Assembly (NCBI GenBank): GCA_011390775.1
Contig: JAABRS010000002.1
Coordinates: 1-44,646, forward strand
From: Clostridia bacterium
GTDB lineage: Bacteria > Bacillota > Clostridia > Tissierellales > Dethiosulfatibacteraceae
Direction: 5' to 3'
Length of the DNA: 44,646 nucleotides
In this document: positions 1 through 44,646 of the stretch, piece after piece
How positions within the stretch are numbered: the first letter of the stretch is position 1
How the letters are laid out: each line of letters begins with the position of its first letter
Position numbers and translations under genes: made by a program
Notes under the pieces: generated by a model
Database searches by the model: none
The model's input: only the letters and a program-made list of their open reading frames with translations
Told to the model about the DNA's origin: nothing

Positions 1-383
1 CCATTTATAATTGCCCAATTTATTGGAGCAGCTCCCCTATATTTAGGTAATATAGATGCATGAAGGTTAATGCATCCTTTATTTGGATGTTCTAATATTT
101 TTTTATTTAAAATTTGTCCGTATGCTACTACAACAATGTAATCTACTTCATAAGCTGTTATTGTTTCTATGCTTTTAGGATCATTAATATTCTCTGGTTG
201 ATATACATCTATATTATTTTTCTCTGCAGTTATTTTTACCGGACTTTTATTAATTTTTCTTCCCCGGCCACTTTTTCTATCAGGTTGTGTCACTACTAGT
301 GAAATATTAATATCTCTTTTTTCGATTAATTTTTTCAATGTAGGAACTGCAAATTCAGGAGTACCCATAAAAATCACATTCAT
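1..383 (-). CDS. fmt: Methionyl-tRNA formyltransferase, N-terminal part (C-terminus off window edge)
   Basis: Minus-strand translation from ATG at 383 reads MNVIFMGTPEFAVPTLKKLIEKRDINISLVVTQPDRKSGRGRK..., runs open to the window edge; follows def as usual. Not in the ORF track because it is truncated. Confidence 0.93.
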   Translation of the reverse strand, partial: MNVIFMGTPEFAVPTLKKLIEKRDINISLVVTQPDRKSGRGRKINKSPVKITAEKNNIDVYQPENINDPKSIETITAYEVDYIVVVAYGQILNKKILEHPNKGCINLHASILPKYRGAAPINWAIIN

Positions 384-384
384 A

Positions 385-858
385 TCAGCTTTTTACAACT
401 CCTTCTTTTACTTCAGTTTCTTTAATAACCTTATCGATAAATAAAACACCATTTAGATGATCTACTTCATGAGATATAACTACTGACAACAACCCTTCTG
501 TTTTTATCGTATGTGAATTACCATCTAAATCTGTATATATAACTTTTAATTGTTCAGGTCTCTTTACATCTCCGTTTTTATTAGGAACACTTAGACACCC
601 TTCATTAATTATTTGTTCTCCTGATTTTTCAAGTATTTCAGGATTTATCATGACCATAGGATTTTCTTCAATATCTACTACTATAAGTCTTTTTAAAACT
701 CCTACTTGGGGTGCTGCCAATCCTATCCCATCATTTTCATTCATTGTCTCTATCATATCTTCCGACAATATTTTAATTCTGTCGTTAATATTTTTTATAA
801 TTCTACTCTTCTTTCTTAAAATTTCATCGCCTTCTAATCTTAAATTTCTTAGTGCCAT
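385..858 (-). CDS. def: Peptide deformylase; start reassigned to ATG 858 (MALRNLRLEGDE) rather than 891
   Basis: Motifs GIGLAAPQ, EGCLS, HEVDH; good SD (AGGAGGGATAGT) upstream of ATG 858. Confidence 0.95.
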   Translation of the reverse strand: MALRNLRLEGDEILRKKSRIIKNINDRIKILSEDMIETMNENDGIGLAAPQVGVLKRLIVVDIEENPMVMINPEILEKSGEQIINEGCLSVPNKNGDVKRPEQLKVIYTDLDGNSHTIKTEGLLSVVISHEVDHLNGVLFIDKVIKETEVKEGVVKS

Positions 859-868
859 ACTATCCCTC

Positions 869-3271
869 CTATGATATTGTATTTGGATCAATTTCTATTG
901 ATACACTAATGTTTTTATAACTTTTATTAAAATATGTTTTTCTTAATATTTTCTTAATTTCTTTTGTTTTATCACTTCTTGTTTTTATTATAGTATCTAT
1001 TTGGTATTCATTGTTTACTTTATATATACCTTTAGGTACTGGTTTATATACTTTAATATATCCATTTTCTATTAGTACTTTTAATTTTTCAATTATTTTT
1101 TGATATTTTTTTGTGTTGAATTCTTTTAGGTCGTTTTCATTTTTCGATTTTGTGTTAATGTATAAAATTTTAATATAAGGAGGATATTTAAATTCTTTTC
1201 TTAAGTTAACTTCCTGTTTGAAAAATTCCTTATAATTATTATCAATAGCATATTTAATGCTGTAATGATTAGGTTCATAAGTTTGTAGGATTACCTTTCC
1301 TGACTTACTTCCTCTGCCAGCTCTACCGCTTACTTGAGTTATAAGTTGAAATGATTTTTCACTAGCAGTATAAAAAGGTAGATTGATGGTAATATCTGCT
1401 GAAATAATTCCAACCAAAGTAACGTTGGGAAAATGAATACCCTTAGCCAGCATTTGTGTTCCTATGAGTATATCGGTTTTTCCATTAGCTAATTCTTTAT
1501 AAATTCTTTCCTGTGCTCCCTTTTTAGTAACTGTATCAAAATCCATTCGATCAATATTTTTATCTGGAAACATTTTTTTTGTAACTTTTTCGATTCTCTG
1601 TGTACCAACACCAAAAGTTTTAAAATATTTACTTCCACAGCTAGGACATTTGTTATCAACTTTCTTTGTGTTACCACAGTAATGACAAATAAGTTTATTT
1701 ATACTTGAATGATATGTCATAGAAACATCACACCTGTCGCATTTTACTACATATCCACAACTTCTGCAAGATACAAAGGATGAATACCCTCGTTTGTTTA
1801 AAAATAATATCACCTGCTGTTTCTTATCCAAAGTATTTTTTATTTCATCATATAATTTTCTGCTGAAAATATTTTTGTTTCCTTCATCTAATTCTTTCTT
1901 CATGTCTATTACTAGTGTTTCAGGCAATTTTACATCATTAATTCTTTTTTTGATTTCTATAAGATTATATAAATTTTTCTTTGATTTATAATATGAATTA
2001 ATCGAAGGTGTTGCTGATCCTAGAATCAATTTACATCCGGTTATTTGTGATAACTTTTCTGCAATATCTATTGTCTTATATTTTGGAGTTATAGAAGAAT
2101 TATAAGAATCATCATGTTCTTCATCTATTATGATTGCTCCTAAATTCCTTACAGGAGTAAATAGAGCAGATCTTGCTCCAATTATTACATCCTTATACCC
2201 TTTATTAATTTTATTCCATTCTTCATATCTTTTTTTACTATTCATCCTACTGTGTATTACAGCAACACGGTTTCCAAATCTCTTTGTAAATCTATTAATC
2301 ATATGATTAGTTAAGGAAATTTCAGGGAATAACATAATTATTTTTTTGTTAACTTTAATATTTCTTTCGATAATATTCATATATATTTCTGTCTTGCCAC
2401 TACCTGTTACACCATGTATAAGATTAAATTGATTATCTTTCTGTAATACTGATTTAAGTGCCTTTTCTTGTTCAGTATTTAAATTAATATTGCTTTCTTT
2501 AATTTTATCTTTTTTTTCTAAATTTCCAATATTTTCTTTCTCAATTATTTCAATTATTTTTTTGTCTTGTAATGACCTTAAAGAGTTCAAGCTGCTGTTC
2601 GTACTCTTCATTAGTTTATGTTGTTCTGCTGTCCTTTTATCTAATAAATATGCTATTATATCTTTCTGCTTATGAGCATTAGATCTAATATTGTAGTTTT
2701 CTATACTATCTTCTACATTTATAATTCTAACAAACTTTGTTTCTTTTTGGGATTTATCTATTGTGTTTATACTTACTATTCCTTCTTCTTGTAATTTATA
2801 TAAATCTTTTAGGAATTCTAAGGATTTAAATTCTATAAATAAATCTTTAATAGATAAAGATTTATCCTTTGATTTAAGGATATTATAGATTTTGCTTGAG
2901 TCTTTATATTTTTCATCTTTAATCTTTACATAATAATTGATATCCCAAGAGTTGCTAGGGGGATAAAAAAGCTTTGCTGCATCTATATATCTACATACAT
3001 ATTCTTCTCTAATCCAGTCAATCAGAACCATAATCTCCTCTGTGACTATTGGTATACTATCAATAACTTGTTTGATATATTTAATCTTATCATCTGATAT
3101 ATCAGATTTTTCAATCTTTGAAACCACCATTCCTTCCAGTTCTTGATTATTGAAATCAACTAATACTCTCATTCCTGGCATTATGTAATCTTCTAGACTT
3201 GATGGGATTTTGTAGGTGAACTTCCTATCAATATTCCTACTTGTTTTATTTATAATTAATTGACAATACAT
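869..3271 (-). CDS. priA: Primosomal replication protein N' (PriA helicase); start probably MYCQLIINK at 3271
   Basis: Walker A GVTGSGKTE, DEEH box, zinc-binding cysteines CRSCGYVVKCDRC...CHYCG...CPSCG, helicase C-terminal motifs; GGAAGTG SD-like before ATG 3271. Confidence 0.95.
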   Translation of the reverse strand: MYCQLIINKTSRNIDRKFTYKIPSSLEDYIMPGMRVLVDFNNQELEGMVVSKIEKSDISDDKIKYIKQVIDSIPIVTEEIMVLIDWIREEYVCRYIDAAKLFYPPSNSWDINYYVKIKDEKYKDSSKIYNILKSKDKSLSIKDLFIEFKSLEFLKDLYKLQEEGIVSINTIDKSQKETKFVRIINVEDSIENYNIRSNAHKQKDIIAYLLDKRTAEQHKLMKSTNSSLNSLRSLQDKKIIEIIEKENIGNLEKKDKIKESNINLNTEQEKALKSVLQKDNQFNLIHGVTGSGKTEIYMNIIERNIKVNKKIIMLFPEISLTNHMINRFTKRFGNRVAVIHSRMNSKKRYEEWNKINKGYKDVIIGARSALFTPVRNLGAIIIDEEHDDSYNSSITPKYKTIDIAEKLSQITGCKLILGSATPSINSYYKSKKNLYNLIEIKKRINDVKLPETLVIDMKKELDEGNKNIFSRKLYDEIKNTLDKKQQVILFLNKRGYSSFVSCRSCGYVVKCDRCDVSMTYHSSINKLICHYCGNTKKVDNKCPSCGSKYFKTFGVGTQRIEKVTKKMFPDKNIDRMDFDTVTKKGAQERIYKELANGKTDILIGTQMLAKGIHFPNVTLVGIISADITINLPFYTASEKSFQLITQVSGRAGRGSKSGKVILQTYEPNHYSIKYAIDNNYKEFFKQEVNLRKEFKYPPYIKILYINTKSKNENDLKEFNTKKYQKIIEKLKVLIENGYIKVYKPVPKGIYKVNNEYQIDTIIKTRSDKTKEIKKILRKTYFNKSYKNISVSIEIDPNTIS

Positions 3272-3291
3272 ATAAACACTTCCAAACAAAT

Positions 3292-3318
3292 TTAAAGCTT
3301 GATTTTAATCAAGCTTTA
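3292..3318 (-). terminator. Hairpin between rpoZ and priA
   Basis: Perfect inverted repeat TTAAAGCTTGA-TTTTA-TCAAGCTTTAA (11-bp arms); T-tract is weak, so it may be an attenuator or processing hairpin. Confidence 0.45.
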
Positions 3319-3323
3319 AGGAG

Positions 3324-3515
3324 TTATTTTTTGCTATATACTAATCTTCCTTCATTAAATTCTTGTATCGCTATATTTATTGGTTTTTTATCTTCAGTAT
3401 CAACCATAATATCATCTCCTGCTACTATCTCTCTTGCTCTTTTTGCTATTATAGTTACCAACATGTACCTACTTTCAACCTTTTCTAGTAATTCGTCAAT
3501 TGAAGGGTTTATCAT
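3324..3515 (-). CDS. rpoZ: RNA polymerase omega subunit
   Basis: MINPSIDELLEKVESRYMLVTIIAKRAREI...; located between gmk and priA. Confidence 0.92.
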   Translation of the reverse strand: MINPSIDELLEKVESRYMLVTIIAKRAREIVAGDDIMVDTEDKKPINIAIQEFNEGRLVYSKK

Positions 3516-3516
3516 T

Positions 3517-4125
3517 TTATTCCTCCTTAATTTTTTCTATTATATCTTTTTTTCTAATAGCTCTATGATTTTCAGCTATTAAAATACTATCTACTATCTT
3601 CACAGCTTCATCCAAATCATCATTTATTATAACATAATCATACTTAAATGCATAGTTTAGCTCGTGATATGCACATTCCATTCTCTCTAAAATAACTTCT
3701 CTACTATCTGTTCCCCTGGAAGTAATTCTATTTCTAAGTTCTTCCATGGATGGAGGCATAACAAAAATAAAAACCCCTTTAGGATAGCTTTCTTTTATTT
3801 GAAGAGCTCCCTGTATATCGATTTCTAAAATTACATCTTTACCATTTTCAATTTCATCAATAACTTTTGACTTTGGAGTTCCGTAATAGTTACCATATAC
3901 TTTAGCATATTCTAAAAAATCATTTTCTTTTATCTTTTCGTTAAATTCTTCTTCAGAATAAAAATAATAATTTTTTCCTTCTACTTCGTTTTTCCTTGGT
4001 TTTCTAGTTGTTGCAGAAACTGATATAGAAATATTTTTATTCCTTTTTACCAATTCTTTGCATATTGTACCCTTTCCTGCTCCTGATGGTCCTGATATAA
4101 CAATTGCTAATCCCTTTTTTTTCAT
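3517..4125 (-). CDS. gmk: Guanylate kinase
   Basis: [13 protein letters not shown]-loop, [19 protein letters not shown] motif. Confidence 0.97.
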
Positions 4126-4382
4126 TTGCTAACCCTATCTAGATCATTTTTATTATTAAATCTTTGTGAAATTGTCTCTGATTGTATAGCAGATAATATT
4201 ACGTGATTACTATCCATTATTACAACAGCTCTAGTTTTTCTTCCATAAGTTGCATCAACCAATTTCCCCTGTTCTCTTGCATCATTAATCAACCTCTTTA
4301 TCGGAGCTGATTCAGGACTAACTACTGCAATAACTCTATTTAAAGCAACGATGTTTCCAAAACCAATATTTATCATCGACAT
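4122..4382 (-). CDS. remA: RemA/DUF370 family regulatory protein
   Basis: [62 protein letters not shown] is the RemA signature; yicC-remA-gmk order. Confidence 0.93.
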
Positions 4383-4393
4383 ATAAATTCTCC

Positions 4394-5281
4394 TTATTCT
4401 ATATTTTGAGCTTGTTCTCTTATTTTTTCAATTAAATTTTTAACTTCTATTATGTTTTTTGTTATATCTAGATCTTGAGTTTTTGATCCAATTGTATTAA
4501 TCTCTCTATTAGCTTCCTGGAGAATAAAATCCAATTTTCGACCAACAGTGCCACCTTTTTTTATTGTTTGTTTTAATTGCTTAATGTGGCTCTCTAGGCG
4601 TATTATTTCTTCGTTAATATCCACTTTATCAGCATATATTGCTATTTCGTTATATAAACGATTTTCATCAATGTTGTATTCATCTTTTAAAATTTCATTA
4701 ATCCTTGTTTCTAGTTTTAATTTATATTCATTTACTACATTTTTTGAACCTGAGGTAATATCTTTTAAAGTTTCTGCTATTTTATCTATATTATTAATCA
4801 TATCTTGAGCTAATTCTTTACCTTCCAAAATTCTCATTCTATTCAAGGTACTTAATCCTTGCTCTAATGCTTTATTAAGACATTCCCAAGTTTTTTCTTC
4901 ATTAATATCTTCATTTTTTATCTCAATTACATCATTTAGGTTAATATAATCTCTTAAATCTAATTCATCATTTTTTCCTAATACTTTTGAAAGTTCGTCT
5001 ATTGCTTTTTTATATTTAACAGCTAAATCTATATTTGGCTTAACTTCTATGTCCGTACCTTCAACGACTTCCATATTAACTGAAACATCAACTCTACCTC
5101 TATTTATATAATCTTTGATAGTTTTTCTTATATTTTCTTCTAAAAATCTTATATGTCTCGGCATTCTTATATGAATATCATTATATCTATTATTAACAGT
5201 TTTAATTTCTAATATGAATTTATATCTTTCATCACTGTATTCGCCTTTTCCAAATCCTGTCATACTTACTATATCGCCCAT
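4394..5281 (-). CDS. yicC: YicC family endoribonuclease
   Basis: [10 protein letters not shown]...N-terminus and C-terminal [28 protein letters not shown] signature. Confidence 0.95.
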
Positions 5282-5308
5282 AATTCCTCCTTTTTTTGTT
5301 GTTAATAT

Positions 5309-5337
5309 ATAATACCATTATATTATTCAATTATCAA
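5309..5337 (-). promoter_or_regulatory. Putative yicC promoter
   Basis: Minus strand TTGATA -17 nt- TATTAT preceded by TGG (extended -10), in the divergent yicC/rqcH intergenic region. Confidence 0.5.
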
Positions 5338-5422
5338 TTATTTGAACAAGCTTTTTCCTTTATTTTCTACATTAATAGTGTTATACTATATTTCACGAAC
5401 ACTGATAAATGAGGAGGCTTTT

Positions 5423-7146
5423 ATGGCTTTAGATGGCTTTGTATTAGGCAGTATAGTTTATGAACTAAAAAATAAAATACTAAATGGTAAAATAAATAAA
5501 ATCTATCAACCGGAAACCGATGAACTTCTTTTTAATATTCGAAGCAGCAGACAAAATTATCTTCTGCTTATATCAGTTAACAACAACTACCCAAGAATAT
5601 GCTTAACTGATAGCAGCAAGAAAAATCCTTACGAACCCTACAATTTTTGTATGCTCTTAAGAAAATATCTAACCGGTAGTATAATAAAGGATATTAGACA
5701 AATCAATAATGATCGAGTTGTTGAGATTGATTTTGAAGTTTTTGATGAACTAAGAACAAAAAGCATTAAAACCCTAGCAATTGAAATAATGGGTAAACAC
5801 AGCAATGCGATTTTAATATCTGATAACAAGATTTTAGATTCTATATATAAAATTGGTGAAAACAAAGATATAAACAGAGTATTATATCCTGGTATTGAAT
5901 ATGAGTATCCAAATGTAGGTGATGAAATTAATCCAAGTAAAATAGGATTTGATGATTTTAAAAAACTGTTTGAAAAAGAAAATGAAGGAAAAAAACTTTA
6001 CAACTTTTTTCTTCATAATTTTACTGGATTTGGTCCAAAACTTTCAAGAGAAATCTGCCAAAGAGGAAAAATTGATGAAAACTCAAAAATCGGAGAAATC
6101 AATGAAGATTTATTAAAAAAACTTTATGAATCTTTTGAAAATTTATTAGAATCAAAAGACAAAAACAATTATGAATGGAACATATATTCAAAAGATAATG
6201 CATATATAGATTTTCATTGTTTTCCTTTAGAAATATATAAAGATTATACAACAATTAATTTTGAATCTATTAGTGAACTAGTAAATGAATATTATTACTA
6301 CAAGGATAAATACCAAAGAATGCAGCAGCGAATTCATCATCTAAAAAAAATAGTAGATAAAAACATATCTAAAAATCAATCAAAATTACTAAAACTAAAG
6401 GAAGAATATGAAACTTCAAAAGATAGGGATAAATACAAAATTTATGGAGATTTAATCATAGCTTATATGTCTACTGTAAAAAATTATAATGATAATATCA
6501 CAGTAAATAATTATTATGATAATAACAATGAAATAGAAATACCTTTAGATAGCAGACTTTCTCTATCTCAAAATGCTCAAAAGTATTATAAAAAATATGA
6601 AAAATTAAAAACTGCTCAAGAAAAAATAAATAAACAGATAAAGATAACAAAACAAAAATTAGACTATTTTTATAATTTGCAGTATATGGTTAATAATTGT
6701 GATGACTTTGAAGCAGTTAATGAGATTAAAGAAGAACTTGCTAATTCAGGTTATTTGAAAAATAGAAGCAGCAAAAAGAAAGAAAATGTTAAATCTAAAC
6801 CTTACAAAATAACTTCTAAAGATGGATTTGAAATATATATAGGTAAAAACAACAAGCAAAATGATTATATAACATTCAATTTAGCATCAAAAGAAGATAT
6901 ATGGATGCATACCAAAAATATTCCTGGCTCCCATGTTATAGTTATTACAGAAGGAAAAGAAGTTCCTGATGCTACCTTAGAAGAGGCAGCATCATATGCA
7001 GCATACTATAGTAATGCCAGACAATCTTCTAAGGTTCCTGTAAATTATACCTACAAAAAGCATATCAAAAAACCTAAAAATGCAGAACCGGGTTTTGTTA
7101 TTTTTCACAAATATTATACTATGTATATAGATCCACAAAAACCAAA

Positions 7147-7159
<13 letters not shown>
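5423..7159 (+). CDS. rqcH: Rqc2/RqcH (NFACT, FbpA-like) ribosome quality control protein; start reassigned to ATG 5423
   Basis: MALDGFVLGSIVYELKNKILNGKINKIYQPETDELLFNIRS N-terminus, DR motif, coiled coil, C-terminal NFACT-R (DIWMHTKNIPGSHVII-like); SD GAGGAGG before ATG 5423. Only confident + strand gene. Confidence 0.93.
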
Positions 7160-8594
<1,435 letters not shown>

Positions 8595-8611
<17 letters not shown>

Positions 8612-9065
8612 CAACTCTTTCATATTTTTCAAAAAATACTAAACCTGACAATAAAATCGTAAAAACTACTAAAAAAGAATCAGCAATATTAAATACTGGA
8701 AAGTCATAATAACCCCAAAAATTAACATCGATAAAATCTACTACAAAGTTTAATCTTACTCTATCTATTAAATTGCCAATTGTTCCGCCTACTATTCCCC
8801 AAAGTGACATTATTGTCATTTTATTAAGATTATTATTCTTTTTAAGATATATGAATATACCTATTAATATAATTATTGTAAAAACAATCAGAGGAAGTTG
8901 CTTGTTTTGTAGTATTCCAAAAGCTGCTCCTCTATTTTCTACATATTTAAATTGAAGAAAGTTATTAATAACAGGTATCGGTTCTTTCCCTTTTAAATTT
9001 AATATTGCGATGTATTTTGATAGTTGATCTAAGCCTACTATAATCAACGCTAAAATAATATGCAT
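8595..9065 (-). CDS. lspA: Signal peptidase II
   Basis: DQLSKYIA, VENRGAAFG, GNLIDRVR, FNIADS motifs. Confidence 0.96.
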
Positions 9066-9076
9066 TTTATGACTCC

Positions 9077-9766
9077 TTATATTTTGTTTATCATTTTCAT
9101 TATGAGATCTGCACTTTTTTTAGCAGCTTCAAATTTGAATTCTTCATAGTTTATACCGGAAGACTCATCCGCATTATCAGAAATACATCTTATAGCTATG
9201 TATGGTACTTTGTTAATATAACATACTTGACCTATTGAACCGCTTTCCATGTCTGCACAAAGAGCTGAGAATTCTCTCTCAAGGAACAATTTTGTATTTT
9301 TTTTGCTTATAAATTTGTCTCCGGAAATAATTCTTCCAACTTTAAATGTGTCCTTGTTATTAATAGAATCTTTTGCATACTCAAGTAATTTTTTATCAGT
9401 ATCAAATATATATTTTCCCATTTGAGGTATTTCACCGAGTTTATATCCAAAGTTTCTAACATCAACATCATACTGCATAGTTTCTGAGGCTATTATAATG
9501 TCTAATACATTTACATCTTTGGAAATACTACCAGCAATACCGGTATTAATTATATAATCCGGAGAAAAATTACTTATCATTAGTTGAGTCCCCACTGCAG
9601 AATTTACTTTTCCAATACCTGATTTTGCTATTATAATTTCCATATCTTCAAAATCACAGATAAAGAAATTAAAATTTCCAATTATTTTAGTCTTGTTTTT
9701 ATGCAACTTTTGTATTAATAGATGAATTTCCTCATCCATAGCTCCAATTATTCCAATTTTAATCAT
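9077..9766 (-). CDS. mtnN: 5'-methylthioadenosine/S-adenosylhomocysteine nucleosidase
   Basis: MIKIGIIGAMDEEIHLL, SGIGKVNSAVGTQ, DMESGSIGQVCYINKVPYIAIRCISDNAD. Confidence 0.94.
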   Translation of the reverse strand: MIKIGIIGAMDEEIHLLIQKLHKNKTKIIGNFNFFICDFEDMEIIIAKSGIGKVNSAVGTQLMISNFSPDYIINTGIAGSISKDVNVLDIIIASETMQYDVDVRNFGYKLGEIPQMGKYIFDTDKKLLEYAKDSINNKDTFKVGRIISGDKFISKKNTKLFLEREFSALCADMESGSIGQVCYINKVPYIAIRCISDNADESSGINYEEFKFEAAKKSADLIMKMINKI

Positions 9767-9783
9767 ATTTTCCCCAATCTTTT

Positions 9784-10050
9784 TTAAATAAATAAATTAA
9801 TTAAAACTGTTCTCAATATATTCATTAGCAAAAATGCTACTATTGGAGAAAAGTCTATCATTCCCTTATTTAGGCCAATTTTATATAGTAATTCCCTAAT
9901 AGGATAAAGAATAGGTTCTGTAAGTTGAAACAGTACATTGTAAATCTTTGGACTTACCATATTTCTTAAATAAGACAATATAATTCTAGCTAATATTAAA
10001 ATCTCTATTAAATTAAATAATGTGTTTACTGCTCTTATAAATATACTCAT
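9784..10050 (-). CDS. YggT family membrane protein
   Basis: Small membrane protein with ...LTEPILYPIRELL...IDFSPIVAFLLMNILRTVL; follows sepF. Confidence 0.88.
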   Translation of the reverse strand: MSIFIRAVNTLFNLIEILILARIILSYLRNMVSPKIYNVLFQLTEPILYPIRELLYKIGLNKGMIDFSPIVAFLLMNILRTVLINLFI

Positions 10051-10053
10051 ATA

Positions 10054-10512
10054 CTACTCCCATCTAAAAACATTTTTTTCTGTATTTATTTTAATTTTAC
10101 CTTCTATTTCTGTTCCTTTAGGTGCTATTAAAAATATATCATTAGAAACTTTTTGAATATTTGCTTCTAAAGCATAAACTCCGCCTTTGGTAAATTCAAA
10201 AATTAATTTTTTTAGTTCTTTATCAACATTTTCTAAATTCAGCACTATTGTTTTTTTCCTTTTTAATTCATCTACAATAGATGCACATTCGTTATAGTTT
10301 TCAGGCTTTAAAATATATAAATCTGCATCTATGTTTTTTGTGCTTCCTTTATATGTATCTTTTATTTCTTCTTTTGGCATTTTTTCTCTATATCCTTTTC
10401 TATCTTTTCTTTCTTTTTTTACATTGTGATCTAATTCATCCTCGTATACATCTTCTTGAATTTCATCTTCTAAATCAGTTACACCTATTAGATTTTTAAA
10501 TTTATCAAACAT
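10054..10512 (-). CDS. sepF: Cell division protein SepF
   Basis: MFDKFKNLIG, C-terminal KRKKTIVLNLENVDKELKKLIFEFTKGGVYALEANIQKVSNDIFLIAPKG. Confidence 0.95.
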   Translation of the reverse strand: MFDKFKNLIGVTDLEDEIQEDVYEDELDHNVKKERKDRKGYREKMPKEEIKDTYKGSTKNIDADLYILKPENYNECASIVDELKRKKTIVLNLENVDKELKKLIFEFTKGGVYALEANIQKVSNDIFLIAPKGTEIEGKIKINTEKNVFRWE

Positions 10513-10521
10513 TTTATCCTC

Positions 10522-11211
10522 CTAATAATTTCTTTCTCCAAATATATCTGTACCTATTCTAACTATGTTTGCTCCTTCTTCAATAGCTACATGATAATCA
10601 TTGCTCATTCCCATAGAAAGAAACTCCATAGATACATTATCATATTCTATATTAGAATATTTATCAAAATTATTTTTTAATTCTTTGAATATAGGTCGAG
10701 CATCTTCAGGATTATCGAAATACGGAGCGACAGTCATGAATCCTTTAATATTAAGGGTTTTAAACTGTGAAATTCTCTTTATAGACTCTTCTAACTCCTG
10801 AATTTTAAATCCGAATTTTGAATCATCTTCTGCCACATTTACCTCTAAAAGAATATTCATGCTCATATTGTTATCTCTACAATATTTATCAATACGTTTT
10901 GCCAATCTTATGCTATCAACCGATTGTATTAGTTTTACTTTATCATAGATATATTTTACTTTATTTCTCTGTAAATGCCCAATCATATGCCAGTTAATTT
11001 CTTTATCTATTTTTTCATATTTTTCTAAAAATTCTTGAACTCTATTTTCTCCAAAATCTCTTAATCCACAATTATAAGCTTCGATTATTTTTTCAACATC
11101 AAAATTTTTTGATACCGCTATAATTGTAATGTCATTTATACTTCTTTCAGTTTTTTTAAGGGATTTTCTAATTTTATTTTTAATATCTTCAATATTTTTT
11201 TCAATTGTCAT
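10522..11211 (-). CDS. YggS family PLP-homeostasis protein
   Basis: AVSKNFDVEKI, FGENRVQEFLEKY, WHMIGHLQRNKVKYI, LSMGMSNDYHVAIEEGANIVRIGTDIFG; SD AAGGTGGT before ATG 11211. Confidence 0.95.
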   Translation of the reverse strand: MTIEKNIEDIKNKIRKSLKKTERSINDITIIAVSKNFDVEKIIEAYNCGLRDFGENRVQEFLEKYEKIDKEINWHMIGHLQRNKVKYIYDKVKLIQSVDSIRLAKRIDKYCRDNNMSMNILLEVNVAEDDSKFGFKIQELEESIKRISQFKTLNIKGFMTVAPYFDNPEDARPIFKELKNNFDKYSNIEYDNVSMEFLSMGMSNDYHVAIEEGANIVRIGTDIFGERNY

Positions 11212-11221
11212 AAATACCACC

Positions 11222-12448
11222 TTATTTAAGAATTTGTCCCTCTTTTACTTCTTCTGGGACGGATATTATCTTATCATATAATTTTACTGTATAAAAACTT
11301 TGATTATTTAATTCTATTTGACCACGACTATTTATAGTGTAACTAGATCCTTCATCAATAATTGAAAAACTATTATTTTCTCCTATAATTTTTATAGGAT
11401 AAAACTTAACTATTTTACTTGCTCCAATTACATAAACTCCTTTTTTTCCATCTTTTTCTATAATTGAACTATTTTCAATTTTAATTCCTTCATATCTCTC
11501 TATTATTAATTCTATATCTATATATCTTTCATTAAAAAATTCATGAAAAAATTTATTTATTTCAACTATTAAAAAGGTATTTTTACTATTTATTTGTTTT
11601 TTTATAATATTTCCTTCTACAGTTTCGTCATTTTTTTTAAATCGAATTTTTATGTGATCGTTGTTCTCCAGGACAATATCTTTTAAATCTATCATAATAT
11701 ACCAGTTGAAATTATTAATCACCTTAATAATAGGTTCGGATATGTTTATTTTTTCTTTTGAAATTATATTTTCTTCTAAATTGACTATGTTGTAGTTTCC
11801 TGCCCTAAAAGTTTCCAATTTACTAATATCAAATACTTCTTCAGCATTATCAATCTTATAACTTACTATTCCACTTGATTTAGAATATATATTAATATTA
11901 CTATTAGATACACTAGCTGATAACTCATTCTTCTTTTCGTATAATTCTTCTAATGTCATATCGGTGTATTCATTAGTAAAACCTTCATTAGCCTCATATT
12001 TTTTGATGATTTCAAAAGCTTCTTCATATTTTTTTTCTATAATAAATTTTTGAATTTGTCTTTCTAATTCATTTATTATCTGTTGATTTTCATCATAATC
12101 TTGAGAATTTTCTTTAGTTTCAATAGCTCTATTAATTTTATCAATTTCACCACTTATTCCTGCACCTTGAAAATTTGGGAAAATAGAAGAAATCAAGGCT
12201 CCTTTTTTTATTCTCTCACCCTCTTCATAGTAATTCTTAATACTTCCTGTGTATTGAGAATAATATATTTCTTCATCTTTTATTATTATCCCAGTACCTT
12301 CGTATTTATTTTCTAGGCTTCCTTTTTCAGCTGTATAGCTTTCTATATCTAGTCTAATATTATCAACATAATAAAGAATGAAAGAAATTAACAAAAGAAC
12401 AATTAACACTTTCACTATATTACTATTGTTTTTTTTATTTTGATTCAT
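11222..12448 (-). CDS. HlyD-like single-pass membrane protein of the sepF cluster, function unknown
   Basis: N-terminal TM helix, HlyD/biotinyl-lipoyl-like 'GTGIIIKDEEIYYSQYTGSIKNYYEEGERIKKGALIS', coiled-coil stretch; SD GGTGAG before ATG 12448. Confidence 0.75.
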   Translation of the reverse strand: MNQNKKNNSNIVKVLIVLLLISFILYYVDNIRLDIESYTAEKGSLENKYEGTGIIIKDEEIYYSQYTGSIKNYYEEGERIKKGALISSIFPNFQGAGISGEIDKINRAIETKENSQDYDENQQIINELERQIQKFIIEKKYEEAFEIIKKYEANEGFTNEYTDMTLEELYEKKNELSASVSNSNINIYSKSSGIVSYKIDNAEEVFDISKLETFRAGNYNIVNLEENIISKEKINISEPIIKVINNFNWYIMIDLKDIVLENNDHIKIRFKKNDETVEGNIIKKQINSKNTFLIVEINKFFHEFFNERYIDIELIIERYEGIKIENSSIIEKDGKKGVYVIGASKIVKFYPIKIIGENNSFSIIDEGSSYTINSRGQIELNNQSFYTVKLYDKIISVPEEVKEGQILK

Positions 12449-12463
12449 ATATCTCACCGCTGT

Positions 12464-13471
12464 CTAATAATAATTAAGTTCATCCTTCTTATCTCTTGTC
12501 ATTAAACTATCAACAGATTCCTTAGCTTTTTTCCCTTCATACACAATTTTATATAATTCTTCAACAATAGGCATTTCAACATTATATTTTTTTGCAAGTT
12601 TATATGCTGCTTCTGTAGTATAAATACCTTCTACTACCATACCAACTTCTTTTACAGCTTCTTCCACAGTTTTCCCTTTACCTATAAGTATTCCGGCTCT
12701 TCTATTTCTACTATGCATACTTGTACAGGTTACTATTAAATCACCTATTCCTGAAAGTCCTAAAAAGGTCATTTTGTCAGCACCTAATTTATCAGCTAAT
12801 CTAGATATTTCAATAATGCCTCTATTCATTAAAGCAGCCTTAGTATTATCTCCATACCCTAAGCCATCAGAAATACCTGAAGCTATAGCTATAACATTTT
12901 TTAGTGCTCCACCTATTTCAACTCCTTTTACATCTTCATTGGTATACACTCTAAAAGTATTCGATGTAAAAATCTCCTGTATCTGTTTTGCATATTTTTT
13001 ATTATTTGATGCTGCTACAACAGTTGTTGGTAAGTTCTTTCCTACTTCTTCAGCATGTGAAGGACCTGAAAGAACTACAAATGGATTTTTTGGAATTATT
13101 TCTTTACAAACTTCTGATATAGTTTTTAAAGTTTTAATTTCAATACCCTTAGATACATTTACTACTACTGTATTTGGATTAATTACATCTTTTAATTCGG
13201 TCACTAATTCTCTTATGTTTTGACTTGGAATCGCTAGTACTGCAACATCACAATCTTCAATAAATTCTATATATGAGTTTATCAATTTCACTTCATCAGG
13301 GATTTTAACATCAGGTAAATATTTTTTGTTTTCTCTAGTTTCACTAATAGTTTTTAGTTTGTTTTCATCTCTTATCCATAAAAATACTTCTTCTTCATTT
13401 TGAGCTAGTAAGCATGCTAATGCTGTGCCCCAGCTTCCTCCACCTAAAACTATGATTTTATTTTTTTTCAT
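12464..13471 (-). CDS. gpsA: NAD(P)H-dependent glycerol-3-phosphate dehydrogenase
   Basis: VLGGGSWGTALACLLAQN, GPSHAEEV, GALKNVIAIASGISDGLGYGDNTKAALMNRG. Confidence 0.97.
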   Translation of the reverse strand: MKKNKIIVLGGGSWGTALACLLAQNEEEVFLWIRDENKLKTISETRENKKYLPDVKIPDEVKLINSYIEFIEDCDVAVLAIPSQNIRELVTELKDVINPNTVVVNVSKGIEIKTLKTISEVCKEIIPKNPFVVLSGPSHAEEVGKNLPTTVVAASNNKKYAKQIQEIFTSNTFRVYTNEDVKGVEIGGALKNVIAIASGISDGLGYGDNTKAALMNRGIIEISRLADKLGADKMTFLGLSGIGDLIVTCTSMHSRNRRAGILIGKGKTVEEAVKEVGMVVEGIYTTEAAYKLAKKYNVEMPIVEELYKIVYEGKKAKESVDSLMTRDKKDELNYY

Positions 13472-13482
13472 AAAATCGCCTC

Positions 13483-14082
13483 CTATTTAGTCTTTAGTTT
13501 TTTCTCTTCACCTTTGATAAGCCTTACTATATTTTCTCTATGCCTAAAGATAGCCAAAAGTGATAAAGTTATAGTGAAAATTAAAAAGGCATCTTCTAAT
13601 GGTCTGAAAAAAATAATAGCTATAATCGGTGCCAAAGAAACTCCTATTAAAGATCCAATAGACACTATCTTTGTCACAAATGCTATTGTAATTCCTATAG
13701 CAAAACATATTAATGCTAAATAAGGATTAATAAATAACATAACTCCAATAGATGAAGCTATTCCTTTACCGCCTTTAAATTTTAATACCGCTGGCCAATT
13801 ATGACCTACTAGCAAAAATATACCACCTATATATTGCCCGTATACTGGGTCTATTTGATGACTGATAAAGGCTGCTAAAACTCCTTTAAGTAGGTCTCCT
13901 AAAAAAACTAGAATCCCAATCTTATATCCAAAAGCTCTTATGGCATTTGTTGCTCCGGCATTTCCACTTCCATAATTTCTTACATCTTTTTTAAGAAAAA
14001 TCTTACCAATAAAATATGCACTAGAAATATTACCTATCAAGTATGATATTAATATTATAATAAGATAATTCACACTAATCAC
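13483..14082 (-). CDS. plsY: Glycerol-3-phosphate acyltransferase PlsY
   Basis: [52 protein letters not shown]. Confidence 0.97.
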
Positions 14083-15391
14083 CTCTGTTCCTATAAGAAA
14101 TAATAATAGGAGTTCCTTCGAAAATAAAATTTTCTCTTAACTTATTTTCAATATATCTTGTGTACGAAAAATGCACCAACTTTTTATTGTTTACAAAGAT
14201 TAAAAACCTTGGTGGATTTATACTTACTTGTGAAGCATAAAAAATCTTAAGTCTTTTTCCTTTAACCGCTCTAGGCTGATTCATCAAGACTGCATCATTT
14301 ATTACATCGTTTAAAACTCCAGTTTTAATTCTAAAGCTTCTATATTCATTTACTTCATTAATCTTGTCAATTATTTTACTCATCCTCTGACCAGTTAGAG
14401 CTGATACAGTAATTACAGGACAAAAAGTCATAAAGGATAATTTACTATATAAATCTTCAATAAATTTATTATATGATCCCTTTTGCTTTTCTACTAAATC
14501 CCACTTATTGACTATAATGATAACACTTCTACCATTTTCAATAGCATAACCTGCTATTTTTGTATCTTGTTCACTTACCCCTTGTTCACCATCTATTACT
14601 AATAAACAAATATCTGATCTTTCGATTGCAGTAAATGACCTAATTACGCTGTATCTCTCAATATCTTGATATATTTTATTTTTCTTTCTTATTCCTGCAG
14701 TATCTATAAAAGTATATCTGTTATCATTTATTTCTATTTCTGTATCAATAGCATCCCGTGTAGTACCAGGGATTTCGCTCACTATTACTCTTTCTTCTCC
14801 AAAAATATTGTTTACAATAGATGATTTACCAACGTTCGGTTTACCTATAACAGCTACTTTTACTCCTATATAGTTTTCTTCCATTTGGTCTAATTTATTA
14901 AACTTCTTCATTACTTCATCAAGTAAATCTCCAATACCTAATCCTTCGGCTGCGGATATAGCTATAGGTTCTCCTAGCCCTAATTCATAGAAATCGTAAA
15001 TATTATCATCTAATACATGTTTATCTATTTTATTACATACCAATAAGGTATTGGTGTTTTTCTTCCTAATTATATTAGCAATATCCCTATCTATTGCCGT
15101 AATACCCTCTTTCCCGTCAACTAAAAATATTATAACATCTGCTGTATCAAGGGCAATTTCTGCTTGTCTATACATTTGTTTTAATATAATATCATCATCG
15201 TGAGGTTCAATCCCACCGGTATCAATTAAAGTAAAATGCTTATTTAGCCATTCGCAATCAGCATATATTCTATCTCTCGTAACTCCTGGGGTATCTTCTA
15301 CAATGGAAATTCTTTTTTCAGCTAATCTATTAAAAAGCGTTGATTTACCAACATTTGGTCTTCCTACTATCGCTACAATCGGTTTAGTCAT
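14075..15391 (-). CDS. der: Ribosome biogenesis GTPase Der (EngA)
   Basis: Two tandem GTPase domains ([28 protein letters not shown]), C-terminal KH-like domain. Confidence 0.98.
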
Positions 15392-16706
15392 AACTTCCTC
15401 CTAAAACTATTTTCATGAATTTTTTACCATCTACCTTTGAAACAATTACATTTGATTTTAATTCCCTTTCAATATCTCTTATTTTTACATCATCTAAAAA
15501 TACATCTTCGTTAAATTTTATCATATTATCAGGAATTATTAAATTCTTATTTTCTACTTTTCCTTTGAGTTGGTTGATTATGTCAACACCAGTCAATAAG
15601 CCTGAGACAGTTATTGTATGACCAAAAAAATCATTTATAACTCTATGAACAACGATATGTATGTTTGGATATCTTTTTCCTATTTTTTTAGCTATGTTCG
15701 TCATATTTTCATAAGCAAGATATCCAGTAACTATGTGGTATTCTTTTTCTATATTTTTATCTATTTCTTTGTTTTTCTTTAATTCTTCATCTATTTCCCA
15801 ATTAAAAAGGCTTATCATTCCCACTCCATTTTCAATCTGCTGGTACTCTTCATAATACTTGTGTTCTGGTATTTTTTTATCTGCATCTATATAAAACTCA
15901 TCTGAAGGAAAAACAAAATTAGTTTTAATTTCTTCTTTATATTTTTTATTGAAACTTTCTATAATTTCTAAAACTTTTGAAGAAGATTCTTTATCGAATC
16001 CATGAATTTTAGGTAAACTATCTCTAAATTTTGTTAAACCTACTGGAACTACAGCTATACTTCTTACATTTGGATATAAATTTTTTAGATCTTCTATAGA
16101 TTTTTTTAACTCTTCTCCATCGTTTAAATCTTTACATAATACTATCTGTGTATCTATTATTATGTTTGTACCCTTAAACTTATTTAATATTTTCATTATA
16201 TTTTTTGCGTTTTTATTTTTTAACATTTGAAAACGCAATTCAGGATTTGTAGTGTGTACACTTACTTTTAGTGGTGATAAACCGTAACTTATAATTTTAT
16301 CTATATCTCTTTCTTTTAAATTAGTCAAAGTTAGATAGTTTCCGGACAAAAATGATAACCTTGTATCATCATCCTTTACATAAAGAGAACTGCGTAAATT
16401 TTTCGGTAATTGGTCTATAAAACAAAAAACACATTTATTAGTACATGTTTTAATTTTATCCATGAGAGGATTTTCAAATTCAATACCTATATCTTCATCA
16501 ATATCTTTTTCTATCTCATATTCGTATAAATCCCCATTATTTTTTTGAATCTTTAAAAAAATATAATCGTCTGACATAATATATTTATAATCAATAACAT
16601 CTTCTATTTCTTTATCATTAACAGCTAAAAGAATATCTCCTTCTTCTATTTCTAATTCTTCTGCTATACTATTTTTTTTTACTCTTATAATTTTATTTAC
16701 TATCAT
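15384..16706 (-). CDS. DUF512 family protein: PDZ-like N-terminus plus radical-SAM-like CxxxCxFC
   Basis: [45 protein letters not shown]; immediately upstream of and overlapping der. Confidence 0.88.
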
Positions 16707-16732
16707 TTTAACACTCCAATCATAACGTTTTA

Positions 16733-16760
16733 ATTATATCATATATATGAATTAAGTAAA
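16733..16760 (-). promoter_or_regulatory. Putative promoter of DUF512-der-plsY-... unit
   Basis: TTTACT -16 nt- TATAAT, extended -10 TGA-TATAAT, just downstream of the kinase terminator. Confidence 0.6.
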
Positions 16761-16761
16761 C

Positions 16762-16790
16762 AAAAAAGGCATAGTTTCAACACTATACCT
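16762..16790 (-). terminator. Rho-independent terminator after the histidine kinase
   Basis: Minus strand AGGTATAGT-GTTGA-AACTATGCCTTTTTTG: stem with one G-U pair followed by T6. Confidence 0.8.
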
Positions 16791-16803
16791 GTTTTATAAT
16801 GCT

Positions 16804-18525
16804 TTAGTTTGTTGGAATTTTAATTATAATCTCTGTTCCTTTATTTAATTCACTATTTATCACTACTTCTCCGTAAAAACTTTTAACTATATGCTTAACT
16901 ATTGCCAAACCTAATCCAGTGCCACCTGTCCCTCTATTTCTAGATTTATCAGCTCTATAAAATCTTTCAAATATTCTATCTATATCTTTTTCTTCAATGC
17001 CAATTCCACTATCTTTGACTTTTAAAATTAGTTTATCTTTTTTTATTTCATAAGATACTTCTACATAACCACCTTCATTATTGTATTTAATTCCATTATC
17101 AATTAAATTTATAAGCATTTGTTTAAATCTATCTCGATCACCTTTTATAATTATGTCATTATTAGAATGATTAACTATAATATCGACATTTTTTTCTCTT
17201 CTTAGATGACTCAATAAGTCTACTACTTCTTCAACTGCTTTCCTTACCTTATATTCAATATTTTTTCCTTTTGTAGTTTCAATTTCTGATAAAACCAACA
17301 TGTCATTTATAAGATTAGATAATCTTTCAGTTTCTAATTCAATTATGTCATAAAATCTCATTTCAGTTTTTCGATCAACATTTTCTGAATTTTTTAAGGT
17401 CTCAATAAATCCTTTTATTGATGTAAGAGGTGTCTTTAATTCATGAGTTACATTACCAATAAAATCGCTTCTTATTCTTTCTAATTTTCTAATCTCTGTA
17501 ATATCTTGTATAATTAAAACTGCACCAGTTCTGAATCTATTACTATATCCCTTCAAGGAATTAATTGTAAATTGAAGTATTTTATCATTTATCTCTATCT
17601 CTGATGTTAAAAGTTTTGGTTCCTGATAAAACAAATCAATAAATTTATTTAATTCATAATTTCTTACAATATCAGACAGTTTTCTTTCATTCAAAGAATT
17701 TTCTACATTAAACAAATTTTTTACAATGGGGTTATTATAAAAAATTTGTTTATCATCATTAATTACAACAACTCCATCTTTCATACTTTTAAAAATAGAA
17801 TTAAGACTGTTGTTTTCGAATTCAAGAGTTTCAATTTTTTTACTGATTTTTCCACTCATAATATTAAAATTATTTATTAAACTTTTAAATTCTTCATCTT
17901 GAATTATTAATTTTTCTCCGTAATATTCGTTATTAATTCTAGATATTGCATCATCAATTTTTTTATAATTATTCTCAAGCTTATTAATTATACTAAAAGC
18001 AGTAAAAATTGTTAGTCCTAAACCTATTAAAAATATAAAAATATAGTTTGTTAATATGTTTTTAGTAAAATAATAAATACTGCTAATAGGAATAGCAGTT
18101 CTTAAAATAAAAACTTCTTGATTTTTCTCAAAATATTTACCATAATAAAGCATTTCTTTCTTCACGGTATTGCTAAACCTTTTAGCTATACCTTCACCTT
18201 CATTCAGGGCTAAAATGACTTCTTCTCTATTACTATGGTTTGACATTAATCTATAATCTTCATCGGAATCAAAAACAACCTCTCCAGACCCTCTAATTAC
18301 AGTTATTCTTACTTCATTATTTTTATCAAAATCCTTCAAATACATATTAATATCATCATATTCGCTTTTATTTAGTGCTGTTTCAAAAAAACCAGTATAA
18401 TTTTTTAACTCTTGTATTTTTTCTTCTGTATACGAATTTCTTAAATTAATCACTAAATAAATAGATGTAATTAAGGTGAAAACAGTAATTAAAAGAATAC
18501 TTTTTAATAAAATGTTTTTTTTCAT
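16804..18525 (-). CDS. PhoR/WalK-like sensor histidine kinase with extracytoplasmic, PAS and HisKA/HATPase domains
   Basis: IGNVTHELKTPLTSIKGFIETL (H-box), LINLIDNGIKYN (N-box), RGTGGTGLGLAIVKHI (G-box), PAS-like segment. Confidence 0.93.
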   Translation of the reverse strand: MKKNILLKSILLITVFTLITSIYLVINLRNSYTEEKIQELKNYTGFFETALNKSEYDDINMYLKDFDKNNEVRITVIRGSGEVVFDSDEDYRLMSNHSNREEVILALNEGEGIAKRFSNTVKKEMLYYGKYFEKNQEVFILRTAIPISSIYYFTKNILTNYIFIFLIGLGLTIFTAFSIINKLENNYKKIDDAISRINNEYYGEKLIIQDEEFKSLINNFNIMSGKISKKIETLEFENNSLNSIFKSMKDGVVVINDDKQIFYNNPIVKNLFNVENSLNERKLSDIVRNYELNKFIDLFYQEPKLLTSEIEINDKILQFTINSLKGYSNRFRTGAVLIIQDITEIRKLERIRSDFIGNVTHELKTPLTSIKGFIETLKNSENVDRKTEMRFYDIIELETERLSNLINDMLVLSEIETTKGKNIEYKVRKAVEEVVDLLSHLRREKNVDIIVNHSNNDIIIKGDRDRFKQMLINLIDNGIKYNNEGGYVEVSYEIKKDKLILKVKDSGIGIEEKDIDRIFERFYRADKSRNRGTGGTGLGLAIVKHIVKSFYGEVVINSELNKGTEIIIKIPTN

Positions 18526-19211
18526 TTTATTTTATATCCTACCCCTCTTACAGTTTCTATATATTCCATTTCACTATCTATTTCTTCAATTTTTTTTCTT
18601 AAATGCCTAATATGAACATCTACAGTTCTTGTTTCTCCTATATAATCATATCCCCAAACTTCATTTAACAAATTATCTCTTGAAAATACTTTTCCTTTAT
18701 TATTTGCTAAAAGAAGAAGAACGTCATATTCTTTCAAGGTTAATTTAATTTCAGTTTCTTTAATCTTTACTATGTGTTCCGTAGTATTTATAGTCATATT
18801 TTTTAATTGAATTATTTCTTTTGATAAATTTGTCTCCATGGTACTTCTTCTCAGTAAAGCTTTAACTCTTGCTGTTAGCTCTTTTACGCTAAAAGGCTTG
18901 GTGATATAATCATCAGCCCCAATTTCTAAACCAAATATTTTATCTGTTTCTGTGGATTTAGCTGTAAGCATAATTATAGGTATTGTTTTAAACTTTTCAT
19001 TACCTCTTACATATTTACAAACTTGAATTCCATCAACTTCCGGCATCATTAAATCTAAAATAATTAAATCAATATTTATTTTGTTTATTTTTTCTATTCC
19101 TTCTTTACCATTTTTAGCAGTAAAAACTTTATAATTGCTCAACTCTAAATTAAATCTAATTAATTCTAAAATATTTATTTCATCATCTATAACTAATATA
19201 TTTGAAGTCAT
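18522..19211 (-). CDS. OmpR/PhoP-family response regulator
   Basis: ILVIDDEINILELI, LDLMMPEVDG, KPFSVKEL, winged helix ETRTVDVHIRHLRKKIE...IETVRGVGYKI; overlaps kinase by 4 bp. Confidence 0.95.
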   Translation of the reverse strand: MTSNILVIDDEINILELIRFNLELSNYKVFTAKNGKEGIEKINKINIDLIILDLMMPEVDGIQVCKYVRGNEKFKTIPIIMLTAKSTETDKIFGLEIGADDYITKPFSVKELTARVKALLRRSTMETNLSKEIIQLKNMTINTTEHIVKIKETEIKLTLKEYDVLLLLANNKGKVFSRDNLLNEVWGYDYIGETRTVDVHIRHLRKKIEEIDSEMEYIETVRGVGYKIK

Positions 19212-19228
19212 ATTACCACCTTTTATAT

Positions 19229-19684
19229 TTAGTTCTTATTTAACATTTTCTTTAATTCATCCATAAATGTATTTATGTCTTTAAATTCTCTATAAACTGA
19301 TGCAAACCTAACGTACGCTACGTCATCTATATCTTTAAGTTCTTGCATTACTAGTTCTCCAATTCTGTAAGAAGAAATTTCATTTTCCATATCGTTAAGT
19401 ATTGTTTTTTCAATCTTATCAGCTATTTCTTCTATTTTTTTTAATGGAATTGATCTTTTTTCGCATGCTTTGATGATACCATTTAGTATTTTATTTCTGT
19501 CAAATGATTCTCTGGTTTTATCTTTTTTTATAACCATAAGTTGAATATTTTCAACTTTTTCATAGGTTGTGAATCTTTTTTTACAGGAAATACACTCTCT
19601 TCTTCTTCTGATTTTTTGTCCTTCATCAGTAGGTCTTGTATCAATTACTTTTGTTTCGTGATATTCGCAAAATGGACAAATCAT
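19229..19684 (-). CDS. nrdR: Transcriptional repressor NrdR
   Basis: [42 protein letters not shown] zinc ribbon plus ATP-cone. Confidence 0.97.
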
Positions 19685-19701
19685 ATTTCACCTCATATAT
19701 A

Positions 19702-19726
19702 AATAGACTACATAATGTAGTCTATT
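19702..19726 (-). terminator. Hairpin overlapping the ftsZ stop codon
   Basis: AATAGACTACAT-A-ATGTAGTCTATT perfect palindrome; ftsZ TAG stop lies in the 5' arm; followed by AT-rich TATATAT. Confidence 0.5.
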
Positions 19727-20819
19727 CGTTTTCTATTTTATAAAGATCATCTTTATTAATAAAATCAGGAATATTTAAGTCATCATCATTCCAATTTACA
19801 AAAGTATCTTTATCTACCTTATCGCCTTTTTCTTTTTTATCCACAGCTTTTAATTTTCTTTGAACTCCTTCGGAAAATCCAGTAGCAATTACCGTTACCT
19901 TTATTGAATCTCCTAATTCTTCGTCTATATTAGCACCAAAAATAATATTAGCTTCCGGATCTGCTGATTCAGTAATTATTTCTGCTGCTTCATTAACTTC
20001 GTGGATTCCCAAGTCAGCTCCGCCTGTTATGTTAATTAAAACCCCTCTTGCACCATTAATAGATGTTTCTAATAAAGGACTTTTAATAGCTTGTTTAGCC
20101 GCATCAACTGATCTGTTTTCTCCATTAGCAAGTCCTATTCCCATATGGGCAAGACCCTGTCCATCCATAATTGTTTTAACATCTGCAAAATCTAGATTAA
20201 TCACTGCTGGTATTGCTATTAGATCTGAGATGCCTTGAATACCCTGTTTTAACACATCATCTGCTATATTAAAAGCTTCTAATAATGAAGCTTTTTTATC
20301 TGTTATTTCTAAAAGTTTATCATTTGGAATTATAATTAGAGTGTCGACTACATCTCTTAAATTTTCTATACCAAATTCTGCATTTTCTTTCCTTCTTTTA
20401 CCTTCAAAAGTAAAAGGTTTTGTAACTACAGCTACTGTCAAAATGTTTCTTTCTTTTGATAGTTGAGCAATATATGGTGCAGCTCCGGTGCCAGTTCCTC
20501 CACCCATTCCTGCTGTTATGAATATCATGTCGGAATTGTCAAGAATATCTGATAATTCTGATTTGCTTTCTTCAGCTGCATTTTTTCCTATGCCTGGATC
20601 TGAACCTGCTCCTAATCCATTTGTTAATTTTTCACCTATTTGTATTTTTTGTTCAGCTTTTGAGTTTAAAAGTGCTTGTTTGTCAGTATTAACAGCTGTA
20701 AAAGATACACCTTTAACTTCCGCATCTATCATTCTATTAACAGCGTTATTTCCCCCGCCTCCTACTCCAATTACTTTTATTTTAGCAAGATTTGCTGGAT
20801 CTATATCAAATTCAAACAT
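19722..20819 (-). CDS. ftsZ: Cell division GTPase FtsZ
   Basis: [24 protein letters not shown] tubulin signature. Confidence 0.99.
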
Positions 20820-20850
20820 AATTACCTCCTTATATATTAATAATAATTTT

Positions 20851-20878
20851 AGTATAACACAATAATTTATTTTATCAA
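20851..20878 (-). promoter_or_regulatory. Putative ftsZ promoter
   Basis: TTGATA -16 nt- TATACT with TGT extended -10; -35 lies 2 nt from the preceding sbp stop. Confidence 0.6.
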
Positions 20879-20879
20879 T

Positions 20880-21200
20880 TTAATATTTAATAATTTTTTT
20901 AATGAATTCTCTTGAATTATCAAAAATTCTTATACCAAAGGCCAATACTACTGCCAAGTATAAAGATATCCCTAAAGTTTCTCCGAGAAATGCTATTAGA
21001 GAAGATAAAATAATCTCAAAAGTTAATAATAATATTTCTTTATGTACTGTAACTTCTTCTTTATTTAATATCCTAAATATCCCATTTATTAGTATAAGTA
21101 CCGATATGGTAATATATAGTGTAAAAACAGTACTGTATGTTATTGTTAAATTAATTCCTATTAATAGTCCAACTATTAATCCAAGAATAGAAAAAAACAT
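20880..21200 (-). CDS. sbp: Small basic family protein (DUF1290)
   Basis: Short polytopic protein between DUF881 and ftsZ; ILGLIVGLLIGINLTITYSTVFTLYITISVL...LGISLYLAVVLAFGIRIFDN. Confidence 0.85.
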   Translation of the reverse strand: MFFSILGLIVGLLIGINLTITYSTVFTLYITISVLILINGIFRILNKEEVTVHKEILLLTFEIILSSLIAFLGETLGISLYLAVVLAFGIRIFDNSREFIKKIIKY

Positions 21201-21914
21201 TTACTCACCTTCTTCCGAAATTGGTATTGCTACATTTATATCTAAATCATCATTATATTTTGGAATTAATATATATTCACTTTCTAAAGTCGTTACTTCA
21301 ATTCCATAATAATTTTTTATTTTATATCCATAAGTGTTTGGAGCATTTATAGCTGCTGCTAACATCTCTTTGTTCCCTATGGCTTTAATTACAAATGGTG
21401 CAGCTATGCCTTCTCCATTTATATTTATAAGAGGACCTACACACACTATTTCTGATGTGCTCACTACTCTTCTTCCATTTATAGATATTCCTTCAGCACC
21501 TGCATTTATTAAATCATTTACAATAACACTAAGATCTACATCGTGTACTATATCAAAATTGATGTTATTGCCGGTATCTTCTTGATTATCATTCATTCGT
21601 ATTAGTATACCCTCTCCTCTTAAATCTGTGAAACCAGCTTTAACCTTTGTTTTATAAATTTCTTTTTTTAATAATGCTATTATATCTTCATCATTTTTTA
21701 TAGTTTCTTTATATTCATATAGTTTATTTCTTCTAGTTTCAATTAGTTTTTCCAAGTCTTTAATGTCTTCTTTTGACGATTCAAGTTGATTAGATATTTT
21801 ACTTACTGTATGAACATTAGCAAAAGTAAAAAATTTTGCATCATTGTTTATTTGAAGCATAATTGTCAAGCCTATTAACAAAGAAATGAAAAATATGAAA
21901 ATTTTATTTCTCAT
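21201..21914 (-). CDS. DUF881 family protein (YlxW/YlxX-like), copy 2
   Basis: TM + coiled coil + LRGEGILIRMND...LINAGAEGISINGRRVVSTSEIVCVGPLININGEGIAAPFVIKAIGN; SD AGGTGG before ATG 21914. Confidence 0.88.
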   Translation of the reverse strand: MRNKIFIFFISLLIGLTIMLQINNDAKFFTFANVHTVSKISNQLESSKEDIKDLEKLIETRRNKLYEYKETIKNDEDIIALLKKEIYKTKVKAGFTDLRGEGILIRMNDNQEDTGNNINFDIVHDVDLSVIVNDLINAGAEGISINGRRVVSTSEIVCVGPLININGEGIAAPFVIKAIGNKEMLAAAINAPNTYGYKIKNYYGIEVTTLESEYILIPKYNDDLDINVAIPISEEGE

Positions 21915-21926
21915 TATAATAACCAC

Positions 21927-22643
21927 CTATTCATTTTCATTAATTGGTTCAGCATATTTGAAATCTATAGGTTTCATATATCTTTCAATTTTTAAATCAT
22001 CCGTTAATTCAATATCAATTTTATAGTTTAATTTCTGCATTTCCCAAACTACTCCACCTTTAAAATTGATAACCGACTGAAGTGTTTGTTTATTTCCAAT
22101 TGCCTTAATTTCAAATGGCGGCACGAAAGAAACACCATTTATGTTTAAATGTGACCCTACCGGTACAATTTCAGTATAATTTGTATATCTTTGTCCGTTT
22201 ATAGATATTGCTTCTGCTCCGGCAGCATTAAGATTACTTACTATTAAAAGTAAATATTCATAATTGTATATTATATTGTTAGTATAATCATCGAATTGAG
22301 CTTCAGCTGATGGGTTATCTATTGTTAATACTATACCTTCCCCTTCTACATCTATTATGCCGGCCATTAATTTGTATTTATTAAGCTCATCATTTAAATT
22401 CTTAATATAATCATTCTCAATTGATGCACTTTCTTCATATTGTTTTAACTCGTTTTCTATTTCTTCTAACTCTTTCAATAGATTTTCTCGTTCATTTTCT
22501 ACCTGTCTAAGTTCATATGCTAGTTCTGAAGCTTTTTTTGTAGTTATTATCTCTCCAGATTCGCTTTTTACAACTTGATACTGTAAGGCAAAAATTAAAC
22601 CTAAAATAATACTTAAAGTAGTTAGAAATATTTTTTTATACAT
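21927..22643 (-). CDS. DUF881 family protein (YlxW/YlxX-like), copy 1
   Basis: VEGEGIVLTIDNPS...LNAAGAEAISINGQRYTNYTEIVPVGSHLNINGVSFVPPFEIKAIGN; paralogue of neighbour. Confidence 0.88.
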   Translation of the reverse strand: MYKKIFLTTLSIILGLIFALQYQVVKSESGEIITTKKASELAYELRQVENERENLLKELEEIENELKQYEESASIENDYIKNLNDELNKYKLMAGIIDVEGEGIVLTIDNPSAEAQFDDYTNNIIYNYEYLLLIVSNLNAAGAEAISINGQRYTNYTEIVPVGSHLNINGVSFVPPFEIKAIGNKQTLQSVINFKGGVVWEMQKLNYKIDIELTDDLKIERYMKPIDFKYAEPINENE

Positions 22644-23401
22644 TAAATTTCTTCCTCCAAATCTGTAAAGTCAACATATATTGGATTATTTCCCTTTGTA
22701 AAATCAATAACTCCATTTATGCTTTGACTTTCGTTAATCCTAGTTTCTATTATATCTATTCCAAATTCATATTGATAATTCAAATTTTCAGTCAAGTCAA
22801 ATTTTATATAAGTGTTTTTTTCAATTATACAATATATATTATCATCTTTTAGTAAAATATTACAGTTTAAATTTGTATTATTATCATAAATGTACTGAGA
22901 AATAATTAAGATTTTGTCAAATTTTATATTAGAATTCTTAAAAGTTATTTTTTTTCCTACATTAGTGTTGGTTTCAATTTTACTTTCTACAATAAATAAA
23001 TCCTCACTTTTTTTTATTTCTTCTAATAAAATCCCGTCAAAATCTAGTAAGTATTTTTTATATTTATAATTATATGAAATTCTTCCTTTTCTTTCTTCTA
23101 TTGTGATTATTATCTTGTCAGGAAATTTTCTTTTAATATTAGCTGTTTTGATGTAAGTTTCTTTTTCTAATATTGTTTTTATTTGTTTTAAATCTATTAA
23201 AAAAATATTATCTCTACTAGTAATTTTTGTTTTTTCTCTTATATAATCTTTATCCAACTTGAAATTATCTACAACCACTATATCTTTAATATAAAAAACA
23301 TCTGATTTTATAGCAAAAAAGCCGAAAGCTGTTAACAATAATAATAAAATGAAGAATATTATTTTCCTTTTACTTTTTAATCTCGTCTTTTTTTTACTCA
23401 T
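22643..23401 (-). CDS. ftsQ: FtsQ/DivIB cell division protein
   Basis: Single TM + POTRA-like (IKDIVVVDNFKLDKDYIREKTKITSRDNIFLIDLKQIKTILEKETYIKTANIKRKFPDKIIITIEER). Confidence 0.9.
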   Translation of the reverse strand: MSKKKTRLKSKRKIIFFILLLLLTAFGFFAIKSDVFYIKDIVVVDNFKLDKDYIREKTKITSRDNIFLIDLKQIKTILEKETYIKTANIKRKFPDKIIITIEERKGRISYNYKYKKYLLDFDGILLEEIKKSEDLFIVESKIETNTNVGKKITFKNSNIKFDKILIISQYIYDNNTNLNCNILLKDDNIYCIIEKNTYIKFDLTENLNYQYEFGIDIIETRINESQSINGVIDFTKGNNPIYVDFTDLEEEI

Positions 23402-24515
23402 TAGTACCACTTCTCAAGCTATCTTCTATTACTCTAATAATATTATACTCAAAGTCATAATTAAAAAGCTTCATACTATTTTCCGACATTTTCAATTTTC
23501 TTTTTTCATTATCCATTATATCAAAAACATTATCAAGTAAAGTTTGTGAATTTAATTCATCTTCTAATATGACTTTTCCTGCTCCCTTATCTTCAATTTC
23601 TTTAGCATTATAAAATTGATGGTTTTCAGCTGTATATTTTTTAGGTATTAAAATGCTAGGTTTTCCAAGATATACAATCTCTGCTATTGATATCGCTCCA
23701 GCGCTTCCAATTACTAAATCACTTGCCATTAAAGCTTTAGGAGCTTCATACATGTATTCAACTATCTCAACATTTCGAGGTATTTTTATACCATTTTCTT
23801 CAGTATTTTTTATAAATGTTTCATAGTGATTTTTCCCAGTTACATGGAGCCAACGTAAATTTTTTTTATTTTTTAAAATCTCCAAAGAATTCATAATTGC
23901 TTCATTTATAGTCCTTTGTCCTCCACTTCCTCCAAAGGAATACACGAAAAAATCATCTTTCTTTAAATTAAAATAATTCCTAGATTCATTATAATCTATA
24001 TTTATAATTTCTTTTCTTATTGGATTGCCAGTAAATACTATTTTTGATTTGTCTTTAAAATATTTTGAAGCCTCATTAAAGCTGATCATAATTTTATCCG
24101 AGAACCTACCGCTTATTTTATTAGTGATACCAGGATAAGCATTTTGTTCGTGAATAATTATCTTTTTCCTAAGCAACTTTCCCGCAAATACAACTGGACC
24201 TGATACGTACCCTCCTGTACCAATAATCAAGTCTGGTAAAAACTTTCTTATAATATTTAACGATTGCAATACTCCTATAATATTATTAAATATACTTTTT
24301 ATGTTATGCATTGATAGTATTTTTCTATCTATATATCCTGTTTTAACATCTTTAAAAATATAACCTTCTTTAATAGCTAATTCCTCTTCTAAGCTATTTT
24401 TGCTTCCTAAATAAATTATAGAAACATTTTTATACTTATCTTTTATTATATCTAAAATTGCTAATGCTGGTATTATATGTCCACCGGTTCCTCCACCGGT
24501 TATAATTATCTTCAT
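23394..24515 (-). CDS. murG: MurG UDP-GlcNAc transferase; start reassigned to ATG 24515
   Basis: MKIIITGGGTGGHIIPALAI, IIHEQNAYPGITNK; SD AGAGAGG before ATG 24515. Confidence 0.97.
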   Translation of the reverse strand: MKIIITGGGTGGHIIPALAILDIIKDKYKNVSIIYLGSKNSLEEELAIKEGYIFKDVKTGYIDRKILSMHNIKSIFNNIIGVLQSLNIIRKFLPDLIIGTGGYVSGPVVFAGKLLRKKIIIHEQNAYPGITNKISGRFSDKIMISFNEASKYFKDKSKIVFTGNPIRKEIINIDYNESRNYFNLKKDDFFVYSFGGSGGQRTINEAIMNSLEILKNKKNLRWLHVTGKNHYETFIKNTEENGIKIPRNVEIVEYMYEAPKALMASDLVIGSAGAISIAEIVYLGKPSILIPKKYTAENHQFYNAKEIEDKGAGKVILEDELNSQTLLDNVFDIMDNEKRKLKMSENSMKLFNYDFEYNIIRVIEDSLRSGTNE

Positions 24516-24525
24516 ATTACCTCTC

Positions 24526-25626
24526 TTATATATCTGCATGTTTAGAAATATTTAGTAGTATTCCAATAGAACTAAGTAATATAACTAATGATGTACCACC
24601 GGCACTTATAAATGGTAGTGATATTCCAGTAGGTGGCATTGAAGACGTAACCACTGCTATATGTATAAAAGCTTGTATTCCAATTAGGCTTGTAATACCA
24701 GTAGCTATATACGCCCCAAATAAATCATCAGCATTAATACTTATTCTTAATCCGCGCCATATTACTATAATATAACATACTATTACTAAAATTGCTCCTA
24801 TATATCCAACTTCTTCTCCTATAATTGAAAAAATAAAGTCATTATATGGTTCAGGTATATAAAAAAACTTCTGTCTACTTTGCCCTAATCCCGTCCCTAT
24901 CAGTCCTCCTGTACCAAATGCATATAAAGATTGTACAACTTGCCATCCTAAGGAAAGTTTATATTTAAAAGGATCTAAGAAAGAAAGAACCCTATCTATT
25001 CTATACTGTTCCTGAATTATTAAATAATAAGACGCTCCTCCTAGAAGACCTAAAGATATGAATATATAAAAAAGATTGGCCCCGGAAACAAAAAACATTA
25101 TTCCTAAAGTTAATACCAAAACCATACTTGTACTTAAATCTTTCTGAATAACAATGAGTCCCCCAAAAAAAACAATCCAAAAAACTACCGGAACAAATCC
25201 TTCTCTAAATTTATGAATTACTTTGTTTTTTTTCTCTAATAAGTAAGCTAAATAAATAATCGAACTAACCTTTATAATCTCAGAAGGCTGCAGAGTCATA
25301 GGTCCAATACTAATCCATCTCTGTGCTCCATTTGCTTCGGTTCCATATGCTGTAAAAAGTGATAATCCGGCTATTATAGAAAAAAACAAAAAAACTATAC
25401 TTAATTTTCTGTATATTCTATAATTAACAAAGCTAGCTATAAACATAGCTATGATTCCTATTATTCCAGCAATTAGTTGTTTTTCAAAAAAGTAAAATCC
25501 ATTACCATCAAAATTATAGTATCCATCTGGATAACTTGAACTAAAAACCATCATAAATCCAATAAGAACTAGTACAATAATAAAAATCAATAAAATCCAA
25601 TCAATAGATTTATTTGGTTTTCCCAT
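24526..25626 (-). CDS. ftsW: FtsW/SpoVE SEDS peptidoglycan glycosyltransferase
   Basis: SEDS features: GAQRWISIGPMTLQPSEIIKV, GTGLGQSRQKFFYIPEPYNDFIFSIIGEE. Confidence 0.95.
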   Translation of the reverse strand: MGKPNKSIDWILLIFIIVLVLIGFMMVFSSSYPDGYYNFDGNGFYFFEKQLIAGIIGIIAMFIASFVNYRIYRKLSIVFLFFSIIAGLSLFTAYGTEANGAQRWISIGPMTLQPSEIIKVSSIIYLAYLLEKKNKVIHKFREGFVPVVFWIVFFGGLIVIQKDLSTSMVLVLTLGIMFFVSGANLFYIFISLGLLGGASYYLIIQEQYRIDRVLSFLDPFKYKLSLGWQVVQSLYAFGTGGLIGTGLGQSRQKFFYIPEPYNDFIFSIIGEEVGYIGAILVIVCYIIVIWRGLRISINADDLFGAYIATGITSLIGIQAFIHIAVVTSSMPPTGISLPFISAGGTSLVILLSSIGILLNISKHADI

Positions 25627-25627
25627 A

Positions 25628-26980
25628 TTAATCTTCCTTTTCTAATTTTTTAATTATATTTTTAAAATGAGTTCCTCTTTCTTCAAAGCTATTATACATA
25701 TCCCAACTTGCACAAGCAGGAGAAAGTAATATTTTATATCCCAATTTCGAATTATTATATGCTTCTTTTACTGCTTCCTCTAAACTGTCAACAATTTTAT
25801 AATTGGTAAAATTATATGCGTCTAGAGTTTTAGCTATTTTATTTCTAGTTTCACCTAATACTACAGCATATTTAACTTTTGTTTTGAAATTTTCAATTAA
25901 TGCATCAAAATTGCTATCTTTATCATAACCCCCTAAAATTATAATAATATTCTCTTTTAATGCTTCTACAGCCTTAATTGTTGAATCGGGATTAGTTCCT
26001 TTAGAATCATTATAAAATTTTACATTTTTTATTGATGATTCTACCAATTCTAATCTATGCTCCACACCTTTGAAATCAATTATTGAATTTCTTACTTTAT
26101 CCATAGAGAGATCTAGAGCTATTGCCACCCCAATAGCTGCCATAACATTTTCTATGTTATGATCTCCTGGAATATTTATTTTTTTTAATTCAATTATATC
26201 TTTAGTACTTTCCTTGCTTTTATATACTATTTTTTCATCTTTTATAAATATTCCTTCATTTAGTTGATTCTTAGAGCTAAAGAAAATAATATTTGATTTA
26301 ACTTTATCTATATTATCTCTAATTATTCTATCTTCAAAGTTCAATACAGAGTAATCTTTACTATCTTGATTTCTACTGATATTTATCTTTGAATTAAAAT
26401 AATTATCAAAACTTCCATGCCAATTTAGATGATCCGGTGTTATATTTGTAATTACTGCTACTTTTGGTTTTAATTTATAGGTAGACGCTAATTGATAACT
26501 ACTAGCTTCAACAACATAAATTTCTTTTTCTTCTAAAATGTCTTCTAGTATTCCCGAGCCTATATTTCCCGTTAATCCTGCATCTATCCCGTTGTCTATC
26601 ATGATTTTATGAGTTAATGCTGTTGTAGTAGTTTTTCCGTTTGTTCCTGTTATTACAATTAGATCTTTGTCTGTTAATCTAAAAGCTATTTCTAAATCAC
26701 TTAATACTGGTATATTTTTTTTAAGAGCTTTTAATATCAGCCGTGAATTTAATGGTACACTGGGGCTTTTAATTACAATATCAATATTATCAAGATTCAC
26801 ATCTTCAATTCTATTTAAAAAAGAAAATTTAATATCTTTTATTTCATCTATCCTATTTATTTCATCTATAGATTTATTATCATCATAAAGATAAATATTA
26901 TTATTTAATTTATTTAATCCTCTTACTGCTGCGACTCCAGATATCCCTGTTCCGTAAACTAAAATATTTTTGTTTTTCAT
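25628..26980 (-). CDS. murD: UDP-MurNAc-Ala-Glu ligase MurD
   Basis: VITGTNGKTTTTAL, NITPDHLNWHGSFDNY, KGVEHRLE, GGYDKD. Confidence 0.97.
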   Translation of the reverse strand: MKNKNILVYGTGISGVAAVRGLNKLNNNIYLYDDNKSIDEINRIDEIKDIKFSFLNRIEDVNLDNIDIVIKSPSVPLNSRLILKALKKNIPVLSDLEIAFRLTDKDLIVITGTNGKTTTTALTHKIMIDNGIDAGLTGNIGSGILEDILEEKEIYVVEASSYQLASTYKLKPKVAVITNITPDHLNWHGSFDNYFNSKINISRNQDSKDYSVLNFEDRIIRDNIDKVKSNIIFFSSKNQLNEGIFIKDEKIVYKSKESTKDIIELKKINIPGDHNIENVMAAIGVAIALDLSMDKVRNSIIDFKGVEHRLELVESSIKNVKFYNDSKGTNPDSTIKAVEALKENIIIILGGYDKDSNFDALIENFKTKVKYAVVLGETRNKIAKTLDAYNFTNYKIVDSLEEAVKEAYNNSKLGYKILLSPACASWDMYNSFEERGTHFKNIIKKLEKED

Positions 26981-26989
26981 TTAAATCTC

Positions 26990-27952
26990 CTAAATCCCTA
27001 TAATAGTTATTACACTAAGTATAACCGATGTTACTACAAATAATTTTACTACCTTTGTTTCCTTCCACCCTAATTCTTCAAAATGATGATGAATTGGACT
27101 CATTAAGAAAATTCTCTTTCTTCTTGTTTTATAGGATACTACTTGAATTATTACTGATAAAGATTCTAAAAAGTAAATACCTCCTAATATAGGTATAAAT
27201 AAAATAAGTTTATTTATTAAAAATATATAGGATAGTGCTCCTCCCAGAGCCAAGGATCCTACATCTCCCATGAATATTTTGGCAGGATGTTTGTTGTATA
27301 TTAAAAAACCTAATGTTCCTCCAGCTATACTAATAGAATATATAATGCTGTTGTAATTAGAACTTGGAAACTTATCATATAGAATATATGCTAGAGTTAA
27401 AGCTACTATTGTAGTAACACTAGAAGCAAGCCCATCTAATCCATCTGTTAGATTAACGCTGTTAACAAGTCCTAGTACTACAATTACAGCAAAAGGTACA
27501 TACAATATACCTATGTCAATAATCTTGTCTGAGAAAGGTATTATCAGTTGTGAGTAATTTGTCGATATAGATGTATAGTACATTACAATTGCTATTGAAA
27601 AAATAATCTGTCCAATTATTTTTTGATATGCTTTGAACCCTAAATTTCTTTTTAAAATAACTTTAATAAAATCATCAATAAATCCTATTAATCCAAATCC
27701 TAATAAACTAATTAAGAAAAAAAGATAATTCAAATCAATCTTTGCATAAAAAGATATTGATATGCAAATTGCTAATATTATTCCTATTCCTCCCATAGTT
27801 GGAGTCCCGCTTTTATTTATATGAGAAGAAGGTCCTTCTTCTCTAATATACTGTCTATAATTAAGTTTTTTAAAAACCAAAATATTTATAGGTATGAAAA
27901 TTAATCCCAGTAAAAAGCTTATAATCAATGTTTTTAAAATATCTCCTATCAT
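26990..27952 (-). CDS. mraY: Phospho-MurNAc-pentapeptide transferase MraY
   Basis: GTPTMGGIGI, FIDDFIKV, NLTDGLDGLA, SPIHHHFEELGWKETKVV. Confidence 0.98.
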   Translation of the reverse strand: MIGDILKTLIISFLLGLIFIPINILVFKKLNYRQYIREEGPSSHINKSGTPTMGGIGIILAICISISFYAKIDLNYLFFLISLLGFGLIGFIDDFIKVILKRNLGFKAYQKIIGQIIFSIAIVMYYTSISTNYSQLIIPFSDKIIDIGILYVPFAVIVVLGLVNSVNLTDGLDGLASSVTTIVALTLAYILYDKFPSSNYNSIIYSISIAGGTLGFLIYNKHPAKIFMGDVGSLALGGALSYIFLINKLILFIPILGGIYFLESLSVIIQVVSYKTRRKRIFLMSPIHHHFEELGWKETKVVKLFVVTSVILSVITIIGI

Positions 27953-27956
27953 AACA

Positions 27957-29438
27957 CTAACCTTTCATACTTTTTTCTTTTTTAATAATAGCTTTCATAG
28001 TTATATCTCTTTCAAAATAAGGTACTTTTTTATCTTCTATTGCTTGATATGGTTCTGTAGATTTTCCAGCTAAAAGAATGATATCATTTTTTTGATATTT
28101 ATCTATTATGTAATTAATTGCTTCTTCCCTGTCTACAATGATTTTATAATTATTGTGATGTTCTTGTACTCCTTCAGCTATTTCTTCGCAAATAGATTTA
28201 GGATCCTCATATCTTGGATTGTCAGAAGTTAGATAGCAAAAATCGCAGTACCTTCCAGCCACTTCTCCCATTAATGCCCTTCGGGAAATATCTCTTTCTC
28301 CACCAGCCCCAAACATTACAATTTTTCTTCCAACTGCTACTTCATCTATTGTTTCCATAATTTTCTCTAATCCGTCTGGAGTATGAGCAAAATCTAAAAT
28401 TATAGTGCATTCTAATTTAGTAGGTATAATCTCAAATCTTCCAACTACACCTTTAAATTTATTTAAAGCTTTTTTTATGTCATTTATTTTTATTCCTGAA
28501 AGTTTTGCTGAAATAATACAAGCTAAAGTGTTATAAACACTAAATTTACCTGGGGTTTTAATTTCAAACTCGTAATTTTCTTCTTCTATTTTTACAAGAA
28601 ATGTTGTTCCATTAATACTGGTATTTTTAATTTTAGCTTTATAGTCTGAGTCTTTATTTATACTGTAGCTTACTACATTAATATTATCATTCTTCAGCTC
28701 TTTATAAAGTCTATCACCGTAATAATCGTCAATATTAATAACAGCCTTATTTACCCTATAGAAAAAAGCTTTTTTTGCTTGATAATAATTTTCCATAGTT
28801 TTATGAAAATCTAAATGATCTTTTGTAAGGTTTGTGAAAATACCAATATTAAAAAACAAATCATCTACTCTTTTTAACATTGTTGAATGAGAAGAAACTT
28901 CCATAAAGCAATTTTTAACATCTTTATCAACCATTTCCTTCATTAATTGATGAAGTTGATTTGAATCTGGAGTTGTGTTGCCTAGTGTATATTTTTTATC
29001 TTTAATTACTGCTCCCATAGTTCCAATTACACCAGTCTTGTGATTATTTTGTTTAAATATATAATCTAAGATATAAGTAATACTTGTTTTTCCGTTAGTT
29101 CCTGTTACTCCAATTAAATTAAGTTTTTTAGATGGTTCTCCGTATATAATATTAGATACTTTTGAAAGTACTTCTCTGGGATTTTTTATAATGAAAACTG
29201 CAGCCTCTTTACTTAAAAAGCTTTCTTCTTCACAAAAAACAACTTTAACACCTTTCTTTATAGCATCATCTATGTAATCGTGTCCATCTTTTTTAAATCC
29301 TTTTACAGCTAAAAAAATACTTTTTTCATTTACTACCCTTGAATCATTTGTTACGTTATCAACATCTATTTCAAGATCTCTTAATAATTTATTTGTATTT
29401 ATATACTCAATTTTTTTAAGTATTTCATTTAATTTCAT
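27957..29438 (-). CDS. murE: UDP-MurNAc-tripeptide synthetase MurE
   Basis: GVTGTNGKTSITYILD, EVSSHSTMLKRVDDL, TSDNPRYEDP (DNPR meso-DAP-type motif). Confidence 0.96.
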   Translation of the reverse strand: MKLNEILKKIEYINTNKLLRDLEIDVDNVTNDSRVVNEKSIFLAVKGFKKDGHDYIDDAIKKGVKVVFCEEESFLSKEAAVFIIKNPREVLSKVSNIIYGEPSKKLNLIGVTGTNGKTSITYILDYIFKQNNHKTGVIGTMGAVIKDKKYTLGNTTPDSNQLHQLMKEMVDKDVKNCFMEVSSHSTMLKRVDDLFFNIGIFTNLTKDHLDFHKTMENYYQAKKAFFYRVNKAVINIDDYYGDRLYKELKNDNINVVSYSINKDSDYKAKIKNTSINGTTFLVKIEEENYEFEIKTPGKFSVYNTLACIISAKLSGIKINDIKKALNKFKGVVGRFEIIPTKLECTIILDFAHTPDGLEKIMETIDEVAVGRKIVMFGAGGERDISRRALMGEVAGRYCDFCYLTSDNPRYEDPKSICEEIAEGVQEHHNNYKIIVDREEAINYIIDKYQKNDIILLAGKSTEPYQAIEDKKVPYFERDITMKAIIKKEKSMKG

Positions 29439-29451
29439 CTTTTCCCTCGAA

Positions 29452-31542
29452 TTAATTTAATATTAAAGTTATCATTGAATTTTGCAAAATCTCTGTTCCA
29501 GATTCAGGATATTGTTTTTTTACAATAGTATCCTCAGAAATTTCCATAGTCACATTATGATTAAGTCCTAAGTTTGTTAATATTTCACTTGCTTCTTTTA
29601 TTGTCAATCCTTCTAATTCAGGAACAACAACATAGGATTTTTCAATTTTTTCCAATTCTTCTTCATCGTATTTTGGTTCTACATTTAAATACTGCATAGT
29701 ATTTTCTATTATTTCTCCGATTAAAGGAGCTACTATAGTAGATGCATAATATGACTCTTTAGGTTCATCTATTGACATCAAAACTAAAATTTCAGGATCA
29801 TAAGTAGGAGCTACCCCTACAAAAGATGTGATATACTTATCTTCTGCATAAATTCCATCTATTACTTTTTGGGCTGTTCCCGTCTTTCCTCCAACACTGT
29901 AGCCCGGAACATATGCACTTCTACTTGAACCTTCTGAAACTACAGACTTCATTGCTTCAAGCATCTTATCCGAAGTGTCTTGAGAAAAAACTCTCCTTAC
30001 TAACTTAGGCTTTTTCTCCATAACAATATTTCCATCTTGATCTACAAGATTTTTAACTAAATGGGGTTCATATAAATACCCACCGTTGCTTATAGCCGAT
30101 ATAGCAGTAGCAAGTTGTAATTGAGTTACAGAAATACCCTGTCCAAAGGATTGTGTTACTAAATTTACATCCTTCATTATATCTGGATTGTTTACTATGC
30201 CTACTGCTTCGCCATTTAATTCAACATTAGTTTTTTCTCCAAAACCTAGTGCATTTAAGTATTCAAAAAAGGTTTCTTTACCTATTGCCAATCCTATTTC
30301 AGCTAATGCATCATTACATGAATTTTGCAATGCTTCGAATAAATTCTGATCTCCATGAGGATTATAATATCTCCAGCATTTTATTGTTGTATTGCTCTCA
30401 ATTTGTGTTACATATCCGTCACAGTGAAAGTTAGTATTTAAATTTATTTTATTCTCTTCTAAAGCTATAGCTGCAGTAATTAATTTAAATGTAGATCCAG
30501 GTTCATATATGTCATTAACAACTGAGTTTCTCCAGTATTTGAACCATATATTTTGTAGTTCTTCCTGTGTATAGTTTTCACTATTAATATTAGATGGGAT
30601 TTCTCTAGGATTATTTGGATTATATTCCGGTAAGCCTGCCATAGCTAGTATTTCACCTGTGTTTGGATTCATTATTATTATATTGGCACTTTCAGCATTA
30701 TTATCATTAAATCCCTTTTCTAAAGCATCTTCTGCAAAGTGTTGAATAGTTTCGTCTATAGTTAGAACTACATTTAATCCTTCTTCTCCTTCAAAGTACT
30801 CTTCATATCCATAGGGTAAAACTCTTCCTTTAGAATCTGTATTTACAATCCTTCTACTTGGAACTCCCTGTAATTCATCGTTATAAACACTTTCAATTCC
30901 ATACATACCTACCTGGTCAATATTTGTGAAACCTAATACATGGGCTAGAAATTCACCGTGGGGATAGACTCTTTTGCTGTCTTCAATTAAGCTAATTCCT
31001 GTAAGATTAGCTTCTTTAATTTTTTTAGATTGTTCTATTGTAATCCACCTTTTTATTGTAACATAATTTTCATCACCAGTAATCATTTCATAAATTTTTT
31101 CTTCATCCATTTCAAGGATTTCTGCCAAAGTTTTTGCTATTTTTTTTGGAGTTTGTTTGTTTTCGGGTTCCTGTTCAACAACCTCTATTTCTTCATAGTT
31201 CGGATTTGTCAATTTCATAAAAAACTCTTCGAATAAATTTTCTTCATTTATTGCAATATCGCTGTAATCTATTTCCAGTTTTTTAACATCATCAGGCCAG
31301 CATACTACAGTATCACTTCCAATACTCATACCGAGTTTTTTACCCTTTGAGTCGTAAATGACACCTCTTACAGAGTTTAGTGTTATATCTCTTGACCATT
31401 GTTCATATGCTTCTTTTTTGTACTCTTCTCCTATTATCAATTGAATATAGCCTAATCTTATTATTAAAGCTATTATAATAAGAAAAAAGAGAAACATTAG
31501 AAAAATGATTCTCTTTCGTATTTTTAAATTTGGTCTTTTCAT
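29452..31542 (-). CDS. Class B PBP, SpoVD/PBP2B-like, with C-terminal PASTA domain
   Basis: SxxK (YEPGSTFKLITA), SCN, GGKTGTAQK; C-terminal PASTA 'VVPELEGLTIKEASEILTNLGL'. Confidence 0.94.
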   Translation of the reverse strand: MKRPNLKIRKRIIFLMFLFFLIIIALIIRLGYIQLIIGEEYKKEAYEQWSRDITLNSVRGVIYDSKGKKLGMSIGSDTVVCWPDDVKKLEIDYSDIAINEENLFEEFFMKLTNPNYEEIEVVEQEPENKQTPKKIAKTLAEILEMDEEKIYEMITGDENYVTIKRWITIEQSKKIKEANLTGISLIEDSKRVYPHGEFLAHVLGFTNIDQVGMYGIESVYNDELQGVPSRRIVNTDSKGRVLPYGYEEYFEGEEGLNVVLTIDETIQHFAEDALEKGFNDNNAESANIIIMNPNTGEILAMAGLPEYNPNNPREIPSNINSENYTQEELQNIWFKYWRNSVVNDIYEPGSTFKLITAAIALEENKINLNTNFHCDGYVTQIESNTTIKCWRYYNPHGDQNLFEALQNSCNDALAEIGLAIGKETFFEYLNALGFGEKTNVELNGEAVGIVNNPDIMKDVNLVTQSFGQGISVTQLQLATAISAISNGGYLYEPHLVKNLVDQDGNIVMEKKPKLVRRVFSQDTSDKMLEAMKSVVSEGSSRSAYVPGYSVGGKTGTAQKVIDGIYAEDKYITSFVGVAPTYDPEILVLMSIDEPKESYYASTIVAPLIGEIIENTMQYLNVEPKYDEEELEKIEKSYVVVPELEGLTIKEASEILTNLGLNHNVTMEISEDTIVKKQYPESGTEILQNSMITLILN

Positions 31543-31561
31543 AATATTCCCCTCAAGTCTC

Positions 31562-31993
31562 CTAGTCGCTAATTAGAGAAAAAGTTTTTCTAAAAATATT
31601 ATCCAATGCTTTTTGATTAGTACTTTCCATAGCAATTTCTTTTGGTTCTTCTGAATATGCTACTTCTATAAAGGTACGTTGGTTTAAATCCGGATAATCC
31701 ATCCCTAGAAAAGTTCTTGCATTTTCTTCTATTATACCAGTATTTTTAGTACTTTCAATCAAAACAAGCATATCTTCTTTTTCTTTACTGAGTAAATTTA
31801 TTTCTCTATTTATATCGTCTATTTCCATACGAGTCTGAGTTATTATAGCATAATTATATATTATTGTTAAGCCTAAAATGAAAGCAATTAACAAATATGA
31901 AAAATATTTAAATTGTGTGTTAATTCTAAATTTTTTTCTTTTTTTTGTTTTTGTTTTTATTTGGTGGACTCTACCACTTTCAATAGCTGCCAT
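31562..31993 (-). CDS. ftsL: FtsL/DivIC-like division protein
   Basis: Short bitopic protein with coiled coil, positioned between rsmH and the class B PBP. Confidence 0.85.
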   Translation of the reverse strand: MAAIESGRVHQIKTKTKKRKKFRINTQFKYFSYLLIAFILGLTIIYNYAIITQTRMEIDDINREINLLSKEKEDMLVLIESTKNTGIIEENARTFLGMDYPDLNQRTFIEVAYSEEPKEIAMESTNQKALDNIFRKTFSLISD

Positions 31994-32004
31994 AATAAAA
32001 CTCC

Positions 32005-32934
32005 TTATATTTTTTTTGCTATACGTAATTTTGCACTTCTCGATCTAGGATTGCGATTTACTTCTTCATTTGAGGCTTCTATAGGTTTTTTAGTAATAAT
32101 TTTTATTTCTCTTTCCTTGTCACAGTTACAAATTGGTTGTTTTGGTGGACAAACACAGTCTTTTTCAAGCCATTTAAATGTGTTTTTTACTATTCTATCT
32201 TCTAAAGAATGAAAGGTTATAACGCAAATTATTCCGTTTTTTGCTAATTTACTTACAATTTTTTTGATAGTTGGTTCAATTACATCTAACTCTTTATTTA
32301 CTTCTATTCTTATTGCTTGAAAAGTTCTTTTTGCTGGGTGAGGACCGTCAATTCTAGCTGATTTTGGAATTGCTTTTTTTATTATTTCTACTAGATCAAA
32401 GGTAGTTTCTATGAATCTATCTTCTCTTTCTTTAACAATGAATTCAGCTATCCTATCTGCCCATTTTTCTTCACCATATTTATATATAATTTCTCTTAAT
32501 TCATTTTTTGTGTATCCATTTACAACATGTCTTGCTGTAAGATTCTGTTCTATATTCATTCTCATATCTAATTCATAGTTTTCGTTATATGAAAATCCTC
32601 TTTCCGGATTATCCAACTGATATGAAGAGACTCCAAGATCTATTAAAGCTCCATCAATTTTATCTATATTTAAATCTTCTAATACTTTATCAATATTCAA
32701 AAAATTATTTTGTACAACAGTAATGTTTTTATAAATTTCTTTTTCTTTTTCAAAGTTTTTTATAGCTTCAATATCTCTATCAATCGCTATCACTTTTCCT
32801 TCAAAAGCTCTTTTAGATATTTCTTTTGTATGACCTCCCCCACCAAGAGTACAGTCAACATACACACCATTTTTTTTAATTTTTAATCCTTCTATAATCT
32901 CATCTAACATTACCGGTTCATGATAAAAATCCAT
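32005..32934 (-). CDS. rsmH: 16S rRNA (cytosine1402-N4)-methyltransferase RsmH (MraW)
   Basis: HEPVMLDEIIEGL, DCTLGGGGHTKEI, ALIDLGVSSYQLDNPERGFSY, ITFHSLEDRIVK. Confidence 0.98.
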   Translation of the reverse strand: MDFYHEPVMLDEIIEGLKIKKNGVYVDCTLGGGGHTKEISKRAFEGKVIAIDRDIEAIKNFEKEKEIYKNITVVQNNFLNIDKVLEDLNIDKIDGALIDLGVSSYQLDNPERGFSYNENYELDMRMNIEQNLTARHVVNGYTKNELREIIYKYGEEKWADRIAEFIVKEREDRFIETTFDLVEIIKKAIPKSARIDGPHPAKRTFQAIRIEVNKELDVIEPTIKKIVSKLAKNGIICVITFHSLEDRIVKNTFKWLEKDCVCPPKQPICNCDKEREIKIITKKPIEASNEEVNRNPRSRSAKLRIAKKI

Positions 32935-32943
32935 ATAAGCCTC

Positions 32944-33381
32944 CTACAAGTCTAATCCCAAATCATTCATTTTTTCTGCAATTTCATTGAAATCCATATC
33001 CTCTGCATTTGAGTAAATATCCCAATTCTTTTTATTCCAAATTTCTATTCTATCTAAAACACCGATAATAACAGTTTCTTCATTCATTTCGCTATATTCT
33101 CTTAAATTAGGTGGTATTAATATTCTCCCTTGTTTATCTATACTGCATTCATTAAAGCCTGATAGAAATCTTCTCGAAAAGTATCTGTGCTCAGTACTAA
33201 GAATTGATAATTTTTTTAACTTAGCAGTAAACTCTTTCCAAGTATTTTCAGGATAGATAAGCAAACTTTTATCAAATCCTTTTCCTAAATAAAATTTTTC
33301 TCCTAAATCATATCTAAATTTAGCAGGTATAATTAATCGTCCTTTTTTATCTATGTTGTGAAAAAATTCTCCTGTAAACAT
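32944..33381 (-). CDS. mraZ: Transcriptional regulator MraZ
   Basis: Two AbrB-like halves: NIDKKGRLIIPAKFR and SIDKQGRILIPPNLRE. Confidence 0.97.
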   Translation of the reverse strand: MFTGEFFHNIDKKGRLIIPAKFRYDLGEKFYLGKGFDKSLLIYPENTWKEFTAKLKKLSILSTEHRYFSRRFLSGFNECSIDKQGRILIPPNLREYSEMNEETVIIGVLDRIEIWNKKNWDIYSNAEDMDFNEIAEKMNDLGLDL

Positions 33382-33385
33382 AATC

Positions 33386-33436
33386 TACCACCTTATGGGT
33401 ATATTATACCACTTGATGGGTTTATTATACCACTTT
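33386..33436 (-). repeat. 21-bp tandem repeats in the mraZ promoter / MraZ box candidates
   Basis: Plus strand: TACCACCTTATGGGTATATTA (33386-33406), TACCACTTGATGGGTTTATTA (33407-33427), partial TACCACTTT (33428-33436). Minus-strand GTGG cores at 21-bp phase. Confidence 0.8.
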
Positions 33437-33452
33437 AATTAAAAAAAGACAA
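33403..33452 (-). promoter_or_regulatory. Tandem mraZ promoters P1 and P2
   Basis: P1: TTGTCT (33452-33447) -17 nt- TATAAT (33429-33424), TGG extended -10; P2: second TGG-TATAAT (33408-33403) exactly 21 bp downstream. Confidence 0.65.
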
Positions 33453-33488
33453 AAAAAAATCAAGTATATACTTGATTTTTTTAAAAAA
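33451..33488 (-). terminator. Terminator after lgt
   Basis: A-run + ATCAAGTATATACTTGAT palindrome + T-run immediately after the lgt stop. Confidence 0.8.
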
Positions 33489-33489
33489 A

Positions 33490-34218
33490 TTATTTTCTTC
33501 TTTTTATGAAAATTCCCGTCATAGTTATTATTATAGCAATGCTAATTAATTGAGCCACTCTAAAACCGCTAAACATAAGGCTATCCGTCCTTAAACCCTC
33601 AATGAAAAATCGACCAACTGAGTAAAGTATAGCATATAATAAGAATACTTCTCCATCTTCTTTTCTTCCTTTACGCCTGTACCATAGAAGAAACATAAAA
33701 ACCACTATGTTCCACAATGACTCATAAAGAAATGTAGGATGAACTTTATGTCCATTTACAATTATCCCCCAGGGTAGATCAGTAACTGTACCAAAGGCTT
33801 CCCGATTGATATAGTTGCCCCATCTTCCTATTGCCTGTCCTAAAATAATACTGGGAGCAGTAATATCTGCTATCTGCCAAAAGTTAACTTTTCTTATCTT
33901 ACAAAAGACAGCCCCAACAATAACCGCTGCTATGATACCTCCGTGAATGGCTAGGCCACCACCTCTTACGTTTATAATTTCTGAAAGATTATTTTTATAA
34001 TAGTCAAATTGGAAAATAACGTAGTACAACCTTGCTCCTATTATAGCAGAAGGGATTGCAACTATTAATAAATCCATTAAGTCTTCATCTCTAAATCCAA
34101 TTCTTCTAGCTTCTCTTAGCGCTAATAAAGTTCCAATTAATACTCCTGATGCTATTAAAATTCCATACCACATTATATCGATGTTAAATATGGAAAATGC
34201 TACTGGATTAATATCCAT
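33490..34218 (-). CDS. lgt: Prolipoprotein diacylglyceryl transferase
   Basis: MWYGILIASGVLIGTLLALREARRIG, GGLAIHGGIIAA, GQAIGRWGNYINREAFG. Confidence 0.97.
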   Translation of the reverse strand: MDINPVAFSIFNIDIMWYGILIASGVLIGTLLALREARRIGFRDEDLMDLLIVAIPSAIIGARLYYVIFQFDYYKNNLSEIINVRGGGLAIHGGIIAAVIVGAVFCKIRKVNFWQIADITAPSIILGQAIGRWGNYINREAFGTVTDLPWGIIVNGHKVHPTFLYESLWNIVVFMFLLWYRRKGRKEDGEVFLLYAILYSVGRFFIEGLRTDSLMFSGFRVAQLISIAIIITMTGIFIKRRK

Positions 34219-34232
34219 ATAATCAACTCCAA

Positions 34233-36614
34233 TTATCTCAATTTAGCATTGAAAACAGTTTTTAATCTTTCAAGTATTTCTTCGTACTTGTCGTTAACTT
34301 CTTCTTCTAATAAAGTTTTATCTAAAGATCTAAAAACCATAGTGTATGCCAAGCTTTTCTTTCCTGCTTCTATATTTTTACCTCTGTAAATATCAAACAT
34401 TTCAATCTTTTCAAGGTTATCGATAGACATAGATTCAACTTCCTCAATTATATTTCCAACTAATACATCCTCATCTACAACTATTGAAATATCTCTAGTT
34501 ATCGAAGGATATTTAGCTATCTGATGGTAAGTTTTTTCTTCTTTTTTATTCTTAAGTATCTTAGGAATATCTATTTCTGCAAGATAAGTTCTCTCGTCTA
34601 TTTCATAATTTTCTCTAACATCGGGATGAACCTCTCCAATTAGACCAATTTCTATATCATCAATTAAAATTTTTGCAGTCCTTCCTGGATGGAATGAAGA
34701 TAGTTTTTCTTCCATTACAAATTTGTATTTAAGTCCAAATTTGTTTAATAAGTTTTCAACTATTCCTTTTAGGTTAAAGAAATCATATCCTCCATATAAA
34801 CCTATACTAATTTTTCTTATTTCATCAGGAGTATTTTTATCACTATTAAGAAAAGTATTTCCAATCTCAAAGAGCATTCCTTCTTTTATACCGTAATTAG
34901 AATTTTTAGATATGACCTTAAGCATATTAGGTAGTAAAGTTGTTCTCATTGAACTAAAATCTTCCCCTAAGGGATTACTTATTTCAACATAGTTTCTTAA
35001 AGAATTATTTTCTTCAACAAGAAATCTATCATATTCTTTAGGACTTATAAATGAATAGGTAGTAATTTCATACAATCCTAACCCGTATAAAATATCCTTA
35101 GATTTATCTTCTACCTTTCTCAATTCTGATTTTGAGCCTTTTAGTATGTTACCTTTCAGTGGTTTCGGAGGTATATTATGAAATCCAAAAATTCTTCCAA
35201 CTTCTTCAATTAAATCAGCTTCTATTTCTAAATCTTTTCTGAAATTAGGGATTTTCGATACTATTTTCCCCTGATGTAATTTACTTTCTATATTTAATGA
35301 ATTTAAGATATCTAACATTCTTCTATCTTCAATATTTGTTCCTAATAAATTATTGCAATTATTAGGATTCATTATTACTTCTCTTAAAGGGGATTCCTTA
35401 TCTCCTCTATCTATAACTCCTTTTACAATAGTTCCTGCGCCTATATCTTCGATGATTTGGCATACTCTATTGCAAGCATCAACTACAATTTCATTCGGAA
35501 GATCCTTTTCATTTCTGGAAGATGCCTCACTTCTAAGACCTAATTTTTTAGATGTTTCTCTAACAGATTTCCCATCGAAATTTGCACTTTCCATTAATAT
35601 TACCTTTGAATTTTTTGTTACTTCTGAGTCGTACCCACCCATTACACCTGCAATACCAATAGGTTTTGATTCATCAGCAATAATCAGCATATCTTCATCT
35701 AACTTTCTATTTGATTGGTCTAGTGTTTTAATAACCTCTTCTTTTTTAGCTCTTCTTATTTTTACAGTTTTCCCTTCTATTGTGTCTAAATCAAAAGCAT
35801 GAAGTGGTTGACCAACTTCTAGCATAACATAGTTTGTAGCATCTACTATGTTATTTATTGGTCTAATGCCGGCATCCATTATTTTCCTTTGCAGCCATAG
35901 GGGAGATGGTCCTATTTTTACATCCTTTATTACTCTAGTATAATATCTTCGACATAAGTCTTCATCTACTATCTTAATATCTTTAACATAATCATTTATA
36001 TCTTCAACTTCATTTTTGATTTTAATATCAGGGTATTTGAATTGAGTATTCAGAGTAGCGGCTGTTTCTCTACCTATTCCAACCATACTTAAACAATCAG
36101 GTCTGTTAAAAGTAATTTCTAAATCCAATATATGTCCCTTTAGATTTAAAACATCAACAATATCTTTTCCAACTTCAATATCTTCATTTATAATGATTAT
36201 TCCGTCTTTTGATTCTTTTGGTACTAATGAACTATCAATGCCAAGTTCCTCATAAGAACAAAGCATACCTTGAGATTCTATTCCTCTAAAATCAGTTTTT
36301 TCAATCTTCATCCCATTAGGGAGTACTGCACCTTCCACTGCAACGGGAACTAAATCATTTTCACTAATGTTTTTTGCACCAGTAATTAGCTTTACTTTCT
36401 TATTCCCTAAATCCACATGAACTACCTGCAATTTATCTGCATTAGGATGGGGCTCTAATTTCGTAATCTTTCCTAAATATATGTTATTTATGCTTTTATC
36501 CATATTTATTATCGAATCTACGTGAGTCCCTGTCATAGTTAATTTATCTGATAAGTCTCTTATGTCTGTATTTATATCTACGTATTCTTTTAACCAGTTT
36601 ATCGGTACTAACAT
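34233..36614 (-). CDS. pheT: Phenylalanyl-tRNA synthetase beta subunit
   Basis: N-terminal tRNA-binding domain, B3/B4 and anticodon-binding domains; adjacent to pheS. Confidence 0.97.
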   Translation of the reverse strand: MLVPINWLKEYVDINTDIRDLSDKLTMTGTHVDSIINMDKSINNIYLGKITKLEPHPNADKLQVVHVDLGNKKVKLITGAKNISENDLVPVAVEGAVLPNGMKIEKTDFRGIESQGMLCSYEELGIDSSLVPKESKDGIIIINEDIEVGKDIVDVLNLKGHILDLEITFNRPDCLSMVGIGRETAATLNTQFKYPDIKIKNEVEDINDYVKDIKIVDEDLCRRYYTRVIKDVKIGPSPLWLQRKIMDAGIRPINNIVDATNYVMLEVGQPLHAFDLDTIEGKTVKIRRAKKEEVIKTLDQSNRKLDEDMLIIADESKPIGIAGVMGGYDSEVTKNSKVILMESANFDGKSVRETSKKLGLRSEASSRNEKDLPNEIVVDACNRVCQIIEDIGAGTIVKGVIDRGDKESPLREVIMNPNNCNNLLGTNIEDRRMLDILNSLNIESKLHQGKIVSKIPNFRKDLEIEADLIEEVGRIFGFHNIPPKPLKGNILKGSKSELRKVEDKSKDILYGLGLYEITTYSFISPKEYDRFLVEENNSLRNYVEISNPLGEDFSSMRTTLLPNMLKVISKNSNYGIKEGMLFEIGNTFLNSDKNTPDEIRKISIGLYGGYDFFNLKGIVENLLNKFGLKYKFVMEEKLSSFHPGRTAKILIDDIEIGLIGEVHPDVRENYEIDERTYLAEIDIPKILKNKKEEKTYHQIAKYPSITRDISIVVDEDVLVGNIIEEVESMSIDNLEKIEMFDIYRGKNIEAGKKSLAYTMVFRSLDKTLLEEEVNDKYEEILERLKTVFNAKLR

Positions 36615-36624
36615 ATATACCTCC

Positions 36625-37647
36625 TTAAAATTGTTTTAGAAACCTTATATCATTTTCAAACAATAATCTTATATCATTTATTTTATGTTTTACCATTGTT
36701 ACTCTATCAATACCCATACCAAAGGCATATCCTGAATATATATTTGGATCTATTCCGCAGTTTTCAAGAACCTTAGGGTGAACCATGCCACAGCCAAGAA
36801 GTTCCATGCTCCATCCTGTATAGCTGCAAGCCTTACAACCTTTTCCCTTACATACTAAACAAGATACATCTACTTCCGCACTTGGTTCTGTAAAAGGAAA
36901 ATTATGGGGTCTAAATCTTGTTTCCATATCCTCGCCAAAAAGTTCTTTTACAAAGTGATTTATAGAATCTTTTAAGTTTGCTAAAGTTACATTTTTATCT
37001 ACTACCAAACATTCCATCTGGTGAAACATGGGAGAATGAGTATCATCAACTTCGTCAAATCTAAATGTTCTACCAGCAGAAACAATTCTTATAGGAGGTT
37101 TTTGTTCTTTCATAACTCTTATTTGAACCGGTGATGTTTGTGTTCTTAAAAGAAGCTCTTCATTAATATAAAAAGTGTCTGATTTGTCTCTAGATGGATG
37201 ATCCGGTGGTGCATTTAAAGCATCAAAATTATTTTCTACCGTATCTATTTCCGGACCTTCTACAACATCATAACCCATCTTGAGAAATAAATCTTCCAGC
37301 TCTTCTTTTACCTTTAGAAGAGGATGTCTTTTACCAATATCAGGAAATTTACCAGGTATTGTAATGTCTATCTTTTCTTTTTCTAATCTTTTATTTTTCT
37401 CTATCTTTTCTATTTCCAGTTTCTTTTTTTCTATATTCTCTTCTAAAACAGTTCTCACTTCATTAGCCATTTTTCCAATTATTGGTCTTTTTTCTTTAGG
37501 CAAACTTCCCATTTCTCTTAAGAGCAGTGTTAGTTCTCCCTTTTTCCCTAGAAATTTAACTCTTAATTTTTCGATTTCATCTTTTGTTTCAATTTCATTT
37601 AATTCTTCTATTGCATTTTTTTGAATTATTTGCAGTTTTTCTTCCAT
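36625..37647 (-). CDS. pheS: Phenylalanyl-tRNA synthetase alpha subunit
   Basis: Class II motifs: DTFYINEELLLRTQTSPVQIRVM, GRTFRFDEVDDTHSPMFHQMECLVVD, GMGIDRVTMVKH. Confidence 0.98.
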   Translation of the reverse strand: MEEKLQIIQKNAIEELNEIETKDEIEKLRVKFLGKKGELTLLLREMGSLPKEKRPIIGKMANEVRTVLEENIEKKKLEIEKIEKNKRLEKEKIDITIPGKFPDIGKRHPLLKVKEELEDLFLKMGYDVVEGPEIDTVENNFDALNAPPDHPSRDKSDTFYINEELLLRTQTSPVQIRVMKEQKPPIRIVSAGRTFRFDEVDDTHSPMFHQMECLVVDKNVTLANLKDSINHFVKELFGEDMETRFRPHNFPFTEPSAEVDVSCLVCKGKGCKACSYTGWSMELLGCGMVHPKVLENCGIDPNIYSGYAFGMGIDRVTMVKHKINDIRLLFENDIRFLKQF

Positions 37648-37661
37648 AAAAATCTCCTTTC

Positions 37662-37880
37662 AAAAAATAAAACACTTCACCTAAGAGGCGAAGTGACGCG
37701 GTACCACTCTTCTTTTCACTTTAATTTTTAACGGTTCATACCGGACAATCTTACTGATTTCAGATTGTCTGCTATTGAGGGAAAGTCAACTGGATAGCGG
37801 CATATGCTTACAGCTCTAACATACACTCTCTTTTTTCGCTATTGATTCCAATTTTTAATCTCAATCATCGCATTTAATAT
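37662..37880 (-). ncRNA. T-box leader upstream of pheS
   Basis: Minus strand T-box AGAGTGGTACCGCG followed by terminator CACTTCGCCTCTTAGGTGAAGTG-TTTTATTTTTT; upstream stem GACAATCT...AGATTGTC and CCGTTA; long Stem I with ATTGAG...CTCAAT closing. Confidence 0.93.
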
Positions 37881-37888
37881 TTTTATAG

Positions 37889-37917
37889 ATTATATCAAAA
37901 TTAAATTTATATATCAA
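37889..37917 (-). promoter_or_regulatory. Putative pheS T-box promoter
   Basis: TTGATA -17 nt- TATAAT with TGA extended -10, directly after the trmH stop codon. Confidence 0.65.
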
Positions 37918-37920
37918 CTA

Positions 37921-38682
37921 TCAATTAGTTATTTCGTATATTAGTATACCAGCTGCGATACCGGCATTAAGTGATTCTATATCACCTTTCATATTTATAC
38001 CAACTAAATCATCAGATACATTAATTATCTTTTCCGATACACCACTACCTTCATTTCCTATAACTAAGGCTATTTTTTCTTTACACTCTAAATTTTTAAT
38101 ATCTATATTAAATCTTGGTGTTGAAGATAATATTTTAAATCCTGAATTCTTAAGTATTTTTAAGACCTCATCATTGCTATCACAAACAACTACTGGCAAC
38201 CTTGGAATAGAGCCCATTGAAGCTCTAACTGTCTTACTGTTGTATAAATCAACAGTCTTTTCCAAAGTTATTACTCCACCTACATTAAATGCATCGCAGG
38301 TTCTGATTATAGTTCCTAAGTTTCCGGGGTCTTGTATTCCATCTATTAATATAAGCTTCTTTTTGTTAATTATTTCAGAGATTTTATAATCTTCAAAATT
38401 TACAACAAGTATTATGCCTTGACTATTTTTAGTATCGCTTATTCTATTAAATATATCCTTATCTATAATGTTTATTTCTAAATCTTCTTTTAATCTTTTT
38501 ATATCATTAATCTTATCAAATTCTTCTGAAATTACGGCAAATTCTATGTTTCTTGAATATTTCAAATAATCCAAAGCTATTTGATATCCTTCCACTAAGT
38601 ACATTTTATATTGATATCTATATTTTTTAGATTTTAAATTTCTTAATAACTTTACCTTAGTATTACTATTACTTTTTATCAT
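37921..38682 (-). CDS. SpoU/TrmH-family RNA 2'-O-methyltransferase
   Basis: LIDGIQDPGNLGTIIRTCDAFN, VIGNEGSGVSEKI, SLNAGIAAGILIYE. Confidence 0.94.
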   Translation of the reverse strand: MIKSNSNTKVKLLRNLKSKKYRYQYKMYLVEGYQIALDYLKYSRNIEFAVISEEFDKINDIKRLKEDLEINIIDKDIFNRISDTKNSQGIILVVNFEDYKISEIINKKKLILIDGIQDPGNLGTIIRTCDAFNVGGVITLEKTVDLYNSKTVRASMGSIPRLPVVVCDSNDEVLKILKNSGFKILSSTPRFNIDIKNLECKEKIALVIGNEGSGVSEKIINVSDDLVGINMKGDIESLNAGIAAGILIYEITN

Positions 38683-39331
38683 TTTCTTTTTCTTCTAACT
38701 TCTTCAAACTTGCACTATCTCCTATAACAATTAAAGAATCTCCTCTTTTAACAACATCTTCTGCATATGGAGATATATTTACATCTTCTCCGGTCTTAAT
38801 TGCCATTACACTTACACCGTAAGTTTTAGGTAATTTTAAATCTTTTAATGATTTATCTTCCCATTCTTCTTTTGCAGCAACTTCTATAATGCTGTAATCC
38901 GGTGCAAATTCTATTACATCCAAGATATTTGATGAAACTAAGTTATGGGCAACTCGTATACCAATATCTCTTTCAGGAAAGATAACCTTATTTGCTCCTA
39001 TTTTATATAGAACCTTGCCGTGAAGTTCATTTTGTGCTTTAGAAATAACCTTTTTTACCCCTAATTCTTTTGCTATCAAGGTCCCCATAATCGATGCTTG
39101 AATATCAGATCCTATGGTAACTATCGCTACATCAAAATTTCTAATTCCTAAAGTTTTTAATGCATTTTCATCGACTGCATCAGCCTGTACTGAATGAGTA
39201 ACATATTCAGATATTTCCTGAACCTTATCTGGGTCCTTATCTATGGCTAATACATCATACCCTAATTTTGATAATGTTTTAGCTACACTTGATCCAAATC
39301 TTCCGCAGCCTATAACTACAAATTGTTTCAT
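38669..39331 (-). CDS. KtrA/TrkA-type K+ channel gating subunit (RCK_N + RCK_C)
   Basis: VVIGCGRFGSSVAKTLSKLGYDVLAIDKDPDKVQEI; C-terminal RCK_C. Confidence 0.94.
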   Translation of the reverse strand: MKQFVVIGCGRFGSSVAKTLSKLGYDVLAIDKDPDKVQEISEYVTHSVQADAVDENALKTLGIRNFDVAIVTIGSDIQASIMGTLIAKELGVKKVISKAQNELHGKVLYKIGANKVIFPERDIGIRVAHNLVSSNILDVIEFAPDYSIIEVAAKEEWEDKSLKDLKLPKTYGVSVMAIKTGEDVNISPYAEDVVKRGDSLIVIGDSASLKKLEEKENDKK

Positions 39332-39340
39332 ATTTCCTCC

Positions 39341-40699
39341 TTATCCTACCAGTATTTTTCCTATTGGATATCTATAATTTCCTTTATTTTTATCCTGTCC
39401 TTGAGCTATTGCAAAAGCAATTGTCAGCGGCCCTATTCTTCCAATAAACATTGTAAAAGTTATTAAAACTCTTCCTAGATTAGAGAGATTAGGTGTTAAT
39501 CCTCTACTCAATCCTACTGTTCCGAAGGCAGATGTTACTTCAAATAAAATATCATGAAAAGTAAATCCACTATTAATTTCTGTTATTGATAAAATGATTG
39601 TAACTACTGATACTAAGAGCAAAGATATTGTTGCAACAGATAATGCCCTTATTGTAGTTTTAGCATCAATTCTTTTCTGTAAAATCTCAACATCTTCATA
39701 TCCCATAATCAATCTATATGTTGAAATTAAAATAATCCCTGTTGTAGTAGTTTTAATTCCCCCTGCTGTCGAGCCTGGAGAACCTCCTACAAACATAAAT
39801 ATTATCATTAGTAAGGATGTTGAATATCCTAATCCAGCTGTATCAATAGTATTAAATCCAGCTGTTCTTGGAGTAATAGATTGAAAAAAGGATGCCATTA
39901 TTTTATCCTTAATATTTAGAACTCCTAAAGTTTCAGGATTATTGTATTCCATTATTAAAACCAGTAAAGCTCCGGATACTATTAAAATAAAAGTTATTAT
40001 TAATACTAGTTTCGTGTGTAAAGAAAAATATCTAAATCTTCTTTCTCTTAAAACTTCCATGACAACATAAAATCCAATACCACCTAAAACAATAAGCATC
40101 ATAACAGTTATATTAACAATTACATCCCCAGAATAATCCACTAGACTATTGCCGGTTATATCAAACCCTGCATTACAAAAAGCTGATACAGCATGGAAAA
40201 TTGAAAACCATATACCTTTAATCATACCCAGCTCTTTAGTAAAGGTAAAGGATAAAAATAAAGCTCCTACCGCCTCTATACCTATTGTCATTAGCAAAAC
40301 TCTTTTAGTTAATAGCACTATACCTTGCAATGTCGTTGCATTCAATTCTTCTCTTATCAATAGTCTATCCTTCAGGGTAATTCTTCTTCCTAAAAGAAAG
40401 GCTATCAATGTGGCCATAGTCATAATTCCAAGTCCACCTATTTGTATAAGTATTAAAATTACTATCTTCCCAAATAAAGTCCACTGAGTTGCTGTATTTA
40501 CAACTATTAAGCCGGTTACACAAACTGCCGAAGCTGATGTAAAAAGAGCGTCTATAAAACCTATACTATTTCCATCAACTGATGCAAAAGGTAGATTTAA
40601 AAGTGTAGCTCCTGTTAAAATAGTAATTCCAAACCAAATCATCAGGAAGTGAGAAGGATTTAATTTTAGACTATCATAATTTTTATTCGGATTTTTCAT
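39341..40699 (-). CDS. KtrB/TrkH-family K+ transporter subunit
   Basis: SASAVCVTGLIVVNTA, SAFCNAGFD, GGSPGSTAGGIKTTT selectivity-filter repeats. Confidence 0.95.
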   Translation of the reverse strand: MKNPNKNYDSLKLNPSHFLMIWFGITILTGATLLNLPFASVDGNSIGFIDALFTSASAVCVTGLIVVNTATQWTLFGKIVILILIQIGGLGIMTMATLIAFLLGRRITLKDRLLIREELNATTLQGIVLLTKRVLLMTIGIEAVGALFLSFTFTKELGMIKGIWFSIFHAVSAFCNAGFDITGNSLVDYSGDVIVNITVMMLIVLGGIGFYVVMEVLRERRFRYFSLHTKLVLIITFILIVSGALLVLIMEYNNPETLGVLNIKDKIMASFFQSITPRTAGFNTIDTAGLGYSTSLLMIIFMFVGGSPGSTAGGIKTTTTGIILISTYRLIMGYEDVEILQKRIDAKTTIRALSVATISLLLVSVVTIILSITEINSGFTFHDILFEVTSAFGTVGLSRGLTPNLSNLGRVLITFTMFIGRIGPLTIAFAIAQGQDKNKGNYRYPIGKILVG

Positions 40700-40725
40700 A
40701 AATTCCTCCTAAATATTCACTCATT

Positions 40726-40731
40726 ATTATA
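40726..40731 (-). promoter_or_regulatory. Putative ktrB promoter -10
   Basis: TGC-TATAAT extended -10 between rplT terminator and ktrB; -35 not clear. Confidence 0.4.
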
Positions 40732-40754
40732 GCACTTTATTATTTAATTTAAAA

Positions 40755-40779
40755 GAAAAAAGACTGCCCTGGACAGTCT
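40755..40779 (-). terminator. Terminator after rplT
   Basis: AGACTGTCCAGGGCAGTCTTTTTTC hairpin with T-run. Confidence 0.85.
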
Positions 40780-40789
40780 CTAAAGTAAT

Positions 40790-41134
40790 TTATTTTACTG
40801 ATTCTACTAAAGTTTTAAATCCTTCTGGGTCGTTTACAGCCATTTCTGAAAGCATTTTTCTATTTATTTCAATATTATTTTGCTTTAAAGCATTTATGAA
40901 TCTACTGTAAGATAATCCATGGATTCTTGCAGCTGCGTTTATTCTTGTAATCCATAATCTTCTTAAATCTCTTTTTCTTAATTTTCTTCCAGTATACGCA
41001 TAGGATAAGGACTTCATTACTGCTTGGTTTGCCATTTTAAACTGATTGCTTTTTGCTCCATAGTATCCTTTTGCTAACTTTAATACTTTTTTGTGGTTTT
41101 TCTTTGCATTTAAACCTCTTTTTATTCTAGCCAT
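40790..41134 (-). CDS. rplT: 50S ribosomal protein L20
   Basis: [47 protein letters not shown]. Confidence 0.98.
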
Positions 41135-41149
41135 TTATGATCCTCCTCA

Positions 41150-41347
41150 CTATTTGTATGGTATTAACTTTTCTACTCTTTTTTGATCTCCCTCAGACAC
41201 TAAGGTATTTTTTCTTAAATTTCTAACTCTTTTTGCAGATTTTTTTCCAGTATTGTGTCCTTTATAAGCCTTCGCTCTTTTTATTTTACCAGTCGCTGTT
41301 TTATTGAATCTTTTAGCTGCTGATCTTTTAGTTTTTAATTTTGGCAT
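41150..41347 (-). CDS. rpmI: 50S ribosomal protein L35
   Basis: [31 protein letters not shown]. Confidence 0.98.
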
Positions 41348-41361
41348 TTCATGTCCTCCTT

Positions 41362-41874
41362 TTAATTATCTGTTTTTGCGCTCAAAAACATAATCATCTG
41401 TCTACCTTCCATTTTAGGTCTTTTATCAATGATTGAATATTCTTCAGTTTCTTTAGCAAATTTTTCTAAAACTTCTCTTCCCAATTCTGTATGACCCATT
41501 TCTCTTCCTCTAAATCTTACAGAAACTTTTACTCTGTCGCCATTTTGCAAAAACTCAATAGCATGTTTAGCTTTATAACCTAAATCATGATCTTCGATTT
41601 TTGGAGAAAGTCTTATTTCTTTTACTTTAATCACCTGTTGTTTTTTCTTTGCTTCTTTTTCTTTTTTCTGCTGTTCGTATCTAAATTTTCCATAGTCCAT
41701 AATTCTACAAACAGGTGGTTTTCCATTTGGAGCTACTTCTGCTAAGTCCAAGCCTTTTTCTATTGCTAATTTTTGGGCTTCTTCAATTGGTAGAATACCT
41801 AATTGTTCACCTTCTTGGTCAATAACCCTTACTTTTTTTTCACGAATTTCTTCATTGATCTTAAGTTCTTTAAT
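41362..41874 (-). CDS. infC: Translation initiation factor IF-3 with a non-canonical AUU start; ORF track (41751) truncates it
   Basis: In-frame upstream extension [72 protein letters not shown] (41887-41881) 7 nt upstream of ATT 41874 (counted from GGAGG); no ATG/GTG in frame between. Confidence 0.93.
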
Positions 41875-41887
41875 AATTACACCTCCT

Positions 41888-42018
41888 AATATAATAAAAA
41901 AGACAGCTATATCCGCTATCTTTTAGACGTACTTCACCAAAAATTAATCAGTGTAGTAAATATTAACCTTACTGACTTCTGTCGCAAGGTGAGAAGCGGA
42001 TACTTCTACTTTATTAAC
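41888..42018 (-). ncRNA. infC (L20-type) ribosomal protein leader with attenuator
   Basis: Terminator AAAAGATAGC-GGATATA-GCTGTCTTTTTT before infC; competing pairing TATCCGCT (42002-41995) with AGCGGATA (41917-41910). Confidence 0.85.
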
Positions 42019-42024
42019 TATTAT

Positions 42025-42052
42025 AGTATATCAAATTTAAAATATTTGTCAA
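42025..42052 (-). promoter_or_regulatory. infC operon promoter
   Basis: Consensus -35 TTGACA (42052-42047), 16-nt spacer, TATACT (42030-42025) with TGA extended -10; -35 sits 3 nt from the upstream gene's stop codon. Confidence 0.75.
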
Positions 42053-42055
42053 TCA

Positions 42056-43180
42056 TTATTTTATATAAGCCATGGGATTAGTATGATTACCATTAATTCT
42101 TACCTCAAAGTGTAAGTGAGGTCCTGTAGACAACCCTGTTGTTCCAGACTTTGAAATAACCTGTCCCTTAGTCACACTCTGTCCTTTTGATACCAGTACA
42201 CTTGTATTGTGTGCAGAAAGAGTTGAAATTCCACCACCGTGATCTACAATTACTATATTTCCATAAGCCCCGTACCAACCAGCATACTGAACTACACCAT
42301 CGTTAGCTGCAACGATGTTTTGATTCATAGCAACACCTATATCTACTCCTGTGTGCATTTTTGAGTATCCGTAAATAGGATGCATTCTCATACCGTATGG
42401 TGATGTCACTCTATAATAACCTGGAGATGGCCAAGCCATTACTCCACCGGCATATTCCATTTCCAATTGTGCTTTGTTTATTTCATCTTCTAATCTTTTA
42501 GAGTCTGCTAATAATCTATCTTCCTGTGCTTCAAGTTCTTGAATTTTACCCTGTAAACTTCTCATATAGTCTTCTTTACTTCTACTTACAACTACTATAT
42601 CATTCTTTTTGCTTTCAACTTCATTTAAAGCAGTGGAAAGACTATTTTTTTCACTTTCCAGCTCTGCTTTTAGCATATTAAGTTCATTATTTTCAGCTTC
42701 TAATCCAGTTAATAATTCCACATCATTATCAACAATTTTTTGTATCATGTCTAGTCTAGTAAGAAAATCACTTAGATCTTCAGCTTCGAATAAAACTTCA
42801 ATATATCCTAGAGATCCACCTTTTTTATACATAACTCTTACTCTTTTTTCAAGTAGTTCTGTTTTTAGATTTATCTTTTCTTCAATTTCTTGAATGTTTT
42901 TTTCACACTGGGTAATATTATTATTCATTTCTTCAATATTAGAGCTTAATTGATCAATTTCAGAATTTATATTTCTAATTTCGCTATCTAATTTATTGAT
43001 TTCTTGAGCTACAGAGTTTTTTGCCTGTTTTTCTTGATCTAATTTTTCAAGAATACTTTTTCTCTGTTGTTCTGTATATTGTAAGTTATTTTTTAACTCG
43101 TCAATTTTAGAAGCACCTGCTGAAACTGTAAAAATAGAAACAATAACTATGATTGTTATTAAAAATCTTAATTTTCTCAT
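42056..43180 (-). CDS. Coiled-coil M23 (LytM) murein hydrolase, PcsB/EnvC-like, FtsEX partner candidate
   Basis: Signal peptide, long coiled coil, C-terminal M23: MHPIYGYSKMHTGVDIG, VDHGGGISTLSAH, GPHLHFEVR; adjacent to ftsX. Confidence 0.92.
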   Translation of the reverse strand: MRKLRFLITIIVIVSIFTVSAGASKIDELKNNLQYTEQQRKSILEKLDQEKQAKNSVAQEINKLDSEIRNINSEIDQLSSNIEEMNNNITQCEKNIQEIEEKINLKTELLEKRVRVMYKKGGSLGYIEVLFEAEDLSDFLTRLDMIQKIVDNDVELLTGLEAENNELNMLKAELESEKNSLSTALNEVESKKNDIVVVSRSKEDYMRSLQGKIQELEAQEDRLLADSKRLEDEINKAQLEMEYAGGVMAWPSPGYYRVTSPYGMRMHPIYGYSKMHTGVDIGVAMNQNIVAANDGVVQYAGWYGAYGNIVIVDHGGGISTLSAHNTSVLVSKGQSVTKGQVISKSGTTGLSTGPHLHFEVRINGNHTNPMAYIK

Positions 43181-43189
43181 TTTTACCTC

Positions 43190-44086
43190 CTAGACATTCA
43201 AGAATTTTTTTAGTGATACAATACTTCCTAATATACCTATGCCAATACCTATAGTCATAAATATTATAAGAATATCCGTTGATATTGATGTTGCCGGTAT
43301 AAATTGAAAAGACAGTAATGGTGCTAATTTTTGATTACCATATCCTACTAGATAATCATAAGCATTTAATACTACTATAGTAGCTATTATAGACCCTAAT
43401 AAGCCTAATAGCAAGCCTTCAAATAAAAATGGTCCTCGTAGATATCCATTTGAAGCTCCTATGTACTGCATCAATCTTATTTCGGTTCTTCTTGAGGCTA
43501 CAGTTATTTTAATAGTATTTTGGATAATAAAAATGCTAATTAAAAGCAAAACAATAATTAATATTGTACCTATAATTTGTACATAGCTTGATGTGCTAAT
43601 AAGCATATCCACGGCTTCTTTATAGTATTTTATCTCTTCAATACCATACATGTTTTCTACCCCTATTAATACTTCTTCAGAATAGCTAACTTCTTCTAAT
43701 TGTATTACATAGGTGTTTGGTAGTGGATTTTTACTAAATCCATCAAGTAAATCTCCATCTTCTCCCCAATCTTCTTTCATTTTGTTTAAAGCATATTCTT
43801 TTGATTGATATACAACTGATAAAACACCTTCAAGATCCTTAATATTATTTCCTATTTCTTCGATGCGCTGGTCATCTATATCATCTTCAAGATACACATA
43901 TATTTCATCAAATTTTTCTTGAGCACTTAATGTTAATGTGTTTATATTTAGTATAAGCAATAAAATCATACCCAAAATAATAAGTACCGATGCCACTGAA
44001 CCTATTGAAGCCAAACTCATTGTTCTATTCCTTAGAATTCCTTGAAATCCTTGTTTGAATGTGTTTTTTAAAATTCTAGAAAACAT
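43190..44086 (-). CDS. ftsX: Cell division protein FtsX
   Basis: RNRTMSLASIGSVASVLIILG N-terminus; EIRLMQYIGASNGYLRGPFLFEGLLLGLLGS. Confidence 0.95.
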   Translation of the reverse strand: MFSRILKNTFKQGFQGILRNRTMSLASIGSVASVLIILGMILLLILNINTLTLSAQEKFDEIYVYLEDDIDDQRIEEIGNNIKDLEGVLSVVYQSKEYALNKMKEDWGEDGDLLDGFSKNPLPNTYVIQLEEVSYSEEVLIGVENMYGIEEIKYYKEAVDMLISTSSYVQIIGTILIIVLLLISIFIIQNTIKITVASRRTEIRLMQYIGASNGYLRGPFLFEGLLLGLLGSIIATIVVLNAYDYLVGYGNQKLAPLLSFQFIPATSISTDILIIFMTIGIGIGILGSIVSLKKFLNV

Positions 44087-44646
44087 TGTAGTACTCTCCC
44101 TCTTTCGTATCTCTAATGATTTTGCCGTTTTTTAGCTCGATTACTCTTCTTTTCATGTCATCTACTATTGCTCTGTCATGAGTCGCCATAATAAGGGTAG
44201 TACCTCTTTTATTTATTTCTTTAAATATTTTCATGATTTCATAGGAGGTTTCAGGATCTAGGTTCCCTGTTGGTTCATCCGCAATTATAACCTTTGGTTT
44301 ATTAGCTACTGCTCTAGCAATTGCTATTCTCTGCTGCTCTCCTCCAGCGAGTTCATTAGGGTAATTGTTTGCTTTGTCACTAAGTCCAACCATGCTTAAA
44401 ACTGTTGGAATCTCTCGTCTTATAGTCCTTGGATTATGTCCTACTACTTCCATTGCAAAGGCAATGTTTTCATATACTGTTTTATTTTCTAAAAGTCTAA
44501 AATCTTGGAATATTACTCCTATTTTTCTTCTATGTATTGGAACCATTCTATTAGTTAGATTTGTTATATCTTCACCATTAAATATTATCTCTCCGTTGGT
44601 TGGTTCTACTTCCTTTATCAATAATCTTATTAAAGTTGTTTTTCCT
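44076..44646 (-). CDS. ftsE: Cell division ATPase FtsE (N-terminus beyond window edge)
   Basis: Reading frame continues past ORF-track start to edge (GKTTLIRLLIKEVEPTNG); LAGGEQQRIAIARA signature, VIIADEPTGNLD, THD. Confidence 0.95.
   Translation of the reverse strand, partial: GKTTLIRLLIKEVEPTNGEIIFNGEDITNLTNRMVPIHRRKIGVIFQDFRLLENKTVYENIAFAMEVVGHNPRTIRREIPTVLSMVGLSDKANNYPNELAGGEQQRIAIARAVANKPKVIIADEPTGNLDPETSYEIMKIFKEINKRGTTLIMATHDRAIVDDMKRRVIELKNGKIIRDTKEGEYYNVF

Follow-up and report, generated by a model that had tools for sequence, protein, structure and literature searches.

Few bacterial regulators are as conserved as MraZ, whose gene stands first in the operon for cell division and the synthesis of the cell wall. 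How the MraZ ring chooses its DNA is only now being solved, and this on direct repeats. The locus described here raises the question whether such a ring may also be served by boxes which alternate in orientation. The window, that is, the whole stretch of 44,646 nucleotides that was analysed, carries on its minus strand a mraZ gene coding for 145 amino acids (32944..33381; Pfam PF02381, 6.4e-38, with the domain found in two stretches of the protein). The gene heads a division and cell wall cluster, with rsmH and the remaining cluster genes behind it. The next open reading frame (32005..32934, minus strand), which from its position and from family knowledge we take to be rsmH (mraW), served as control.

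Upstream of mraZ the minus strand reads GTGG TATAATAAA CCCA TCAA GTGG TATAATATA CCCA TAAG GTGG TAGATT ATG. GTGG occurs three times with a period of exactly 21 bp and CCCA stands in between; the whole array (33388..33433) has the layout GTGG-N9-CCCA-N4-GTGG-N9-CCCA-N4-GTGG. Its five cores are found at offsets of 0, 13, 21, 34 and 42 bp and are oriented forward, reverse, forward, reverse, forward. Box 1 (33430..33433), box 3 (33409..33412) and box 5 (33388..33391) are the forward GTGG cores, and box 2 (33417..33420) and box 4 (33396..33399) are the reverse CCCA cores, which read TGGG on the plus strand. An earlier note on this DNA had described tandem repeats of MraZ-box-like cores; its coordinates and the 21-bp spacing of GTGG, TATAAT, TGGG and the Shine-Dalgarno sequence match the sequence, and the TGGG of opposite orientation which it placed between the same-strand cores is present at 33420-33417 and 33399-33396. 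The 21-bp repeat is genuine, and since it is conserved in relatives it is beyond doubt. It is better read, though, as a series of alternating inverted boxes (GTGG ... CCCA). Given the nucleotide frequencies in the upstream region, a chance match to all 20 fixed letters has a probability of about 5e-17 per position. The near-palindrome GTGGTATAATATACCCA, with up to three mismatches allowed, matches twice in the window, both times within the array, against 0.13 expected matches, and elsewhere in the genome no match was found at zero or one mismatch. Immediately upstream of the array, between lgt and mraZ, a perfect palindrome AAAAATCAAGTATATACTTGATTTTT with a run of T behind it (33455-33480) is probably the terminator of lgt.

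The array is interwoven with the signals for transcription and translation, as the earlier note had seen. The proximal -10 hexamer TATAAT (33403..33408) is extended as TGGTATAAT, and the TGG of box 3 doubles as its TGn. Box 5 lies within the Shine-Dalgarno sequence AAGGTGG (33388..33394), which ends 6 nt before the ATG at 33381. From the spacing we infer that transcription from this promoter starts 7 nt after TATAAT, at position 33396, which is the A of box 4. A further TATAAT is found distally (33424..33429), likewise directly preceded by TGG, and 17 bp upstream of it lies a -35-like hexamer TTGTCT (33447..33452) which matches by consensus only; the pair scores 10/12. In the earlier note both hexamers were considered as promoters. 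As a conserved feature this does not hold, because the distal TATAAT occurs in this genome alone, the relatives having TGCAAA, AACTTT, CGTTTT or CATATT in its place, whereas the proximal TATAAT never changes. As the surrounding cores are invariant and the distal spacer is variable, we regard the distal hexamer as a local feature. Together with TTGTCT it may form a second promoter in this organism only.

How widespread is this arrangement? We screened 60 relatives and all 249 genomes of the order, and scanned 84,980 genomes for the exact layout. Among the 60 relatives the nearest seven mraZ genes have the same layout, and nearly all of the remaining mraZ genes that could be fetched have GTGG direct repeats at 10 bp. 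In the whole order the array is found at the mraZ start of 30 genomes, in 29 of them exactly and in the 30th with a single mismatch, so that the 21-bp register, for which the earlier note had proposed a check in relatives, is indeed conserved. All 30 belong to two families, the Dethiosulfatibacter family (f1) and the Sedimentibacter family (f19). Cultured members of this clade are Sedimentibacter saalensis, S. acidaminivorans, S. hydroxybenzoicus and Dethiosulfatibacter aminovorans. Wherever an assembled mraZ start region was found in these families, it has the layout; their genomes lacking the array have no complete mraZ in the assembly. Six other genomes of the order have two-mismatch matches only, at places other than the mraZ start. 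The exact scan of the 84,980 genomes returned 89 stretches, 25 of which precede mraZ and are all from the Dethiosulfatibacter/Sedimentibacter clade; outside this clade no array at mraZ was found in the scan. The remaining stretches do not precede a mraZ start and many of them are 21-bp tandem repeats. Alternating GTGG...CCCA arrays with a 21-bp period, away from mraZ, were observed in the Bacteroidetes MAG RH-23may17-974 and in Bacteroidales RUG10554, in many copies on several contigs per genome.

Conservation was computed on the 24 distinct arrays of the clade. Neither the 20 core letters nor the proximal TGGTATAAT change in any of them, an invariance which is partly built in because the group was defined by the pattern itself, although just one deviating array was seen. 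The sequence TGnTATAAT, which marks a sigma-A extended -10, is likewise present in 24 of 24. Variation is seen in the nine-letter spacer that separates the distal GTGG from CCCA (0.5 to 1.3 bits of information). When the arrays are compared in pairs, mean identity is 1.00 in the cores but falls to 0.55 in the distal spacer, 0.53 in the flank upstream and 0.47 at the fourfold-degenerate sites of mraZ. Box 5 lies 6 to 8 nt from the start codon, depending on the genome, while its distance to the rest of the array is fixed; this argues that it serves both as a box and as a Shine-Dalgarno sequence. In Sedimentibacter-family genomes the half array is found only at mraZ, twice per genome, apart from one stray match. 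A wider MraZ regulon was considered and rejected, as neither this genome nor the Sedimentibacter family yielded an additional near-exact array; that the array is unique in the genome points to mraZ and its operon as the sole target.

The upstream regions of mraZ in other Clostridia look different. We compared 107 of them with the 24 clade arrays. Pairs of GTGG at 10 bp occur in 95 of the 107 and in none of the 24, which agrees with the contrast to known MraZ operators drawn in the earlier note. Conversely, CCCA is found anywhere in only 9/107 regions and GTGG-N9-CCCA in a single one, compared with 24/24 in the clade for both, and the complete alternating array is absent from all 107. The direct boxes have the consensus AAAGTGGT, which resembles the (AAAGTGKN3)3 site of Mollicutes (PMC5282649). 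Because the clade lacks direct repeats at 10 bp, its array is a variant that probably works like an MraZ operator and not the classical one. The direct layout would be the ancestral one, replaced in the clade by alternating inverted boxes. Direct-repeat operators of other Tissierellales and Clostridia share with the array the GTGG cores upstream of mraZ, and some have TATAAT between the boxes. In six relatives TATAAT directly follows a GTGG box, often filling the 6-nt gap to the next box, and GTGGTATAATGTGG is found in five upstream regions with TATAAT inside the direct boxes. Since TATAAT abuts GTGG in these direct-repeat operators, a promoter within MraZ boxes occurs in other Clostridia too.

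A possible intermediate toward the alternating layout may be seen in 15 of the 95 direct-repeat operators, where CCC[AT] stands 7 to 9 bp beyond the last GTGG (0.1 expected). This motif usually precedes a Shine-Dalgarno sequence of the TGG type, so that it could be either an inverted box or part of a hairpin which hides the Shine-Dalgarno sequence. The direct-repeat operators differ from the array also in that they often go along with AGGAWWW-N14-GAA, a motif which we take to resemble the sigma-H consensus. It is found upstream of mraZ in many relatives, where in most cases 12 to 16 bp separate its GAA from the first box; with GAA[TA] the motif is present in 35 of the 107 regions against 3.1 in shuffles, but in none of the 24 clade arrays. 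Its presence suggests developmental control of the division cluster in those Clostridia. A strong match to the SigH protein was not found in the Dethiosulfatibacter family, and the Sedimentibacter family has a weak match only. Loss of sigma-H as the whole cause of the operator change was rejected, because in another family (f3), which has no strong SigH match, three members keep direct boxes; this loss would therefore be insufficient.

The MraZ protein itself has changed in the clade. A model of the monomer (pLDDT 83) matches MraZ structures that have been solved, among them those determined by cryo-EM in complex with promoter DNA, and the motif D-x-x-x-R is present in both halves, with D11, R15, D82 and R86 invariant in 130 of 130 aligned sequences. 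MraZ identity is 53% between the clade and the others, 69% among the others and 75% within the clade; for RsmH from the same genomes the values are 58% between the clade and the others and 60% among the others. At positions which are otherwise nearly invariant, the clade has the fixed changes T33G, E47T, P59S and A76F, that is, 4 of 68 such sites compared with 1 of 112 in RsmH. The clade is supported in both trees (100/99), and its stem branch has a length of 0.76 for MraZ against 0.21 for RsmH, the MraZ tree being midpoint-rooted and subject to a long-branch warning. MraZ thus evolved unusually fast on the stem branch of the clade and RsmH did not. Most Sedimentibacter-type MraZ proteins have the DNA loops S/T-F-D-x-K-G-R and S-F-D-K-Q-G-R. 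Residues 9 and 80 are identical to each other in 71% of the sequences versus 4% elsewhere, and residues 10 and 81 in 83% versus 28%, a likeness that was noticed post hoc, concerns two position pairs and is seen mainly in the Sedimentibacter family, being partial in the Dethiosulfatibacter family. This is suggestive of a convergence of the two DNA loops within the clade. The change of the operator, the absence of the sigma-H-like promoter and the acceleration of MraZ fall on the same branch. As all sequences share one ancestor, this is a single coincidence and not a series of repeated events; the changes of operator and promoter are linked in time with the acceleration of MraZ, which is no proof of cause.

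We suggest that the array is an autoregulatory mraZ operator in which alternating inverted boxes are arranged around one sigma-A extended -10 promoter; judging from layout and conservation, we consider this probable, with binding and repression by MraZ as part of the proposal. The five cores would span about -37 to +8 of the promoter TGGTATAAT, at a mean pitch of one core per 10.5 bp. One MraZ ring could lie along the array, each subunit reading one box per helical turn. Since the spacing alternates between 13 and 8 bp, an even helical pitch requires that the core is off-centre: if each box is taken to be centred about 1.25 bp beyond the middle of its GTGG, in the downstream direction, and CCCA is treated as a TGGG of the opposite strand, an even spacing of 10.5 bp would result in both orientations. 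The ring would then keep the same face of the helix as on direct repeats, with every second box reversed. Once bound, it would cover the extended -10 together with the start of transcription and the stretch that codes for the Shine-Dalgarno sequence, and MraZ would repress its own promoter and hence the division and cell wall operon. Against a ring on alternating boxes it must be said that direct repeats are what one expects a ring of Cn symmetry to read. A flipped box may nevertheless be readable with the halves exchanged, because each MraZ subunit is built like a dimer, from two halves that resemble each other. That a ring of MraZ indeed reads alternately oriented boxes on a continuous face of the helix, and that the MraZ of the clade was remodelled for such reading, is a more tentative proposal, to which we give less than an even chance; the increased likeness of the two DNA loops would fit it.

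Other readings have to be weighed against the MraZ operator. Dimeric repressors typically have inverted repeats lying over a -10, and a different repressor of this kind could control mraZ from the near-palindrome GTGGTATAATATACCCA, while MraZ no longer binds and diverged once freed; the fast divergence of MraZ in the clade and the loss of the classical direct boxes would fit. Yet GTGG is the core of MraZ boxes, the half array is confined to mraZ in this genome and in those of the Sedimentibacter family, one stray match aside, and the unpaired fifth box holds the register. Moreover, D-x-x-x-R is kept in both halves of MraZ and identity within the clade is 75%, so that the protein is still constrained. 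We regard this alternative as unlikely. An acquisition of mraZ together with its operator from another lineage, instead of a remodelling in place, we also consider improbable. In favour of a transfer, the clade RsmH nests within the order and MraZ branches far off, but the operator is absent from other lineages in the scan of 84,980 genomes. A donor was not found among the 399 genomes of the phylum either, where the best MraZ outside the clade is only 55% identical to the query, a hand-typed consensus-like sequence and not a natural protein.

Control at the RNA level, with leader hairpins formed by the inverted repeats governing translation, comes to mind as the repeats adjoin the Shine-Dalgarno sequence. 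The transcript predicted from the conserved promoter begins, however, at the last A of CCCA, so that most of the array would be untranscribed. The RNA does not fold better than shuffled sequences (the whole array has z -0.59 and the leader 0.85), no Rfam match was obtained and the bases flanking the cores do not retain pairing. A hairpin or riboswitch was accordingly dismissed, and control of this kind is very improbable. Least probable of all is that there is no operator, and that the extended -10 promoter and a GTGG-type Shine-Dalgarno sequence are alike by chance. It is true that TGGTATAAT and AGGTGG are each functional on their own account. But the distal GTGG and the two CCCA have no role for promoter or ribosome and still never change, while the distal spacer varies, and the register is constant over 46 bp in all 24 arrays.

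The proposed MraZ operator can be compared with those already described. In Mollicutes MraZ binds a (AAAGTGKN3)3 site (PMC5282649). These operators likewise have a GTG(G) core, lie directly before mraZ and have on average one box per helical turn, but they are direct repeats at 10 bp whereas the array alternates at 13 and 8 bp. The site of Burkholderia cenocepacia MraZ consists of four 7-nt repeats with 3-nt spacers downstream of the -10 (PMC7761207). There too, a series of repeats lies close to the start site, in the promoter which drives the division and cell wall genes; the repeats are 3′ of the -10, however, while in the array the -10 is inside and the boxes are inverted. Cryo-EM structures show MraZ on its own promoter and on a promoter with four boxes (PDB 9r4j, 9sz7). 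Inverted MraZ sites were not found in our literature search, which covered part of the literature. With the operators of dimeric repressors the array shares a near-palindrome over the promoter, but it is continuous, has five boxes with the last one unpaired, and is followed by a gene whose product is an oligomeric ring protein.

If the proposal is true, an oligomeric regulator has switched from direct to alternating operator symmetry. A clade in which all boxes alternate and in which MraZ carries a few fixed changes would be a natural test of what determines operator symmetry in MraZ.
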